Assembly (NCBI GenBank): GCA_017620335.1
Contig: JAFZQO010000023.1
Location: 1 to 64,000, forward strand
Length of the DNA: 64,000 nucleotides
Reading direction: 5' to 3'
Source of the DNA: Bacteroidales bacterium
GTDB taxonomy: Bacteria > Bacteroidota > Bacteroidia > Bacteroidales > UBA932
Part shown: positions 1-64,000 of the stretch, piece by piece
How positions within the stretch are numbered: the stretch's first letter is position 1
How the letters are laid out: each line of letters starts with the position of its first letter
The notes under the pieces: model-generated
What the model saw: only the letters and a program-made list of their open reading frames with translations
What the model was told of the DNA's origin: nothing
Database searches by the model: none
Program-made: the position numbers and the translations under genes

Positions 1-66
1 CTCAATCACATCATCGTAGAAGGCGATGATGGAATCATATTCTTCGATAGTTGCCTGATATAGCAT
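1..66 (-). CDS. GNAT-type acetyltransferase, N-terminal fragment (cut by window edge)
   Basis: The minus strand reads an ATG at 66-64 followed by 21 open codons up to the window edge, beginning MLYQATIEEY and continuing into a DSIIAFYDDV stretch. This resembles the start of GNAT N-acetyltransferases, where the first strand and helix 1 carry an (I/V)xxxD(Y/F)xxI pattern. The ATG directly follows the stop codon of the upstream VOC gene (69-67), so the two are probably one transcript. Only 22 residues are visible, so the acetyl-CoA site cannot be checked and the substrate is unknown. Confidence 0.55.
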   Translation of the reverse strand, partial: MLYQATIEEYDSIIAFYDDVIE

Positions 67-468
67 CTATTCAGTAAAAGAACCAATCTCTATCAGGTTG
101 CCGTCCGGATCGGCAATGTAGCAGGTGCGCTGGCCCCAGGGCTCGGTGGTGGGAGGAAGCACCGAATGGGCGCCGTTGTCCAGCGCATTCCGGTATTCCT
201 TGTCCACATCGGCAAACGTAGGAACATCAAATGCAAGTTCCATTGTACCGTTGAGGCCATCAGGGTACTGGAAAGTCTGAGAAACCATCCGCTCAAACGC
301 CTCGCGCGGGAAAAGGATGATGCGCATATCGTCAAGCACCATCTCGACATTCGGCTGTATGCCGTCCCAGTCGGTGGTGAAGCCGAAGGTCTTCGTGTAG
401 AAATCGACTGTCGTCCGATTGTCTCGGGTAAACAGTCCGACGGTGTTGAATTTGAATCTTCTTGTCAT
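67..468 (-). CDS. VOC superfamily (glyoxalase/bleomycin-resistance-like) protein
   Basis: A 133-residue protein of the vicinal-oxygen-chelate fold. It opens with MTRRFKFNTVGLFTRD, the first beta strand of a VOC module, and ends with YIADPDGNLIEIG, the typical closing motif with the metal-ligand glutamate. The length fits one VOC domain with two beta-alpha-beta-beta-beta units. I chose the ATG at 468 because it starts the conserved fold and lies just after a candidate promoter; an in-frame extension to 549 would run through the promoter and into repeat DNA. Such proteins may be metal-dependent dioxygenases, isomerases or binding proteins, and the reaction here cannot be told from sequence. Probably co-transcribed with the GNAT gene that abuts it. 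Confidence 0.8.
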   Translation of the reverse strand: MTRRFKFNTVGLFTRDNRTTVDFYTKTFGFTTDWDGIQPNVEMVLDDMRIILFPREAFERMVSQTFQYPDGLNGTMELAFDVPTFADVDKEYRNALDNGAHSVLPPTTEPWGQRTCYIADPDGNLIEIGSFTE

Positions 469-486
469 GGTATGGAATTGTCGATG

Positions 487-518
487 TGAAGATAGCCACA
501 TTCCGCCGATTCTCCAAA
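487..518 (-). promoter_or_regulatory. Candidate promoter for the VOC-GNAT pair
   Basis: On the minus strand TTTG (518-515) is followed after 20 bases by TATCTTCA (494-487). This matches the Bacteroidota sigma-ABfr consensus TTTG-N19/21-TAnnTTTG except for the last two bases. It sits about 20 bases before the chosen VOC start codon and supports that start. Confidence 0.45.
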
Positions 519-549
519 CTGCAGGTAAACCGGTTTCAGGACGACACAT

Positions 550-707
550 GAGGTTGGGAACATACTGATTTGTATGTGACTCTTAGAGAGACAGTTACAA
601 ATAGGCTGGTGCCGAACCTGGCGATAAATACGAGGGTTGGGAACCGGGCGTTCTGTAAGTGCCTAAATACCAGCCTGCTACATAATGGTTGGTGCCGACC
701 CTCGTGG
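550..707. repeat. Two tandem copies of an imperfect palindromic element
   Basis: Two related units lie side by side at about 550-621 and 632-707. Each opens with GAGG(G)TTGGGAAC and closes with TTGGTGCCGA(A/C)CCT or a close variant, so the two ends of each unit are imperfect inverted repeats. Internal similarity includes TGTA(T/A)GTG near the start and TACA(A/T)A before the closing arm. Additional pairings cross the units, such as AGGCTGGT (603-610) with ACCAGCCT (669-676) and CGAGGGT (631-637) with ACCCTCG (698-704). This intergenic stretch (469-757) holds no credible gene. It resembles REP/BIME-type extragenic palindromes; function unknown. Confidence 0.55.
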
Positions 708-724
708 GCGGGGATAGACAAACG

Positions 725-748
725 AAAAAACCAGCCCCGAAAGGCTGG
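725..748 (-). terminator. Intrinsic terminator after tRNA-fMet
   Basis: On the minus strand CCAGCC and GGCTGG form a 6-base-pair stem with a 6-base loop, followed directly by six T residues (730-725). It lies 9 bases beyond the tRNA 3' end and is the expected factor-independent terminator. Confidence 0.8.
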
Positions 749-757
749 CTTGCTGTG

Positions 758-830
<73 letters not shown>

Positions 831-841
831 GTATTGGACTG

Positions 842-873
842 CAAAAGTAAGGACTTTTTCCGGAAAGTCCAAA
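842..873 (-). promoter_or_regulatory. Consensus promoter of tRNA-fMet with a palindromic spacer
   Basis: Minus strand TTTG (873-870), 20-base spacer, TACTTTTG (849-842): a perfect match to the Bacteroidota promoter consensus, about 12 bases before the tRNA. The spacer is almost entirely the palindrome at 851-870 (arms GGACTTT and AAAGTCC around TTCCGG). That hairpin also lies 17 bases after the hisS stop codon, so it probably doubles as the hisS terminator. Confidence 0.8.
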
Positions 874-887
874 TTTTGCGCGAAAAA

Positions 888-2279
888 TCAGCTGAGGAAG
901 GACAGGATGCCGTCGATGTCGTCTTTCGGGAAGGCCTTCTGCTCGCCTGTGGCGAGGTTTTTCAGCTGTATCGTACTGGCCTGCATCTCGGACTCCCCGT
1001 CGATGGAGAGGAAGGGGATGGACTTGCGGTCGGCGTAGTCGAACTGCTTCTTGAGCTTCGTCGCGTCGGGATAGATCTCGACGGAGACGCCGCTTTCGCG
1101 GAGCGCGCGGGCTACCGGCAGGACATACAGCAGCTCGCTGCTGCCCATGTTGGCGAAGAGCACGCGGGTGGAAGACTTGAGCCCTGCGGGGAACTTGTCC
1201 AGGCCCTTCAGCACATCGTAGATGCGGTCGGCGCCGAAGCTCACGCCCACTCCGGACATGTCCGGGAGGCCGAAGATACCGGTAAGGTTGTCATAGCGTC
1301 CGCCTCCGCAGATGCTGCCGATGGCGAAGTCCAGGGCCTTGACCTCGAAGATGGCCCCGGTGTAATAGTTGAGGCCGCGGGCGAGCGAGAGGTCGATTTC
1401 GACCTTCGAGCCGATGCCGGCGGCGTCGATGAGGCCGAAGAGCTCTTCGAGCTCGTCCAGGCCCTTCATGCCGGCCTCAGACTTGCCTTCCATCATGGTG
1501 CGCATGGCGGCGATTTTTTCCCTGTCGGAGCCCTGCAGCAGGAGTACCGGCTCGAGCACGGCCACCGCCTCCGGCGTGAGGCCCTTGCCGAGCATCTCCT
1601 CCTTGACTGCGTCGAGCCCTATCTTGTCGAGCTTGTCGATGGCGACGGTGATGTCCACGACCTTGTCCGGGAAACCGCAAATCTCGGCGAGGCCGGTGAG
1701 GACCTTGCGGTTGTTGACCTTGATCAACACCCTGACGTCCAGGAGCTTGAACACCCTGTCAATGATCTGTACGAGTTCTAGTTCGTTGAGTTGCGAGCGG
1801 GAGCCGATGACATCCACGTCGCACTGGTAGAACTCGCGGTAGCGGCCCTTCTGGGGCCTGTCTGCACGCCATACCGGCTGGATCTGGTAGCGCTTGAAAG
1901 GGAATGAAATCTCGTTCTGGTGCTGGACCACGAAGCGGGCGAAAGGCACGGTGAGGTCGTAGCGCAGACCCTTCTCGCAGACCTTCAGCGAGAGAGCCTT
2001 GCTGTTGTAGGAGCGCTCCCTGTCCTCCGTGCGGAAGGCGTCATAGTCGATGCCCGAGAAGGCGTCCCCGGAGTTCAGGATGCGGAAAAGGAGCTTGTCT
2101 CCCTCTTCGCCGTACTTGCCGAGAAGGGTGGAAAGGTTCTCCATCGCGGGAGTGTCAATCTGCGCGTAGCCGTAGGTCTTGAACACGCTGCGGATGGTGT
2201 CGAATATGTAGTTGCGCTCGGCCATTTCCTGCTGGCCGAAGTCGCGGGTTCCCTTGGGTATGGACGGTTTTTGTGCCAT
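888..2279 (-). CDS. hisS: Histidyl-tRNA synthetase
   Basis: A 463-residue class II aminoacyl-tRNA synthetase that charges tRNA-His in the cytoplasm. The start reads [11 protein letters not shown], the typical HisRS opening. Motif 2 appears as [10 protein letters not shown] with a following [10 protein letters not shown] segment, the histidine A signature as [14 protein letters not shown], and motif 3 in the GGGRYDNL / [13 protein letters not shown] region. A C-terminal anticodon-binding domain follows (residues about 365-463). Length fits the bacterial family. It ends in TGA, which shows TGA is a normal stop in this genome. A TATCTTTG box on the minus strand at 2307-2300 provides a -7 element 20 bases before the start. 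The gene is divergent from sppA. Confidence 0.97.
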
Positions 2280-2299
2280 GCTGTAAGACGTTTATCATG

Positions 2300-2338
2300 C
2301 AAAGATAGCATAATAGTCGCACTTTTTTGTTATTTTTG
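2300..2338. promoter_or_regulatory. Divergent -7 boxes for hisS and sppA
   Basis: The 81-base gap between hisS and sppA holds TATCTTTG on the minus strand (2307-2300), facing hisS, and TATTTTTG on the plus strand (2331-2338), facing sppA. Both fit TAnnTTTG. No clear -33 TTTG lies 20 bases upstream of either, so they are -7-only calls. Confidence 0.5.
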
Positions 2339-2360
2339 CCCCAATCAATCCATTAAGAAC

Positions 2361-4157
2361 ATGAAAGAATTCTTCAAAATGGTCCTGGCCGTCATATGCG
2401 GTCTCTTCCTTGCAGGCATCATCTTCTTCATCCTTGGCATGGGCTTCGTGTCCTCCATGGCTGCCGCCGGCAGCTCGACGCCCGTCATCCCCAAGTCCGG
2501 GGTACTGGTCATGGACATGTCGAAGATAGCCATTTCCGAGCAGTCCACCCCGTCTGCCCCGGATGTCATGTCGCTGGTCTCAGGCGGCGGCATGATGGAG
2601 AATGTCGGCCTCTGGAAAGCCGTCCAGGCCATCCACAAGGCGGCTGAGGACCCCGCCGTCAAGTATATCTACATCAAGTCCGACGGCACGACCGGCGGCA
2701 TGGCGCAGATCCAGGAGCTCCGCAAGGCCCTGGCCGATTTCCGCCTCAGCGGCAAGCCCGTCATCTCATACATGGAGACTCCCGGCACTCTGTCATACTA
2801 TCTCGCGTCGGTTTCCGACAAGATCTACATGACCCCTCAGCTGGGCGGCAGCTCCATGATCAGCGGCGTAGGCACCAGGCTCATGTTCTACAAGGACCTC
2901 CTCGACAAGCTCGGGGTCAACATCCAGCTCATCCGCCACGGCAAGTATAAATCCGCCGGAGAGGGCTTCATCAAGAACGCCCCCAGCCCTGAGAACCTCG
3001 AGCAGAACCAGGTCATGGTCGACGCACTATGGGGCAGCATGGCTTCCGAGATCGCCGAAAGCAGGGGAATCAGCGTCGAGGCCATTAACGCCGCCATCGA
3101 CGAGTTGAAGCTCAACCTCCCCGAGGATTTGCTCCGCGAGGGTTTCGCTGACGAATTGCTCGACCGCCAGGCCCTTGAGAACAAGCTCGCCGACCTCGCG
3201 GTCGTCGACTCGTTCAAGGACCTCAAGAGTTTCACGCTCTCGGACTATATCGCCGCGAAGGTCACTCCCAACTTCAAGGCCAAGAAGAAGATAGCCATCA
3301 TCTACGCCGACGGCGAAATAGTCGTGGGCAATGGCAAGCAGCAGGTCTCCGGAGAGTATTTCGCCCGCCAGATCGCCAAGGTGCGCGCCGACTCGACCGT
3401 CAAGGCCGTGGTCTTCAGGGTGAACTCTCCCGGCGGAAGCGTCCTGGCATCAGAGCAGATCAAGGCCGAGATCGAACTCCTCAAGAAAGACAAGCCGGTC
3501 GTGGCTTCTTACGGAGAGTATGCCGCTTCGGGCGGATACTGGATCTCCAACAGCTGCGACAAGATCTACTCCGACGCGCTCACGCTTACCGGCTCGATCG
3601 GCGTGTTCAGCATGATTCCGGACCTCAGCAACACCGTCAAGGACATCGCGCACCTGAACATCGTCACGGTTTCCTCCAACAAGCATGCGGATATGTATTC
3701 CGGCATGCGTCCGTTGGACAAGGACGAGTTGGATTACATGCAGGCTAGCATTGAGAGCATCTACGACCGTTTCGTCAACATCGTCTCCGAGGGCCGCGGC
3801 CTGGAGCCCGAATTCGTCGACTCCATCGCGCAGGGCCGCGTCTGGGCTGGTTCCGACGCCATCAAGATCGGTCTTGTGGATGAGCTTGGCACCCTTGAGG
3901 ACGCTGTCAAGTGGGCTGCCGCCGCCGGCGGCGACGCCGACCTGGCATCATGGAACGTAACCGAGTATCCCAAGCCCCAGACCCAGATGGAGATGATGAT
4001 GGAGATGCTTGGCAAGAAGTCCGCCCCCGAGAACATACTTGCCGGAACGCCCTTCGGCGATGCCGCGGGCGTGCTGCTCGACTGGTATAAAAGGGTTAAG
4101 GACAATCCTTCGGACGTGACTTTCGCCCGCATGCCCTATATCATCGACATCCGTTAG
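2361..4157 (+). CDS. sppA: Signal peptide peptidase SppA, 67K type (S49 family)
   Basis: A 598-residue membrane serine protease thought to degrade cleaved signal peptides. An N-terminal membrane segment (residues about 7-35) is followed by two tandem S49 domains, the layout of the long E. coli-type SppA. The general-base lysine lies in the first domain in IRHGKYKSAGE, and the nucleophilic serine in the second domain in YAASGGYWIS, matching the Lys/Ser dyad shared between halves in this family. I start at the ATG at 2361, just before the hydrophobic segment; the open frame extends upstream antisense to hisS and is not real there. Its end overlaps the tilS end by four bases, tail to tail. Confidence 0.95.
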   Translation: MKEFFKMVLAVICGLFLAGIIFFILGMGFVSSMAAAGSSTPVIPKSGVLVMDMSKIAISEQSTPSAPDVMSLVSGGGMMENVGLWKAVQAIHKAAEDPAVKYIYIKSDGTTGGMAQIQELRKALADFRLSGKPVISYMETPGTLSYYLASVSDKIYMTPQLGGSSMISGVGTRLMFYKDLLDKLGVNIQLIRHGKYKSAGEGFIKNAPSPENLEQNQVMVDALWGSMASEIAESRGISVEAINAAIDELKLNLPEDLLREGFADELLDRQALENKLADLAVVDSFKDLKSFTLSDYIAAKVTPNFKAKKKIAIIYADGEIVVGNGKQQVSGEYFARQIAKVRADSTVKAVVFRVNSPGGSVLASEQIKAEIELLKKDKPVVASYGEYAASGGYWISNSCDKIYSDALTLTGSIGVFSMIPDLSNTVKDIAHLNIVTVSSNKHADMYSGMRPLDKDELDYMQASIESIYDRFVNIVSEGRGLEPEFVDSIAQGRVWAGSDAIKIGLVDELGTLEDAVKWAAAAGGDADLASWNVTEYPKPQTQMEMMMEMLGKKSAPENILAGTPFGDAAGVLLDWYKRVKDNPSDVTFARMPYIIDIR

Positions 4158-5599
4158 GGGAGAGTGATCCTCACTATATTTACGGAGCCCTTCGCCACGC
4201 GGAGGGCTTCGTCCATTCTCAGACCCGCTACGGCCGCGACATGTCCGTCACCGCCCTTGTCAAGGACTGGGGAGTACACCACGACGGCGGATTCCTTGTC
4301 GCTCAGGGAGAACTTGCTATCCGTGAATAAGTCGCTGATTTTCTTGGCTTTGCCACCCATTCCGAACGGACGCATCCAGTCGCCGGCTCGCCAGCCGCGG
4401 AGCGTGAAGGGGAAGGGGAGCGCGGCGGCGTCGCAGATGAGCGTGCCGGCCGGCTGCTTCAGCATGATGTCCGTGGGCACGGAAAGAATTTCGATGCGGA
4501 CAGTCCGGCCGCGGAGAGCATATTCGCCCGGGCCTTCGACGACGACGTCTTCCTCCGGGACCGCTTCGACGCGCGGCCTGAAGGTCATGGTGCCGGAGGC
4601 TGTCTCCAGTACATGGGTGGGGGATAGGAAGCGCTTGCCCGCAAAGGTACCTTCCCCGTCCGCGGCGTAATCCTCCAGTAGTTTCTGAACCGATTTGAGG
4701 GTGTCCTGATGGAAGCCGAGGGGCTCGAGTAAGCGGTAAAGGACGTACCTCCAGTGCCTGAGACCGAGCAAAGCCCCGACATCTATCTTATTGTCCATGA
4801 GAACCTTGTCCTCCGCTTCGCGGAAATAGTCCTCGACGATGTCCTCCGCCTGCGCGAATCGCTCCATATCCTCGTTGAGTGTCCTGACGAACGAAGGATT
4901 GATCTTGGCGAACTCTGGAAATACAGCGTTCCTGATGCGGTTGCGCTTGTACTCCACCTCCGCATTCGTCCTGTCCTCCCTATACTCCACGCCGTTCTTC
5001 CTGGCATACTCCTCGATCTCCTCCCTCGTCATCCCCAGCATCGGCCTCAGCAGTAGGACCGGCCCCCTTTCCGGCGGGGTACTGCCCTGAAAATTAGTGC
5101 CACCCTCGGCATCATAAGAGGGGGGGACCCATTGCTTGCAATGGGGGGGGGCCTGCGGAGCAGGACAATTTTCAGGGCAGTACCCCGCCGGAAGGGGGCT
5201 GATGGGTGAAATGCCACGCAGGCCGCGGAGGCCGGTGCCGCGCAGGAGGTTGAGGATGAGGGTTTCGGCGTTGTCGTTGGCGTTGTGGGCAACGGCGACG
5301 GCGTCGAAGCCGTTCTCGGCGGCGACTTGCGCGAACCATGAGTAACGAAGCTCGCGAGCGGCCATCTCGATGCTGACGCCGTGCTCAGAAGCGTATGCCT
5401 CAGTATCGAAATCGGCGCGGAAGAAGCGCACTCCGTGCTCCCGCGCCCATCCCTCCACGAACTCCGCGTCCGCGTCGCTGTCAGCACCCCTCAGATGGAA
5501 GTTGCAGTGCGCCACGGCGAAATCCGCTCCCGCACGGCCGTACATGTCGGCCATGCACATGGAGTCGATGCCTCCGCTGACGGCAAGCAGGACTTTCAT
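4154..5599 (-). CDS. tilS: tRNA(Ile)-lysidine synthase with an in-frame palindromic insert
   Basis: TilS converts C34 of the CAT-anticodon tRNA-Ile to lysidine using ATP and lysine, which changes it to read AUA. The PP-loop AVSGGIDSM is at residues 6-14, an N-type ATPase core runs to about residue 210, and the C-terminal TilS domains follow with the RAGDWMRPFGMGGKAKKISDLF region. At 481 residues it is about 45 longer than expected. The excess is one block, residues about 134-180, between LRGLRG and VLLLRPMLGM. That block is encoded by a long inverted repeat at 5063-5198 with runs of 7 and 9 G. The frame stays open, so the protein may still work with a surface loop, but slippage in the G runs would break it. 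Confidence 0.93.
   Translation of the reverse strand: MKVLLAVSGGIDSMCMADMYGRAGADFAVAHCNFHLRGADSDADAEFVEGWAREHGVRFFRADFDTEAYASEHGVSIEMAARELRYSWFAQVAAENGFDAVAVAHNANDNAETLILNLLRGTGLRGLRGISPISPLPAGYCPENCPAPQAPPHCKQWVPPSYDAEGGTNFQGSTPPERGPVLLLRPMLGMTREEIEEYARKNGVEYREDRTNAEVEYKRNRIRNAVFPEFAKINPSFVRTLNEDMERFAQAEDIVEDYFREAEDKVLMDNKIDVGALLGLRHWRYVLYRLLEPLGFHQDTLKSVQKLLEDYAADGEGTFAGKRFLSPTHVLETASGTMTFRPRVEAVPEEDVVVEGPGEYALRGRTVRIEILSVPTDIMLKQPAGTLICDAAALPFPFTLRGWRAGDWMRPFGMGGKAKKISDLFTDSKFSLSDKESAVVVYSPVLDKGGDGHVAAVAGLRMDEALRVAKGSVNIVRITLP
5063..5198. repeat. Palindromic element inserted in frame within tilS
   Basis: A left arm at 5063-5095 and a right arm at 5167-5198 are reverse complements over 32-33 bases with a single one-base difference (TTT against AA in the run next to CCGG). 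The 71-base centre carries a second small palindrome, CCCATTG-CTTG-CAATGGG, and two G runs of 7 (5120-5126) and 9 (5143-5151). The element is about 136 bases, lies wholly inside the tilS reading frame and adds about 45 residues rich in Pro, Gly and Cys. This resembles the in-gene palindromic elements known from Rickettsia (RPE), but I know of no such family named for this group. Confidence 0.85.
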
Positions 5600-5606
5600 G
5601 AGGGGG

Positions 5607-6665
5607 CTACTTGTCCCTGAGCCTCCTGGGCTTGAGGGTATAGGCGAAGTTGAAGGAGGTGAATTCCTTGAACTGGACGCGGTTGCGTCCGTCGGGATAC
5701 TGTGCTATGTCCTTGTCGTTCTTGATGATGACGTTCGGGTCGTAGATGAGCCAGGTGTCGAGTCCGATCTTGAAATACTTTCCGACGGCCCAGGTGACCT
5801 TGTTGTCCCAGTTCACGCGGTATTTCTTGAAAGGATCGTTGAGATAGTCGGTGAAGAGGACCAGCTGCGTGCCGTAGTTGAACACCTCGTTGATGACGAA
5901 CTTGGCGTCGACCTTGAGCTGGGCACCGAACTGGAACCTGGTGCTGCGGTAGTTCTCTCCCTCCACTGTTGACATGCTGGAGGACGAGGGGTCGCGGAGC
6001 TGCATTCCGTAGGTCTTGCGGAGCTCCTCGATGCGCACGATGGTAAAACCTCCGGTAAGGGGAGCGATATTGATGTTCAGCCATTTGGCGGGGGCCCAGT
6101 CCATACCCAGACCGAGGTTGGTGTATGCGGGAGCCATGAAACCGGACTTGAGGGTGCCGGTCCACAGACCGTCATCACCCTGCTGATACTTGCTGTAGCC
6201 GTTGCTGAACTGCGAGCGGAAGTCGAAAGCGGCGGAGTAGCTCCACTTGGAGTCCTTGCTGGTCTTGTATCCCCACTTGCTTTCAGCGTAGATACGGTCG
6301 GTGGTGATCTGAAGGAGGCCTTTCTTGTCGGCTGACGAGAGAGTGCCGTATTGGAGCTGAAGGCGGTTGGTCCATGTTGTTAGGTCCTTCTCGTACTTTG
6401 CGTTGGCGTCAAGCCCGGTATTGAGGCTGAGGTTGTTGTAACCACCGGCGGCCCAGTCCCAAAGGCTGGTCTGGTTGAGGCCGAAGGTGAAATCCGCCTG
6501 GCTGGTCCAGTAATTGGGCTTTTCCGCTGCCTTTTCCACCTCGGCGGCCTTGGTGAGTTCCTGTGCCGCCGCGGCGGCTGCGCTCTGCGCATCCTGCGCA
6601 TATGCCGCGCCGCCGAGGCACAGGGCCGCAGCCGCGCAGATGATCAGTGAGTATGATGCTTTCAT
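5607..6665 (-). CDS. DUF3078 family outer-membrane protein
   Basis: A 352-residue exported protein. The first 25 residues (MKASYSLIICAAAALCLGG, then AAYAQ) form a signal peptide with an AYA-Q cleavage site. An Ala/Glu-rich linker follows, then a long stretch of alternating aromatic strands starting at NYWTSQADFTFGLNQTSLWDWAAGG, the recognised opening of DUF3078 proteins of Bacteroidota, which are predicted beta barrels. It ends in KPRRLRDK rather than an aromatic residue. Function is unknown. I start at 6665 because the longer frame runs back through an intergenic repeat and into proS. It lies between proS and tilS on the same strand, with 7 bases to tilS, so the three may share a transcript. 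Confidence 0.82.
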   Translation of the reverse strand: MKASYSLIICAAAALCLGGAAYAQDAQSAAAAAAQELTKAAEVEKAAEKPNYWTSQADFTFGLNQTSLWDWAAGGYNNLSLNTGLDANAKYEKDLTTWTNRLQLQYGTLSSADKKGLLQITTDRIYAESKWGYKTSKDSKWSYSAAFDFRSQFSNGYSKYQQGDDGLWTGTLKSGFMAPAYTNLGLGMDWAPAKWLNINIAPLTGGFTIVRIEELRKTYGMQLRDPSSSSMSTVEGENYRSTRFQFGAQLKVDAKFVINEVFNYGTQLVLFTDYLNDPFKKYRVNWDNKVTWAVGKYFKIGLDTWLIYDPNVIIKNDKDIAQYPDGRNRVQFKEFTSFNFAYTLKPRRLRDK

Positions 6666-6680
6666 GTCAATACTGTATTT

Positions 6681-6708
6681 GGATTCCTTCGCTTCGCTCG
6701 GAATGACA
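6681..6708. repeat. Short dispersed-type palindromic repeat between proS and the DUF3078 gene
   Basis: The 28 bases contain GGATTCC and GGAATGA flanking TTCGCTTCGCTC. In the minus-strand frame this translates as CHSERSEGIQ, a string recurrent in spurious ORFs of many bacterial genomes. It is therefore likely a copy of a dispersed extragenic repeat, here between the proS stop and the next start codon. Only one copy is in the window. Confidence 0.5.
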
Positions 6709-6709
6709 G

Positions 6710-8188
6710 TTAGTAGGAAATGGCGAAAACGACCCTCCTGTGGGAAGGCTTGCCGGAATAGATGCACTTGCCCTCCTCCTCGCAGACGCAGCTGTCCACG
6801 GGGATGCAGCGGATGGTGGCCTTGGTCTCGTCCTTGATCTTCTGCTCGGTCTCGGGGGAACCGTCCCAGTGGCAGAGAAGGAAGCCTCCCTTCTGGATCT
6901 CGGTCTTGAACTCCTCCCAGTCGTCGCACTTCCTGATGTTGGCGGTACGGAAGGCCAGGGCTTTGTCGTAAATGCCCTTCTGGATGTCCGCCAGGAGGTT
7001 ATCGATGTACTTGTCGAGGCCATCGATGCTTACTGTGCTCTTCTCGAGGGTGTCGCGGCGGTGCACTTCGACGGTGCCGCCGGCCAGGTCGCGGGGACCC
7101 ATGGCGAGCCGTACCGGCACTCCCTTGAGCTCCCACTCGGCGAACTTGAAGCCGGGGCGGAGGGTGTCGCGGTCGTCGACCTTGACGCTGTGGCCCATGG
7201 CCTCGAGGGACTTTTTGACCTCGTACATCTTGTCGAGGATGGCGTTGCGCTCCTCCTCGCTCTTGTAGATGGGGACCATGACGACCTGGATCGGCGCAAG
7301 CGCCGGAGGCAGGACGAGGCCGTTGTCGTCGCCGTGCGCCATGATCAGGGCGCCCATCAGGCGGGTGGACACGCCCCATGAAGTGGCCCAGACATACTCC
7401 TGCTTGCCGTCCTTGCCCGTGAACTGCACGTCGAAGGACTTGGCGAAGTTCTGTCCGAGGAAGTGGGAGGTTCCGGCCTGCAGGGCCTTGCCGTCCTGCA
7501 TCATGGCCTCGATGGTGAGGGTGTCGAGGGCGCCGGCGAAACGTTCGTTGGGGCTCTTGTGACCCACTATCACCGGCAGCGCCAGGCAGTTGCGGGCGAA
7601 ATCGGCATACACGTGCACCATCTGGTTGGCCATGGACTCGGCCTCCTCGGCGGTGGCGTGGGCGGTGTGGCCCTCCTGCCACAGGAACTCCGCGGTGCGG
7701 AGGAAAAGGCGGGTGCGCATCTCCCAGCGGACGACGTTGCACCACTGGTTGCAGAGGATGGGGAGGTCGCGCCAGGACGTGACCCAGTTCTTGTACGTGC
7801 TCCAGATGATGGTCTCGGAAGTGGGGCGGACGATGAGCTCCTCCTCGAGCTTCGCGTCGGGATCGACGACCACGCCCTTGCCTTCAGGGTCGTTCATGAG
7901 CCTGTGGTGGGTGACCACGGCGCACTCCTTGGCGAAGCCCGCCACGTGCTCGGCTTCTCGCGAGAAGAAGGACTTGGGTATGAAAAGCGGGAAATAGGCG
8001 TTCTGTACGCCCTTCTCCTTGAACATGCCGTCGAGGACGCTCTGCATCTTCTCCCAGATGGCATAGCCATAAGGCTTGATGACCATGCATCCCCTGACCG
8101 CCGACTGCTCGGCAAGGTCGGCCTTCACCACGAGGTCGTTGTACCACTGCGAATAGTTGTCTGAACGTTTCGTTACTTCCTTGGCCAT
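6710..8188 (-). CDS. proS: Prolyl-tRNA synthetase, archaeal/eukaryote-like type
   Basis: A 492-residue class II synthetase that attaches proline to tRNA-Pro. Visible are motif 1 around the [14 protein letters not shown] segment, motif 2 as [15 protein letters not shown] followed by [22 protein letters not shown], and motif 3 near [17 protein letters not shown]. The protein lacks the large editing insertion of the E. coli form and carries the C-terminal extension with a cysteine cluster (CVCEEEGKC) and a terminal tyrosine, as in the short archaeal-like ProRS found across Bacteroidota. A TATCTTTG box on the minus strand at 8301-8294 would give a leader of about 105 bases, which contains a small hairpin CCGTC-TGTAA-GACGG. 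Confidence 0.96.
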
Positions 8189-8331
8189 ATCTTCCTAAAA
8201 TTTGCTAAATATCAATTTTCTTGTTAACATTGTACAACTTTCCCCGTCTTACAGACGGTTCAAGACAGGTATAATTATTGCAATTATTGGACACAAAGAT
8301 ACAAATTTTATCAATATAGGAGATTCTAATT

Positions 8332-9591
8332 ATGAAAACACGCTTCATTATCATCGCTTCGGTCCTCCTGGCGCTCACTTCCTGTGGCACCACGGCCTCG
8401 CTCTCGCAGGCACCGGCCCAGAAGTACCAGGATGGAATCTACTATAGGCCGCAGTCCCTGTCGCTCGATGCCCAGGCTGCGCAGTTGAACGCTACCGACG
8501 ACCTCATCGCCCGCACCAAGTCCTCCGCAGTCTTCGTGAAGACCGTGGGCAAGGTCGATACCCTTTTCATCCCTGACAACATGTCAGCCTCCATTAAGTT
8601 CAACCACAGGGACAGCACCACCACGGTGTCGCTCTACGACGTCGACGACCTCGACTGGTGGAGATGGAACTCCTCGTTCTATCCCTGGTATGGATACGGA
8701 TTCGGCTGGCCTTATCATTATTCGTACATCGGTTCCTACAGGTGGTACCGCAACATGTACTATGGATGGTACGATCCGTTCTGGTACGACCCCTTCTGGT
8801 ATGACCCGTTCTGGGGACCTTCATGGGCTTACGGCTTCGGCCCCTACTGGTATGACCCGTTCTGGTATGGTTACGGCTATGCCGGCTGGTACGGAGACCC
8901 CTTCTTCTGGCATTATCCTTATTATTTTGCCGGCGGAGCCTATTTCGGTCCGAGGTATTACGGCCATGAGCTCGCCACCAGGAGCGACCAGGGCACCTTC
9001 ATCGCGGCCAATCCTCGCAACGGCGTAGGCCGCGTGGTGCGCACCGGCGCCGGCCGCACGGTCGCCAGCTCCGCGGCGGCCTCCGGCTCCGCTGCTCAGA
9101 AGGCCTCCGGCCGCATGGCCGTGGCTTCGCGAACAGCCTCTTCCGCGGCGGGTTCCGCTTCTGCGGCCTCCCGCACCAATTCCACGGCCAGCCGCACGGT
9201 CTCCACTGCATCCCGCAGCGTCTCCACGGCGACCCGCGCTGCATCCGCGGCGTCCCGTTCGACCTCCTCTGCCGTACGCGGTTCCTCCGCATCCGGCTCC
9301 TCCACCTCTTCCAGCCGCGCATCCTCAGGCAGCACCTACAGGAGGTCCGCCTCCTCCGGCAGCTCCTCTTCCGGCAGCACCTATAGCAGCGGCAGCATCG
9401 GCCGCAGCAGCTCTTCCGGCAGCTATGGCGGCGGCAGTGCATCCCGCAGCTCCGGCGGCTACAGCGGTGGTGGCTATAGCGGCGGTGGTGCGTCCCGCAG
9501 CTCCGGCGGCGGTTTCAGCGGCGGTTCCTCCGGCGGCGGCGCGTCCCGCAGCGCGGGCGGCAGCTCCGGCGGTGGCGGCGGACGCCGATAA
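8332..9591 (+). CDS. Aromatic-repeat and Ser/Ala/Gly-rich lipoprotein
   Basis: A 419-residue lipoprotein of unknown role. A signal peptide ends in the lipobox LTSC (cysteine at residue 19). Residues about 20-105 form an ordinary globular region. Residues about 108-205 are extremely rich in Tyr, Trp, Phe, Pro and Asp, with four to five copies of a WYDPFW unit and many GYGYG/YWY runs. After a short spacer, residues about 225-419 are nearly all Ser, Ala, Arg, Thr and later Gly, with (G)GYSGG and ASRSS repeats ending in GGGGGRR. Similar low-complexity lipoproteins occur in Bacteroidales and are often misnamed vitellogenin-like. A possible job is surface adhesion or interaction with peptidoglycan or polysaccharide; this is inference. 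The next gene is a barrel 42 bases downstream. Confidence 0.72.
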   Translation: MKTRFIIIASVLLALTSCGTTASLSQAPAQKYQDGIYYRPQSLSLDAQAAQLNATDDLIARTKSSAVFVKTVGKVDTLFIPDNMSASIKFNHRDSTTTVSLYDVDDLDWWRWNSSFYPWYGYGFGWPYHYSYIGSYRWYRNMYYGWYDPFWYDPFWYDPFWGPSWAYGFGPYWYDPFWYGYGYAGWYGDPFFWHYPYYFAGGAYFGPRYYGHELATRSDQGTFIAANPRNGVGRVVRTGAGRTVASSAAASGSAAQKASGRMAVASRTASSAAGSASAASRTNSTASRTVSTASRSVSTATRAASAASRSTSSAVRGSSASGSSTSSSRASSGSTYRRSASSGSSSSGSTYSSGSIGRSSSSGSYGGGSASRSSGGYSGGGYSGGGASRSSGGGFSGGSSGGGASRSAGGSSGGGGGRR

Positions 9592-9633
9592 CTCCCAGTC
9601 CCTTTGACCATTTCACTTTCACAGATTGAAGAT

Positions 9634-11358
9634 ATGAGAAGATTTGCATTGGCTGCGCTACTGTCCCTCGCGGCTGCGGCAGCCGGAGCCCAGACCATGT
9701 CCGAGGCTCTCACATATAGCGTGAACGATTACTTCGGAACGGCCCGTTCCATCGCCCTCGGAGGCGCCATGACGGCTCTCGGCGGCGACCTGGGATCCAT
9801 CGGGATCAATCCCGCCGGATCCGCCGTCGCCCCCTACTCGCAGTTCGCCATCTCCCCGGGCATTACCATCCTGAGCAATACTTCCGGCTATTCCACATCC
9901 TACAGTGAGGATTATTCCGGATATCTCGACTACCGTACGAACAAGTTCAACATCCCCAACCTGGGGTTCACCCTCAGGTTCGATACCTACAACTCTTCCA
10001 TGAAGTCCTTCACGCTCGGCTTCATGTCGACCGCGACCAGCCACTTCATGAACGATTACGTGGGCCAGGGGATCAACAACAAGACTTCGCTCCTAGGATC
10101 GTTCGGAGCCGGTGCTTCTCCTTACACCCCTTCCGAGCTCAATGACCGCAACGGCTGGTTCTCGTCCGGAATTCCGTGGAACTATCTTGCGGCCTACCAG
10201 GGCGGCATGATCGCCGAGGCCTATGACGAGTACGGCCAGCCCATGGTCGACGGCTACGGCAACTACACCTATCTCGGCGCCACCGAGGCCATGTTCCCGA
10301 ACGGCGACGGCTCGTACGACATCCGCACCCAGGGTCAGCTTGACCAGTACTCCCGCGTCCAGACTTATGGTGCAAAGTACGACATCCTGATGAACCTCGG
10401 CATGAACTTCAACGACAGGTTCTTTGTCGGATTCAATCTCGGCATGCCCGTGGCGACTTACCGCTATTCCGAGTATTTCGAGGAGAACGCGGTCGATACG
10501 GCCGACTTCCCGATCGAGTATGCCGACGGTGTTGTCACCAACTTCAGCAGCGCCCGCTACCAGTACAGCCAGCTCTCCGACATCTCCGGGGTCTATCTCA
10601 AGGCCGGTTTCATCTGGACCCCCGGCGGCGGCCTGCGCGTCGGCGCAGCCGTCCAGACTCCGACATTCATGACCATCCGTGACGTCTGGAACGTCTCTAC
10701 CAACACCTATTTCACTTCGTCGGAATATAATACTTCCGCCGACAGCCCGTCGAACGACTATCAGTACAACCTCATCTCTCCCTGGCGCCTCAACGCCGGC
10801 GTCGCCTACACGCTGGGCGCCTTCGGCCTGGTCAGCGCCGATTTCGAGATGGCCGACTATAGCTCCATGCGTTTCTCCGAATCGGCTGAATACTATCACA
10901 ACGCCAATACCTTCAGGATGGAGAACGCCGTGAACCGCAATTTCGCCGGCAAGGAGTATTCCGGACGCTTCGGCATCGAGGTCAGGCCTGTTCCCTCCCT
11001 GTCCCTCAGGGCAGGATACGCCCTGCGCACCTCGCCCGAGTATTATGCCTTCGACAAGAACGGCGTGAAGTACACCGCCGCGGGATACATCAACTATTAC
11101 GACGAGTTCGAGAGCGGTGAGAATTACATCACCGGCAAGACTCCTTTCGGGGATATCCTCAGCACCTATTCCGGCGGTATCGGATACTCCTCCGACGGAT
11201 CCTTCTTCGCCGACTTCGCCTTCAGGATGGCCAAGTATCCTTCCGGGTACTTCAACCCTTACGGCGACTACATCACCGGCGGTGACGAGTTCCTGCCCGA
11301 GGTCGTCCAGACCCGGACCATGTCGGACCTCGTCCTCACCCTTGGCTGGAGGTTCTAA
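9634..11358 (+). CDS. Outer-membrane beta-barrel protein, OmpP1/FadL-like
   Basis: A 574-residue outer-membrane protein. Residues 1-20 (MRRFALAALLSLAAAAAGAQ) are a signal peptide. The mature start continues with YFGTARSIALGGAMTALGGD and then GSIGINPAGSA, the conserved hatch segment of OmpP1/FadL/TodX and PorV-type barrels. The rest is alternating strands rich in aromatic residues, and the last residues LVLTLGWRF end in a phenylalanine, as expected of a BAM substrate. The family imports hydrophobic molecules or serves as a secretion partner. I use the ATG at 9634, next to the signal peptide, not the TTG at 9604. It ends four bases over the wbqC end, tail to tail. Confidence 0.8.
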   Translation: MRRFALAALLSLAAAAAGAQTMSEALTYSVNDYFGTARSIALGGAMTALGGDLGSIGINPAGSAVAPYSQFAISPGITILSNTSGYSTSYSEDYSGYLDYRTNKFNIPNLGFTLRFDTYNSSMKSFTLGFMSTATSHFMNDYVGQGINNKTSLLGSFGAGASPYTPSELNDRNGWFSSGIPWNYLAAYQGGMIAEAYDEYGQPMVDGYGNYTYLGATEAMFPNGDGSYDIRTQGQLDQYSRVQTYGAKYDILMNLGMNFNDRFFVGFNLGMPVATYRYSEYFEENAVDTADFPIEYADGVVTNFSSARYQYSQLSDISGVYLKAGFIWTPGGGLRVGAAVQTPTFMTIRDVWNVSTNTYFTSSEYNTSADSPSNDYQYNLISPWRLNAGVAYTLGAFGLVSADFEMADYSSMRFSESAEYYHNANTFRMENAVNRNFAGKEYSGRFGIEVRPVPSLSLRAGYALRTSPEYYAFDKNGVKYTAAGYINYYDEFESGENYITGKTPFGDILSTYSGGIGYSSDGSFFADFAFRMAKYPSGYFNPYGDYITGGDEFLPEVVQTRTMSDLVLTLGWRF

Positions 11359-12011
11359 AGGCTCTTAAGATAAAGGATTGAATCGGGACCTTCGTTGAAG
11401 AGGAGGTCCATGATCGAAAGGTTCGGTGCGAAGCCGTATTTCCGGGAGAAGACCTGGAAATACGGCTTCGCCAGCGAAAGGTCTTCGAGGATGGTGTTGC
11501 CGCGCTTGGGGTGAATCACCTCGCGAAGGTCCTCGCCGTAGATGCCGGAGCCGGCCGGCGTGAACTCCTCCGTGAAGCGGATATCGGCCCGGATGCCGGT
11601 CTTTTCGAGGAAATAGCGAAGGATGGACAGGTTGAATTCGAGTAGGGTGCGCGGACACTCCTCCAGCAACGCGAATAGGCTGTCCCTGTAGTGGTCGAAA
11701 TAGGCTGAGGACTCGTAAGCGGCGGCTATTGCGCGCTCCGTGCGGATGAGCCAGGGCGTGGACCAGTCCACCTCCACATCCGTTATCGGGAGTTTCTGCG
11801 CGCTCTCTCCGCCGACAACGGGGAAGGATAGGCTCTGGATTCCGTCTGCCGCATAATACTTGAAGCGGTTGCGGTAGCTCTGCTTCTTATAGTGCTCGCA
11901 GGCTTCGATGTATATGACCGAAGGCTTCACCTCGTCCGTGGACAGGGTGAAGCCTTCCGCTATTTTCGCAAAGTACTCTACGGGAGGGAAATATGCCGTG
12001 GAGAAAAGCAT
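11355..12011 (-). CDS. WbqC-like family protein
   Basis: A 218-residue cytoplasmic protein of the WbqC family, opening with LFSTAYFPPVEYFAKIAEG and containing IYIEACEHYKKQSYRNR, the conserved core of the family, plus VDWSTPWLIRTERAIAAAY. Members lie in polysaccharide or lipid A gene sets, but no enzyme activity is firmly assigned. The start at 12011 is the ATG preceding the family opening; the longer frame overlaps lpxA in another frame. It follows lpxA by four bases on the same strand, so it is likely the last gene of the lpxD-lpxC-lpxA-wbqC operon. Confidence 0.82.
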   Translation of the reverse strand: MLFSTAYFPPVEYFAKIAEGFTLSTDEVKPSVIYIEACEHYKKQSYRNRFKYYAADGIQSLSFPVVGGESAQKLPITDVEVDWSTPWLIRTERAIAAAYESSAYFDHYRDSLFALLEECPRTLLEFNLSILRYFLEKTGIRADIRFTEEFTPAGSGIYGEDLREVIHPKRGNTILEDLSLAKPYFQVFSRKYGFAPNLSIMDLLFNEGPDSILYLKSL

Positions 12012-12015
12012 GGCG

Positions 12016-12828
12016 TCACCAGTCGGAACCTTTCTCCCGGGTGTCTCCGGGGCGGACGATGCCGCGCTTGGAGTTGCGGATGAAGTTGAGTATGGTGTCC
12101 TTCTCCTCGGATGGAGGGAATCCTGCCTCCACACGGGCGCAGCCGTCGCTGATGTTGTTGCCCTGGAAGTAGATGGTGTCGTAGATGTCCTTGATGTTGC
12201 GGATGACGTCGGAGTCGAAGCCGCGGCGGCGCAGCCCCACGATGTTGACGCCGACGTAACAGAGGGGTTCGCGGCCGCACAGGGTATAGGGCGGGACGTC
12301 CTTGCTGATCCTGAAGCCGCCGCCTATCATGGCATGCGTGCCGATGTGGCTGAACTGGTGCGCCACGGTACTGCCGCCGATGATGGCCCAGTCGTCGACG
12401 TCCGTCTCGCCGGCGAGCCCGACGAAGCTGACGAGGATGCAATGGTTTCCGACGCAGCAGTCGTGCGCGACGTGCACGTAGGACATGACGAGGGTGTCAT
12501 GCCCGATGCGGGTCACGCCCTTGCCGCTGGCCCTGGTGCCGCGGTTGATGGTCGCGCATTCGCGTATGGTGACGTTGTCGCCAATCTCGACATAGGAGAT
12601 CTCGCCGTCGTATTTCAGGTCCTGGGGAATGGCGCTCACCACCGCACCGGGAAAGATTTCGCAGCCCTTTCCTATCTTGGCGTAGGAATAGATGACGGCG
12701 TGGGGATGTATCTTGCAGTTGTCTCCGATGGTGACGTTGGCGTCGATGAAAGCATAAGGTCCCACTTCGACGTTGTCTCCGAGGACGGCGTCCGGGCTTA
12801 TGATGGCGGTAGGATGGATTCTGTTCAT
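12016..12828 (-). CDS. lpxA: UDP-N-acetylglucosamine O-acyltransferase LpxA
   Basis: LpxA transfers a 3-hydroxyacyl group from ACP to the 3-OH of UDP-GlcNAc, the first step of lipid A synthesis. The 270-residue protein is a left-handed parallel beta helix of hexapeptide repeats (for example VLGDNVEVGPYAFI, VTIGDNCKI). The catalytic histidine lies in SYVHVAHDCCVGN, with the family's GLAGETDV and GRIVAHQFSHIG-like GGSTVAHQFSHIG segment. A helical C-terminal domain with DIYDTIYFQGNN follows. Length fits the family. It is preceded by lpxC and lpxD in the same direction. Confidence 0.96.
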   Translation of the reverse strand: MNRIHPTAIISPDAVLGDNVEVGPYAFIDANVTIGDNCKIHPHAVIYSYAKIGKGCEIFPGAVVSAIPQDLKYDGEISYVEIGDNVTIRECATINRGTRASGKGVTRIGHDTLVMSYVHVAHDCCVGNHCILVSFVGLAGETDVDDWAIIGGSTVAHQFSHIGTHAMIGGGFRISKDVPPYTLCGREPLCYVGVNIVGLRRRGFDSDVIRNIKDIYDTIYFQGNNISDGCARVEAGFPPSEEKDTILNFIRNSKRGIVRPGDTREKGSDW

Positions 12829-12857
12829 TTTCTTGATGGTTGATGATACGGACGGTG

Positions 12858-13769
12858 TTACTTCAAAACCAGTGCCTTCCTGATTTCCTTAGCGGCCTGG
12901 GTGTTGATGGTGTGGCCTGGCTTGAAAGCCGTAATAGAGGCGTTCAGCCAGCCCCCTGCAAGCCTGAGGTCGCCGATGATGTCCAGCAGCTTGTGGCGCC
13001 CGCACTCGTCGGGGAAATGTAGTTTGAGATTGTTGAGGTATCCTTCCTCCGTGCAGGTCAGGGACGGCAGGCCGAGCAGGGCGCAAAGGTCGTCGATCTG
13101 TTCCTGGGAGACAGGATGCTCGATGATGACTATGGCGTTGTCCACGTCGCCGCCCTTCACCAGTCCCTGGCGGGCGAGGAATTCTATCTCATGGAAGAAT
13201 ACGAATGTGCGGCACGGGGCGATGCCGGAGGCGTATCCGGCATCCGGAGTCCACTCCGCGGACTGGACGCCCAGCACGCGCGATCCGAAATCGACGGTGA
13301 TGCTTATCCCGGGCCTGCCGGAGGGTACGGCCTTCACCCAGGCCCCGCTCCTTTCGTCACGGACTTCCACCTCGTGCGCAAGCTCCAGGAAACGCCTGGG
13401 TGCGTCCTGGGGGATGATGCCCGCCTTCCTGAAGGCTTCCACGTAGAGGCGGGCGCTGCCGTCAAGGATGGGCACCTCGGCGTTGTCGAGCCTTATCAGG
13501 GCATTGTCTATGCCCATTCCCGTCAGGGCGGAAAGGATGTGCTCGACGGTCGCGGCGGAGGCGTCGCCGAAGGAGAGGGTAGTGCTTCGGGCCGTACTCG
13601 AGACGTTCTCCGCGAGGGCGTCCACGAACGCTTCCGGACCGATGTCGGTCCTCAGGAAGCGTATGCCCGTGTCCGCCGGGGCGGGCTCCACGGACATGTG
13701 GGCGTAGCGTCCCGTGTGAAGGCCCTTTCCTTCGAATGTGCAGGTATTTCCGAGGGTATGCTGGTTCAT
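12858..13769 (-). CDS. lpxC: UDP-3-O-acyl-N-acetylglucosamine deacetylase LpxC, single-domain
   Basis: LpxC is the zinc deacetylase that commits UDP-GlcNAc to lipid A. The 303-residue protein starts with QHTLGNTCTFEGKGLHTG, has the first zinc histidine in TVEHILSAL and the second zinc His/Asp pair in HKLLDIIGDL, and ends with the catalytic region around FKPGHTINTQAAKEI. In most Bacteroidota LpxC is fused to the FabZ dehydratase in a protein of about 460 residues; here the gene stops after the LpxC part and only 29 bases separate it from lpxA, so no FabZ domain is present. Its start codon abuts the lpxD stop. Confidence 0.95.
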   Translation of the reverse strand: MNQHTLGNTCTFEGKGLHTGRYAHMSVEPAPADTGIRFLRTDIGPEAFVDALAENVSSTARSTTLSFGDASAATVEHILSALTGMGIDNALIRLDNAEVPILDGSARLYVEAFRKAGIIPQDAPRRFLELAHEVEVRDERSGAWVKAVPSGRPGISITVDFGSRVLGVQSAEWTPDAGYASGIAPCRTFVFFHEIEFLARQGLVKGGDVDNAIVIIEHPVSQEQIDDLCALLGLPSLTCTEEGYLNNLKLHFPDECGRHKLLDIIGDLRLAGGWLNASITAFKPGHTINTQAAKEIRKALVLK

Positions 13770-14759
13770 CTATTGCTTTCCGTTCTGCTTGAAAATCGCG
13801 TAGCTGCGCATGTAGTTGTTGATGTCGATGGCCGGGGTGCCGAAGATCTTCTGCCCGCTCTTCCTTACGTTGCCGATGACGCCGGACTGGGCTGCTATGG
13901 TGGTGCCGTCGGCGATGGTGAGATGGCCGACGATGCCCACCTGGCCGGCGATGATGCAGTTCTTGCCGATCTTGGTCGAGCCCGCTATGCCCACCTGGGC
14001 CGCCATCACGGTATTGTCGCCGATCTGGACGTTGTGGGCTATCTGGCAGAGGTTGTCTATCTTCACCCCGTTGCCGATGACGGTCGACTCCATCTCGGCT
14101 CGGTCCACGGTGGTGTTGGCCCCGATCTCTACGTCGTTGCCTATGATGACATTTCCGAGATGCTCTATCTTCTCCCATGTCCCGTCAGGCTGCGGGGCGT
14201 TGCCAAAGCCGTCGGAGCCTATCACGCAGTTGGCGTGGAGGATGACGCGGTCCCCGATGACCATGCCGGGATAGATGCGGACGCCGGGATACAGGATGCA
14301 GTCCCTGCCTATGGTGGTCCCGTCGCCGATATAGACGTTCTGGTAGATCCTGGTACCGTCCCCGACGCGGCATTTCTTCCCTATATACGAGAAACTGCCG
14401 ACATAGACCTTCTTCCCGAGTTTCGCGGAGGGATAGACAAGGGACATGAGGCTGCGGTGATGCTTGAACTTGCTCTCGTGGTCGTGTACGTACTTTAGCA
14501 GGTATGCGACCGAGGAATATGCGTCGTCTACGCGGATGAGAGTGGCCGAAACGGGCTCTTTCGGGGCGAAGTCCTTGTTCACGATTATGGCCGACGCCTT
14601 GCTACCGTATACGTAATGCTCGTATTTGGGATTGGCGTAGAAGCAGAGCCTGCCCGGTTTGCCGTGCTCAATCTTGGCGAAGGCGGTAACCTTCTCGTCG
14701 GGGTTTCCGTCCACGGTTCCTTTCAGTATCCTTGCAAGCTCTTTTGCCGTGAATTCCAT
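13770..14759 (-). CDS. lpxD: UDP-3-O-(3-hydroxyacyl)glucosamine N-acyltransferase LpxD
   Basis: LpxD N-acylates UDP-3-O-acylglucosamine, the third lipid A step. The 329-residue protein has an N-terminal uridine-binding domain (residues about 1-100, [18 protein letters not shown] and [17 protein letters not shown]), then a hexapeptide-repeat helix including [17 protein letters not shown] and [16 protein letters not shown]. The catalytic histidine is in [14 protein letters not shown]. It is the first gene of the minus-strand block lpxD-lpxC-lpxA-wbqC. A TAAATTTG box on the minus strand (14786-14779) lies about 20 bases before the start. Confidence 0.96.
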
Positions 14760-14774
14760 AGAATGTCTGTTTAT

Positions 14775-14806
14775 TTTGCAAATTTAAGAATTATTTTCTA
14801 CTTTTG
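14775..14806 (+). promoter_or_regulatory. Consensus promoter of the rimP-nusA-infB operon, overlapping the lpxD -7 box
   Basis: TTTG (14775-14778), 20 bases, TACTTTTG (14799-14806) is a perfect Bacteroidota promoter on the plus strand. On the minus strand TAAATTTG (14786-14779) overlaps it and faces lpxD, so the two operons share a compact divergent control region. The rimP leader is about 90 bases. It contains AATCCTGCG-CGGA-CGCAGGGATT (about 14870-14893), a strong hairpin ending 10 bases before the rimP start, and a second possible fold with ATAGG/CCTAT arms. Confidence 0.8.
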
Positions 14807-14903
14807 CACCCGTGAAAGAGATAGGGGCCGGCCGGTTCCTATCTTTGTTATTATAAACCGCCGTATTAGGCCAATCCTGCGCGGACGCAGGGATTATTAG
14901 GAT

Positions 14904-15182
14904 ATGGACAGGACAGAACTGGTAAAAGTGCTTGAAGCCGCCGCCCTGGAATGCGGCTGCTCAGTCGCGGCCCTCGCTTTCGACGAGGACGATAACGTCA
15001 TCGACGTGACCATCACGAAGGAGGAGGGGCCGGTCAGCCTCGGGGACTGCGAACATGTGCACCGCGCCGTCCTGGCCGCCTTCGACCGTGATGTCGAGGA
15101 CTACGCCCTCACGGTCGGATCGGCCGGCATAAGCGGCGCCGAGGCCGACGCGCTTCTCAGGGAAATGGAAGACAAAGATTAA
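14904..15182 (+). CDS. rimP: Ribosome maturation factor RimP, N-terminal domain only
   Basis: RimP helps assemble the 30S subunit. This protein has only 92 residues against about 150 in the family. It keeps the N-terminal alpha/beta domain: an opening helix, CGCSVAALAFDEDDNVIDVTI, a SLGDCEHVHRAV helix and a YALTVGSAGIS strand that matches the family's LEVSSPGL signature (here VGSAGIS). The C-terminal SH3-like domain is missing and the frame ends in TAA 14 bases before nusA. Position in rimP-nusA-infB makes the identity firm despite low similarity. The product may be a naturally minimal RimP or a degraded one. Confidence 0.83.
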   Translation: MDRTELVKVLEAAALECGCSVAALAFDEDDNVIDVTITKEEGPVSLGDCEHVHRAVLAAFDRDVEDYALTVGSAGISGAEADALLREMEDKD

Positions 15183-15196
15183 ACGCATAACATAAC

Positions 15197-16465
15197 ATGG
15201 AAAAAGAAAACGTAGTAACCCTCATTGATGCGTTCAAGGACTTCAAGGAGGAAAAGAACATTGACAGACCCGTGATGATGGGCGTCCTCAAGGACGTCTT
15301 CATGACCCAGATCGCCAAGACCTACGGCTCTTCCGACAACTTTGACGTCATCGTCAACGTGGACAAGGGCACCTGCGAGATCTACCAGAACTTCGAGATC
15401 GTCGAGGAGGTGGAGAACCCCAACACCGAGATGACCCCGGAGCAGGTGGCCGCAGAGACCGGCGACGATGACTACGAGATCGGCGACACCTATACCAAGG
15501 AGCTGAGCCTCAAGTCTTTCGGCCGCAGGGGCATCCTCAACATCCGTCAGAACCTCCAGGGCCGCATCATGGACATTGAGAAGGCCAACGTCTACAAGAA
15601 GTACTCCGAGAAGATCGGCGAGATCTTCAGCGGCGAGGTATATCAGACCTGGTCCAAGGAGGTCCTCATCCTCGACGAGGACGGCAACGAGCTGCACATC
15701 CCCAAGGATGAGCAGATCCCTGGCGAGCGATTCAAGAAGAACGACACCGTCCGCGCCATCATCAAGAGCGTCGAGATGCGCAACAACACCACTCCGTACA
15801 TCACCCTTTCCCGTACCTCCAACGAGTTCCTCGAGCGTCTGTTCGAGCAGGAGGTTCCCGAGATCCTGGACGGCCTCATCACCGTCAAGAAGGTGGTGCG
15901 CGTCCCTGGCGAGAGGGCCAAGGTCGCCGTGGAGTCCTATGACGAGCGCATCGACCCCATCGGGGCCTGCATCGGCGTGAAGGGCGGCCGCATCATCGGC
16001 ATCGTCCGCGAGCTCCGCAACGAGAATATCGACGTGATCCAGTGGACGAACAACCAGCCGCTGCTTATCCAGCGCGCCCTCAACCCGGCCCGCGTGTCCT
16101 CCATCGACATGGGCTCCGGCCCGAACGACAAGGTGAAGGTTTACATGCAGCCCGAGGAGGTGAAGAAGGGCGTCGGCCGCGGAGGATGCAACATCCAGCT
16201 GGCCGGAATGCTCGTGGACCGCGAGATCGAGGTATGGCGCCAGCTTCCGAAGGAAGAGATCGACAGCGAAGAGGAGGACGTGCTCCTCAGCGAGTTCGAG
16301 AACGAGATCGACACCTGGGTCATCGAGAAGCTCCAGTCCATCGGCTGCGACACCGCCAAGAGCGTGCTAGCACTCTCTCCGGAGGACGTCGCGCGCCGCG
16401 CCGACCTCGAGGACGAGACCGTCGAGGATGTTTTCAATATCCTCAGGGCCGAGTTCGAGGATTAG
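15197..16465 (+). CDS. nusA: Transcription termination/antitermination factor NusA
   Basis: NusA binds RNA polymerase and nascent RNA and modulates pausing, termination and antitermination. The 422-residue protein has the N-terminal polymerase-binding domain (residues about 1-130, ending in the NIRQNLQGRIMDIE segment), an S1 domain (about 135-200), and two KH domains (about 200-345) with DERIDPIGACIGVKGGRI, the conserved KH signature, and GRGGCNIQLAG in the second. A short acidic C-terminal tail follows with a helix-hairpin-like LQSIGCDTAKSVLALSPEDV. The gene lies between rimP and infB in the usual order, with 14- and 26-base gaps. Confidence 0.96.
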   Translation: MEKENVVTLIDAFKDFKEEKNIDRPVMMGVLKDVFMTQIAKTYGSSDNFDVIVNVDKGTCEIYQNFEIVEEVENPNTEMTPEQVAAETGDDDYEIGDTYTKELSLKSFGRRGILNIRQNLQGRIMDIEKANVYKKYSEKIGEIFSGEVYQTWSKEVLILDEDGNELHIPKDEQIPGERFKKNDTVRAIIKSVEMRNNTTPYITLSRTSNEFLERLFEQEVPEILDGLITVKKVVRVPGERAKVAVESYDERIDPIGACIGVKGGRIIGIVRELRNENIDVIQWTNNQPLLIQRALNPARVSSIDMGSGPNDKVKVYMQPEEVKKGVGRGGCNIQLAGMLVDREIEVWRQLPKEEIDSEEEDVLLSEFENEIDTWVIEKLQSIGCDTAKSVLALSPEDVARRADLEDETVEDVFNILRAEFED

Positions 16466-16491
16466 TTTGACTTTAACAAAGGGGGTATCAT

Positions 16492-19284
16492 ATGGCAGAA
16501 ATCAGAATAAACAAGCTCATCAAGAAATACAACGTCGGCTTGCAGGAACTCGTTGAATTCCTGCAGAAGCTGGGCGCGCAGGTAGAGGCCAATCCCAACG
16601 CCAAGGTTTCGGACGAGTACGTCCCTGCGCTGGACAAGCAGTACAGCAAGGACCTGGCGATGAAGGAGGCTTCCGAGAAGATAGACATCAAGCTGACCGA
16701 GATACTCGAGAAGACCAGCAGGAAGCAGCAGGAGAAGGAGGAGGTCGAGGAAGATGAACCCGAGAGGGAGACCATCATCAAGAGCTCCATCCTCACCGGC
16801 ATAGGCCGCGCCCCGCAGCCTCCGAAGCCCGCTCCGGCACCGGAGCCGGAGCCGGAACCTGCACCCGCTCCCGAGCCGGAACCCGAGCCGCAGCCTGAAC
16901 CGGAGCCGGAGCCTGCGCCGGCCCCCGAACCGGAGCCTGCCCCGCAGCCCGCACCCGAGCCTGAGATCCAAGCGGAACCCGAGCCCGAAGCCCCCGCCGT
17001 CGAAGTTACGGAAGGGCCTGAGGTCCGCGAGGAGCAGCCCGTTGCGGAGACCGAGCCCGAAATCCCTGCCGAAGAGGCTGCTGAGCCGCAGCCTTCACAG
17101 CAGGAGTCGGTCGGCCTCAAGGTGCTGGGCAAGATTGACATGACCCAGTTCGAGAAGAAGAAGGCCGGCAAGAAGCGCGAGCGCATCAGCAAGAGCACCC
17201 AGAAGGTCGACGTGGGCAAGGTCGGGTCCGATCCCGAGCTCAAGCGCGGCCAGAAGGACGCCCAGAAGAAGCAGGGACAGCCCTCCCAGAAGGACGCCGC
17301 CAAGTCCGGCAAGGGACGCAAGCGCGGCGCCGACCGCTTCAAGCCCGAGCTCACCGAGGCCGAGCAGGAGGAGATGCAGAAGCAGATCCAGAAGCAGGTC
17401 AAGGAGACCTACGCCCGCATGAACGAGGGCAAGAAGAACAATTTCGGAGCCAAGTACCGCAAGGAGAAGCGCGAGCTCGCATCGCAGCGCGCGCAGGAGG
17501 AGATGGAGCAGGAGGCCGCCGAGAAGAAGGTCCTGAAAGTCACCGAGTTCGTGACCGTCAACGACCTCGCCACCCTGATGAACAACACCCCCGTCGTGAA
17601 GGTTATCGGAGCGTGCATGAGCCTCGGACTGATGGTTTCCATCAACCAGCGCCTCGACGCGGAGACCCTCGTGCTCGTGGCAGAGGAGTTCGGATACAAG
17701 GTCGAGTTCGTCACCGCCGGACTTACCGAGGAGATCGAGAACAACGATACTCCCGACAGCGAGGAGGATCTCGTTCCCCGTCCGCCGGTTATCACCGTCA
17801 TGGGCCATGTCGACCATGGCAAGACCTCGCTCCTCGACTATATCCGCAAGTCCAACGTCATCGCCGGTGAGGCCGGAGGCATCACCCAGCACATCGGTGC
17901 TTACAGCGTGACCCTCGAGGACGGCCGCCACATCACCTTCCTCGACACCCCGGGACACGAGGCCTTCACGGCCATGCGTGCCCGCGGAGCGCAGATGACC
18001 GACCTCGCCATCATCATCGTCGCCGCCGACGACGCCGTGATGCCGCAGACCGTCGAGGCCATCAACCATGCCCAGGCCGCCAACGTGCCCATGGTGTTCG
18101 CCATCAACAAGATAGACAAGCCCGGCGCCATGCCGGACACCATCCGCCGACAGCTTTCCGAGATGAACATCCTCGTCGAGGACTGGGGTGGTAAATACCA
18201 GTGCCAGGAGATATCCGCCAAGAAGGGCGTCAACGTGGACAAGCTCCTCGAGAAAGTCCTTCTTGAGACCGACCTTCTTGAGCTCAAGGCCAATCCCAAC
18301 AAGCTCGCCTCAGGCGCCGTCATCGAGTCTTCGCTCGACAAGGGCCGCGGTTACCTCGCCACGATCCTCGTCCAGAACGGCACCCTGCACGTCGGCGACG
18401 TCGTGCTTAGCGGAAGCTTCTACGGCAAGGTCAAGTCCATGTTCAACGAGCGCGGCCAGAAGGTCACCGAGGCCGGCCCTTCGACTCCGGTTTCAGTCCT
18501 CGGACTCAACGGAGCCCCGTCGGCCGGCGAGAAGTTCGTCGTCATGAGCGACGAGCGCGAGGCCAAGAGCATCGCCAACAAGCGCGAGCAGCTCATCCGC
18601 ATCCAGGGCATCAAGACCCAGAAGCACATGACCCTCGAGGAGATCGGCCGCCGCATCGCCATCGGCAACTTCAAGGAGCTCAACGTCATCGTCAAGGGCG
18701 ACGTGGACGGTTCCGTGGAGGCCCTCTCCGACTCGCTCATCAAGCTCTCCACCGAGCAGGTGCGCGTCAACGTCATCCACAAGGCCGTGGGTGCCATCTC
18801 CGAGTCCGACATCCTGCTGGCCGAGGCGTCCGACGCCGTCATCATCGGCTTCCAGGTCCGCCCGACTGTGGAGGCCCGCAAGGTCGCGGACCGCGAGGGC
18901 ATCGAGATCCGTCTCTATTCCGTCATCTACGACTGTATCAACGAGGTCAAGGACGGTATCGAGGGCATGCTCGAGCCTGAGAAAAAGGAGGAGGTCACCG
19001 GTACCGCCGAGGTCAAGCAGACCTTCCGCATCAGCAAGGTCGGCACAATCGCCGGCTGCATCGTCCGCGACGGCAAGATGGTCCAGAAGGCGAGCGTGCG
19101 CCTCATCCGCGACGGCATTGTCATCTATACCGGCGAGCTCGGCTCCCTGCAGATCGGCAAGGACGCTGCCAAGGAAGTCACCGCCGGCCGCGAGTGCGGC
19201 ATGAGCATCTCCGGCTACAACGACATCAAGGAGGGCGACGTCATCGAGTCCTTCCACATCGTGGAAATCAAGCGTACGCTGTAA
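16492..19284 (+). CDS. infB: Translation initiation factor IF-2
   Basis: IF-2 is the GTPase that brings initiator tRNA to the 30S subunit. The 930-residue protein opens with an IF2_N domain ([19 protein letters not shown]), followed by a Pro/Glu/Ala linker (residues about 105-205) with dozens of PEPEPE-type repeats, then a charged region, a second IF2_N-like segment ([15 protein letters not shown]) and the G domain. GTPase motifs are clear: [17 protein letters not shown] and NKIDKPG. Domains 2-4 (C1 and C2 formyl-Met binding) follow to the end. The start at 16492 is preceded by AGGGGG-type purines. An inverted repeat at 19311-19349 ends the operon. Confidence 0.97.
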
Positions 19285-19310
19285 GGCTGCGGTCTTACCG
19301 TCTCCGGATA

Positions 19311-19349
19311 GTGCGGGTAGTGGTCCATGTGCTGGACCACTACCCGCAC
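19311..19349. terminator. Perfect 17-base-pair hairpin between infB and the CDF gene
   Basis: Arms 19311-19327 and 19333-19349 are exact reverse complements around the 5-base loop TGTGC. The element sits between two converging genes, 26 bases after the infB stop and 17 bases before the end of the CDF frame. A bidirectional terminator is the simplest reading, but there is no T run on either side. It may instead be an extragenic palindrome used as a transcription block. Confidence 0.6.
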
Positions 19350-19366
19350 CCGCTTATGTACGGGGG

Positions 19367-20251
19367 TCATTTCTTCGGCTCCATGTGGAGGGTGACGATG
19401 GTCTGGGGACCGAGACGCTCCTTGAGTTTTTTTTCGATGCGTGAGCTGAGGTCGTGCGCCTCGAGCAGGGTCATGGCACCGTCCATCCTGATGTGAGCCT
19501 CTATGGCGACCCGGCTGCCGATCCGTCTGGTGCGGAGGTTGTGAGGTTCGGAGATTTGCGGGAAAGAGTGGAATACCGAAAGGATCTCTTCCTCAGTATT
19601 CGCGGGGAGCGATTCGTCGGTAAGTTCGCCGAGGCTGGGGCGCATGATGTCCCATGCAACCTTGACCAGCATGGCGCCCACCACGATGGAGGCGAGGGGG
19701 TCAAGGACGGTCCACCGGCCTCCCAGGAGCACGGCACCGCCGATGCCGACTGCGGCGCCGATGGACGAGAGCGCGTCGCTGCGGTGATGTCAGGCATTGG
19801 CCTTCAACGCGGAGGACTCCAGCTCGCGGCCTTTCCTGACGGTATACCTGAAAAGTATTTCCTTGATGAATATCGAGATGAGGGCTGCCCAGAGGGCGAG
19901 GCGGCCGGGCGAAGCCAGGTCTGCGCCGCCGAGCCAGGCGGCAAACTTGATCGCCCCGGAGGCGATGATACCGACGGCCGCGCAAAACAGAGCCAGGCTG
20001 ATGAACAGGGAGGCGAGGGTCTCGAATTTACCGTGTCCGTAATCGTGCGACTGGTCCTGGGGTCTGGCACTTATACCGACGAACACCATGACGATTATGT
20101 CCGTGATGAAGTCGGACAAGGAATGGACGGCATCCGCAATCATAGCAGAACTGTGTCCCACTACGCCTGCGATGAACTTGAAGACGACCAGCAGCGCATT
20201 TCCTGCGCTGCCGACAAGAGTCACCCTGTAAATCTGTTTCTCCCGTTCCAT
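19367..20251 (-). pseudogene. Cation diffusion facilitator (CDF) transporter interrupted by an in-frame TGA
   Basis: One reading frame on the minus strand codes a full CDF protein of about 294 residues: MEREKQIYRVTLVGSAGNAL, six membrane segments, the first zinc-site HxxxD in DAVHSLSDFITD, and a cytoplasmic C-terminal ZT_dimer domain ending in LHMEPKK. Codon 154 (19792-19790) is TGA, exactly where the family has tryptophan in ANAWHHRSDALSS. The frame continues without shift into HHRSDALSSIGAAVG. A single G-to-A change in TGG explains it. CDF proteins export Zn, Fe or Mn by proton antiport; a product stopped here would lack half the metal site. Either a recent nonsense mutation, a sequencing error or read-through. 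TGA is a real stop elsewhere in the window (hisS). Confidence 0.8.
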
Positions 20252-20258
20252 TTTAGGG

Positions 20259-20329
20259 TTGAGGTACAGCGATTCGAACGCTGACTGGGGGAACCAAAAT
20301 CCCATGTGCTACCATTACACCATACCTCA
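20259..20329 (-). tRNA. tRNA-Gln (TTG anticodon)
   Basis: The minus strand folds as a 71-base cloverleaf: acceptor TGAGGTA/TACCTCA, D arm GTGT-AATGGTA-GCAC, anticodon loop TTTTGGT with anticodon TTG, and T arm CAGCG-TTCGAAT-CGCTG. The discriminator is A and CCA is not encoded. The first anticodon-stem pair is U with C, so four pairs remain. A minus-strand TATCTTTG box at 20347-20340, 11 bases upstream, is the likely -7 element. The CDF gene begins 7 bases downstream on the same strand. Confidence 0.93.
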
Positions 20330-20339
20330 ATTCCGGGTG

Positions 20340-20347
20340 CAAAGATA
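20340..20347 (-). promoter_or_regulatory. -7 box for tRNA-Gln
   Basis: Minus-strand TATCTTTG fits TAnnTTTG and ends 10 bases before the mature tRNA 5' end. It lies in the 22-base gap after tadA. No TTTG is found 20 bases upstream, so only the -7 element is supported. Confidence 0.55.
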
Positions 20348-20351
20348 TCAA

Positions 20352-20789
20352 TTATTTTCGAATAGTCTTGAAATAATCGCGCATGAGGGCGGAACATTCG
20401 TCGGAGAGTACGCCGGACGCGACTTCCGTGCGTGGATGGAGCAGGGAAGGGGAGAAGAGTGTGCAGCCGCGCTTGGGATCGGGCGCACCGTAAACGACGC
20501 GGCCGACCTGGGCCCAGCACAGTGCGGCGGCGCACATGGGGCAGGGCTCGAGGGTGACATATAAGGTGCAGTCGTTCAGGTATTTGCCCCCTACGGCCTC
20601 GGTTGCGGCGGTGAGCGCAATCATCTCGGCATGGGCGGTCGGGTCATGCAGCCGCTCGACCATGTTGTGTCCTTTGGCGATAATGCGCCCTTTCCAGACG
20701 ACTACGGCCCCTACCGGAATCTCGTCCTCATCCCGGGCTGCCATAGCCTCGCGAAGCGCCTCGCGCATGAATCTCTCGTCATTCTCCAT
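20352..20789 (-). CDS. tadA: tRNA(adenine-34) deaminase TadA-type nucleoside deaminase
   Basis: A 145-residue zinc deaminase. It has the first zinc-site motif TAHAEMIAL (HAE, with the catalytic glutamate) and the second, TLEPCPMCAAAL (PCxxC), plus the N-terminal FMREALREAMAA helix and DEIPVGAVVV strand. This matches TadA, which makes inosine at the wobble base of tRNA-Arg; guanine deaminase-like paralogues are the alternative. I favour the ATG at 20789 over 20798 because a minus-strand TATCTTTG box at 20803-20796 overlaps the earlier codon. The transcript would then have almost no leader. Confidence 0.88.
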   Translation of the reverse strand: MENDERFMREALREAMAARDEDEIPVGAVVVWKGRIIAKGHNMVERLHDPTAHAEMIALTAATEAVGGKYLNDCTLYVTLEPCPMCAAALCWAQVGRVVYGAPDPKRGCTLFSPSLLHPRTEVASGVLSDECSALMRDYFKTIRK

Positions 20790-20795
20790 GATATG

Positions 20796-20803
20796 CAAAG
20801 ATA
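20796..20803 (-). promoter_or_regulatory. -7 box of tadA overlapping the upstream ATG
   Basis: Minus-strand TATCTTTG at 20803-20796 covers the first possible tadA ATG (20798) and ends 6 bases before the second (20789). Transcription should start close to 20790, so the later ATG is used and the mRNA is nearly leaderless. Confidence 0.5.
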
Positions 20804-20917
20804 GTCAATTATGGCAATAGTCCGGTGCAATCGGCTGCTTTTTGAGCAAATCCTCATCCTGGCGGATACAATATGGATAGCTTTATGGCAATGACGTTAG
20901 TAAAGCGCAAAATAATA

Positions 20918-20949
20918 CTTGTTTAATTCATGACAAATACTTATTTTCG
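20918..20949 (+). promoter_or_regulatory. Weak candidate promoter of the mannan utilisation locus
   Basis: The 248-base AT-rich gap between tadA and susC holds CTTG (20918-20921), 20 bases, TATTTTCG (20942-20949), one mismatch in each box from TTTG-N20-TAnnTTTG. A weak core fits a promoter that needs an activator such as the AraC protein encoded in the locus. The remaining 88-base leader to susC is AT-rich with no strong fold that I can see. I find no clear repeated operator half-sites by eye. Confidence 0.3.
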
Positions 20950-21037
20950 CAACAATGTTTTGACGAACACTAGTTTTAACTGCATATTTAGTATTACTTT
21001 ATAATCTTTATTTCAGTATTAACCAATCATCAGTAAC

Positions 21038-24000
21038 ATGAAAATCAGATTTCTCGCTTCCGTGATACTGTTGTTCCTTGGTTTGTCCGCGTTGGCGCAG
21101 ACGGTACGTATTACAGGTACCGTCATAGACAATGTCGGACCTGTCATCGGAGCCAGCGTCATGGAAAAAGGCACCTCAAATGGCGCCGTTACCGATTTGG
21201 ACGGACACTATGCCATCTCCGTCAGACGAGGGGCTGTCCTTCAGTTCTCGTCCATCGGTTATGCGACCCAGGAAGTGACGGTAGGCGACAGGACTGTCAT
21301 CGACGTCACCCTTGCGGAAGACAGCGAATTCCTCGATGAGGTCGTCGTTGTGGGCTACGGAACTATGAAACGCAGCGATCTGTCCGGTGCCTCCGTCTCG
21401 ATGAGGGAGGAGGACCTCAAGGGTTCCATCATCACCAACCTGGACCAGTCCCTGCAGGGCCGCGCGGCCGGTGTGACCGCCGTGCAGACCTCCGGTGCTC
21501 CCGGTTCATCCTCATCGATCCGCGTCCGCGGACAGGCCACCGTCAATGCCGGGGCCGAACCCCTCTACGTCATTGACGGCGTCATCGTACAGGGAGGTGG
21601 CAATTCCGCCTGGGACTACGGTCTCGGCGGCCTCGGCAATGGAAAGATCTCCACGATCTCGCCGTTGGCCACTCTCAACCCTTCGGATATCGTCAGCATG
21701 GAAATCCTCAAGGACGCTTCCGCCACGGCCATCTACGGCGCCCAGGGCGCCAACGGCGTCGTCCTCATCACTACCAGGCACGGCCGGGCCGGAGAGTCCA
21801 AGATTTCATATGAGGGAATGGTGGCCGTCAGCCAGCAGAACGTCCGCATCGACATGCTCAACCTTCGCGAGTGGGCCGAATTCTACAATGATTTCGTGAA
21901 ACTCGGCGAAGCCTCCTCCAATCCCTATTACGCCGACCCTTCCCTGCTCGGCGTCGGAACCAACTGGCAGGACGAGGTTTTCCGCACCGCACTCCAGCAC
22001 CAGCATCAGGTCAGCGCACAGGGCGGCAATGAAAAGGTCCAATACTACGTTTCCGGATCTTACATGAACCAGGAGGGTACCGTCATCGGCACGAATTTCG
22101 ACCGTTTCAGCGTCCGTACGAATATCGACGCCCAGGTCAAGAAGTGGCTGAAAGTCGGAGTCAACGCCACCTATGCCGTCACCAACGACGACCTTAAACT
22201 CGCGGACGGTGGAGAAGGCCTCATCTTCCAGTCCTTAGGCACGCTTCCCGACATTCCGGTATACGACATCGACGGTAATTATGCCACTGTCGTTCGCGAG
22301 GGCTATACCTCGGCCAATCCCGTCGGCCTTGCGATGATCAATACTTATACTCTCGGGCGCGAGAAACTCACCGGAAACATCTATGCCGACATCTCCCCGA
22401 TCAAGCACTTCACCTGGAGGGCGGAAATCGGTTTCGATTCCAGCAATTCCGAGAGTAACACCTTCAAGCCCACCTACGTCCTCGGTGGCAAGGAGAACAA
22501 GACGAATTCCATGTCGGTCCAGAAGAACGCCAGCGTGTACTGGCAGCTTAAGAACTATCTGACCTGGAGCCAGTCGTTCGGCGACCATGCCGTTACGGGC
22601 ATGCTCGGCCAGGAGTGCTGGGAGTCCAGGTGGAACTATCTGAGCGCTTCGAACTCCAATCTCCCCGACAATATCGTCAGGACGCTCTCGAAGGCGACCG
22701 GCGACCCCACGGTCGGTCACGGATTCGGCAGTTCAGCCATGGCATCCTTCTTCACCCGCTGGACATACAATTATGCCGACAGGTATCTGGCCACCTATAC
22801 CTACCGCTATGACGGCTCGTCCAACTTCGGTCCGGACAACCGCTGGGCAGGATTCCATTCAGTGGCAGCCAGTTGGAGGTTCTCGAACGAGAAGTTCTTC
22901 GAGTCCCTGAGGCATGTCGTCAGCAACGGCAAGATCCGCCTCGGCTGGGGACAGACCGGCAACTCCAACATCGGCGGCGGAGCCTGGGAAGCCACCATCT
23001 ACGATTCCTATTCCGCCCTCGGAGACGCGCAGCGTCCTACCAACATCCCCAACACGGGTGTCCATTGGGAGAAGCAGGAGCAGATTAACCTCGGTCTCGA
23101 CCTCGGATTCTTCGACAACAGGCTCTCGCTCACCGTCGACGCCTACAGCAAGAGGTCTTCGGATATGCTGATGTCCCTCGACCTTCCTTCATATATGGGT
23201 ACCAAGGGCAACTCTTCCGCCGCCCTCGCAGCCCCGAAGGGTAATTTCGGTACCATTGAGAACAAGGGTCTCGAGATCACCCTCAGCGGTTATCCCATCC
23301 AGAGAAGGAACTTCGAATGGGAGAGCAACTTCCAGATCTCTTTCAACCAGAACAAGCTCGTCGCCCTCGACGGAACCGAGAATGCCCAGCTCATCGGTTA
23401 CGGCCAGTGGAATGACATCGTGAGCGTGACCGAGATCGGCCAGCCTCTGTACGGTTTCTACGGCTACAAGGTCGCGGGCGTATACAAGGACATCGATGAT
23501 ATAATGAACAGCCCCAGGGCTGAGAAGTATCCTGCCGACGGCGTGTTCAACCGCAGCACCACCGTATGGCCGGGCGACCTCAAGTTCGAGGATGTCAACA
23601 AGGACGGCGTCATCGACGAGAACGACCGTACCAACATCGGTTCCCCGCTCCCTCTGTTCACCTACGGCTGGACGAACTCCTTCCGTTACAAGAATCTCGA
23701 CCTGAGCATCTTCTTCAACGGCACCTATGGCAACAAGGTCCTCAATTACAACCTGATGGGCCAGGGCTACAACGGTCTCTCGCATATGACCAGCTACTGG
23801 ACCAACCAGCAGAGGATCGTCACCCAGCGCGCGCAGCTCGTCCCGAAGGACGGTGTCTATTCCGACAACTGGTACAACGACGTGTCCAATATCAAGGTCG
23901 CGAACCCAGATACCAGGATGCCGCGCATTACCACTGCCGATCCTAACGACAACGACCGTATGAGCGACCGTTACATCGAGGACGGATCCTATCTCCGCAT

Positions 24001-24235
24001 CAAGAACATCACCCTGGGATATACTCTCCCCAGCAAACTTCTCAACAAGGTGCAGATCGAGACCGTCCGCATGTACGTCAATATCCAGAACCTCTACACC
24101 TTCACGAAGTACACAGGGTATGATCCGGAGGTGGGAGCCAGTACCCAGGATGCCACCGGCATGACCTTCGGCGTGGACAACGGACGTTATCCTTCCCCTA
24201 CGACATATTCTTTCGGCCTGAACATCACTTTCTAA
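21038..24235 (+). CDS. SusC/RagA-type TonB-linked outer-membrane transporter
   Basis: The import channel of the locus: a 1065-residue TonB-dependent barrel. Residues 1-21 are a signal peptide ending in ALA-Q. A carboxypeptidase regulatory-like domain follows (about 24-100; RITGTVIDNVGPVIGASV), then the SusC hallmark LDEVVVVGYGT and the plug domain (about 110-230) with the conserved SIRVRGQATVNAGAEPLYVIDG and DASATAIYGAQGANGVVLITT signatures. The remainder is the 22-strand barrel, ending in TTYSFGLNITF with a final phenylalanine. It pairs with the SusD gene 9 bases downstream; together they form the pedal-bin transporter for oligosaccharides, here probably manno-oligosaccharides by context. 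Confidence 0.96.
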   Translation: MKIRFLASVILLFLGLSALAQTVRITGTVIDNVGPVIGASVMEKGTSNGAVTDLDGHYAISVRRGAVLQFSSIGYATQEVTVGDRTVIDVTLAEDSEFLDEVVVVGYGTMKRSDLSGASVSMREEDLKGSIITNLDQSLQGRAAGVTAVQTSGAPGSSSSIRVRGQATVNAGAEPLYVIDGVIVQGGGNSAWDYGLGGLGNGKISTISPLATLNPSDIVSMEILKDASATAIYGAQGANGVVLITTRHGRAGESKISYEGMVAVSQQNVRIDMLNLREWAEFYNDFVKLGEASSNPYYADPSLLGVGTNWQDEVFRTALQHQHQVSAQGGNEKVQYYVSGSYMNQEGTVIGTNFDRFSVRTNIDAQVKKWLKVGVNATYAVTNDDLKLADGGEGLIFQSLGTLPDIPVYDIDGNYATVVREGYTSANPVGLAMINTYTLGREKLTGNIYADISPIKHFTWRAEIGFDSSNSESNTFKPTYVLGGKENKTNSMSVQKNASVYWQLKNYLTWSQSFGDHAVTGMLGQECWESRWNYLSASNSNLPDNIVRTLSKATGDPTVGHGFGSSAMASFFTRWTYNYADRYLATYTYRYDGSSNFGPDNRWAGFHSVAASWRFSNEKFFESLRHVVSNGKIRLGWGQTGNSNIGGGAWEATIYDSYSALGDAQRPTNIPNTGVHWEKQEQINLGLDLGFFDNRLSLTVDAYSKRSSDMLMSLDLPSYMGTKGNSSAALAAPKGNFGTIENKGLEITLSGYPIQRRNFEWESNFQISFNQNKLVALDGTENAQLIGYGQWNDIVSVTEIGQPLYGFYGYKVAGVYKDIDDIMNSPRAEKYPADGVFNRSTTVWPGDLKFEDVNKDGVIDENDRTNIGSPLPLFTYGWTNSFRYKNLDLSIFFNGTYGNKVLNYNLMGQGYNGLSHMTSYWTNQQRIVTQRAQLVPKDGVYSDNWYNDVSNIKVANPDTRMPRITTADPNDNDRMSDRYIEDGSYLRIKNITLGYTLPSKLLNKVQIETVRMYVNIQNLYTFTKYTGYDPEVGASTQDATGMTFGVDNGRYPSPTTYSFGLNITF

Positions 24236-24244
24236 CGGGAGGAC

Positions 24245-26044
24245 ATGAACATGAAGAAAATATTTGGAACAATTGCAATCGCAATAGCAGCATTCAGCGC
24301 AGTCTCCTGCGAAGAATTCCTGAACCGTCCTTCCGAAGACAGTTATGTCGTCGACGGTTTCTACAAGAATGACGAGCAGGTCATCATGGGAGTGAACTAC
24401 CTGTACTCCGGCCCCTGGAGCGATGTGACCCGCTTCTATGTATATGATACCGAATACATGAGCGGAAACGTCTGGACGGGCAACAACGCGTACACTACAC
24501 TCACCGTCAACGGCACCGACCAGGAACTCAAGGACATGTCCGCATCACTGTGGTCCATCAACGCCCATTGCAACACGGTCATCAACAACCTGCTCGGCTC
24601 TTCCGGAGCCTCCAAGGAGGTCATTAACCAGGCCATAGGCGAATGTCTCGCCTGGAAGGCCATGGCTTACTTCTTCCTCGTCAGGAACTTCGGTGACGTG
24701 CCCATCGTGCACGACAATACCGCCATCATCAAGGATGGCACCTATAACGAACTCAAGAAGGTCAAGAAGGAAGATGTGTACGAATACATCATCCTTACCC
24801 TCGAGAAGGCGATGGAACTCCTTCCCAAGAATGCATATATCGGCCAGTACAACAGGATCGACCACTATGCGGCCGAGGGACTCCTCGCCAAGGTGTACCT
24901 GACCAAGGCCGGCGTCACCGGTTCTCTCAACTCCGATGACCTGAACAAGGCCCTGACTTATGCCGAAGACGTGATCAACAACTCCGGACGTACCCTTACT
25001 CCCAAGTACTCGGACGTCTTCCGCATCGACCCCAAGGTGTTCCAGCAGACCGGCGAATGCCTGTTCTCCTGGCTTTGGCAGGCCAAGGTGGAAATGTGGT
25101 GCACCCAGAGTTACATGCAGAACGATGTGGGTCTGGTCGGCTTCTCCGAGGAGAATAACTGGGGCGACTGGAAGGGTCCCTCGATCGACCTCCAGGATGC
25201 ATTCGGCGTGGATGCCACCAAGAACCCTCAGACTCGCGTGGACACCGACGACCGCCGCATGGCGACGATGATGATGTTCGGCGACCATATCGACTGGTTC
25301 TGGAAGAACATGGGCGGATTCGACATGTACAGGTTCTTCTACGACAAGAGTTATGGCCTCGGTTCCGACAATCCCAACATTTCCAACCAGAACTGGGGTT
25401 GCTCCACCGGCGCTTTCTACGGAAAGCACATCTACGGCAACTATCAGGACCACATTGACGGCACCGGTGTTACGCCCCATCAGCAGTACAACCAGCTTCC
25501 GACCCATATCCTGAGGCTCTCGGACGTCTATCTCGTCGCTGCGGAGGCTGCCGTCCTGACGAACAATGCCGGCAAGGCCCTTACTTATGTGAACGCCGTG
25601 CGCACCCGCGCAAACGCCGCTCCCCTTACGTCCGTAACCTTTGACGACGTCTGGAAGGAGCGCCGCCTCGAGCTCGCCCTGGAAGGCGACCGCTGGTATG
25701 ACTTCGTACGCCGCTCTTACTACGACGTCAATGCCTGCATCGCTGAACTCAAGGCACAGCGCAGAGGTTACTGGGGAATCCCCAGCGGCGGAAGCGGACC
25801 TGACCTCAATGGTGTATACAAGAGATTCGTCTGCGACGACGACGGCAACTACGGCGGTCCCGCGACCAATCCCTGGGACTCCAGTTCCCTTACCTATATC
25901 GGCGACAATGACCTGACGGACGTCAAGGTCTCCATGTTCACGGTTCCCATGCCTACCGAAGACGTAGTGGCCAACCCCAACATGGGATCCGACGTCGAGG
26001 GTGAGCATGTCGACATCCGTGCGACCTACTCTTATGACTTTTAA
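24245..26044 (+). CDS. SusD/RagB-type glycan-binding lipoprotein
   Basis: A 599-residue surface lipoprotein that caps the SusC barrel and binds oligosaccharide. The signal peptide ends at a cysteine in AVSCEEFLNRPSED, with two acidic residues straight after the cysteine, as in surface-export signals of Bacteroidota. The rest is the TPR-rich SusD fold: AEGLLAKVYLTKAG in the TPR region, LRLSDVYLVAAEAAV and the C-terminal KERRLELALEGDRWYDFVR motif, all typical. Two starts are possible, 24245 and 24251; a GGAGG lies 2 and 8 bases before them, which would favour the second (MKKIFG). It follows susC directly and precedes the two IPT proteins. Confidence 0.95.
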   Translation: MNMKKIFGTIAIAIAAFSAVSCEEFLNRPSEDSYVVDGFYKNDEQVIMGVNYLYSGPWSDVTRFYVYDTEYMSGNVWTGNNAYTTLTVNGTDQELKDMSASLWSINAHCNTVINNLLGSSGASKEVINQAIGECLAWKAMAYFFLVRNFGDVPIVHDNTAIIKDGTYNELKKVKKEDVYEYIILTLEKAMELLPKNAYIGQYNRIDHYAAEGLLAKVYLTKAGVTGSLNSDDLNKALTYAEDVINNSGRTLTPKYSDVFRIDPKVFQQTGECLFSWLWQAKVEMWCTQSYMQNDVGLVGFSEENNWGDWKGPSIDLQDAFGVDATKNPQTRVDTDDRRMATMMMFGDHIDWFWKNMGGFDMYRFFYDKSYGLGSDNPNISNQNWGCSTGAFYGKHIYGNYQDHIDGTGVTPHQQYNQLPTHILRLSDVYLVAAEAAVLTNNAGKALTYVNAVRTRANAAPLTSVTFDDVWKERRLELALEGDRWYDFVRRSYYDVNACIAELKAQRRGYWGIPSGGSGPDLNGVYKRFVCDDDGNYGGPATNPWDSSSLTYIGDNDLTDVKVSMFTVPMPTEDVVANPNMGSDVEGEHVDIRATYSYDF

Positions 26045-26056
26045 TCCCAACGAGCA

Positions 26057-27340
26057 ATGAAATCGACCATCAAACATATCATCGGCATCGTCGGCGCCGT
26101 CATACTTGCGGGCAGTTCCGTCTCCTGCGACAGGTATGACTATCCCGACCGTTTCCGTGCCACCGAGGGCCTGCCTACCATCGATTACGTGAGGTATGCG
26201 GACAGGGATGTGTTCATCGACCAGGCTTTCATGGATGAAATACTCTGCATAGTGGGAACCAACCTCACGAGCGTGCACGACATCTATTTCAATGACCAGA
26301 AGGCGATAATCAACACCAGTTACATCACTGACAAGACCCTTGTCGTGTCCGTCCCCAGCACCCAGGCTACGGAAGTCACCAACAAGCTTTATCTACTCAA
26401 CAAGGACGGACAGTCCGTCGATTACGATTTCAAGGTGCTCCCTCCCGTCCCGAAGGTCCTCTCGATGTCCAACGAGTGGGCCGTCCCCGGAGAGGAGGTC
26501 ACCATTACCGGAAAGTACTTCATGGATGTCCAGAGCGTTTCCTTGCCTGGAGCCGAGGTTACGGATTTCACCGTTAATGACAGCGAGAACATCACCTTCA
26601 AGGTTCCTGAAGGCGCCACGCCCGGTCCCGTCTCCGTGACTACGGCTTCCGGCTCCGCCAACAGTACCTTCCAGTATCTCGACCAGCGCAACATGCTCTT
26701 CGACTTCGACGGTCTCCGCGGAGGTTTCGCTATCGGCAACGGCTGGCGCGCTCCTGCCAACGGTCACCTGCACAATCCCGGCGACGATGCGTTCCCGGCC
26801 CTGGACGGTACATATCTCTGGCTCGGCGTCACCGACCCGACCTCCAACTGGGCTGAGGACGAGTATTCGTTCGACTATTGGAACAGCGAGGACCCCTCGT
26901 CGTCCATCCCTCCGCTCCGGACGCTTCCCGCCTTCTCCGCCTATATCAACAAGTTCGGCATCGGCGGCCTCTGCCTCAAGTTCGAATGCTATATCCCCAG
27001 CTCCAACCCCTGGACGGGAGCATCTATGCAACTTATGTTCTCCAGCAGCGCAGTGGTGTCCAACGACAACATGAACAACACCTATTTCTCGGAAGAGAGT
27101 GTTCCCCGCGCCCTTTGGACTCCCTGGCAGGCTACAGGCTCTTATGATACCGGCGACAGGTGGCTTACCATCAGCGTCCCCCTGTCCGAGTTCACCATGA
27201 CTCCCGACGGAAGGGCCTGCGCCACCAAGTTCGATGCAAGTTGGCTCGACGGCTTCGCCCTCTTCGTATGGAACGGTTTCAGCGGCACCGCCTGCGAACC
27301 GATCATTGCGATCGACCACATTCGCGTAGTCCCCATGTAA
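26057..27340 (+). CDS. IPT/TIG-domain surface glycan-binding lipoprotein (SGBP type)
   Basis: A 427-residue lipoprotein with cysteine 24 in SSVSCDRYDYPD. Residues about 38-125 and 128-215 form two IPT/TIG Ig-like domains (VPKVLSMSNEWAVPGEEVTITGKYFMDVQSV is the second, in part). Residues about 218-427 form a beta-rich C-terminal domain that begins NMLFDFDGLRGG and ends DHIRVVPM. It contains exposed tryptophans (for example LWLGVTDPTSNWAED and FVWNGFSG). This is the layout of SGBP-B proteins of beta-mannan and other loci, in which IPT spacers hold a terminal glycan-binding domain away from the cell. It lies 12 bases after susD. Binding to mannan is inferred from the neighbouring enzymes. Confidence 0.83.
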   Translation: MKSTIKHIIGIVGAVILAGSSVSCDRYDYPDRFRATEGLPTIDYVRYADRDVFIDQAFMDEILCIVGTNLTSVHDIYFNDQKAIINTSYITDKTLVVSVPSTQATEVTNKLYLLNKDGQSVDYDFKVLPPVPKVLSMSNEWAVPGEEVTITGKYFMDVQSVSLPGAEVTDFTVNDSENITFKVPEGATPGPVSVTTASGSANSTFQYLDQRNMLFDFDGLRGGFAIGNGWRAPANGHLHNPGDDAFPALDGTYLWLGVTDPTSNWAEDEYSFDYWNSEDPSSSIPPLRTLPAFSAYINKFGIGGLCLKFECYIPSSNPWTGASMQLMFSSSAVVSNDNMNNTYFSEESVPRALWTPWQATGSYDTGDRWLTISVPLSEFTMTPDGRACATKFDASWLDGFALFVWNGFSGTACEPIIAIDHIRVVPM

Positions 27341-27358
27341 TCTTAAAAGAAGAACGTC

Positions 27359-29710
27359 ATGAACAGAATAATCAAGTTCTCCATTATGGCCGTGGCCGCC
27401 TTACTGGCGTTCACCGCCTGCCAGCATGAGGAGATCAGCACTGACCAGTTCAGTGACAACAGCCTCGCCTTCAGCGCGTTCTCGCCCAATCCGGTCTACC
27501 GTGGAGGTGAAATTACCATCATTGGAAGCAACCTCGACCAGGTGTCGCAGGTGGTCATCCCCGGTGTGGATCCCATCACAGGTTTCACCGTGACCGGTTC
27601 GGGCCGTGAGTGCAAACTTGTATTCACCGTCCCCGTTGACGGTCCGGAAGAGGGTAAGATTGCGATTGTGGGCAAGGACGGCACCAGAATCGAGTCTGTT
27701 GCCACGCTTACCTATACCGAACCTATCGTCTTCGAGTCCTTCAGCCCTTCATCTGCGATGCCGGGCGATGTCCTTACCATCAAGGGCGACTACCTCAATC
27801 TCGTACGCGAGGTCATCTTCGAGGGCGGCGCATATGTTACGGAGTTCGTCTCGCAGTCACGCTATGAACTCAAGGTCGCAGTCCCTTCGACGGCCGTCTC
27901 CGGACGTCTCGTAGTCGGTGACTCCGACGAAGTCCTCGACCCCGATACTGTCGCCAACAAGGTGTATTCCGATGAGGAACTGAGTATCGGCGATCCGACC
28001 GTCAGCGGCCTCAAGGTCTCCGTTGCCAAACCCGGACAGCCCGCCGTCATTTCCGGAGAATATCTGGGAATGATCGAGAAAGTCATCTTCGCCGACGGAG
28101 TCGAGGTGAGCGGGTTCGTGATCTCCTCCGACGGCACTTCGCTGACGGTGGCCATCCCGGCTGCCGCCAAGTCGGGAGATGTCATCGCCGTCGACTATGC
28201 CGGCAAGTCCTTCGCAGCCGGCTCCATCGAGATGGTCCAGCCTTCCGCCCTTACGGTTGATCCTATGCCTGTCAAGGCTGGTAACAACCTGACTGTCAGT
28301 GGCGAAGATCTTGACATCGTCACTTCCGTCTCCTTCCCTGGAGCCGGTGAGACATCCTTCTACTTCGACAGCGAGAAGGGCATCATCACCGAGGTTCCCG
28401 CGAAGGCCACCGAGGGTGACATCACGCTCTCAATGGCCAACGGCGACGCCGTCACCGTAGCATATACCCTCGTCCATCCTACTGTGACTGAGGTCGCTCC
28501 GGTCGAACTCAAGGCCGGTGAGACCATCACCGTCAGGGGCACTGACCTCGACCTCGTGACCAAGGCCACGCTCGGCGGCAAGGAAGTCGGTCTGGAATTG
28601 TCCGGCGAGGACCTCGTCCTCCAGACCTCCAATACCTCCGTCTCCGGCAAGGTCGTCCTTACCCTCGCCAATGGCGAGACCGTGGAACCCGAGGAGACCA
28701 TAACCCTCAGCTACGACTCGTTCATCATCGTGAACGAGATGCCTTCCGCCGAGCACATCGGAGCGCTCGTTACCCTCAAGGGTGAGAACTTCATGATGAT
28801 AGAGAACATCTTCATCGGCGAGCAGAAGGTTACCGGCTACGTCAAGCGTACCGACAACGAGATACAGTTCACGATGCCTTACAACAAGGTCGGTGTGTAC
28901 AGTATGTATTTCGACCTCTTCTCCGGCGATCGTGAGACCTGCCCGAACACCATCGAGGTGCAGCTCGAGCAGAACATCACCGTCATCTGGGAAGGCTACG
29001 AGGATCTCGGCTCCTGGGGCAACCAGCCTTATCTCGGCGATGAGAGCGCCTTCGTCAATGCCGGCCTCGCCGTCGGTGACAAGGTCAGGGTTTATTACAC
29101 CCCTCTTGCCGACTGGTATCAGGTCCAGGTATGGAGCGGTCACTGGGACAGTCTGGCATTCGACGAACTCGGCGGCGGCAACACCGTCAATCCCGAATCC
29201 ATGCCGGAGTATCGCGGTTACTTCGAGTTCACCGTGACGCCCGCCCTCCTCGGTCCGCTCTCCAATCCTCAGGGCTGGGGCGGTGCAATGCTGACCCAGG
29301 GCGAGAGTGCAGCCGTCACGATGGTGACCATGATCCACGAAATCCCTCAGGAGAAGACTCTGTGGGAAGGTTCGGAGGATCTCGGATCGTGGAGCAACCA
29401 GCCGTATTTCGGTGCAGAAGGCGCCCTTCTGGAGATGGGTGTCAAGGCTGGCGACCTGATGCGAATCTACTTCACCCCGTACGCCGACTGGTGGCAGATA
29501 CAGCTCTTCGACGGCCACTGGGGCGGCCTCAGCATCGCCGAGATCGGTGGCGGACAGGTCGTCAATCCGGAAACCTCCACGGCGACCAGCTGCTTCGAGT
29601 TCGTGATGACGGATGCAATCTTTGCGCAGCTCACCGGCATCCAGGGTTGGGGAGGCACCATCCTCTGCCAGGGTGAAAGCGTGATCATCACCCGTATCGC
29701 AACGTTCTAG
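27359..29710 (+). CDS. Six-IPT lipoprotein with two tandem C-terminal domains, putative glycan binder
   Basis: A 783-residue lipoprotein with cysteine 21 in AFTACQHEEIST, acidic residues close behind, so likely surface exposed. About six consecutive IPT/TIG-like repeats of 80-95 residues fill residues 35-540 (FSAFSPNPVYRGGEITIIG, FESFSPSSAMPGDVLTIKG, LTVDPMPVKAGNNLTVSG and so on). The last 245 residues hold two copies of a domain of about 120 residues, at 28986-29340 and 29359-29709. Both start with (I/L)WEG.EDLGSW and NQPY, and share a YFTP/YYTPxADWxQ strand, a GHW turn and a QGWGG(A/T) near the end. Conserved tryptophans suggest two carbohydrate-binding modules. I do not recognise the family with certainty. 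A hairpin terminator follows the stop codon. Confidence 0.8.
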   Translation: MNRIIKFSIMAVAALLAFTACQHEEISTDQFSDNSLAFSAFSPNPVYRGGEITIIGSNLDQVSQVVIPGVDPITGFTVTGSGRECKLVFTVPVDGPEEGKIAIVGKDGTRIESVATLTYTEPIVFESFSPSSAMPGDVLTIKGDYLNLVREVIFEGGAYVTEFVSQSRYELKVAVPSTAVSGRLVVGDSDEVLDPDTVANKVYSDEELSIGDPTVSGLKVSVAKPGQPAVISGEYLGMIEKVIFADGVEVSGFVISSDGTSLTVAIPAAAKSGDVIAVDYAGKSFAAGSIEMVQPSALTVDPMPVKAGNNLTVSGEDLDIVTSVSFPGAGETSFYFDSEKGIITEVPAKATEGDITLSMANGDAVTVAYTLVHPTVTEVAPVELKAGETITVRGTDLDLVTKATLGGKEVGLELSGEDLVLQTSNTSVSGKVVLTLANGETVEPEETITLSYDSFIIVNEMPSAEHIGALVTLKGENFMMIENIFIGEQKVTGYVKRTDNEIQFTMPYNKVGVYSMYFDLFSGDRETCPNTIEVQLEQNITVIWEGYEDLGSWGNQPYLGDESAFVNAGLAVGDKVRVYYTPLADWYQVQVWSGHWDSLAFDELGGGNTVNPESMPEYRGYFEFTVTPALLGPLSNPQGWGGAMLTQGESAAVTMVTMIHEIPQEKTLWEGSEDLGSWSNQPYFGAEGALLEMGVKAGDLMRIYFTPYADWWQIQLFDGHWGGLSIAEIGGGQVVNPETSTATSCFEFVMTDAIFAQLTGIQGWGGTILCQGESVIITRIATF

Positions 29711-29717
29711 CATTCAA

Positions 29718-29749
29718 GGGCGGCGGTGCATCCGTGCCGCCGCCCTTTT
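29718..29749 (+). terminator. Intrinsic terminator inside the utilisation locus
   Basis: GGGCGGCGG (29718-29726) pairs with CCGCCGCCC (29737-29745) across a 10-base loop, followed by TTTT. It sits 7 bases after the stop of the 783-residue lipoprotein and 10 bases before the GH26 start. It should reduce transcription of the enzyme genes relative to susCD and the binding proteins. Confidence 0.75.
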
Positions 29750-29758
29750 ATCTATTTT

Positions 29759-31249
29759 ATGAAATCTTTCAGAAAGTACATCGCAGTTCTCCCGGTTGCG
29801 CTGGCGCTCTTTTCCTGCGGCGGCGGTGCAAGTGTGGATCCGCCTGCCGAGCCGGCGCCGAAACTGGTATCCACCACTCCGGCGGACGGTGCCACGGGCT
29901 TGAAGGGCACGTCCCTTTCAGTCGTGCTTACGATGGACCAGAATGTCAAGGTGACCTCGGCAAACAGCACGAGGATCACCGTCAGCGGAAACGCCTCCAT
30001 CGTTTCCGTCAATGCATATAACAAGGACGTGACGATAGGCTTGGAGGGATTGGAGAACGGTGGAAACTATACCGTATCTGTTCCGGCAGGCGTCATAGAG
30101 GGTTTCAAGGAAAACCAGGAAAGCGCCGCTGCCGTTTCCGTGACTTTCACGATGGAATACGTGGAGCCGGAGAAACACTATGACCGCGCCCCGGCGGCAT
30201 CGCTGAGCAACCCTTCTTCCACGGCTCAAGCGTCCAGGCTATATGCCTGGCTCCTTGAGAATTACGGGACGCGTACGATATCCGGTGCCATGGGCGGTAC
30301 CGCGTGGGAGACCTCATATACCGACAATATCGGGTCCCTGACGGGAGAGTATCCCGCCATTGTGGGATTCGACTATATATTCAACAACTGGGCGGACAAG
30401 AAGAGCCTGTGGTCCGACAGGCCTGATTACACGGACATCACTCCGGTCAGGCAGGCGTGGGATTCCCGTAACATCATACAGATAGGCTGGCACTGGTGCG
30501 TACCGTCGGTCCAGGAGGAGTCGTTCGACACCTCCGGAGGCAAGCGTTATATCGACAGTTATTCGTACAACAACAAGGCGTTCAGCCTCAAGGAAGCCCT
30601 CAAGGACGGTACCTGGCAGAATGCCGAACTGAAGAAACAATTGAAACAGGTGGCAGGCTTCCTCAAGCTTCTTCAGGACGCCGGCATCCCCGTCCTCTGG
30701 AGACCCCTGCATGAGGCTGCTGGAGACTATACCTGGGGAGCCTGGTTCTGGTGGGGATACGATGGCGCCGAGGCGTGCAAGGAACTGTGGCGGTATATGT
30801 ACAAGGAATTCACGGAGACATACGGACTAGGCAACCTTGTCTGGGTATGGACCGTGCAGACCTCGGACGGAGGCAAGCTTGCGTCCGTGGACAAACTCAG
30901 GGAGTGGTATCCCGGAGATGAATACGTGGATCTGGTAGGTGCGGACCTCTATGTGGCCAAGAATACCACGCAATCAGCGGTCTTCCAGTTGGTCAACGAC
31001 TCTGTAGAAGGTCATAAGATGGTGGTTCTCAGCGAGTTCGGAAATCTCCTCGACATCGATGGCTTCTTCTCCGAAGATGCTCCATGGGGATATTTCATGA
31101 ACTGGTGCAACTTCGAGGACGGCGCCCCCGTGCTCTGGTGCAGGAACAGTGACGGCTCGTACTCCTGGAACAATACCGCTGAGGACTGGAAGTCAGCCCT
31201 TTCCAACAAACACACGATTAACCGGAAGGATGTCCCTTCACTCAAATAG
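29759..31249 (+). CDS. GH26 endo-beta-1,4-mannanase lipoprotein with N-terminal Ig-like domain
   Basis: A 496-residue lipoprotein predicted to cut internal beta-1,4-mannosidic bonds of mannan or glucomannan. The lipobox cysteine is in ALFSCGGG. Residues about 33-130 are a Big_5/SbsA-type Ig-like domain. The GH26 (beta/alpha)8 domain starts near residue 150 (LYAWLLENYGTRTISGAM). The acid/base glutamate is in WRPLHEAAGDYTWGAWFWW and the nucleophile glutamate in MVVLSEFGNL, with the family's GWHWCVP-like strand. No acidic residues follow the cysteine, so surface versus periplasmic location is open. I start at the ATG at 29759, since the longer frame runs back through the terminator hairpin. Confidence 0.93.
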   Translation: MKSFRKYIAVLPVALALFSCGGGASVDPPAEPAPKLVSTTPADGATGLKGTSLSVVLTMDQNVKVTSANSTRITVSGNASIVSVNAYNKDVTIGLEGLENGGNYTVSVPAGVIEGFKENQESAAAVSVTFTMEYVEPEKHYDRAPAASLSNPSSTAQASRLYAWLLENYGTRTISGAMGGTAWETSYTDNIGSLTGEYPAIVGFDYIFNNWADKKSLWSDRPDYTDITPVRQAWDSRNIIQIGWHWCVPSVQEESFDTSGGKRYIDSYSYNNKAFSLKEALKDGTWQNAELKKQLKQVAGFLKLLQDAGIPVLWRPLHEAAGDYTWGAWFWWGYDGAEACKELWRYMYKEFTETYGLGNLVWVWTVQTSDGGKLASVDKLREWYPGDEYVDLVGADLYVAKNTTQSAVFQLVNDSVEGHKMVVLSEFGNLLDIDGFFSEDAPWGYFMNWCNFEDGAPVLWCRNSDGSYSWNNTAEDWKSALSNKHTINRKDVPSLK

Positions 31250-31255
31250 TATCCA

Positions 31256-32809
31256 ATGAGAAGTTTTTTCGGCATATTCGTCACGCTTGCGTTACTGGTC
31301 GTCTCCTGTGGTGAGCCTGAGAGTCCCCAGCCAGTGGAGGCAGATGCCCCCGTGCTGGTCTCCACTTCGCCCGAGAGTGGCGCCGGAGGTTTCACGGGCA
31401 CGACCTTGTCCGTCGTTTTCACCTACGACCAGAACATAAAGTGTACCCTGGAGGCCCAGAAAGGCGTTACCGTCGACGGAGGCGCCGCCGTTGACAAGGT
31501 CAACGCATATGGCGCCGACCTCACAGTCACCGTTTCAGGCCTTGAGGCGGGCAAGTCCTATACAGTCAATATCCCGGCAGGGACCGTTCAGGGTTATAAG
31601 GAGAACCAGAAGGGGGCTTCGGCGGCCTCGCTCCGTTTCAGCATGAAGGAGCCTGTCGTCATCCGGCGCATGGAGCCGGGTTACGATGAGGCCGGCAAGG
31701 AAAACGCCGCCATGGCCGTCAGCAACATGGGTGTCGGATGGAATCTCGGCAACACGCTGGAATCCAACAGCGGCGATGTCGACAATATGTGGATAGAGGC
31801 TTTCTCCGAGCGCAAGACATCGGATTACGAGACTGCATGGGGACAGCCCGTCGCCACACGCGAACTCATCCATATGTTCAAGCAGGCCGGCTTCGGCGCT
31901 ATCCGCGTCCCCGTCACCTGGTATCCCCATATGGGCACGCTCCAGGTTACGGTCAGCGATAACAAGGGACACTGGGACATCTCCACCTGGTCAGGTTATG
32001 ACGTGGATCCCGTCTGGATGGCCCGCGTCAAGGAGGTCGTGGGATATGTCCTCGATGAAGGGATGTATTGCATAATCAATGTCCATCACGATACGGGTAC
32101 GGCCACGACAGGCTGGTTGCGGGCCGACCGCAAGGCGTATGAGTCCTACAGGGAGAGGTATTGCTCCTTGTGGAAGCAGATAGCCACGGAGTTCGAGCCT
32201 TTCGGGGAAAAACTCATTTTCGAATCTTTCAATGAAATGCTGGATGCCGCCGGTACCTGGAATTATTCCGGAGCTGCTGCGGATGATGTGATAAACTCCT
32301 TTAATGCCGATTTCGTGTCTACGGTCCGCTCCACGGGAGGTAACAACGCCCGCCGCAACCTCATCCTGGGTACTTACGCCGCCAGTACGGAACAGCCTGT
32401 GCTTGATGATTTCGCGTTGCCTGAAGACAGCGTCAAGGACCATCTCATCGCTGAGGTCCACAGTTATGCTCCGTATCACTTCGCCTTTGACACGGATTCT
32501 CCCAGGGAAGAATTCGACTCGTCCTGCGACAAGGAGGTCCGCGCCATCATCGCCCGCGTCGGTACCAGTCTAGTAGACAAGGGCATCCCTTGCATCCTCG
32601 GCGAGTACGGTGCCGATACCTCCAAGCGGCAGGAGACCGAACTGGCCAAGCAGGCGGCGTGCTATGTGAGTGCTGCATCAGAATATGGCATCACCTGTTT
32701 TTATTGGATGGGTCTCAGCGACGGCAAGGACCGTTCCGTCCCGAAATGGACCAAGCCTGTGCTCAAGGATGCCATCCTGAAGGCGTACAGGGACAGCAAG
32801 AATCAGTGA
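31256..32809 (+). CDS. GH5 endo-glycanase lipoprotein (probably GH5_4-like) with N-terminal Ig-like domain
   Basis: A 517-residue lipoprotein, cysteine 18 in LLVVSCGEPESPQ. The next 100 residues are a Big_5-type Ig-like domain clearly related to that of the GH26 next door (both read LVST.P..GA.G..GT.LSVV.. and end in AGTVQG or AGVIEG followed by KENQ). The catalytic domain starts at MGVGWNLGNTLES, a subfamily-4-like opening. The acid/base glutamate is in IFESFNEML and the nucleophile in CILGEYGAD; IINVHHDTG and HSYAPYHF are other active-site strands. Subfamily 4 enzymes attack glucan, xyloglucan or glucomannan backbones, so with GH26 the target is likely glucomannan. A strict mannanase cannot be excluded. 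Confidence 0.9.
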   Translation: MRSFFGIFVTLALLVVSCGEPESPQPVEADAPVLVSTSPESGAGGFTGTTLSVVFTYDQNIKCTLEAQKGVTVDGGAAVDKVNAYGADLTVTVSGLEAGKSYTVNIPAGTVQGYKENQKGASAASLRFSMKEPVVIRRMEPGYDEAGKENAAMAVSNMGVGWNLGNTLESNSGDVDNMWIEAFSERKTSDYETAWGQPVATRELIHMFKQAGFGAIRVPVTWYPHMGTLQVTVSDNKGHWDISTWSGYDVDPVWMARVKEVVGYVLDEGMYCIINVHHDTGTATTGWLRADRKAYESYRERYCSLWKQIATEFEPFGEKLIFESFNEMLDAAGTWNYSGAAADDVINSFNADFVSTVRSTGGNNARRNLILGTYAASTEQPVLDDFALPEDSVKDHLIAEVHSYAPYHFAFDTDSPREEFDSSCDKEVRAIIARVGTSLVDKGIPCILGEYGADTSKRQETELAKQAACYVSAASEYGITCFYWMGLSDGKDRSVPKWTKPVLKDAILKAYRDSKNQ

Positions 32810-32814
32810 ACCGT

Positions 32815-33693
32815 ATGAGCGACGTACTGAACGAAATAACTCCATTGTCGGAGAAAGACTGTTTCTACATCGTCGAGAGGCACAAGAACGAGTTCACCTA
32901 CCCGCTGCATCAGCACAAGGATTATGAGCTCAATTTCATCGAGCACGCCGCCGGCGCCCAGAGGGTTGTCGGAGACAATGTCGAGGAGATAGGCGAGTAC
33001 GACCTGGTCCTGATCGGAGGGGAGAACCTGGAGCATGCCTGGAAACAGGGTAGGTGCACATCCCCGGACATCCGGGAGATCACCATCCAGTTCTCCGCCG
33101 ACCTGTTTCCAGAGAGCCTCTTGTCCAGGAACCAGTTCGCTTCCATACGCCGGATGCTTGAGAAGTCGCGGATGGGACTGTCCTTCCCCATGAATACGAT
33201 CATGGACGTTTATTCCACGCTTAACAGGCTGTCCGGGATGAAGGAGAAATTCTACCAGTACATGCAGTTCATGGTCCTGATGTACAAACTTTCCCTTTCC
33301 GATGGCGCCAAAGTCTTGGCCAGCAGTTCCTTCTCCCATTCCGAGAAAAGCGACGAGAGCGACCGCGTCCAGATGGTGAAGCAGTACATAGACGATCATT
33401 TCACGGAGGACCTGACGCTCGCGACGCTGGCCGACATGGTCTGCATGACCCCCTCCGCGTTCAGCCGTTTCTTCAAGACCCGTACAGGCCGGACGCTTTC
33501 GGACTACATCATCGACATCCGCCTCGGCCATGCCGCACGCATGCTGGTGGATACGTCCAAGGGCGTTTCTGAGATCTGCTATGAGTGCGGTTTCAACAAC
33601 CAGTCCAACTTCAACCGCATCTTCAAGGCCAAGCGGGGGCTGACCCCGCGCGACTTCCGCGCGATGTTCAAGAAAAACAAAGTCATAGTCTAA
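32815..33693 (+). CDS. AraC-family transcriptional regulator of the locus
   Basis: A 292-residue cytoplasmic regulator. Residues about 15-110 form a cupin-type sensor domain ([37 protein letters not shown]), and the last 100 residues carry two helix-turn-helix motifs: [23 protein letters not shown] and [29 protein letters not shown]-type segments, the AraC signature. Most Bacteroidota polysaccharide loci use hybrid two-component systems, SusR or ECF/anti-sigma pairs, so a soluble AraC sensor that sees a cytoplasmic sugar is less common. It sits between GH5 and GH130 with 5- and 4-base gaps. The ligand may be a manno-oligosaccharide brought in by the symporter. The true start is the ATG at 32815, just after the GH5 stop. 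Confidence 0.92.
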
Positions 33694-33697
33694 ACAT

Positions 33698-34858
33698 ATG
33701 GATTTCAATGAGAAACTGAAGGTGCTGGTGAAGGATCACGAGGCACTGCTGAAAAGGAAGAACCGGGCCGTATATGTGAACGGCGTCTATGAACGCTATG
33801 AGTTCCCCGTGCTCACCGCGGCCCATGCCCCGCTGTTCTGGCGTTATGACATGGACGAGGAGGCCAACCCTTTCCTCGAGGAACGCTTCGGCATCCATGC
33901 CGCGTTCAATTCCGGAGCCATCAAGTGGGGGGACAGGTATCTTATGTGCGTACGCGTCGAAGGCGCCGACCGCAAGTCGTTCTTCGCCATGGCGGAGAGT
34001 CCTGACGGGGTGGAAGGGTTCCGTTTCTGGGACCGTCCCGTCACCATGCCCGAATGGGGAGAACCCGCCACGAACGTCTATGACATGCGCCTGACGGCCC
34101 ATGAGGACGGATGGGTGTACGGAGTGTTCTGCGTCGAGCGCAAGGACCCGGCGGCCGCGCCGGGCGACCTGTCGTCCGCCGTGGCGGCCGCCGGCATCGC
34201 TCGCACGCACGATTTCGTGACCTGGGAGCGCCTCCCGGACCTCGTCAGCGCCTCCCAGCAGCGCAATGTCGTGCTCCATCCGGAGTTCGTGGACGGCAAA
34301 TATGCCTTCTATACCCGCCCGCAGGACGGCTTCATCGACGCCGGCAGCGGGGGAGGCATAGGCTGGGCCCTCGTGGACGACATCACCCACGCGGAGGTGA
34401 AGGAGGAGAAGATCATCAACCTCCGCCATTACCATACCATCAAGGAGACCAAGAACGGCGAGGGCCCCGCACCCATTCGCACGGAGAAGGGTTGGCTGCA
34501 CCTGGCGCACGGGGTGCGCGGCTGCGCCAGCGGCCTCCGTTACGTACTATACCTTTACATGACGGCCCTTGACGACCCTTCGCGCGTCATCGCCGAACCG
34601 GCAGGTTTCTTCATGGCTCCGGAAGGCGAGGAGTATGTCGGCGACGTGATGAACGTCCTGTTCTCCAACGGATGGATAGCCGACCCCGACGGGAAGGTCT
34701 TCATATACTACGCGTCCAGCGACACACGCATGCACGTAGCCACCTCCACGGTGGACCGCCTTGTGGACTACTGTCTGAACACCGAGCCGGACGGCTTCAC
34801 CACCGGAGATACGGTCCGCAGACTCAACCAATTGATAGACAAGAATCTAAACAAATAG
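33698..34858 (+). CDS. GH130 phosphorylase, likely 4-O-beta-D-mannosyl-D-glucose phosphorylase
   Basis: A 386-residue cytoplasmic inverting phosphorylase with no signal peptide. GH130 enzymes use phosphate to split beta-mannosides and release mannose 1-phosphate. The N-terminal arm [24 protein letters not shown], the [20 protein letters not shown] strand and the catalytic-acid region [19 protein letters not shown] match subfamily 1, whose members act on mannosyl-glucose, and the length of about 390 fits. Other features are [23 protein letters not shown] and [18 protein letters not shown]. The product would feed glycolysis after phosphomannomutase and isomerase. Subfamily 2 (mannobiose phosphorylase) is the alternative. 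It is followed by the symporter after 6 bases. Confidence 0.92.
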
Positions 34859-34864
34859 TTACTT

Positions 34865-36241
34865 ATGGGAAAGATCAAAACTCCACTGAGCGAAAAGATC
34901 GGCTACGGTTTCGGTGACATGTCTTCTTCGATGTTCTGGAAGATATTCTCCTACTACCTGCCTTTCTTCTATTCCAACATCTTCGGCCTCCGTCTCGACC
35001 AGGTGGGCGTCCTCCTGATGGTGACGCGTATCTGGGACGCCGTTTCCGACCCCATGATGGGCGTCATAGCCGACAGAACCCGCACCAAATGGGGCAAGTA
35101 CCGCCCCTATCTGCTGTTGATGGCCATTCCTTTCGCCCTCAGCGGTGTCTTCCTGTTTACGACTCCTGCCGCCAGTCCCACGATGAAGCTGGTCTGGGCC
35201 TATGTGTCGTACATCATGATGATGACGGTATATACGGGCATCAACGTCCCTTACGGGGCCATGCTGGGCGTCATGACCGACGATTCCGACACCAAGACCG
35301 TGCTGAGCTCGTTCCGCATGTTCTTTGCCTACGGCGGTTCGTTCATCGCCCTCTTCGCCTGGGAGCCCATCTGTAACGCGCTGGGCGGGTATTCCACCCC
35401 TGCGGGCTGGCAGCATGCCATGATCGTGATCGCTTCGATGTGCCTCGTGCTGTTCCTGCTGAGCTTCGCGATGACCCGCGAGAAACTCCACACCGAGTCC
35501 ACCTCGTCCATCGGTTCCGACCTGAAGAGCCTCGTGAAGAACGCTCCCTGGTGGATCCTCATCGGCGCCGCCCTCTGCTCGAACCTGTTCAACACCGTGC
35601 GCGGCTCGACCGTGGCCTACTTCTTCAATGACGTCATCGGTCCCGACGTGCACCTGAACCTCGGAAAGTGGGGATTCCTGTTCTATGCCGGACTGTTCCT
35701 GTCCATCGGCGAGGTCTGCAACATGGTCGGCGTCGCCCTGACCACCCCCATCGCCAAGGTTCTGGGCAAGAAGACCACCTATATGCTCAGTTTCGTGGCG
35801 CTGATCGTTCTGAGCATCGCTTTCTTCTTTGTTCCGAAGACCGGCTACTGGTGGATGATAGTCCTCCAGGTCGTCATCAGCATCTTCACCGGCATCATAT
35901 CGCCTCTGGTCTGGAGCATGTACGCCGATGTCAGCGACTTCGCTGAGAACCGTGACGGCACCGCTTCCACCGGCCTCATCTTCTCCTCTGCCTCCATGGC
36001 GCAGAAGTTCGGAGGCGCCTTCGGCGGCTACGCCGTCATGGCGCTCCTGGCCGCCTTCGGCTACAATACCGCCGCCGGAGCCGTCCAGACCGCAGAGGCC
36101 GTCAAGGGCCTATGGATCCTGATGAGCTGGGTGCCCGCCGCCGTGGCTGCCCTGGCCGTAGTCATAGTATTCTTCTACCCGCTTACCAAGAAGCGCATGG
36201 AGAAGATCCAGGAAGAACTTGCAGTGAAACGAAATCTCTAG
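34865..36241 (+). CDS. GPH-family sugar:cation symporter (MFS)
   Basis: A 458-residue inner-membrane transporter with 12 predicted membrane segments. The opening KTPLSEKIGYGFGDMSSSMFWKIFSYYLP and the loop DAVSDPMMGVIADRTRTKWGKYRPY are the classic glycoside-pentoside-hexuronide symporter signatures, including the D(P)xxG...R..R...GKFRP-type motif. It would carry di- or oligosaccharides produced in the periplasm into the cytoplasm for GH130, by proton or sodium symport. The gene lies 6 bases after GH130 and 6 bases before the small membrane protein. The C-terminus KRMEKIQEELAVKRNL is a charged cytoplasmic tail. Confidence 0.92.
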   Translation: MGKIKTPLSEKIGYGFGDMSSSMFWKIFSYYLPFFYSNIFGLRLDQVGVLLMVTRIWDAVSDPMMGVIADRTRTKWGKYRPYLLLMAIPFALSGVFLFTTPAASPTMKLVWAYVSYIMMMTVYTGINVPYGAMLGVMTDDSDTKTVLSSFRMFFAYGGSFIALFAWEPICNALGGYSTPAGWQHAMIVIASMCLVLFLLSFAMTREKLHTESTSSIGSDLKSLVKNAPWWILIGAALCSNLFNTVRGSTVAYFFNDVIGPDVHLNLGKWGFLFYAGLFLSIGEVCNMVGVALTTPIAKVLGKKTTYMLSFVALIVLSIAFFFVPKTGYWWMIVLQVVISIFTGIISPLVWSMYADVSDFAENRDGTASTGLIFSSASMAQKFGGAFGGYAVMALLAAFGYNTAAGAVQTAEAVKGLWILMSWVPAAVAALAVVIVFFYPLTKKRMEKIQEELAVKRNL

Positions 36242-36247
36242 TGAATC

Positions 36248-36394
36248 ATGGCAAAGAAAGGATTTCCCAAGGCAATGTGGATTGCCGGTGCAGTGCTTCT
36301 GGCGATAATCATCGCAGAGGCGGCATACATACTCTCGGTCGGTCTGGAGAAGACCGCGACCGTAGCTGAGGAGGTCACCCTGGTTCAGGAATAA
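36248..36394 (+). CDS. 48-residue single-pass membrane protein, coupled to polA
   Basis: A short gene begins at ATG 36248, six bases after the symporter stop, and encodes 48 residues: a basic start (MAKKGFPKAMW), one membrane segment (residues about 11-32, IAGAVLLAIIIAEAAYILSV), and a short acidic/Thr tail. The stop TAA (36392-36394) overlaps the ATG of polA (36394-36396) by one base, so translation may be coupled. Positive-inside rule puts the N-terminus in the cytoplasm. I know of no named family. It may be a small partner of the symporter or simply a conserved small membrane protein; this is inference. Confidence 0.7.
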   Translation: MAKKGFPKAMWIAGAVLLAIIIAEAAYILSVGLEKTATVAEEVTLVQE

Positions 36395-39054
36395 TGGACG
36401 GAAAACTCTTCCTGATCGACGGCCACGCGCTGGTCTTCAAGATGTACTATGCCTTTCTGAGGAGGCCTATGGTCAACTCGAAAGGCATGGACACCTCCAT
36501 ACTTTTCGGTTTCACCAAGTACCTGCTCGAACTCATCGAGAGGGAGAAGCCCACGCACCTGGCCGTGGCCTTCGACCCTCCGGGCGGCACTTTCCGCAAC
36601 GAGATGTACCCGGAGTACAAGGCCAACCGTCCCGACACGCCGCAGCTCATCATCGACGCCCTCGAGCCCCTGACGGAGATAGTCGGGGCGATGAACATCC
36701 CGGTCCTGATGATCCCTGGGTTCGAGGCCGACGACGTGATAGGCTCCATGGCCCTGCGCTCCGCAAGGGAGGGCTTCGACGTGTACATGGTCACGCCGGA
36801 CAAGGACTACGGACAGCTGGTGAGACCCCATGTGTACCAGTACAAGCCGGGCAAGGCCGGAGGTGACGACGAGATACTGGATTCCGCGGCGGTATGCGCC
36901 AAGTACGGGATCTCGGACACCTCGCAGGTCATCGACATGCTGACCGTCTGCGGAGACGCCTCGGACAACGTCCCGGGCGTCAAGGGCGTGGGTGAAGTCG
37001 GTGCCGCGAAGCTCATCTCCAAGTACGGAAGCGTGGAGGGAATCTACGACCATCTGGAGGAACTGTCGCCCCGCCAGCAGGCGATGTTCGCCGAAGCGAA
37101 GGACCACATAGCCCTCAGCAAGGCCCTGGTGACCATCAAGACGGACATCCCGATCGAGTGCCGTGCGGAGGACATGGAGATGGACATGGCGTACAGCCCG
37201 GTCCTGGCCGACCTTTTCGAGAAGTACGAGTTCAATTCGCTCAAGCGCTACATAGCCCATATAGCCCAGCCTTTGTCCGCGAAGCCGGCTCCCAAGGAGC
37301 TGGAAATCAGTACGGTAAGTGTTGATGAACTGGCCGCGGCGGCCCGCAGGGCCGGACGCTGCGCCTTCGTCACGGAGGCGCAGGGACAGGGCATCTTCGC
37401 CGCCGTGACGGGCGTCACCGCCGCCGTGTCCGACGGCGGGCGTCTGCTGGCCGCCTCCGGCGCCCCCGACGCCTTCCGTGACCTGCTGGAGGACCCTTCC
37501 GTGGAGAAGTACGGATTCGGCGTCAAGCTCCAGCTCAGCCGTCTGCACTATGCCGGAATACGGCTTGAAGGCCGCCTGGTGGACGTCGAACTGATCCACT
37601 ACATACTGAATCCCGAACGCAGCCATTCGCTGGACATGCTTGCCCGCAGTTACCTTGACCTGAACCTGGAGCGTCCCGGAGCGCAGCCTGCCGATACCGG
37701 CATGCTTTTCGGGGACGGTCCGGACGAGTCGGAGGAGGATCAGGCCGAGGACAGGTCCCGCGAGGCGGCGGTGATACTGCTTTTGGGGGACAAGGTCCTT
37801 GCGGAGCTGGACGCTTCCGGCATGACCACCCTTTACAGGGAAATGGAAGAGCCGTTGATCCGCGTCCTGGCCCGCATGGAGCGGACGGGCGTCAAGGTCG
37901 ACGTCGCTTCGCTCGCCGACTTCGCCGCGTCCCTGCGCCGCTCCGCGCAAGAGCGCGAGGCGCAGGTGCGCGAGCTGGCTGGCGAGCCCGGCCTGAACGT
38001 GTCCTCGCCCAAGCAGATAGGCGAGGTGCTGTTCGAGAAGATGAAGCTCGACCCGAAGGCGAAGAAAGGCTCGAAGGGCAGCTGGAGCACCGATGAGGAG
38101 ACTTTGCTGGCCCTTGCGGACCGCAGCCCCATCATCGACGCCATCCTGGAATACCGCGCCACGAAGAAACTGCTTTCCACGTACATCGAGCCGTTCCCGG
38201 GCTATATATCCCCCAGGGACGGCCGTGTCCATACCACTTTCAATCAGGCGCTTACCGCCACGGGGCGTCTTTCGTCCTCCAACCCCAACCTGCAGAACAT
38301 ACCCATCCGCACCGAGAGGGGCAAGGAGATACGCAAGGCCTTTGTGGCGGGCACCCCGGGCTCGCTGATCATGTCCGCGGACTATTCCCAGATCGAGTTG
38401 CGCATCATGGCGCACCTGAGCTGCGACGCTCATTTGGTGGACGCCTTCCGGCACGGGGTGGACGTCCATGCCGCGACTGCATCCAAGATATTCGGCATAC
38501 CGCTGGCCGAGGTCACCCCGGACCAGCGCCGCATAGCCAAGACCGCCAATTTCGGCATCATGTACGGCATCTCCTCCTTCGGTCTTTCCCAGAGGTTGCG
38601 TTGTTCCCGTGCCGCGGCGAAAAAGATCATCGACGACTATTTCGCGTCTTTCCCGTCCATACGCTCGTTCATCGACGACACCGTTGCCATGGCCCGGGAG
38701 AGCGGATATGTCGAGACCCTCTTCGGCCGGCGCCGGTACATCGCCGACATCAATTCCAAGAACGCCACGGTACGCGCCCTGGCGGAAAGGAATGCCGTGA
38801 ATGCGCCCATACAGGGCACTTCCGCCGATATAATCAAACTGGCGATGGTCGCCATCGACAGACGCATGCAGGCTGAAGGGTTCCGCAGCGCGATGGTGCT
38901 GCAGATCCACGACGAACTCCTCTTCGAGGTGGTTCCGGAAGAACTGGAAAGCCTCACCGCGCTGGTGGTGAAGGAGATGGAGAATGTCATCAGCCTTTCA
39001 ATCCCCCTAACGGTAGAATGCAACCATGGAACAAACTGGCTCGAATCGCATTAA
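36394..39054 (+). CDS. polA: DNA polymerase I, with degenerate proofreading domain
   Basis: An 886-residue family A polymerase for repair and RNA-primer removal. The 5'-nuclease domain (residues about 1-290) is intact: FDPPGGTFRNEMYPEYKANR, EADDVIGSMA, DKDYGQLV and GDASDNVPGVKGVG. The middle domain (about 305-480) has lost the exonuclease residues: Exo I DTE reads VTE in CAFVTEAQ, the Exo II NLKYD segment reads VKLQL, and no YxxxD Exo III is seen. The polymerase domain is intact, with motif A ADYSQIELRIMAHLS, motif B RRIAKTANFGIMYG and motif C QIHDELLFEV. The end overlaps the sigma factor gene by 29 bases. Confidence 0.95.
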   Translation: MDGKLFLIDGHALVFKMYYAFLRRPMVNSKGMDTSILFGFTKYLLELIEREKPTHLAVAFDPPGGTFRNEMYPEYKANRPDTPQLIIDALEPLTEIVGAMNIPVLMIPGFEADDVIGSMALRSAREGFDVYMVTPDKDYGQLVRPHVYQYKPGKAGGDDEILDSAAVCAKYGISDTSQVIDMLTVCGDASDNVPGVKGVGEVGAAKLISKYGSVEGIYDHLEELSPRQQAMFAEAKDHIALSKALVTIKTDIPIECRAEDMEMDMAYSPVLADLFEKYEFNSLKRYIAHIAQPLSAKPAPKELEISTVSVDELAAAARRAGRCAFVTEAQGQGIFAAVTGVTAAVSDGGRLLAASGAPDAFRDLLEDPSVEKYGFGVKLQLSRLHYAGIRLEGRLVDVELIHYILNPERSHSLDMLARSYLDLNLERPGAQPADTGMLFGDGPDESEEDQAEDRSREAAVILLLGDKVLAELDASGMTTLYREMEEPLIRVLARMERTGVKVDVASLADFAASLRRSAQEREAQVRELAGEPGLNVSSPKQIGEVLFEKMKLDPKAKKGSKGSWSTDEETLLALADRSPIIDAILEYRATKKLLSTYIEPFPGYISPRDGRVHTTFNQALTATGRLSSSNPNLQNIPIRTERGKEIRKAFVAGTPGSLIMSADYSQIELRIMAHLSCDAHLVDAFRHGVDVHAATASKIFGIPLAEVTPDQRRIAKTANFGIMYGISSFGLSQRLRCSRAAAKKIIDDYFASFPSIRSFIDDTVAMARESGYVETLFGRRRYIADINSKNATVRALAERNAVNAPIQGTSADIIKLAMVAIDRRMQAEGFRSAMVLQIHDELLFEVVPEELESLTALVVKEMENVISLSIPLTVECNHGTNWLESH

Positions 39055-39616
39055 CGAACTGGTACGGCAGGCCATAGCCGGCAACGGGACCGCCTTCACG
39101 GCCCTCTGGGACATCCATATCGATTCCCTGAGGCTGTTCGTGAAGAATTGGCTCAAGAACCTCGACGACCTGTACGTGGACGACATCTGCAGCAGGAGCT
39201 TCGAGAAGGCTTTCCGCCAGATTGGGAGCTACGACCCGTCTAAGAGCCAGTTCATAACCTGGCTCAGGACCATCGCCCGCAATACCGCCCTAGACCTTCT
39301 GGAGCAGGAGGGAAGGGTGCATAACCAGATGGTGTCGATAGACGATTTCGCCAGGCAGTCCCAGATGATGGAGTCGCTTCCGGACCAGGTGGACTCGCCC
39401 TTGGAGTCAATCATCCGCGACGAGGACCAGGTGGAGACGGAGGGATATGTTGAGAAACTCCCCGCCCTGTACCGCGAAGTGGCCCGCAAGAGGCTCATCG
39501 AGGGGCTGCAGTACAAGGAGATAGCCCAGGAGACAGGGCTTGAGCTTAACACCGTCCGGACCCGCATACGCAGGGCCAGGGCCATCATTGACAAGATGCG
39601 CAGGGAGGGGGACTGA
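39026..39616 (+). CDS. ECF-type RNA polymerase sigma factor
   Basis: A 196-residue sigma-70 family protein of ECF type. Region 2 covers residues about 25-95 (FTALWDIHIDSLRLFVKNWLKN, then SQFITWLRTIARNTALDLL), and region 4 covers about 140-190 (LPALYREVARKRLIEGLQYKEIAQETGLELNTVRTRIRRARAI). There is no sigma region 3 and no anti-sigma gene next to it. The start codon lies 29 bases inside polA in another frame, so the gene is probably translated from the polA transcript. It is followed by rsmG after one base. Regulon unknown. A short acidic spacer (PDQVDSPLESIIRDEDQ) links the two regions. Confidence 0.9.
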   Translation: MEQTGSNRINELVRQAIAGNGTAFTALWDIHIDSLRLFVKNWLKNLDDLYVDDICSRSFEKAFRQIGSYDPSKSQFITWLRTIARNTALDLLEQEGRVHNQMVSIDDFARQSQMMESLPDQVDSPLESIIRDEDQVETEGYVEKLPALYREVARKRLIEGLQYKEIAQETGLELNTVRTRIRRARAIIDKMRREGD

Positions 39617-39617
39617 C

Positions 39618-40298
39618 ATGACTTTCGAAAGTTTCAGCGAGACCGTCCGGGCGGAGTTCCCGGCAGTCACGGAGGAGCAGCTCGCCCGCTTCAGGGACAT
39701 GGAGGCGCTTTACCGCGAGTGGAACGCCCGCATCAACGTCATTTCCCGCAAGGATATCGACGGCTTCTATGAGCACCATGTCCTCCACTCACTCGCCATC
39801 GCCGCCTACTGGCTGCGGGAAGGCCTTTCCCCCTCCGGCCTCAGCATCCTCGACGTCGGCACCGGCGGAGGCTTCCCGGGCATCCCGTTGGCGGTGATGT
39901 CCCCGGAGGCGGGTTTTACGTTGTGCGACAGCATAGGCAAGAAGACCCTGGTGGCGCGCGAGGTCGCGTCCGCCCTGGGGCTGCAGAACGTCACCGTCGT
40001 CAACGCCAGGGCGGAATCACTGCCCGGAAAATACGATTATGTGGTCTCCCGAGCCGTCACCACGCTTGACAACTTTTACCCCTGGGTGAAGGACAAATTC
40101 CGCGGAAGCATCTTCTATCTGAAGGGAGGCGACGTGAATGCGGAGATCGTGCAGCTGATGGGGCGTTACCGCCTGAAGAAGGGCAGCGTATGCACCTGGC
40201 GCATCGATAACTGGCTGAAGGAGGAATATTTTCAAGAAAAATTTGTCATTCAAATTGAAAAAGACTATCTTTGCGGTCCTATTGCCGAAAATATATAA
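39618..40298 (+). CDS. rsmG: 16S rRNA (guanine-527-N7)-methyltransferase RsmG
   Basis: RsmG methylates N7 of G527 in 16S rRNA using S-adenosylmethionine. The 226-residue protein has the Rossmann SAM site in LSILDVGTGGGFPGIPLAVM, the second acidic strand in FTLCDSIGKK (here with Asp), an NVTVVNARAESL strand and the VVSRAV catalytic-region motif. Length fits the family. I start at the ATG at 39618 one base after the sigma factor stop; upstream in-frame sequence is antisense-like and not conserved. The C-terminal codons contain the rpmH promoter. Confidence 0.94.
   Translation: MTFESFSETVRAEFPAVTEEQLARFRDMEALYREWNARINVISRKDIDGFYEHHVLHSLAIAAYWLREGLSPSGLSILDVGTGGGFPGIPLAVMSPEAGFTLCDSIGKKTLVAREVASALGLQNVTVVNARAESLPGKYDYVVSRAVTTLDNFYPWVKDKFRGSIFYLKGGDVNAEIVQLMGRYRLKKGSVCTWRIDNWLKEEYFQEKFVIQIEKDYLCGPIAENI
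40242..40273 (+). promoter_or_regulatory. Consensus promoter of rpmH within the end of rsmG
   Basis: TTTG (40242-40245), 20 bases, TATCTTTG (40266-40273), a perfect match to the Bacteroidota consensus. It lies within the last codons of rsmG and about 36 bases before rpmH, giving the ribosomal protein its own transcript. Confidence 0.85.
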
Positions 40299-40308
40299 AA
40301 ATTGAGAT

Positions 40309-40461
40309 ATGAAAAGAACATTCCAACCTTCGAACCGCAAGCGCGTCAACAAGCATGGCTTCCGTGAGCGCATGAGTTCCGCCAACGGCCGCCGCGTTCT
40401 CGCCGCCCGCCGTCGTCACGGACGCAAGAAACTCACCGTTTCCTCCGAGGACAGGTGGTAA
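40309..40461 (+). CDS. rpmH: 50S ribosomal protein L34
   Basis: A 50-residue, very basic protein starting [20 protein letters not shown] and continuing [20 protein letters not shown], the universal L34 pattern. It sits 10 bases after rsmG, with its own strong promoter inside rsmG and an intrinsic terminator 20 bases after the stop. The classical neighbour rnpA is absent: the next gene is an unrelated lipoprotein on the other strand. Confidence 0.97.
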
Positions 40462-40481
40462 TCCACAGTTGAAAGAAATTC

Positions 40482-40510
40482 AGCCGGCTGCATCCGCAAC
40501 CGGCTTTTTT
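40482..40510 (+). terminator. Intrinsic terminator of rpmH
   Basis: AGCCGG (40482-40487) pairs with CCGGCT (40500-40505), with an inner TGC/GCA pairing, followed by TTTTTT including the last stem base. It is 20 bases after the rpmH stop codon. Confidence 0.85.
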
Positions 40511-40535
40511 CATGCGTATCCTGGAACCAGGGGTA

Positions 40536-40937
40536 TCAGTAGGAGAGCTGGACGGCGGAGCAAACGGGTGTCCAGTCGCCCCACCAGTCTTCGGCGCCCA
40601 TGAGGACGTGTGTGCTGGCCTCTACCGTCACGGACTTGGGATAGGACGAACGGTTGGGAGGTATGGTCACCTCGAAGGTGCTGTAGCGGGGACGTATCAC
40701 TTCGCCGACGGAGACGATCTCGCCGTCCACGATGACACGGTATTGCCAGTCGAAGTATCTGACATCGGCCTTGGTGGCGTAATAGTCGTATTCATATTCG
40801 ACGAGGTAGGTGCCGCCGGAGGCGGGGATGACGGCGGGGAGATTGTCGTATCCGAAGACGGGCTCGTAATAGTCTGTGGTGCAGGCGCCCAAGCCGATTG
40901 CGGCAAGCGCGAGCAGTAGTATGGCTGTCCTTTTCAT
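40536..40937 (-). CDS. Small lipoprotein of unknown function
   Basis: A 133-residue exported lipoprotein. The signal peptide MKRTAILLLALAAIGLGAC ends in the lipobox LGAC (cysteine 19). The mature part is beta-rich with many Tyr and Asp (DYYEPVFGYDN, GTYLVEYEYDYYATKADV) and looks like one Ig-like or BACON-type domain (the IPASGGTYLVEY stretch recalls BACON). It ends SAVQLSY. Function unknown. It is isolated between the rpmH terminator and the HhH protein gene, with which it may be co-transcribed (41-base gap). Confidence 0.68.
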   Translation of the reverse strand: MKRTAILLLALAAIGLGACTTDYYEPVFGYDNLPAVIPASGGTYLVEYEYDYYATKADVRYFDWQYRVIVDGEIVSVGEVIRPRYSTFEVTIPPNRSSYPKSVTVEASTHVLMGAEDWWGDWTPVCSAVQLSY

Positions 40938-40978
40938 AATCGTAAAGTTTATTATAGGACGTTCGGAGGGCGTTTTTG

Positions 40979-41917
40979 TTAAGGTTCGGCGATGCGGCAG
41001 CGGGCGAGACGCGCGGCGTCGGCAGGCCTCAGGACGCCGGCGCGCGCCAGACCCTCCACCGTCAGCGCCTCCTTCGGATTGTTGTCCCGGTAGAGGACGA
41101 TTCCGTGCGCGGCGTATTTTCCTATGTAGGGATGCTTCTCCAGTTCTTCCTCAGGGAGGGCCCAGAGTGGATAGGGTTCCGACGGGCCGACAATGACAAG
41201 GTCCTTCAGGGCGTCGAACTTTTCCTGGTCGAAACGGTAGATGTCCATCAACTGCTCTGGGTAGGAGTAGCCGCGGAGTTCCTTTCTGTGCTCGATTATC
41301 CTGGTTGCATAGAAAGGGCCGATGCCGGGCAGTGCGTCCAGGGCCGTGGAGTCGGCCGCGTTGAGGTCGATTTTAGGGATGCTGATGAAGGGCTCCAGGC
41401 GCCGGAAGACGGAGTCGGCCACGACGTAGGACTTTGCGAAGTCGGAGGGACGGTTGAAATGACCTCCGCTTTCGCGGTAATTGATGATGGACTGCGCCTG
41501 CCTTTCGCTGAATCCAAGCCTCATCAAGTCGCTGAGGCTGACCGTGTTGGGGTTGAAGGGAAAGGATTCGGTCCGGCGTTTTCCGGATGTGGCCAGGGCG
41601 GCCTCGGCGGCGGGGGAGTGCGGTGCGCTCCGCCGCACCGCGACACCCCCGCCCGCTGCCGCCGCCCCGCCGCCGGCCGGCTCCGGCACGGCCTCGGCCA
41701 GGACGCGGCGGGCGAGGGCTTCGTCTACGACGAATACGGTGTCCGGCGCATCCCGGTTGCTGACGAGACGCGTCACCGCCGCGCTGCGGATGAACAGCGC
41801 CGCCTGATAACCGATTACAAGGAATGCCAGGGCGACGGCCCCGACCTTGAACGTAGCTGGAATCCTACTTTGTGACGAAGTCTTTTCCTCCTTCCCCACA
41901 TCCTTTCTCCCCTTCAT
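40979..41917 (-). CDS. Membrane-anchored helix-hairpin-helix (ComEA-like) protein
   Basis: A 312-residue protein. One N-terminal membrane segment (residues about 22-42, FKVGAVALAFLVIGYQAALF) anchors it, with a Gly/Ala linker around residue 80. The exterior part holds repeated HhH units: FPFNPNTVSLSDLMRLGFSERQAQSIINYRE and IDLNAADSTALDALPGIGPFYATRIIEHRK are the clearest, with a third weaker one near the C-terminus. HhH repeats of this kind bind DNA without sequence preference; ComEA is the DNA receptor for natural competence. Similar proteins are common in Bacteroidota, and the function is not proved. The start overlaps the rsmI end by 53 bases in a different frame. Confidence 0.82.
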   Translation of the reverse strand: MKGRKDVGKEEKTSSQSRIPATFKVGAVALAFLVIGYQAALFIRSAAVTRLVSNRDAPDTVFVVDEALARRVLAEAVPEPAGGGAAAAGGGVAVRRSAPHSPAAEAALATSGKRRTESFPFNPNTVSLSDLMRLGFSERQAQSIINYRESGGHFNRPSDFAKSYVVADSVFRRLEPFISIPKIDLNAADSTALDALPGIGPFYATRIIEHRKELRGYSYPEQLMDIYRFDQEKFDALKDLVIVGPSEPYPLWALPEEELEKHPYIGKYAAHGIVLYRDNNPKEALTVEGLARAGVLRPADAARLARCRIAEP

Positions 41918-42602
41918 GTTTAAGTTTGTTTTTGTTTCCGGCCACGACGATGACGATTTCGCCCTTGGGCTCGTGCTCCCGGAACCATCCCTCCACCTCG
42001 GCGAGGGTGCCTCTCCGGTGCTCCTCGTGTACCTTTGATATCTCGCGGGCCACGGAACACATGCGGTCCGGCCCGAAATGCTCGATGAACTGCCCCAGTG
42101 TCTTTACCAGCCTGTACGGGGATTCGTAGAAGACCATGGTGCGGGGCTCCGACTCCAGCGAAGCCAGCAGGGTCTGCCTGCCCTTCTTCTGCGGAAGGAA
42201 GCCCTCGAAGCAGAAGCGGTCGCAGGGAAGTCCCGAAGAGACTATGGCGGGAATGCAGGCGGTCGCTCCAGGAAGCGTCTGGACCTCGATGCCTTCCTCT
42301 GCGCAGGTGCGTGCCAGGAGGAAGCCCGGGTCGGAGATGCCGGGCGTGCCGGCGTCGCTGATCAGGGCGACGTTCTGCCCGGCCAGTATCCTGTCGCGTA
42401 TCATCCCCACGGTCTGGTGCTCGTTGAACTTGTGGTGCGACAGGAGTTTCCCGTGGATGTCGTAATGGTGCAGCAGCACGGAACTGGTCCTGGTGTCCTC
42501 AGCCAGTATAAGGTCGGCCTCCTTCAGCACCCTGACGGCCCTGAAGCTCATGTCTTCGAGATTGCCCACCGGGGTGGGGACTATGTAAAGGATGCCCGCC
42601 AT
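41865..42602 (-). CDS. rsmI: 16S rRNA (cytidine-1402-2'-O)-methyltransferase RsmI
   Basis: RsmI 2'-O-methylates C1402 in the ribosomal P site with SAM. The 245-residue tetrapyrrole-methylase-fold protein opens with [21 protein letters not shown], continues with [10 protein letters not shown] and [15 protein letters not shown] (the characteristic loop), then [19 protein letters not shown] and [13 protein letters not shown] start at the ATG at 42602; the 63-base extension is not conserved. The start overlaps the stop of the upstream 223-residue gene (ATGA), and its end overlaps the HhH gene. Confidence 0.95.
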
Positions 42603-43273
42603 CACTTGAGTTTCCTGCGTACGGCCATCATCAGCCTGAATACCAGGTCTGAATTGAGGTTCCACTCAGGGTGGTTTGTCCGCACGTATTCCTCGGCCTC
42701 TTCAAAGGAAGCCATGCCGTTGAATGCGGCGATAGCCTCCTGGAACGCCATGGGATCCTCCTTGAACAGCGTGTTGATGAACAGGACGCGGTCGTTGAGG
42801 GAGATGGCGCTGATGATGTTCTTGACCGGAGTGCCGGGTATGGCTGTCTTCCAGGCCAGCTTCTGGCCCATAACGTCCATGACGGCCTTCCTGGCGCGGC
42901 GTTCCTGCCTGTCGTTGATGCTGGCTTTGGGAGCGGCGGGAATCTCGTCGTCGAGAAGTCCGCCGAACGGCTCGGGCTCAGTCTCGGGCTCGGGTTTGTG
43001 CTTGGACTCAGGCTCAGGTACGGGTTCCGGTTCCGGCTCCGGCTCGGGCTCAGGCACCGGAGCGACGGCCGGCTCTCCGAATTCTTCCTCATCGATGGAA
43101 ATGTCGATGGGGCTGACCGTATCCGGCTCTTCGATTATCCCGATTTGCTCTTCCGGCTCTTCAGGGAGCCGTTCCAGTCCGGCGAGCCTTTCCTCAACCT
43201 CCGCTATCTTGGCCTTCAGCCCGGCAAGTGTCTCCTGTATTTCGGACAAAATCTCCAACCGTGTTTTTTCCAT
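42602..43273 (-). CDS. Conserved protein with coiled coil, Pro-Glu linker and C-terminal domain
   Basis: A 223-residue protein of unknown function. Residues 1-40 are a predicted coiled coil ([20 protein letters not shown]). Residues about 50-115 are acidic and contain PEPEPEPE repeats like those in IF-2. Residues about 120-223 form the compact part, [65 protein letters not shown], which recurs at the C-terminus of many Bacteroidota proteins without a named role. No signal peptide. A minus-strand TACATTTG box at 43314-43307 may drive it. It overlaps rsmI by the ATGA junction. Confidence 0.75.
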
Positions 43274-43286
43274 GATGCAATTTTGT

Positions 43287-43314
43287 TATCTTTGCGATGC
43301 TAATCACAAATGTA
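43287..43314. promoter_or_regulatory. Divergent -7 boxes for tdk and the 223-residue gene
   Basis: TATCTTTG on the plus strand (43287-43294) faces tdk, and TACATTTG on the minus strand (43314-43307) faces the 223-residue gene, in the 46-base gap. The minus box has ATTG 21 bases upstream; the plus box has only TTTT near -33. The boxes lie on converging tracks, so the two transcripts would overlap at their 5' ends. Confidence 0.45.
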
Positions 43315-43319
43315 CACAA

Positions 43320-43901
43320 ATGTTTTCAGAAAATACAATAAAATCCGGCTGTGTCGAAGTCATTTGCGGATCGATGTTTTCCGGCAAGACCGAGGAGCTT
43401 ATCCGTCGTCTCAAGAGGGCCCAGTTCGCCAACCAGAAGATAGCCATCTTCAAGCCCACAATCGACAACCGCTACTCTGACGTGGACGTCGTTTCCCACG
43501 ACCTCCACAGCATCACGTCCACCCCGGTGGACTCCCCGGTGAAGATGCTTTGCGTGCCGGATGACGTGCAGGTAGTCGGCATAGACGAGGCTCAGTTCTT
43601 CGATGGAAGCATCGTGGAGGTCGTCCAGACCCTGGCCAACCGCGGTGTCCGCGTCATCATCGCGGGCCTGGACACCGACTTCCTCGGCAAGCCCTTCGGG
43701 CCCATGCCGGCCCTCATGGCCATAGCCGAGGACGTCCAGAAGGTCCACGCCATCTGCGTCAGGTGCGGCAACCTTGCCAACCACTCGCACCGTCTCTCCG
43801 CGAGCACCAAGTTAGTGGAACTCGGGGAGAAGGACGTATATGAGCCTCTGTGCCGCCAGTGCTACAATGCCGCGCGGGCGGAGGAGAAGAACCGCCTATA
43901 G
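43320..43901 (+). CDS. tdk: Thymidine kinase
   Basis: A 193-residue type II thymidine kinase for salvage of thymidine to dTMP. The P-loop is in [18 protein letters not shown], the Walker B/DEAQF motif in GIDEAQFFD, the catalytic region in [17 protein letters not shown], and four zinc cysteines lie in CVRCG and CRQC. The ATG at 43320 is chosen because a promoter box ends at 43294, though an upstream in-frame ATG at 43275 exists. The end overlaps the SDR gene on the other strand by six bases. Confidence 0.95.
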
Positions 43902-44924
43902 CGCTGCGCGGATCCTGGCCTTCGCTTCCTCGAGGGTGTCTATCACCCTGTCGCACCATGCGTCGAATTCCGGATCATCCCTCTGGAGGGACGGGTGCGC
44001 CAGCACGTTTTCAATGGTCATGCGGATGCCTTGTTCGAAGCGGACCGTCGGAGTGAAGCCCGGCACGGCCCGCTTGAGTTTTGCGTTGTCGAAGATCACC
44101 GAGCAGGCCTTGTCGCCGACGAGGCTGCCCATCAGGTCGTAGTCGCTGACCGAAGCGAGATAGTCCGAAGCGACGTAATAAGGCTTGAGTTCCACGCCGA
44201 GAACGTCTGCGATGGTCATGTAGATCTGGTTCCAGGTGAGGGTCTCGTCGTTGGTGATCTGGAAGGCGGTGCCGATGGCGTGTGGATTGCCCATCAGCCC
44301 GGTAAATCCCTTGGCAAAGTCGGAATTGTGCGTCATCGTCCAGAGCGACGTGCCGTCACCGTGTATGATGACAGGCCTGCCTTCCATCATGCGCTTGATT
44401 ACCTGCCAGGAGCCGTTTTTCCCGTGTACTCCGAGGGGGACGCTCCTCTCGTCGTAAGTGTGGCTCGGGCGTATGATGGTGACCGGATAGCCTTCCTCGC
44501 GGTATTTCTTCATCAGGAACTCCTCGCAGGCGATCTTGTCCCTGGAGTATTGCCAATAGGGATTGGCCAGCGCCGTGCCTTCGTTGATCCATGGGCTCGG
44601 GACAGGTTTCTGGTACGCTGAGGCCGAACTTATGTACATGTATTGCCTGGTCCTGCCCTTGAACAGCCTGTAGTCGCGTTCGACCTGGCCCGGCACGAAG
44701 CCGATGAAGTCGCATACGCAGTCCCACTCGGTGCCTTCGAGCTTGCGTGCGACGTCCTCCTCGTCGTTTATGTCGGCGTTGATGACCCCGACTTCCCTGG
44801 GGAGGATATCGGAGCGGTTGCCCCTGTTGAGGAGCCAGAGCTCCCATTCCCCGTCCTTTGCTACCTTGCGCGTGATGGCGGTGCTGATGGTGCCGGTCCC
44901 GCCGATGAAGAGTGCTTTTTTCAT
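43896..44924 (-). CDS. NAD-dependent epimerase/dehydratase (SDR family)
   Basis: A 342-residue extended SDR. The dinucleotide site is [15 protein letters not shown], a variant of GxxGxxG; the next strands give LNRGNRSDI and [12 protein letters not shown]. The catalytic Ser/Tyr/Lys region reads [11 protein letters not shown] with [16 protein letters not shown] (YxxxK, here YSRDK). A C-terminal substrate part has [19 protein letters not shown]. The members most similar in pattern are often called NAD-dependent dehydratases or nucleoside-diphosphate-sugar epimerases; the substrate here is unknown. It is divergent from the transglycosylase gene. Confidence 0.85.
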
Positions 44925-44970
44925 AATCTGCAGTGGTTGGTTATTTCCTGCAATATACGAAAAAAATGTG

Positions 44971-44978
44971 TAAATTTG
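44971..44978 (+). promoter_or_regulatory. -7 box of the lytic transglycosylase gene
   Basis: TAAATTTG fits TAnnTTTG and ends 18 bases before the ATG at 44997. The base quartet 20 positions upstream is CCTG, so the -33 element is weak. Confidence 0.5.
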
Positions 44979-44996
44979 TACATACTCAATGACACT

Positions 44997-45920
44997 ATGA
45001 AGACCATCGGCTACCTTGCGGCTTTCACCGCCCTTTTCATCTCATGTTTCGTTTCCGTCGCCCAGCCACGGGTGCCGGACTATGTCGTGTTCGCGGGCGA
45101 CACAGTACGCTTCGACCGTGCCGACCTTAGGGAAAGGATGGACCGGGAACTGATAGCCTTCTGTTATTCACACACCAACTCAACGCTCATGATCAAGCGG
45201 GCCAACCGCTATTTCCCCCAGATTGAGCCACTTCTCAAGGCCGCGGGAGTGCCTGACGACCTCAAGTACCTGATGGTGATCGAAAGCAACGTCGATCCCA
45301 AGGCGGTCTCCTCCGCAGGCGCTGCCGGGCTCTGGCAGTTCATGCGCGAGACGGCCCGCGGCTACGGCCTGGTCGTCGACAGCGAGGTGGACGAGCGTTA
45401 CCATGTGGAGAAGGCCACCCTGGCGGCGTGCAAGTATCTCAAGGAAGCCTATGCCAGATACAAGGACTGGATGACGGTGGCGGCCAGCTACAATGCCGGT
45501 CAGGGAGGCATTTCAAAACGCCTCACGGACCAGCGCCAGGATACCGCGCTGGATCTCTGGCTGGTCGAGGAAACCTCAAGGTACATGTTCCGCATCCTCG
45601 CCGCCAAGCTGTATTTCTCCAATCCCGCCGCATTCGGTTTCACTTTCACGCGTGAAGACCTTTATCCTTACATCCCTCCCCGTGACGAGATAGAGATCAG
45701 GGGACCGATAAACGACCTGGTCGATTTCGCGGAGCAGTACGGCGTTTCCTATTACGATCTCAAGCAGGCCAACCTCTGGCTTCGCGACTCCAAGCTCGTC
45801 AACAAGGACAGGCGCACGTATTTCATTGCCATCCCCGACGTCGAATCTGAAAGATACGACCCTTCGAAGACCCGCGTGCACGACATGGCGTGGGTCAGAT
45901 TTGCACCCATGATGCCATGA
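44997..45920 (+). CDS. Lytic transglycosylase, MltD-like with SLT domain
   Basis: A 307-residue exported peptidoglycan-cleaving enzyme. The signal peptide (MKTIGYLAAFTALFISCFVS) ends near VAQ-P. The SLT domain spans about residues 75-205: YLMVIESNVDPKAVSSAGAAGLWQF contains the catalytic glutamate and the GLWQFM motif; AASYNAGQGGISK is the second conserved motif. The last 80 residues look like one LysM-type region (INDLVDFAEQYGVSYYDLKQANLWLR). It would cut glycan strands to 1,6-anhydro products. The cysteine at 17 lacks a proper lipobox, so a periplasmic enzyme is likely. Its stop overlaps the menA start (ATGA). Confidence 0.9.
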   Translation: MKTIGYLAAFTALFISCFVSVAQPRVPDYVVFAGDTVRFDRADLRERMDRELIAFCYSHTNSTLMIKRANRYFPQIEPLLKAAGVPDDLKYLMVIESNVDPKAVSSAGAAGLWQFMRETARGYGLVVDSEVDERYHVEKATLAACKYLKEAYARYKDWMTVAASYNAGQGGISKRLTDQRQDTALDLWLVEETSRYMFRILAAKLYFSNPAAFGFTFTREDLYPYIPPRDEIEIRGPINDLVDFAEQYGVSYYDLKQANLWLRDSKLVNKDRRTYFIAIPDVESERYDPSKTRVHDMAWVRFAPMMP

Positions 45921-46822
45921 CCTTTTCTTCCTGTCTTAAATCAATGCGTCTCAGGACGCTTCCGCTGTCCCTTTCGGGCATAGTGATGGGCATATTCCTC
46001 GCTGCGGCAGACTACCGCATCGACGCCCTTATCGTCATTTTCCTGGCACTGACCACCGTCTGCCTCCAGATCCTTACCAACCTGTCCAACGAGCTGGGAG
46101 ACACCTTGCACGGCACTGATACTGCCGAGAGGCAGGGTATACGGTATTCCCTTCAGGACGGGGACATGACCGTGCCTGAGATGAAGAGGCTGATAGGCGT
46201 GATGGTGGCCCTGTGCTGCATCTTCGGCCTGCTGATGATATACTTCTCGTTCGGGAAGCTTTTCGACTGGACGCCGGTTGCATTCATCATCCTCGGCGCG
46301 GCAGCCATCTGGGCGGCGATGCATTATACCCTCGGGAAGAATCCCTACGGGTACCGCGGCCTCGGAGACCTTTTCGTATTCCTGTTCTTCGGTATCGCCA
46401 CCGTGTGCGGAGGGTATTTCCTGTGTGCACATGAATTCCCCTCATGGATCATCCTCCTGCCAGCCGCGGCCACAGGACTCTTCAGCGTGGCGGTGCTGAA
46501 CGTAAACAACATACGGGACATGAAGACGGATGCGGCCACCCGCGTGACCGTGGCCATGAAGCTTGGCGTCAAGCGTGCGCGCATCTATCAGACCGCGCTG
46601 ATCGTGCTGGGCTGGGCTTGCATGATTGCCTATTGCTCGCTGCGATTCTTCAGTATCTGGCATTATCTATTTGTGCTGACCCTGCCGCTGTTCGTGCTTC
46701 ACCTGCGAGGGGTGTGGACGCGCGAGGACCGCGCCCTTGACCCGATGCTTCCGCTTCTGGTCATGAGTTCGTTCCTCTTCTCGCTGCTCGCGGGGATCGG
46801 CTTCGTGGCCTTCCTTTTCTAG
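45917..46822 (+). CDS. menA: 1,4-dihydroxy-2-naphthoate polyprenyltransferase
   Basis: MenA attaches the polyprenyl tail to DHNA, forming demethylmenaquinone in the inner membrane. The 301-residue protein has 8-9 membrane segments and the UbiA-fold motifs: NLSNELGDTLHGTD (first aspartate-rich motif, N/D-x-x-x-D type) and VLNVNNIRDMKTDAATRVTVA (second). RLRTLPLSLSGIVMG is the usual opening. I use the ATG at 45917, coupled to the transglycosylase stop. The menG gene lies opposite, tail to tail with a four-base overlap, so two menaquinone genes meet here on opposite strands. Confidence 0.93.
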   Translation: MTFSSCLKSMRLRTLPLSLSGIVMGIFLAAADYRIDALIVIFLALTTVCLQILTNLSNELGDTLHGTDTAERQGIRYSLQDGDMTVPEMKRLIGVMVALCCIFGLLMIYFSFGKLFDWTPVAFIILGAAAIWAAMHYTLGKNPYGYRGLGDLFVFLFFGIATVCGGYFLCAHEFPSWIILLPAAATGLFSVAVLNVNNIRDMKTDAATRVTVAMKLGVKRARIYQTALIVLGWACMIAYCSLRFFSIWHYLFVLTLPLFVLHLRGVWTREDRALDPMLPLLVMSSFLFSLLAGIGFVAFLF

Positions 46823-47523
46823 GGTTTCACTCCCACATACATCCGGCAGATGCCGAGGGTGAAGGCCTTGTGCCTTACTTCGGTGTAGCCGCACGAAGCC
46901 ATCGTGGCCATCCATTCCTTTTTACCGGGGAACTGAAGGACCGATGCCGGGAGGTAGCGGTATGCGGCCCTGTCGCCCGAAACCTTCCCGCCTATGAGGG
47001 GAAGGATGCGGGTGAAATAGAGCTTGTAGCACCAGCGGAAGACGGGATTGGACGGGACGGAAAGCTCGAGGATGACGAGTTTTCCGCCGGGCTTGAGGAT
47101 GCGGAGGATCTCCCGCAGGGCCTTCTCACGGTGTTCGAAGTTGCGGATGCCGAAGGCGATGGCCGCGCAGTCGAAGCAGGCGTCCGCGAAGCCCGTGGCT
47201 TCGCTGTCGCCCAGCATGACGCCGACGCGGTCCTCCAGCCCTGAGGCCTCGAGTTTCCTGCGCATCACGGCAAGCATGCCTTCCGAGATGTCAAGGCCGG
47301 TGACATGGCTGCCGGGGGACATCCTTTTCGCTATCCCTATACTGAAATCGCCCGTACCGCAGGCTATGTCGAGGATTTCCTGGACGGCGCCGTCGCGGAC
47401 GATCTCCCTGATCGCCCTCCTGCGCCAGCTGCGGTCTATCCCCAGCGACATGATGTGGTTCAGGCGGTCGTAGTCGGCTGCGATACCGTCGAACATTTCC
47501 TGTATCTTCTCCTTTTTCGGCAT
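46819..47523 (-). CDS. menG: Demethylmenaquinone methyltransferase
   Basis: A 234-residue SAM-dependent methyltransferase of the UbiE/MenG family, which completes menaquinone. It opens KIQEMFDGIAADYDRLNHIMSLGIDRSWRR, the classic signature, with motif I in ILDIACGTGDFSI, then GLDISEGML and FDCAAIAFGIRNFEHREKAL and GGKLVILELSVP. Length fits. As ubiquinone is not made by Bacteroidota, the menaquinone role is the natural call. It ends opposite menA. Confidence 0.94.
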   Translation of the reverse strand: MPKKEKIQEMFDGIAADYDRLNHIMSLGIDRSWRRRAIREIVRDGAVQEILDIACGTGDFSIGIAKRMSPGSHVTGLDISEGMLAVMRRKLEASGLEDRVGVMLGDSEATGFADACFDCAAIAFGIRNFEHREKALREILRILKPGGKLVILELSVPSNPVFRWCYKLYFTRILPLIGGKVSGDRAAYRYLPASVLQFPGKKEWMATMASCGYTEVRHKAFTLGICRMYVGVKP

Positions 47524-47544
47524 ACGGTGTCAAGTGTTTCTGGA

Positions 47545-48288
47545 TTAGCCGTCGGATACAAGCGAACGGGACCCAAGCCAGGCGTCGAAGTCCTGTCGGA
47601 AGGAGTCTGAAACGTGTATGAAGGCCCCTTCGATACTGATGTCCCCTCCCGGAGAAACGCTCCCGATCCGGTCTAGGGACACGATGTAGGAACGGTGGAC
47701 GCGCATGAAGCGGTCGCGCGGAAGCATGTCTTCCAATGCCTTGATGGTAATGTGTGTGACCAGGTTATTGCCATTTGCGAGAATGACCCTAACGTAATCC
47801 TTCATGCCCTCGAAGTAAAGGATGTCGTTCAGGAAGACCTTCTGCATGCCTCCGTCGCATTTGACGAAGATGGAGTCTGCCTGGCGCGGCGGCGCGGCGG
47901 GCCGGGCGGCTGCGTCCGCAGCCTTCTCCAGCCCGGCAAGTCGCCGCGCCTTCTCCGCCGCCTCGAGGAACTTCTGGTATCGCACCGGCTTGAGGAGGAA
48001 GTCCACGGCAGATACCTCATAGCTCTCGTAGGCATACTGCTTGAAGGCGGTGGTGAAGATGATCTTGGTCCCCTCCGGAACCATGTGCGACAGCTCCATC
48101 CCGTTGAGGTCCGGCATCTGGATATCCATGAAGACCACGTCAGGCCTGCGGGACTGGATCTCTGAAAGGGCAAGGACGGGATCGGTGAACGATGCCTCCA
48201 TGTCAAGGAACGGAGTCCTGGAGATATAGTTCTCGATCATCCTGACGGCCAGCGGCTCGTCGTCCACGACGATGCACTTCAGGTTCAT
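47545..48288 (-). CDS. LytTR-type response regulator
   Basis: A 247-residue response regulator. The receiver domain (residues 1-115) has CIVVDDEPLAVRMIENYI, the phosphorylated aspartate in VVFMDIQMPDLNG, and the FLLKPV lysine. A Pro/Ala linker (about 125-140) leads to the LytTR DNA-binding domain (about 145-240; LNDILYFEGMKDYVRVIL, FMRVHRSYIVSLDRI). It is translated from an ATGA overlap with the sensor kinase and so acts with it. Targets are unknown; the TonB-type receptor gene upstream on the same strand is a possible one. Confidence 0.93.
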   Translation of the reverse strand: MNLKCIVVDDEPLAVRMIENYISRTPFLDMEASFTDPVLALSEIQSRRPDVVFMDIQMPDLNGMELSHMVPEGTKIIFTTAFKQYAYESYEVSAVDFLLKPVRYQKFLEAAEKARRLAGLEKAADAAARPAAPPRQADSIFVKCDGGMQKVFLNDILYFEGMKDYVRVILANGNNLVTHITIKALEDMLPRDRFMRVHRSYIVSLDRIGSVSPGGDISIEGAFIHVSDSFRQDFDAWLGSRSLVSDG

Positions 48289-49358
48289 GACAACAGCCCT
48301 TTAAGGCGGACGGAGGCGGTATATGTGTCTCCGTCGGTGCCGGAATCGTATTCGAATGCTCCGGGATACAGGAGCTCCAGGCGTCTCTGAAGGTTCTCAA
48401 GGCCTATCCCTGAGCCTATATGGTCCGTGCCGCTCTTCTCGAAGACGGAATTCTCGCAGACGAACAGCAGGTCGTTTCCCTCGGAGGACATCCTCACCCG
48501 GACGAAGGACGGGTAACGTGCATTGACTCCGTGCTTGAAAGCGTTCTCTATCAGGGAGATGAAGAGAAGGGGAGCCACCATGGCATCTCCGGGTTGTACG
48601 GAAAAGTCCTTCACGACAGTGGTCATCTCATTGCAGCGGAGCGACATCAGCCCGATGTAATTGTCCATGAACTCCATTTCCCCGGAAAGGGGGACCAAGT
48701 CCTTGTTGCTGTCATACAGGGCATACCGGAGCAGGTCGCTGAGCTGGCCGATGCTCTCCTGCGCCTTGTCGGGGTCGATCTGGGTCAGGGATGATATGTT
48801 GTTAAGGGTGTTGAAGAGGAAGTGCGGGTTGAGCTGGTTCTTGAGCCAGTTCAGCTCAGCCTCGGCGCTCTTGCGCTTCTCCTCCTCTATCTTGACCTTG
48901 AGTTCATTGTTGCGCCGTATCTGTCTTACTCCTACGGCCAGGAGTATGAAAACACATTGGACAATTATCCCGACGAACACCATGCCCGCGTAAAGCGCCC
49001 AGATGTCGTTGATGGCGAAGGGAAGGCCTTCTGTCAGCTGCTCCTTCGCCTCGTCCGTCAAAGGCTGCGGGAAGAAGGCCCTGGCATTGAGCATCAGGAT
49101 GAGGGCTGCATTGGCTATGTAGAACCATTTCTTCCTGCCTTCCCTGAACAGGAAGGACGGAACCAACCAGAAATAGTTGACCAGGTACAGCAGAAGGACC
49201 GGGGCCATGATCCTGACGGTGGATTTGAACACGGTGACGGCATTCGCGGTGTTGCCGGTGATGGACCAGCTCAGGAACGCGGGCATCAGGATCACGAAGG
49301 ACCAGACCAGGACCTGCGTCAGGTTGATGAGGCTCTTTGATTTGTCACGTTTTTCCAT
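48285..49358 (-). CDS. LytS-like sensor histidine kinase
   Basis: A 357-residue inner-membrane sensor kinase with four predicted membrane segments in the first 150 residues and no large periplasmic domain. A short coiled coil (KVKIEEEKRKSAEAELNWLK) leads to the His_kinase domain NQLNPHFLFNTLNNISSL with the phosphoacceptor histidine, then the ATPase N box ENAFKHGV and G box IGLENLQRRLELLYPG. It signals to the LytTR regulator encoded next. The absence of a sensor domain implies it senses a membrane or small signal. A 26-base gap separates it from the barrel gene. Confidence 0.92.
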   Translation of the reverse strand: MEKRDKSKSLINLTQVLVWSFVILMPAFLSWSITGNTANAVTVFKSTVRIMAPVLLLYLVNYFWLVPSFLFREGRKKWFYIANAALILMLNARAFFPQPLTDEAKEQLTEGLPFAINDIWALYAGMVFVGIIVQCVFILLAVGVRQIRRNNELKVKIEEEKRKSAEAELNWLKNQLNPHFLFNTLNNISSLTQIDPDKAQESIGQLSDLLRYALYDSNKDLVPLSGEMEFMDNYIGLMSLRCNEMTTVVKDFSVQPGDAMVAPLLFISLIENAFKHGVNARYPSFVRVRMSSEGNDLLFVCENSVFEKSGTDHIGSGIGLENLQRRLELLYPGAFEYDSGTDGDTYTASVRLKGLLS

Positions 49359-49384
49359 AACGGAACAAATATAACGATTTCTTT

Positions 49385-51877
49385 TTACAATCCGGCAGGG
49401 AGGGAACCCGTTGAACCGCCTCCGAGGGCGCCGCTTCCGTTCAGGGTCTCGGCCGTGCTCTGCGTATTGATCACGTCGTCGTTGACGATGGTCTTCCTGG
49501 CTTTCTTCACGCTGGCATTACCCTGCTTGCCGAAGGTCCAGCTGAGGCTGACGGAGGCCTGGCGGATGGGGATGGCGACCGACATGTCACTGACGAAGTC
49601 CCTGGTTTCCGAGTGAGACTGGATCGCCAGGCTTTTCGAACTCAGCGGGGAAATTGCCGAGAGGCTGATGCTGAGACGGTCATCGAGGAAGGTCTTGGTC
49701 AGTCCGAGCGTTCCAAGGCTGATGCCGGTGCTCCATCCCTGCAGGTCCTGCGTCCTGGTCATCAGTATGGCGTTGGCACTGAAGCGGAGGTCCCAGGGGA
49801 GTGTTTGCTGGAAGCCCAGCAGACCGTTTCCGCTCCAACCGGAGTTGCTCTGGTCGAGGACGTCGCTGCGGAGGTCCATATAGTCCACTCCGCCGTTGAG
49901 GATGATGCGGGTTTTGGCTCCTGCGTTGACCATGACGAAGGCGTTCAGGCCCGCGTCGGATGATTTCACGATGTTGCCGTATGTCGTATGGAGTACGTTG
50001 TCCTTGTAGAAACTGTAGGCGGAGATGCCGTTGCCGGTGTAGGCATAGCGGGCGGTGAGGTTGAGCATGAACTTGGTGGTGAAGTAGTTGTACACCAGGT
50101 TCAGGGTGTGGCCCTTCTCCACTTCGAGGTCGGGATTGCCGTAGCTCAGCGCGGTCGGGTCCGAGTCGTTCCTGTAGGGGTTGAGGTAGGTGATGCCCGG
50201 ACGGCTGATGCGTATGTTGTAGCTCAGGCCGATGTTGGAAGTCATCCCAAGGTTGTACTGAATGCTGGCGGAAGGGACCAGGCTGCCGTAACCCGTCTGG
50301 AAATCCGAACCTCCGTCCTGGACGTAGCGCTGCCATGTATGCTCATACCGGGCACCGGCCTTGATTCCGAAGGATCCCAGGTTGACAGACATCTCCGCAT
50401 AGGCGGCTCCAATCTTGTTGTAATAGTCGTATTCTGTGCTGCCGGGGGCGTTGTATGCCCAGCCGCTGCCGTTCCAAAGATAGTTCTGCTGGTCAGAATA
50501 ATTGTGGCGGGAGATGAATTTCATTCCGGTGGAAAAAGTGCCGACCCCGTCTATCGGGGAGGTGAAGTCAGCCTGGACGGTGTGGTCGGACGAGTTGGTC
50601 TTCCCGTCAGTGCGGCGGTCGGTGAGGTCCAGGAACGCGCTGTCGGCCGTTCCGAAGACATTCTTGATGTCGGTGACTGTCGGGCTTGCCGAGAACAGGT
50701 ACGAGAGGACGAAACTCCGGTTAGGAGAGTCCGCCCAGAGGTGCTGGTAATCGGCGCTGGCGGTGACGGAAGCCGTGCTCCCCTTGGTCCAACTGCCCGT
50801 AGTGTAGCTGAACCCGGTTCCGCCGAATCCCATGGTGGTGAGTCCCGTGTCGTCGCTCGTGGTTCCCAGGCGCATGAGGCCTGCGGTGGCGGAGATGAGG
50901 TTCCGCTCGTCTATGTCGTAGCTGAGGCTGAGGTTGCCGAGGGCTATCGGGGTTTTCATCGTCCCCTCGTTATGCATCGTGGTGGTCATCCCGGAAGTGG
51001 ACGTGCGGCTGACATCGGTCGTCGTGCCCGGGCTGTTGTTCAGCATGGCGTTGCCGGTGAAGCTCATGGCGAATTTCCCCCTCTGCAGGGTATAGAAGGC
51101 TCCGGCGCCGCCTCCGCGGGTGGAGGCCTGGGCCGTGAGGGTGCCGTAGGCTCCCTCCGCGGCGCTCTGGCCGCCGGTGACTTCACGGTTGGTCGTGATC
51201 TGGAGGACGCCTCCCACCCCCTCGGCGTCATAACGGACTCCGGGGTTCGTGACGACGGAGATGTCCTTGACGGCGCTGGCGGGCATCATCTTGAATACAA
51301 GTGAAGGATTGGAGGAGATCATTTGGTTGGGCTTCCCGTCGACGTATACCTGGAAGGAGGAGCTTCCGTTGACCGTGATGTTGTCCTGTCCGTCCACCGA
51401 TACCATGGGGACTTTCCGGAGCATGTCCAGTACTGTGCTCGTCTTTGAATCAACGTCGTGGGCAACGTCGTAAGTCATCTTGTCTACATCCATCTTGACC
51501 AATGGCCTCTGCGCCGTGATGGAGCCGGCGTTGAGGGTCTGGACATCGTCCTGTATGAGGATGGTTCCCAGTTCGATGGTGGCCACTGTCCCGTCAATCG
51601 TGAAGTCGCGGGTGACGGCCTTCCGGCCCATGTTGCTGAACAGCAGGCGGTAATCGCCCTTTCCGGTGAGGGATTGTGCGAACTTGCCGTCACTGTCCGT
51701 GGTGGTGAAAGCTATGGGCTTCTCCATGTCGGGAGCCTTGAAGAACTGTATGATCGCTGAGGGTTCACCCTCGCGGGAAAGCGAGTCGAGCACAGTGCCG
51801 GTGACGACGGTCTGTTGGGCGAGTGCCGCCACGGCTGTGGAGGCCAGGATGATGAGGGAGGACAGTATCTTTTTCAT
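49385..51877 (-). CDS. TonB-dependent-receptor-like outer-membrane barrel (OMP_b-brl_3 type)
   Basis: An 830-residue outer-membrane protein. A signal peptide (MKKILSSLIILASTAVAALA) is followed by a carboxypeptidase regulatory-like domain (residues about 24-100), a plug domain (about 115-230: LDMLRKVPMVSVDGQDNITVNGSSSFQVYVDG and ITTNREV) and a long barrel with TYLNPYRNDSDPTALSYGNP. These features match the Bacteroidota outer_membrane_beta-barrel family PF14905. Substrate unknown. The C-terminus is odd: after the strand QASVSLSWTFGKQG come about 45 charged and Gly/Ser residues with no terminal aromatic. A TATGTTTG box (51916-51909) is the likely -7. The start at 51877 is the ATG of the signal peptide. 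Confidence 0.87.
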   Translation of the reverse strand: MKKILSSLIILASTAVAALAQQTVVTGTVLDSLSREGEPSAIIQFFKAPDMEKPIAFTTTDSDGKFAQSLTGKGDYRLLFSNMGRKAVTRDFTIDGTVATIELGTILIQDDVQTLNAGSITAQRPLVKMDVDKMTYDVAHDVDSKTSTVLDMLRKVPMVSVDGQDNITVNGSSSFQVYVDGKPNQMISSNPSLVFKMMPASAVKDISVVTNPGVRYDAEGVGGVLQITTNREVTGGQSAAEGAYGTLTAQASTRGGGAGAFYTLQRGKFAMSFTGNAMLNNSPGTTTDVSRTSTSGMTTTMHNEGTMKTPIALGNLSLSYDIDERNLISATAGLMRLGTTSDDTGLTTMGFGGTGFSYTTGSWTKGSTASVTASADYQHLWADSPNRSFVLSYLFSASPTVTDIKNVFGTADSAFLDLTDRRTDGKTNSSDHTVQADFTSPIDGVGTFSTGMKFISRHNYSDQQNYLWNGSGWAYNAPGSTEYDYYNKIGAAYAEMSVNLGSFGIKAGARYEHTWQRYVQDGGSDFQTGYGSLVPSASIQYNLGMTSNIGLSYNIRISRPGITYLNPYRNDSDPTALSYGNPDLEVEKGHTLNLVYNYFTTKFMLNLTARYAYTGNGISAYSFYKDNVLHTTYGNIVKSSDAGLNAFVMVNAGAKTRIILNGGVDYMDLRSDVLDQSNSGWSGNGLLGFQQTLPWDLRFSANAILMTRTQDLQGWSTGISLGTLGLTKTFLDDRLSISLSAISPLSSKSLAIQSHSETRDFVSDMSVAIPIRQASVSLSWTFGKQGNASVKKARKTIVNDDVINTQSTAETLNGSGALGGGSTGSLPAGL

Positions 51878-51908
51878 TTTCCGTAAGTTTTTTCCGGTTT
51901 TCACGGTA

Positions 51909-51916
51909 CAAACATA
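51909..51916 (-). promoter_or_regulatory. -7 box of the TonB-type barrel gene
   Basis: Minus-strand TATGTTTG fits TAnnTTTG and lies about 31 bases before the start codon at 51877. No TTTG is seen at the right distance upstream. Confidence 0.45.
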
Positions 51917-51986
51917 CGGCAGGGATTGCAAGCCTGTCCCGGATTTCGACCAATCGCCCTTTTCCTTCGACGAATGCCTCCTCTTG

Positions 51987-52601
51987 CTAGCGTATGAAAT
52001 GCATAGGCGCCCAGGGCTCGTCGCTGCCGGGTGCGGGCTTGCCGCCGGTAGCCTTGAGCAGGGCCGCCATGTTGTTGGCAAGGGTGCGCATGGTCTGCAT
52101 GCCCTCGGCGTCGAGAGCGGCCTGGCCCGGTTCCCGACCATAGACTATGTTCCAATACTGGGACGTCACCACGGGCATGTTCATCATCTGGAAGGGCATG
52201 TTGAGGGTCTGGAAAGCTGCGTCTGCGCCGCCCCTGCGGCATACGGCCACCGCGGCGGCCGGCTTGCCCTTCACGGCCGCCCCATTGGAATAGAACATCC
52301 TCTGGACCACCGCGAGGAGGGCTCCGTTGGGCTGACCATAATATACGGGCGAGCCGATGACCAGCGCGTCCGCTCCGTCCAGTTTCCCGGAGATCCTGTT
52401 GCAGATGTCGTCGTCGAAGGCGCATGCCCCGGGTTTATTGTGGCAGGCATTGCATGCGATGCAACCCCTGACGGGCTTGGTACCTATCCATACGGTCTCA
52501 GTTTCGATACCAAGCTTTTCCAACTGTCCTGCCATCTCCGCCAGGGCGATGGAGGTGTTGCCCTTCTGACGGGGGCTCCCGTTTATCAACAAAACTTTCA
52601 T
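51987..52601 (-). CDS. Flavodoxin-like NAD(P)H-dependent FMN oxidoreductase
   Basis: A 204-residue cytoplasmic flavoprotein of the NADPH-dependent FMN reductase group. It opens MKVLLINGSPRQKGNTSIAL, the FMN-phosphate loop, and has the iron-sulfur-type cysteine set GCIACNACHNKPGACAFDD found in Isf-like proteins, then GSPVYYGQPNGALLAVVQRM. Substrate is unknown; such enzymes reduce quinones, nitro compounds or iron. The start at 52601 is preferred to 52607 because a minus-strand TACTTTTG promoter box (52612-52605) covers the latter. The transcript may have no leader. Confidence 0.87.
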   Translation of the reverse strand: MKVLLINGSPRQKGNTSIALAEMAGQLEKLGIETETVWIGTKPVRGCIACNACHNKPGACAFDDDICNRISGKLDGADALVIGSPVYYGQPNGALLAVVQRMFYSNGAAVKGKPAAAVAVCRRGGADAAFQTLNMPFQMMNMPVVTSQYWNIVYGREPGQAALDAEGMQTMRTLANNMAALLKATGGKPAPGSDEPWAPMHFIR

Positions 52602-52604
52602 ATA

Positions 52605-52636
52605 CAAAAGTAACTCATTTCGTCTTTTCCGACAAC
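52605..52636 (-). promoter_or_regulatory. Promoter of the flavodoxin-like gene
   Basis: Minus-strand GTTG (52636-52633), 20 bases, TACTTTTG (52612-52605), one mismatch in the first box. The -7 box ends only three bases before the ATG at 52601, implying a leaderless or almost leaderless mRNA. Confidence 0.55.
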
Positions 52637-52807
52637 TTTATTTCTAACTCTCTCACCTTCTGAATATTATTACTCTATTAATTGATATGGCACTTAAGTG
52701 ACTGGTTTTCAGAAAGATATTCCCTTGCCCGTACTCATTTTCGGATATGGACGAAAGACGATTATGCTGATTTTCAAGGAGTTAACTGCCATCGAATAAT
52801 GGTTCCA

Positions 52808-52885
52808 CCCGCAGGTTACCATGTTTTTTGCCTGACGTGCGGGCATTTCCCGCAGGTTATGGCGTTTTTGGGGATAACGTGCGGG
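52808..52885. repeat. Two tandem imperfect hairpin repeats (CCCGCA...TGCGGG)
   Basis: Unit 1 (52808-52843) and unit 2 (52849-52885) each begin CCCGCAGGTTA and end ACGTGCGGG, with different T-rich centres. Each unit can fold on its CCCGCA/TGCGGG ends. They sit in the 295-base gap (52602-52896) between two minus-strand genes. An open frame across this gap is not credible as a gene. Function is unknown. Confidence 0.6.
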
Positions 52886-52896
52886 TAGGGAGTCGG

Positions 52897-53949
52897 TCAG
52901 AGAGAGGAGATGACGCGGAGGACGAAGAGGAGGGTTTGCGCGAGGGCGTCGCAGACTGAGACAAGGAGGGGAGGGCAGCCGCCGAGGCCCTGGAGGGCGA
53001 TGGCGGTGACACTGGCCGCTATGAACGCGGAGGTCAGGGGCAGCGCCAGCAGGTTGGTCAGGATGAAATACCTGGGAAAGCTGTGGAAACGTATCCAGGC
53101 CAGGGGTGCGGTGAATACTTGGCAGGATACGGCCAGTGCGGTACCGTTCCAGATGCGGCGCAGTATAAGGCTGAACCCTTCAGGATACCAGGCGGAGAGC
53201 CGGGGGTAAAGGAGGACTATCCCGGTCATGGCGAGGTATGAAAGCTGGAATCCGAGGCTGCCTATGACCTGAGGTTCCAGTGCAAGTTGGACAGTAAGGG
53301 CCGCCATCAGGGTACGTGAAGGGCTGGTGCGGCGTTCGGGGAACATCGCGCAGGTCTCCCGGATGAGTATGAAAAGGAAGGCCCGGACTATGGAAGGGCC
53401 GGCGCCGGTGGCGAGCGTGTAGCATCCTGCGAGCAGGATGCAGGACACGCTGCGCACGCGCCGGGCCGGGACGCTGTTGCCGAAGACCGAGAGCAGGCGG
53501 CTGACGATAAGGTAGATGACGCCGAGATGCAGCCCGCTCAGGGCGAGGATGTGCGAGGCTCCGCTGTCGCGGAAGGCGGCCGTCTGCTCCGCGGTAAGGC
53601 CGCTGCGGTCTCCTGTCAGCAGCGCCAGGATCAGGACTCTTGTAGTATTACTGTCGACTGGGAGAGAGCCGATCAGGCGTCTGAGCCTGCCGAGGGCCCG
53701 GGAACTCAGGTCTGTCAGCGGACCCGGTCCGGAAGGGGGCCTGAGTCCTGAGGAAAGGAAACAGAATAAGCCGAGGAGGAAGAAAAGCGCACAGTAGGGG
53801 AGGATCCCGGTGCGCTTCCGGACGGAGACGAAGGCGAGCAGGCCCGCGGCCGCGGCGAGGGCCGCGCCGGCGGCTCCGCCGCCCGCGGCACCCGCCATCG
53901 CGGCGCCCGCAGCCGTCCCCGCCGTGAACGGCAGGCACAGGACCGCCAT
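52897..53949 (-). CDS. ComEC/Rec2 competence-domain membrane protein, short form
   Basis: A 350-residue inner-membrane protein. After an Ala/Gly-rich hydrophobic start come the Competence-domain motifs: LTAEQTAAFRDSGASHILALSGLHLGVIYL, GAGPSIVRAFLFILI and LEPQVIGSLGFQLSYLAMTGI, all typical of ComEC, the DNA uptake channel. It is half the usual length: both the N-terminal OB-like DUF4131 domain and the C-terminal metallo-beta-lactamase domain are missing. Short ComEC cores occur in Bacteroidota, and transport of DNA by them is not established. I start at the ATG at 53949; the longer frame overlaps the ackA promoter. Confidence 0.85.
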   Translation of the reverse strand: MAVLCLPFTAGTAAGAAMAGAAGGGAAGAALAAAAGLLAFVSVRKRTGILPYCALFFLLGLFCFLSSGLRPPSGPGPLTDLSSRALGRLRRLIGSLPVDSNTTRVLILALLTGDRSGLTAEQTAAFRDSGASHILALSGLHLGVIYLIVSRLLSVFGNSVPARRVRSVSCILLAGCYTLATGAGPSIVRAFLFILIRETCAMFPERRTSPSRTLMAALTVQLALEPQVIGSLGFQLSYLAMTGIVLLYPRLSAWYPEGFSLILRRIWNGTALAVSCQVFTAPLAWIRFHSFPRYFILTNLLALPLTSAFIAASVTAIALQGLGGCPPLLVSVCDALAQTLLFVLRVISSL

Positions 53950-53982
53950 GTCTCCGAAGTCTTTCACAGTTACAGTCCAGTT

Positions 53983-54014
53983 TTTGCTAAAGTACTGATT
54001 ATTTTTTAACTTTG
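53983..54014 (+). promoter_or_regulatory. Consensus promoter of ackA
   Basis: TTTG (53983-53986), 20 bases, TAACTTTG (54007-54014), a perfect Bacteroidota promoter 34 bases before the ackA ATG. It lies just outside the divergent comEC start at 53949. Confidence 0.85.
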
Positions 54015-54047
54015 CACCCTCTTGAGTAATAACCAACGGAAAATTAT

Positions 54048-55262
54048 ATGATCATTCTTGTTATCAATTGCGGAAGCTCTTCCATCAAGTACCAGCTCCT
54101 GGACATGAAGAGCGATGATGTATACGACCTCCTGGCCAAGGGTATAGTCGAGAAAATCGGCCTCCCTTGCGGAAACATCACCCACAAGCCCACCGGCAAG
54201 GAAAAGATGGAGAAGGAAGTCCGCATCGAGGACCACAAGGTAGGCATGAAGCTCGTCCTCGACGCCCTCGTGGACCCCGTGCACGGCGTGCTTTCCTCCT
54301 TCGACGACATCGAGGCTGTCGGCCACCGCATCGTGCAGGGTGCAGACTTCTTCTCCGGCAGCGCCCTTGTAGACGAGGATGTCATAGCCAAGATCGAGAT
54401 CTGCTGTGACTTCGCGCCCCTCCACAACCCGGCCCACCTCCTCGGCATCCGCGCCGTGCAGCACGTCCTTCCGTCCGTGCCCCAGGTCGTCACCTTCGAC
54501 ACCGCATACCACCAGACCATGCCCGACTACGCCTACATGTACGCCCTTCCGTATGAGTATTACGAGAAGTACCGCGTCCGCAGGTACGGAGCCCACGGCA
54601 CCTCGCACCAGTTCGTCGCCTACAAGGGCGCCAGGTTCGTCGGCCTGGACATCGACAATTCCAAGATCATCACCTGCCACATCGGCAACGGCAGCTCCAT
54701 CTCCGCCATCGTGAACGGCAAGGTCGTAGACACCTCCATGGGCTTTACCCCGCTCGAGGGCATGATCATGGGCACGCGCTGCGGAAACGTCGATCCCAAC
54801 GTCGTCCCCTACATCATGAAGAAGGAGAATCTCACCCCGGACCAGATGACCGAGATCATGAACAGGAAGAGCGGCTTCCTCGGCCTCTCGGGCCTGTCTT
54901 CCGACGCCCGCGACCTCGACGCCGCCGCCAACGCCGGGAACTACCGCGCGAAGCTCGTCTTCAAGAAGCTCGCCTACGACATCATCAAGATCGTCGGTTC
55001 GTACATCGCCGTGATGGACGGCGTTGACGCCATCTTCTTCACGGCCGGCATCGGCGAGAACAACGCCCGCCTGCGCCGCCGCGTCTGCGAGAACTTCTCC
55101 TACATGGGGCTCAAGTTCGATTTCGAGGCCAATGTCACCCAGGGTAAGGACACCCTGCTGTCCACTCCCGACTCGAAGGTCAAGGTGGCCCTCATCACCA
55201 CCGACGAGGAGCTGGTCATCGCCCGCGACACGATGCGTCTCGTGTCCGCCGTCGAGGAATAG
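54048..55262 (+). CDS. ackA: Acetate kinase
   Basis: AckA converts acetyl phosphate and ADP to acetate and ATP, the main ATP-yielding end of fermentation in these bacteria. The 404-residue ASKHA-fold protein begins IILVINCGSSSIKYQLLDM, with AVGHRIVQGADFFSGS, FDTAYHQTMP, YGAHGTSHQFV, CHIGNGSSI, DTSMGFTPLEGMIMGTRCG and FTAGIGENNARLRR, all family signatures. The partner gene pta is not adjacent, unlike in many bacteria. A strong promoter precedes it. The end is two bases from the end of the serine hydrolase gene on the other strand. Confidence 0.97.
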   Translation: MIILVINCGSSSIKYQLLDMKSDDVYDLLAKGIVEKIGLPCGNITHKPTGKEKMEKEVRIEDHKVGMKLVLDALVDPVHGVLSSFDDIEAVGHRIVQGADFFSGSALVDEDVIAKIEICCDFAPLHNPAHLLGIRAVQHVLPSVPQVVTFDTAYHQTMPDYAYMYALPYEYYEKYRVRRYGAHGTSHQFVAYKGARFVGLDIDNSKIITCHIGNGSSISAIVNGKVVDTSMGFTPLEGMIMGTRCGNVDPNVVPYIMKKENLTPDQMTEIMNRKSGFLGLSGLSSDARDLDAAANAGNYRAKLVFKKLAYDIIKIVGSYIAVMDGVDAIFFTAGIGENNARLRRRVCENFSYMGLKFDFEANVTQGKDTLLSTPDSKVKVALITTDEELVIARDTMRLVSAVEE

Positions 55263-55264
55263 GT

Positions 55265-56545
55265 TTACTGCAGATAGAAAAGATTTCTCTTGGGAAGCAG
55301 GGCTGAGCATTCGGCCCTGCTTTTTTCGAACATCTCCGTGGAGTAGGGGGCCAGTCCCGACCCGCGCCAGGTGCTGGTGTTGGTGATCATGACCCAGCAT
55401 TCCCCGTCGGGGAAATACTTCACGAGGGCGCTGGTGCCGGAGAATGTGCCGGTACGCGTCCACTCGCCGGTAGGCTTGGTGTCGTTCCAGCCCAGGGAGA
55501 AAGTATCGCGGTCGAACCATTCGGTCATCCTGCGTACGCTCTCGACGCTGATGATGTCGGGGACCTGCGGACGTCCGTCGATCGTGGCCACGAAACGGCA
55601 GAGTTCGGCCGTGGAGGCGGCCCAGGCGCCGGCGCCCGACAGGGCGTGGATGTCGTTGCCGCCGTAGCAGCGCTCGACCGTGCGGCCGCTGTTGTTGTAT
55701 TCGCTGACAGGCTTGTCGTCAGGTTGGACATAGTAACGAACCTCGTCTGGATACTTGTCCTGATAATAGTTGTTCACGATGTGGAAGTCAGTACAGCCGG
55801 CCGGCTTCAGGACGTTCTCCTGCATCCAGCTTTCGTAATCCGACCCGGTGACGGCCTCGATGACCATGGACAGGAGAAGGAAGCCGAAATTGGAGTATTC
55901 CTGGGTCTCTCCCGGCACGAAGGTCAGGGGCTTTCCGATCTGGGTGCGGACGAGGGTTTCATGGTCCGGAGGCGTCGTGAGACGGTTCTGGACCATTATG
56001 GAGCGCGTACTGAACATGGGGTCGCCCCCCTTGGTGGAGAAGCCTCCCTTGTGGCGCAGCAGATGCTCTATGGTGATGTCGTAGTACAGCGAGTCCTTGA
56101 TTATGGCCGTCCATTCAGGATAGCACAGTATGCCTTCCGGACCGAAGACCTTGTCACCGAGGGAGAGGCGTCCCTGCTCCCACAGTTTCATTATGCCGAC
56201 GGCGGTGATCAGCTTGGAGACGGATGCCATCCTGAGTATGTGCCGCGGGGTCATCTCCTCCTTCTTCTCCCTGTCGGCCCAGCCGTAACCCTTGGAGAAG
56301 ACCAGCGAATCGTTCCTCATGACGGAGAGGGAGATGCCCTGGATGCCCCAGTACCTCATGAACTCGCGAACCTCGCGGTCGATGGCACGGTAAGGTTCTC
56401 CTTCGGACATCTCGTTTGTCAGGGTTTTGTTGAGGACGGCGTCGGAGGGCGGGTTCTGTGCGGGACGTCCGGCAGCCATGAGGGCCAGCGCCATGACGGC
56501 CATCGCCACGGCTGCCATGAGAGCGTATTGCTTGGGAAACCTCAT
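55265..56545 (-). CDS. Serine hydrolase of the beta-lactamase/class C family
   Basis: A 426-residue exported protein, likely membrane-anchored by residues about 8-30. It has the class C serine hydrolase motifs: SxxK in RMASVSKLITAVGIMKL, YSN in TQEYSNFGFLLLSMVIEAVTG, LLRHKGGFS where the family has HTSGL or HSGGL, and a late TRTGTFSGTSALVKYFPDG. Members include esterases, D-aminopeptidases and penicillin-binding-like proteins; activity here is unknown and antibiotic resistance should not be assumed. The start at 56545 overlaps the stop of the cytidylate kinase-like gene (ATGA), and the ATG at 56560 is an alternative. Confidence 0.85.
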   Translation of the reverse strand: MRFPKQYALMAAVAMAVMALALMAAGRPAQNPPSDAVLNKTLTNEMSEGEPYRAIDREVREFMRYWGIQGISLSVMRNDSLVFSKGYGWADREKKEEMTPRHILRMASVSKLITAVGIMKLWEQGRLSLGDKVFGPEGILCYPEWTAIIKDSLYYDITIEHLLRHKGGFSTKGGDPMFSTRSIMVQNRLTTPPDHETLVRTQIGKPLTFVPGETQEYSNFGFLLLSMVIEAVTGSDYESWMQENVLKPAGCTDFHIVNNYYQDKYPDEVRYYVQPDDKPVSEYNNSGRTVERCYGGNDIHALSGAGAWAASTAELCRFVATIDGRPQVPDIISVESVRRMTEWFDRDTFSLGWNDTKPTGEWTRTGTFSGTSALVKYFPDGECWVMITNTSTWRGSGLAPYSTEMFEKSRAECSALLPKRNLFYLQ

Positions 56546-57153
56546 CGGACCAGGCCGCACCTGCGGCCGAAATCGATGATGAAATCAGCCGTGCCTTCGA
56601 TGCCGAGGATGGACGAATCGACGCACAGGTCGTAGTTGGACGCCACGCCCCATTGTCCGAAGGTCAGGTAGTTGTAGTAGGATTCGCGGTCCCTGTCGCG
56701 CCTGGCGATGAGAGTCTCAGCCTCTTCGAGGCTTATGCCCTCCCGCTCCGCGACATCCTTCTTCCTGACTTCGAGCGGCGCGGTGATGAATACGTCGAGG
56801 CAGTCCATCTCCCTGAGGACATAGTCAGAGGCGCGTCCCACGAAAATGGCCGGGCCCTGTTTTGCGAGGTCCAGGATTACGTCGCTCTGGATCTTGAACA
56901 GCCTGTTGTCGTTGAGGTAGCTCTCCCCGCCGCCGTAGTCGTTAAGGGTGCCCACGAAGTTCAGGAGCGTGAACAGGCTCTTGTGCTCGTCCCTCTTCTC
57001 GAAGATCTCCTTGCTGAATCCGCTCTTCTGCGCAGCTTCAACGATGAGTTCATTGTCATACACGGGTATGCCGAGCCTGGCGCTCAGCGCCGCCGCGACG
57101 CGGCGGCCTCCGCTGCCGAACTGTCTGCCGATGTTGATGATGGTGTGGTTCAT
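56542..57153 (-). CDS. Cytidylate kinase-like protein
   Basis: A 203-residue P-loop NTPase fold protein. It opens INIGRQFGSGGRRVAAALSARLGIPVYDNELI, where GRQFGSGG replaces the canonical GxxGxGKS of nucleotide kinases, the mark of the cytidylate kinase-like family (PF13189). Later come AIFVGRASDYVL, DVFITAPLEVRKKDVAEREG and RRDRDRESYYNYLTFGQWG. Function is not established; it is not the housekeeping Cmk. It sits between the MATE exporter (6 bases) and the serine hydrolase (overlap), and appears to be part of their transcript. Confidence 0.85.
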   Translation of the reverse strand: MNHTIINIGRQFGSGGRRVAAALSARLGIPVYDNELIVEAAQKSGFSKEIFEKRDEHKSLFTLLNFVGTLNDYGGGESYLNDNRLFKIQSDVILDLAKQGPAIFVGRASDYVLREMDCLDVFITAPLEVRKKDVAEREGISLEEAETLIARRDRDRESYYNYLTFGQWGVASNYDLCVDSSILGIEGTADFIIDFGRRCGLVR

Positions 57154-57159
57154 GTGAGG

Positions 57160-58557
57160 TCAGGAGATTGTGCTGCCGAGCAGGGAAGGATCGTCGCCGT
57201 CCTTCAGCCTGCCGAACTTGCGGAACAGGTTGATTATCAGGATTGCGGACACTATGATGTTGAGGATGTCCGATATCGGGAAACTCATCCAGACACCCTT
57301 GTCGCCATACCACAGCGGGAGCGTGTATATGAAGGGCAGCAGGAAGATCAGCTGCCTGGTCAGGGACAGGAAGATGGACTTCTTGACCATTCCCAGGCAC
57401 TGGAAAAGATTGCCGGAGACCATTCCGAAACCCACCAAGGCGAATCCGACGTTCATGGTCTTCAGACCTCGTGCGGCCATGCCTATGAGTTCCGGATCGT
57501 TCGTGAACAGGCTCACCGCCTGGGTCGGGATGAACTCGGACACGAGGAAGCAAAGGGTTGTGGCCAGCACCTCCCATTTGGCTGTCAGTATAAATACCTC
57601 CTTCACCCTTGAGTACTGCCGTGCACCGTAGTTGTAGCCCGCGATTGGCTGCAGGCCTTGGTTGAATCCCATGCAGATCATCACGAAGAGCATAGTGATG
57701 CGGTTGACGATGCCGTAGCTGCCGATGGCGAGGTCTCCGCCGTACTTGCGCAGCTGCTGGTTGATGAACAGGGCTACGAGGCAAGCGGCGGCGTTCATGA
57801 GGAAAGGACCGAGGCCGATGGCCAGCGACTGCTTTGCGATGCGCCAGTCAAGCTGGAACAGGGGCCTGGGGAAGTGGAGGAAGTTGTCTTTCCTGGAAAG
57901 GTAGCGCATCGAGTAGGACAGGGCCATGGCCTGGCAAAGCACCGTGGCCAGGGCGGCGCCCTGTATGCCCATGTTCAGCACGAAGATGAAGATGGGGTCC
58001 AGGATGGCGTTGGACGCTACCGTGAACAGCGTGAGGCCCATGGCAAGCTTGGGATTGCCTGCGGCCCGGATTATGCCGTTGAAGCCGAAATACAGGTGCG
58101 TGATGACGTTGCCCAGCAGTATGATGAACATGTAGCTCCTGGCGAAGGGCAGGGTGTTCTCGCTCGCGCCGAAGAAGTATAGTATGGGGTTGAGGAAGCA
58201 GAGCGTTACGACCGTGAAGAGGATGCTGATGACGACGTTGAGCGTCAGGACGTTGGAGAGCACCTTCTTGGCTGTGTCGTAGTTCTTCTGTCCCAGGAGC
58301 ACCGAGATGAGCGTCATCGCGCCCACGCCCACGAGGGTGCCCAGGGCGGCGGACAGGTTCATCAGGGGGAAGGTTACCGCAAGTCCCGATATGGCGTAGG
58401 ACCCCACGTCCTTGATATGGCCGATGTATATGCTGTCGACCATGTTGTACAAGGAAGCCGCGGTCTGGGCGATGATGCCCGGGACCGCGTACATCTTGAG
58501 AAGTTTTCCGATTTTCTCCGAACCGAGCTCGGTCGGAGCAGCACCTGACATGGCCAT
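57160..58557 (-). CDS. MATE-family multidrug/metabolite exporter
   Basis: A 465-residue inner-membrane protein with 12 predicted segments in two MatE halves. It opens KIGKLLKMYAVPGIIAQTAASLYNMVDSIYIGHIKDVG, typical of MATE/DinF-like exporters, with GNVITHLYFGFNGIIRAAGNPKLAM and the second-half INQQLRKYGGDLAIGSYGIVNRI and MGFNQGLQPIAGYNYGA motifs. Transport is by sodium or proton antiport. The substrate is unknown. It follows the FKBP lipoprotein by four bases. Confidence 0.93.
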   Translation of the reverse strand: MAMSGAAPTELGSEKIGKLLKMYAVPGIIAQTAASLYNMVDSIYIGHIKDVGSYAISGLAVTFPLMNLSAALGTLVGVGAMTLISVLLGQKNYDTAKKVLSNVLTLNVVISILFTVVTLCFLNPILYFFGASENTLPFARSYMFIILLGNVITHLYFGFNGIIRAAGNPKLAMGLTLFTVASNAILDPIFIFVLNMGIQGAALATVLCQAMALSYSMRYLSRKDNFLHFPRPLFQLDWRIAKQSLAIGLGPFLMNAAACLVALFINQQLRKYGGDLAIGSYGIVNRITMLFVMICMGFNQGLQPIAGYNYGARQYSRVKEVFILTAKWEVLATTLCFLVSEFIPTQAVSLFTNDPELIGMAARGLKTMNVGFALVGFGMVSGNLFQCLGMVKKSIFLSLTRQLIFLLPFIYTLPLWYGDKGVWMSFPISDILNIIVSAILIINLFRKFGRLKDGDDPSLLGSTIS

Positions 58558-58561
58558 CTCC

Positions 58562-59584
58562 CTACTCCAGTTTCGTCCCTATCATCTCGATGTCGAAGCG
58601 CAGAGGCGTGAAACCGGGAATCATGCCATTGCCGGAGCCCTTGTAACCCAGGTCGGAATAGAAGATGCAGATGCCCTTTTCTCCCGTCCTCATCTTGGAG
58701 AGGCAGAACGAGAAACCGTCCACGAAGCCGGCTGAACCGGAACCTGTCGAGATGTCGGTGTACTCAGTGGCCATGGTCACCTTAAGGGGACCGTAACTGC
58801 CGTTCTTGCTGTAGATGCCGGCATCCTTAGCGGTCTTTTCGTCGCTGGAGTCGAATATCTGTCCGTCAAGCAGACGCCCGGTGTAGTTGATATAGACGCT
58901 GGTGCCGCCGTCGAAGCCGTTGGTATCGGATGGGGCTTTGGTCTGGATGTAATAGAAGCCGTATTTGAGCGAGTCCGGAAGTGCGTGGAGATTCCGGATC
59001 ATGTACCTGGACATGGAGTCGATCTGCCAGGAATCAATGTCGCTGATGACTTCGTGGAGCTTGACCGAAAGGATGCTGTCGTCGCCGGAAACGTTCTTGA
59101 GGTAGTCCTCCTCGGTGGAATAGCGGACGGTGGAGGTGTTGAACCATCCGGGGATGACGGCCTTCCTGGTGCCGCCGACGCGCATGGTGTTCAGCACCAT
59201 CTCCTGACCGGCGGTGAGGGCGGTGGAGTTGCGCAGCCTTACGACAGGGCCGTAATAGTTCTTCGCGGGGTCGTATGTGCCCAGCTGCTTTGCGACGGAT
59301 TCTTCCGTGGTCTCGAGGACGTTGCCTTCCAGATCCGTGGCCGTGTATGAAACGAGGGCATAGGGGTAATCCTCGGGATCCCCGGCTTCCAGCCCTGACC
59401 CGGCGGTTTCGTCAAGGATATAAATGCCCAGGCCGCTCTTTTTGGCGTCGGGATGGTTGATCTTGATCCAGGCCTCGAGATAGCGTTTCCCGGCTTCGTT
59501 GGCTCCGGTGGGTACATTCTTGGCGCACGAGGCCAGAAGTGCGGCGGCCGCCGCCGCAAGGATTATGATGTAATGTCTTTTCAT
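58562..59584 (-). CDS. Two-domain FKBP-type peptidyl-prolyl isomerase lipoprotein
   Basis: A 340-residue lipoprotein (lipobox LLASCAK, cysteine 20). Two FKBP-like domains are visible: residues about 55-175 (ALVSYTATDLEGNVLETT, VLNTMRVGGTRKAVIPGWF) and about 205-335 (VYINYTGRLLDGQIFDSSDEKTA, VDGFSFCLSKMRTGEKGICIFYSDLGY). The second has the better FKBP pattern. It would help fold periplasmic or outer-membrane proteins. It lies between the second FKBP lipoprotein and the MATE gene on one transcript. Confidence 0.88.
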   Translation of the reverse strand: MKRHYIIILAAAAAALLASCAKNVPTGANEAGKRYLEAWIKINHPDAKKSGLGIYILDETAGSGLEAGDPEDYPYALVSYTATDLEGNVLETTEESVAKQLGTYDPAKNYYGPVVRLRNSTALTAGQEMVLNTMRVGGTRKAVIPGWFNTSTVRYSTEEDYLKNVSGDDSILSVKLHEVISDIDSWQIDSMSRYMIRNLHALPDSLKYGFYYIQTKAPSDTNGFDGGTSVYINYTGRLLDGQIFDSSDEKTAKDAGIYSKNGSYGPLKVTMATEYTDISTGSGSAGFVDGFSFCLSKMRTGEKGICIFYSDLGYKGSGNGMIPGFTPLRFDIEMIGTKLE

Positions 59585-59596
59585 TTCAAATCAAAC

Positions 59597-60139
59597 CTAA
59601 TTATCTACGCTCAGCACCCAGATCCTGAACGCCAGTGGAGCGTTTGCAGGAATCGTGCCGATTTTGTTCTTGCCGAAGGCGTATTTGCCGGAGAACAGGA
59701 TATAGCACTCCTCTCCCTCGCGCACGCCCTCCATGCCGTCCCTGAGGCCCTGCAGGAGTCCCTTGTCCGTAAGGTCGAGTTCCATGACCTCGAAAACGGA
59801 GTCGTCCGAGAGCGACCATCCCGCCGAAGAGGCAAGGTCGCGGCTGTTGGTGGCGAAAAGCGAATTGCTGTTGACCGAGCCCGAGGAGAAGTTGTATCCG
59901 GCGAAGTAGACGGATGCCTTCCCGCGTGCGGTGAGTTCCGGACCTTCACCTTCAACCATCACCACGCGCGTGGCATGGCCGTTGTAAACCACCCTGACGT
60001 CCGGGACCGCCTCCGTCTGCTTCTTGACGAAGGCCTCGATCTTCTCCTCCTGTTTGGCATATATAAGTTCCCTGCTTTCCTTGGTGCAGGAGGCAAGGAC
60101 CGCCAGCGCGGCGAGAAGCATATATATCTTCAGTCTCAT
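59597..60139 (-). CDS. FKBP-type lipoprotein, single domain
   Basis: A 180-residue lipoprotein (cysteine 18 in AVLASCTKES). Residues about 55-178 match a divergent FKBP fold: VYNGHATRVVMVEGEGPELTARGKASVYFAGYNFSSG, then LLQGLRDGMEGVREGEECYILFSGKYAFG. Several active-site aromatics of FKBP12 are not obvious, so isomerase activity is uncertain. Its end is 12 bases before the two-domain FKBP gene, and its start overlaps the nrnA stop by four bases. Confidence 0.8.
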   Translation of the reverse strand: MRLKIYMLLAALAVLASCTKESRELIYAKQEEKIEAFVKKQTEAVPDVRVVYNGHATRVVMVEGEGPELTARGKASVYFAGYNFSSGSVNSNSLFATNSRDLASSAGWSLSDDSVFEVMELDLTDKGLLQGLRDGMEGVREGEECYILFSGKYAFGKNKIGTIPANAPLAFRIWVLSVDN

Positions 60140-61191
60140 CTTTCAAATCCAAAATACTCGTCCGTGACACGCTCTAGGAACGCTTCTGCCTGAGAGCGGT
60201 CAGCAATGTCCCCGGGGAAGTACAGCCTTCCTCCCGAGGCCTGCTCATGCCCGCCGCCATGGAAGTACCTTTCTGCGAGGCGGAAGGCGGAAGTACCGCG
60301 CTTCGAGCGGAGCGAAACCCTGAAGAAGCCCGAATCCTCCTTGAGGAAGATGCTGAGCCTGACCTTGTCCAAGGTAAGGGGCATGTTCACAATGCCCTCC
60401 ATCTCACCTTCGCGGATGTCGTATTCCGCCAGTTCTTCCGCACGCACCACGATGTACGAAGCGCCGTTGGGAAGTATCCGGAGCTTGTCCTTCAGCACGT
60501 ATCCCATCATCCGCAGGCGGTTCTCGCGGCAGTGGTCATAAATCTCCGAGAGTATCCCGTCGCGGTCGACCCCGGCCTCGAGCATCTTCGAGGCCATCCC
60601 GAAGGTGCCGGGGAACACGGAGTTCGCGAAATTGTTGGTGTCCGTGGTCATTCCGGCCAACAGCGCGCGGAGCACGGGCATCGGGAGCCGTCCAGCATCG
60701 TCGGTCCCTTCCAGCGCGAGCATGATCCTGAAGAGCAGCTCGCAGGTGGATGAGGTCTCCGTCTCGGAGAAGACGAGGTCGAAAAACTCCTCCCTGGGAC
60801 CGATATGGTGGTCAATCAGTATCTTCCGCGCCTTTGCTTCCTCAAGCGCCGCCTGCATGCCCTCCATCCGGTCGAAACCGCTGGCGTCCAGGCATATGAC
60901 AAGGTCGCAGTCCGCTATCCACCGGAGGGCCTCCTCGGGATCCGTGTCGTACCGAATCACCAGGCCGGGACAGCATTCCCGGGTGATGAATCCCAGGAAG
61001 TCCGGCATCCCGTTGGGGATGATAAGGCGGGCGTCCCTGCGCCCCTCGCACACGAGCCTGTAAACCATGGCCGCGGAACTGCCTATCGCATCCCCGTCGG
61101 GCCTGGTATGGGTCACGACGGCGACTCTCCCGGAGTCTTCCAGCATCTTTCCGAGCCGTATAATCTTGTCTGCGGTGACGGTTCCGGTCAT
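60136..61191 (-). CDS. DHH-family phosphoesterase, NrnA type (oligoribonuclease / pAp phosphatase)
   Basis: A 351-residue cytoplasmic phosphoesterase. The DHH domain has VAVVTHTRPDGDAIGSSAAMVY, CLDASGFDRM and the DHH motif in ILIDHHIGP, followed by GMTTDTNNFANS. The DHHA1 domain shows RSKRGTSAFRLAERYFHGGGHEQASGGRL, with the GGGH motif. This is the NrnA layout, which degrades short RNA and 3'-phosphoadenosine 5'-phosphate. A minus-strand TAAATTTG box at 61217-61210 overlaps the upstream ATG at 61212, so I use the ATG at 61191. It heads the minus-strand run to the serine hydrolase. Confidence 0.9.
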   Translation of the reverse strand: MTGTVTADKIIRLGKMLEDSGRVAVVTHTRPDGDAIGSSAAMVYRLVCEGRRDARLIIPNGMPDFLGFITRECCPGLVIRYDTDPEEALRWIADCDLVICLDASGFDRMEGMQAALEEAKARKILIDHHIGPREEFFDLVFSETETSSTCELLFRIMLALEGTDDAGRLPMPVLRALLAGMTTDTNNFANSVFPGTFGMASKMLEAGVDRDGILSEIYDHCRENRLRMMGYVLKDKLRILPNGASYIVVRAEELAEYDIREGEMEGIVNMPLTLDKVRLSIFLKEDSGFFRVSLRSKRGTSAFRLAERYFHGGGHEQASGGRLYFPGDIADRSQAEAFLERVTDEYFGFER

Positions 61192-61209
61192 ATCAGCTTT
61201 TTTCAGTCG

Positions 61210-61257
61210 CAAATTTACAAAGAATATTGCATTTCATAAATCATTTTTATAACTTTG
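61210..61257. promoter_or_regulatory. Divergent promoters for nrnA and the 231-residue gene
   Basis: On the plus strand ATTG (61226-61229), 20 bases, TAACTTTG (61250-61257) faces the 231-residue gene. On the minus strand TAAATTTG (61217-61210) faces nrnA. The minus box overlaps the first possible nrnA ATG and so decides its start. Confidence 0.65.
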
Positions 61258-61291
61258 TCCGACATTTGATTATAATAAAAACTCAAAAATA

Positions 61292-61987
61292 ATGAACGGA
61301 TTTCTTAAAAAGCTTTTGACTTGGCTCGTTCTGCCTGCCATCATCGTCGCATTGGTGTACGCTATCGTGACCAGCATCATGAAGCCTGTTAACTTCAACA
61401 AAGAGACTGCCCGCCGCACCGAGGTCGCCGTCCAGCGCCTCAAGGACATCCGTACCCTCCAGGTCGCCTACAAGAGCGTCAACAACAAGTTCTGCTCCAC
61501 CGTCGACTCCCTCAAGGATTTCTATCTCAACGGTCAGATGGAGGTCATCATGCAGGTCGGTTCCCAGGATGACTCCCTCGCCATGGCCCACACCGAGGCT
61601 GTCAAGAAGGCCAACAGGAAGATCACCGCTGCGGACCTCTATCAGATGTATCTCGCAGGTGACAACAACCTCGTGTTTTCCGTCGCCAACAAGATCCCGG
61701 TGAAGGACACCCTCTTCAACGGACGCGACGACTTCAACATCGACTCCCTCAAGTACATTCCGTTCTCCGGCAAGGAGCCCGTCCAGATGGAAGCCGTCAC
61801 CAGGATGGTCTCCGGCGTCCAGGTGCCCCTCTTCGAGGCCAGGATGCCTTACAAGCTCCTCCTCAAGGGCTTGGACAACCAGCTTCGCATCAACCTCGAT
61901 GCCGAGAGAAGGGACCAGAACCGTTACGAAGGACTCCAGGTCGGCAGCGTTACGGCACCTAACAACAACGCCGGAAACTGGGAGTAG
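61292..61987 (+). CDS. Membrane-anchored conserved protein of unknown function
   Basis: A 231-residue protein with one N-terminal membrane segment (residues about 8-30, LTWLVLPAIIVALVYAIVT) and a soluble extracytoplasmic part. A helical stretch (NKETARRTEVAVQRLKDIRTLQVAYKSVNNKF) recalls pilin-like type II secretion assembly proteins, and the remainder is beta-rich (FNIDSLKYIPFSGKEPVQMEAV). It is conserved in Bacteroidota as I recall, without known function. The gene is followed by DUF3822 after 5 bases and rsmD, forming a three-gene transcript. Confidence 0.75.
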   Translation: MNGFLKKLLTWLVLPAIIVALVYAIVTSIMKPVNFNKETARRTEVAVQRLKDIRTLQVAYKSVNNKFCSTVDSLKDFYLNGQMEVIMQVGSQDDSLAMAHTEAVKKANRKITAADLYQMYLAGDNNLVFSVANKIPVKDTLFNGRDDFNIDSLKYIPFSGKEPVQMEAVTRMVSGVQVPLFEARMPYKLLLKGLDNQLRINLDAERRDQNRYEGLQVGSVTAPNNNAGNWE

Positions 61988-61992
61988 TTCCG

Positions 61993-62676
61993 ATGGATCA
62001 AATACAGAAGAACCGGATATCCATTCAAGTCTCCTTGAGTGGATATTCTTTTAAATGTCTGCGGGACGGCGCCATGCAGCCGTCCGGCTGGCTGGAGCCC
62101 GGCAGCATCTTCACGACGCCGGAGTTGCAGAAGCGCTACGACGAGGTGGAGATATCGCTCTTCACGCCCAAGTGCACGCTGGTGCCGGAAGCGTTCTTCG
62201 ATCCGGCCTCCGTCCGTGACACCCTCGCCGCCGTCGTGCCGCTACGGTCAACTGACGCCGTTGCCTCGGTATCCGTTCCCGAGGCCGGAGCAGTCCTTCT
62301 GTATTCCAACTCCATGGACGAGTCCCTGTCCCGCGTCATCTCGCAGACCGTCCTGACTACCGCCGGCGAATCCGTCCCCGTTTATCCTGAGCTGTACTAT
62401 ATCCTGAAGGAGCTCCCTCTCTGTCCGGAGTACAACAAGATACTGGCGTCGTACCGTGACGGCACCTTGCACCTTGCCGTGGCGCAGGGAAGGACGCTGC
62501 AGCTCGCCAACGTGTACAGGGCGGTCGATTTCACCACGGCGGAGTATTTCATTTTCCTGGCTCTCAAGACGCTGCAGGTAAACCCCGAGATTTCCACCAT
62601 CTGCTGGAGGACTCCGCTGGAACCTTCCGAGGAGATGTCGCTTTACCGCTATTTCAAGGCCGTGGAGGTGCTATGA
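61993..62676 (+). CDS. DUF3822 family protein
   Basis: A 227-residue cytoplasmic protein. The opening KNRISIQVSLSGYSFKCLR is the mark of DUF3822, a Bacteroidota-specific family that usually lies just before rsmD, as here. A bipartite fold with LLYSNSMDESLSRVI and LHLAVAQGRTLQLANVYR in the second half hints at an actin-like ATPase fold. No enzyme activity is known. Its stop overlaps the rsmD start (ATGA). Confidence 0.85.
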   Translation: MDQIQKNRISIQVSLSGYSFKCLRDGAMQPSGWLEPGSIFTTPELQKRYDEVEISLFTPKCTLVPEAFFDPASVRDTLAAVVPLRSTDAVASVSVPEAGAVLLYSNSMDESLSRVISQTVLTTAGESVPVYPELYYILKELPLCPEYNKILASYRDGTLHLAVAQGRTLQLANVYRAVDFTTAEYFIFLALKTLQVNPEISTICWRTPLEPSEEMSLYRYFKAVEVL

Positions 62677-63209
62677 GGATCATAGGCGGACGTCTGAAGG
62701 GGAAGGTCATCAATCCTCCCATGGGCTACAGGGCGCGTCCCACGACGGACTTCGCCAAGGAAGGCCTCTTCAACATCCTGAACAACGAATACGAGTTCGA
62801 GGACCTGAAGGTACTGGACCTATTCGGCGGCACCGGGGCCATTGCCTTCGAGTTCGCCTCGCGCGGTGCGGCCCGCGTCTATTGCGTGGAGATGGAGCGT
62901 GCCAACGCCTCGTTCATAAAGACCGAAGCGGCGCGCCTGGGCCTTGGCAACGTCACCATGGTCAGGGACAACGTATTCGATTTCCTACCCATCTGCAGGG
63001 AGAAGTTCGACATTATCTTCGCCGACCCCCCGTATGCGCTGGAGGGCCTTGAGACGCTTCCTGACAAGGTTTTCGCCCAGGATATCCTTCATCCGGGATG
63101 CTATTTCATCCTGGAGCACGGCGACGAGCACTCCTTTACCGCGCACCCCTTTTTCAAGAAGGAGCGCACGTACGGGCGCGTTCATTTTTCTTTCTTCGAG
63201 AAAGCCTGA
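62673..63209 (+). CDS. rsmD: 16S rRNA (guanine-966-N2)-methyltransferase RsmD
   Basis: RsmD methylates N2 of G966 in 16S rRNA. The 178-residue protein starts MRIIGGRLKGKVINPP and RARPTTDFAKEGLFNIL, has the SAM motif VLDLFGGTGAIAFEFASRGA, CVEMERANASF, and the catalytic DPPY-type motif FADPPYALEGL. Length fits. The start overlaps DUF3822 by four bases. A hairpin terminator 18 bases after the stop separates it from cstA on the other strand. Confidence 0.95.
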   Translation: MRIIGGRLKGKVINPPMGYRARPTTDFAKEGLFNILNNEYEFEDLKVLDLFGGTGAIAFEFASRGAARVYCVEMERANASFIKTEAARLGLGNVTMVRDNVFDFLPICREKFDIIFADPPYALEGLETLPDKVFAQDILHPGCYFILEHGDEHSFTAHPFFKKERTYGRVHFSFFEKA

Positions 63210-63227
63210 ATCTGTACTTGAATAAGA

Positions 63228-63278
63228 GAGGCAATGCCGTCGGCGGAGCATTTCCCGCGGAGACGATGGCATTGCCTC
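63228..63278. terminator. Bidirectional hairpin terminator between rsmD and cstA
   Basis: GAGGCAATGCC (63228-63238) and GGCATTGCCTC (63268-63278) are exact reverse complements with a 29-base loop, between two converging genes. No long T run follows on the plus strand, although TTAATTATTT is AT-rich. Confidence 0.6.
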
Positions 63279-63284
63279 CCTTAA

Positions 63285-64000
63285 TTATTTGCGGCGGACC
63301 TTGGTAAAGAAGACGAGGTCGAGAGAGAGCGCCACGACTGCGGCTATGCCGGTTCCTGCCCACATCGGGAGGCCGAAGCCTATCTTCTGTGTCAATATGT
63401 AAGTCAGGCAGACCACTGTCATGAACAGGGCCGGTATCTCGGTGATGAGATGCCAGTGCCCGCCCTTGGTCTTTGCCAGATACACCGTGATCGCCCAGAG
63501 GGTGAAGATGGAGAGCGTCTGGTTCGCCCAGCCGAAATACCTCCAGATGGTGTTGAATCCATTTTCGTCGGTAATGTTGTACCAGATGAGAAGGGCTACT
63601 ATGGCGAAGAGGGGGATGCAGATCCTGAGACGGTTTCCGACGGGTTTCTGGTCAAGTTTCAGCGCCTCGGCGAGGGTGAGGCGGGCGCTGCGCAGCGCCG
63701 TGTCGCCCGTGGTGATAGGCGCCGCCACGACACCGAGGATGGCGAGGATGCCGCCGATGGTTCCGAGCCATGCCGTAGAGACCTTGGTCACGACCGTCGG
63801 GGCCGCGGCGCCGAGGTCGGACCCGACCTCGGCCGCGCCGCCGTCGAAGAAGAAGTACGATGCTACTGCTGCCCAGACCAGGGCGACCAGTCCTTCAGTG
63901 ATCATGGCGCCGTAGAAAATGGGCCTTCCGAGCTTCTCGTTCTTCATGCAGCGCGCCATCATAGGGCTCTGGGTGGCGTGGAAGCCGCTTATGGCGCCGC
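63285..64000 (-). CDS. cstA: Carbon starvation protein CstA, C-terminal part (cut by window edge)
   Basis: The minus strand is open from the window edge to the stop at 63285, about 238 residues. Reading starts inside GAISGFHATQSPMMARCMKNE, a core motif of CstA, a large inner-membrane transporter for peptides or pyruvate induced by carbon starvation. Several further membrane segments follow (LGTIGGILAILGVVAAPITTGDTALRSARLT, FGWANQTLSIFTLWAITVYLAKT), ending in VFFTKVRRK. The N-terminal half, with most of the membrane segments, lies beyond the window. It converges on rsmD. Confidence 0.93.
   Translation of the reverse strand, partial: GAISGFHATQSPMMARCMKNEKLGRPIFYGAMITEGLVALVWAAVASYFFFDGGAAEVGSDLGAAAPTVVTKVSTAWLGTIGGILAILGVVAAPITTGDTALRSARLTLAEALKLDQKPVGNRLRICIPLFAIVALLIWYNITDENGFNTIWRYFGWANQTLSIFTLWAITVYLAKTKGGHWHLITEIPALFMTVVCLTYILTQKIGFGLPMWAGTGIAAVVALSLDLVFFTKVRRK

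Follow-up and report, generated by a model that had tools for sequence, protein, structure and literature searches.

Rickettsia provides the best-known cases of palindromic elements that lie in frame in conserved genes. The Rickettsia palindromic elements (RPEs) are described as dispersed palindromes of about 105-150 bp that occur both in intergenic regions and, in frame, within conserved genes, and an RPE-bearing guanylate kinase was reported to be translated and active (PMC2229807, PMC10969869); these elements are also treated in PMC2635572. MITEs such as Correia/NEMIS, ERIC, and RUP are small, non-autonomous, inverted-repeat elements. Their terminal inverted repeats are conserved and a target-site duplication is usual, as characterized in PMC2229807, and Correia elements have been reported to invert (PMC10969869). 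Here we describe an element in the tilS gene of a Bacteroidales bacterium whose nearest relatives in kind, judged by size and in-frame occurrence, appear to be the RPEs. Like them it is a palindrome of about 100-150 bp with many dispersed copies that lie in frame inside unrelated conserved genes. The comparison with RPEs made in the initial annotation is borne out as regards size, palindromy, and the way in which copies sit in frame within housekeeping genes. The likeness is one of description. The element differs from RPEs in the phylum in which it is found and may differ also in its covariation-supported pseudoknot core, in its arms, which are not conserved but co-vary, and in the inversion of its core from species to species. 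In the open-licence literature we recognised no report of such elements in Bacteroidota.

The window, by which we mean the whole stretch of 64,000 nucleotides that was analysed, carries tilS, the gene for tRNA(Ile)-lysidine synthetase, as an open reading frame of 481 aa on the minus strand (4154-5599). The element occupies positions 5064-5198, as delimited by the inverted repeat and by linker comparison. Its left arm (5064-5095) is the complement of its right arm (5167-5198), and the arms have a sequence peculiar to this copy. They are 32 nt each, 97% complementary, and 71 nt apart, and become 34 and 33 nt long if one 1-nt gap is allowed, so that the palindrome reported initially is real. It is the longest inverted repeat in the window when arms up to 400 nt apart are considered. 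The folding energy of the element strand is -91.3 kcal/mol as compared with -52.8 (sd 3.8) for 200 shuffled sequences, which is a z of -10.1. A separate perfect inverted repeat of 17 bp with a 5-nt loop, possibly a terminator, is found at 19311-19349.

The element is 135 nt long, that is, 45 codons of the tilS frame, and the frame runs through it uninterrupted. On either side of the insert the protein matches TilS families and solved TilS structures, with TIGR02432 covering residues 2-136 and PRK10660 residues 182-280. The A. aeolicus TilS structure, 1wy5, aligns in two stretches, 2-132 and 182-277, and the 49 query residues between them (133-181) stand opposite three residues of the A. aeolicus protein. 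The TilS linker is 61 aa in the window and 14-27 aa in insert-free relatives. The element accounts for the approximately 45 extra TilS residues to which it had been equated. The two G runs noted before are also present, the G7 run at 5120-5126, where other versions of the core read GAGGGAGGGG, and the G9 run at 5143-5151. In six of the 11 aligned copies of the same genome the position of the G9 run has eight Gs followed by T, and we infer that the ninth G is probably a T-to-G change rather than a gain in length.

An alignment of TilS from relatives, as proposed in the initial annotation, was done with the best 30 tilS loci from 118 genomes, 28 of which were readable. The linker is 14-27 aa in 18 of the 28, 38 aa in one, and 51-84 aa in nine, all nine being open, and insert-free versions are thus present at 18 loci. 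Eight of the nine long linkers carry a pseudoknot element, which an exact script test identified in three and inspection by eye, with imperfect stems, in five; these elements belong to two subtypes and occur in both orientations. The ninth, in the tilS of genome G157 (locus L196, positions 1858-2031 on its minus strand), is a different palindromic repeat with CCCGAAGG...CCTTCGGG units, lying in frame in the same TilS loop. The outcome that would have made the segment an old TilS loop, namely a single copy in the genome and the same segment in all relatives, was checked and is not the case: the genome has many further copies, and these together with the TilS of insert-free relatives rule out that reading.

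A blastn search with the element against the genome of the window (2.76 Mb, 54 contigs) gave 11 further clear places along with weaker partial matches, and there are hence 12 clear copies including that of the window, one of them split by an insert. A covariance model trained on 11 copies gave 20 rows in this genome at E≤1 and 19 at E≤1e-4; one of the 19 is another copy read on its reverse strand, so that 18 copies remain, and the last row (E 0.8) is insignificant. A whole-genome search with the left arm had been suggested for finding the family. The search for the family was borne out by these many copies, but the arm is unsuited as the query, and what the copies share is the core of about 70 nt. 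Because the arm is not conserved between copies, an arm-only search would have missed most of the family.

When the window's genome and 100 relatives were searched by blastn (E≤0.001), 35 of the 101 genomes were positive, and all of these are in one genus of 41. In six chosen relatives the model (E≤1e-5) gave 18, 8, 29, 9, 30, and 34 matches, reverse-strand duplicates included. An exact 26-nt core pattern was found in at least 116 stretches of the GTDB collection. The 80 matches listed with titles are from MAGs labelled Bacteroidales, Bacteroidia, or Rikenellaceae, whose isolate names point mostly to ruminants, and among the matches listed one is from Candidatus Cryptobacteroides caccocaballi and two are from Rikenellaceae. 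As far as seen, the family is nearly genus-specific, all genomes compared being metagenome-assembled. Genome G161 has only two element matches, and its contig at L086 is about 96-97% identical to L108 beside the element; this contig is probably misbinned. No match to the element was found in viral contigs, phages, and plasmids by the exact pattern or by blastn at the sensitivity used. Membership in an Rfam family was rejected because the five matches (E 1.8-3.3) were all far under the gathering score.

The copies listed have a common layout, which is a left arm, usually of 20-43 nt, then usually one unpaired base, a core opening with GTGCCACCCTCGGCANCRTAAGAGGG, two hairpins, and the right arm. 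In the window the core, GTGCCACCCTCGGCA...CAGGAC, is at 5097-5166 on the plus strand and is therefore antisense to tilS. It opens with a predicted H-type pseudoknot (5098-5122) in which TGCC (5098-5101) pairs with GGCA (5108-5111), CCCTC (5103-5107) pairs with GAGGG (5118-5122), and TCATAA forms a loop. This is followed by a hairpin at 5128-5145, CCCATTGC..GCAATGGG, whose length and sequence depend on the copy, and by another at 5152-5164, CCTGC GGA GCAGG, whose position and length depend on the copy.

Stem 1 and stem 2 of the pseudoknot are each fully paired in 153 of 157 rows. Stem 1 exists in five paired versions (TGCC/GGCA, GGCC/GGCC, AGCC/GGCT, GGTC/GACC, and CTGC/GCAG), as does stem 2 (CCCTC/GAGGG, CCCGT/ACGGG, CCCAC/GTGGG, CCCCC/GGGGG, and CCCGC/GCGGG). 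The 157 rows overlap in that copies are entered under two names, and the majority of the loci come from a search with an exact pattern, which fixes this region; the rare variants are therefore the informative rows. These compensating variants are covariation that supports the predicted H-type pseudoknot at the opening of the core. One additional row, the insert-bearing L011, is without the pseudoknot motif.

For the whole structure an alignment of 108 matches (107 distinct) from 100 sources selected among the known loci was used, and it is biased toward the structure since it was fitted to the model. The arms pair within a copy and differ in sequence between copies: 95.5% of the arm pairs in this alignment are standard pairs, and changes on both sides are seen in 24 of 24. 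In this the element differs from MITEs, as conserved terminal repeats are absent. Taken as a whole, the 38-pair structure has a covariation score of 0.727, as compared with 0.160 for shuffled alignments, and this score falls to 0.07-0.10 when the partners are shifted by 1-3 columns. The third core hairpin is paired in only 43.5% of the cells of the wide alignment because its place and length vary. The mismatches in 129 distinct arm pairs, read relative to the core strand, are unequal, with 57 G-U against 17 A-C and 36 G-A against 5 C-T. In two copies, L011 in pcrA of the window's genome and L301 in ispE of G121, the core is lengthened from about 69 nt to 147 and 152 nt, respectively; both are in frame, and by eye the extra stretch lies in the third loop of the pseudoknot. 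A tandem partial duplication of the element with a common right arm was seen at L159.

The window's genome has 12 full type-1 copies, each in one open frame, in tilS, ribF, aroK, uvrA, an M16 peptidase gene, atpG, ispE, truB, mtaB, dnaX, pcrA, and fmt. A 13th, degenerate type-1 copy (L016) is in the open frame of trmB close to the end of the gene. Matches to the host family flank or span the insert for 11 of these 13, the others being pcrA, for which the coordinates of the second family stretch are lacking, and trmB, where the family match is upstream only. In L012 (2-1888, plus strand) LptF/LptG and methionyl-tRNA formyltransferase domains are in a single uninterrupted frame, possibly a gene fusion. 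A codon-usage score was also applied to 124 parsed elements, of which 104 were judged and 20 dropped. Confident coding on both flanks was on the same strand in 37 of the 104 and on opposite strands in one, and in 66 there was coding on one side or none. Among the 37 two-sided cases, 29 pass through the element in one open frame and eight do not, and in none is the element in frame with a stop; the chance expectation for the 29 is one third (P=2.5e-8). By this score 10 of 16 parsed copies are in frame in the window's genome, four of 17 in G121, six of seven in G157, where L227 is not in one frame, and two of nine in G162; these figures are conservative, as atpG and mtaB, in frame by protein family, are missed. 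In the 12 full cores of the window's genome one to three of the six frames are closed by stops, and in five of them only one is closed. The sense frame bearing TAA is closed in all 12, and not one of the 13 sense-oriented elements that are in frame by the codon-usage score uses it. Of the type-2 copies of this genome, none of the four scored (L070, L071, L073, and L074) has an open frame through it, and L075 is unparsed. These four belong to the second subtype, with a GGCC/GGCC and CCCGT/ACGGG pseudoknot, and a like subtype is in frame in the tilS of other species.

Orthologous sites in the relatives are found empty, scarred, or with the core inverted. The element is absent from ispE in G157, while in G121 ispE has an element whose core is inverted and longer (152 nt against 69 nt in the window's genome). 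In the M16 peptidase gene of G121 the element is absent and a remnant of the core and of an arm is left. In fmt, G157 and G121 have no element but a stretch resembling the outer left arm, which is likely a scar. The sites in fmt, the M16 peptidase gene, and ispE that are empty or bear scars have diverged too far for a target-site duplication to be read. The fmt loop in L274 (G120) and L278 (G159) has, in place of the element, an in-frame stretch reading CHPERSEGS, and a motif of similar look, GAGCGAAGCGAAGGA, is at position 6685 of the window. At the site of the G121 element L259, the window's genome has a palindrome with a different core (L295, contig C41, approximately 17419-17542) whose arms, by eye, are GGCCCTTCCGCTCC and GGAGCGGAAGGGCC.

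Across four genomes, 13 sites are found in more than one genome, and these give 32 ortholog pairs, not independent of one another, in which the core is inverted in 16 and not inverted in 16; the unparsed copies L075, L269, L306, L315, L317, and L319 are outside this count. The tilS element of G121 is one of the inverted orthologs. Flank matches among the other named loci have the same mixture of core orientations. In 29 of the 32 pairs, L002/L313, L232/L264, and L264/L307 being omitted, the arm columns are changed in both arms in 145 cases, in one arm in 64, and otherwise in 39, and are unchanged in 429 and gapped in 17. In 18 of 34 comparisons the nearest core is that of another copy in the genome itself and not that of the ortholog. 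The same holds in 10 of 11 for the window's genome, where L011 with its insert was omitted. This comparison is tilted to the paralogs, which offer the larger choice. A recent-looking copy, L258 in G121 and L311 in G162, has arms near those of the dnaX copy L307, with an arm identity of 0.91. This similarity suggests that the arms travel with the element; a distance of about 9 kb separates L311 from L307 on the same G162 contig, and a local duplication would equally fit. The idea that the arms are made from the target at insertion, first suggested by the fmt stretch of G157 and G121, appears unlikely, the M16 peptidase remnant in G121 and the arms of L258 and L311 being against it.

A gene that could move the element was also looked for. 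No autonomous partner was found. Inspection by eye of 12 core loci whose arms are short, odd, or at a contig edge gave no version bearing an ORF. The RVT_1 reverse transcriptase search gave no candidate in the window's genome and matches in 37 of 121 genomes, with G121, G157, and G048 not among them. A reverse transcriptase is therefore disfavoured as the mover, though a lost or distant enzyme is possible. REP palindromes are presumed to be mobilised in trans by a single-strand transposase of the RAYT (Y1) kind. The element resembles REPs and REPINs in being a palindromic repeat, and Y1-like ORFs of about 300-360 aa are present in this genus (L328-L338, with an HxH motif by eye; six of the matches are in G044 alone). 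Y1 transposase matches, mostly weak, were found in 58 of 121 genomes, with one weak match in the window's genome, and G058 and G042, which have 30 and 34 matches to the element model, are outside these 58. Short inverted repeats are beside five of 11 Y1 genes inspected, and the element model found no copy in the stretches around these 11 genes. REPs are described as 20-40 bp long with main groups tagged by GTAG or CGTC (PMC3733652), whereas the element here is 135 bp and has variable ends without a fixed tag.

These results bear on what the element is. It could be a functional mRNA device, kept by its hosts to regulate housekeeping genes through pausing, attenuation, or RNase III cleavage by means of the pseudoknot and the G runs. 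In favour of this are the conservation of the pseudoknot with compensating changes, the residence of the type-1 copies of the window's genome in housekeeping genes, and the long double-stranded RNA stem that the arms would make. Such a device is nevertheless unlikely, because with the core inverted in half of the ortholog pairs the mRNA would carry the core strand in one species and its complement in another, insert-free orthologs are as common as the tilS survey indicates, and some copies are outside clear reading frames. The frequent inversion between species could instead point to a phase-variation cassette in which a recombinase inverts the core and switches two versions of a protein loop; inversion leaves the frame as it was, and tilS stays open whichever way round the core lies. 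However, the arms, on which a recombinase would act, have no fixed sequence across copies, essential enzymes are odd targets for switching, and the inversions here are known between species only, and we regard this explanation as more improbable still.

Segments that are skipped are known from T4 gene 60 and from mitochondrial byps, and the long stem, which draws the flanks together, would suit a programmed translational bypass or an excision from the RNA. In such an element the frame and the stops should be irrelevant, yet 29 of the 37 two-sided cases lie in one open frame, no in-frame case has a stop, and all 13 sense-oriented in-frame cases avoid the sense frame that bears TAA, which makes skipping very improbable. 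It is hardly credible that the segment is an artefact of the assembly or a variable TilS loop of old standing. Two relatives (L196 and L198) do have long linkers of other kinds, but the same core recurs at many loci that are not linked and in assemblies made independently, and G121 has an orthologous insert.

We consider it probable that this is a non-autonomous, RPE-like mobile palindromic element which is tolerated as a translated loop, and that template switching during replication homogenises its arms and flips its core. The element consists of a structured core, with the pseudoknot and two hairpins, enclosed by a long stem. An insertion into a gene would survive only if it adds a whole number of codons, uses a stop-free frame, and falls in a tolerant loop, and it would then be translated, as the open frame implies, into about 40-50 extra residues that may be nearly neutral for the protein. 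After insertion, template switching between the arms may keep them complementary while they drift and may flip the core, and since inversion leaves the length unchanged the frame cannot change. Template switching between inverted repeats is described as homogenising the arms and inverting the spacer, in coding DNA as well (PMC8604942, PMC8794818), and loop inversions are described as rare in rRNA genes (PMC8794818). It would account for both the paired arms of free sequence and the flipping cores without a special enzyme.

The bias of the arm mismatches is not expected from template switching alone. Correction at the DNA level should be symmetric with respect to the strands, and the core lies either way relative to the gene, so the biased mismatches point to copying of, or selection on, a folded strand. 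Either selection on the folded strand must contribute or a bias of another kind is at work. From this bias the core strand appears to be the functional strand, and copying may act on this strand when folded, as RNA or as single-stranded DNA, by an enzyme supplied in trans. More tentatively, and with considerable doubt, we suggest that the element is recognised by its shape and not by the sequence of its ends: a single-stranded RNA or DNA with a pseudoknot core, enclosed by a stem whose sequence is free, might be copied by an enzyme and might settle in frame in indispensable genes in either orientation, the cores being homogenised within each genome.

The filled, empty, scarred, and inverted sites in dozens of genomes make insertion, homogenisation of the arms, and inversion of the core directly measurable. 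The arms also call for caution in RNA discovery, since paired arms of free sequence can covary through template switching of the DNA as well as through selection on the RNA. A separate case in gut Bacteroidota would make the addition of peptide segments to essential proteins by such elements a more general route.
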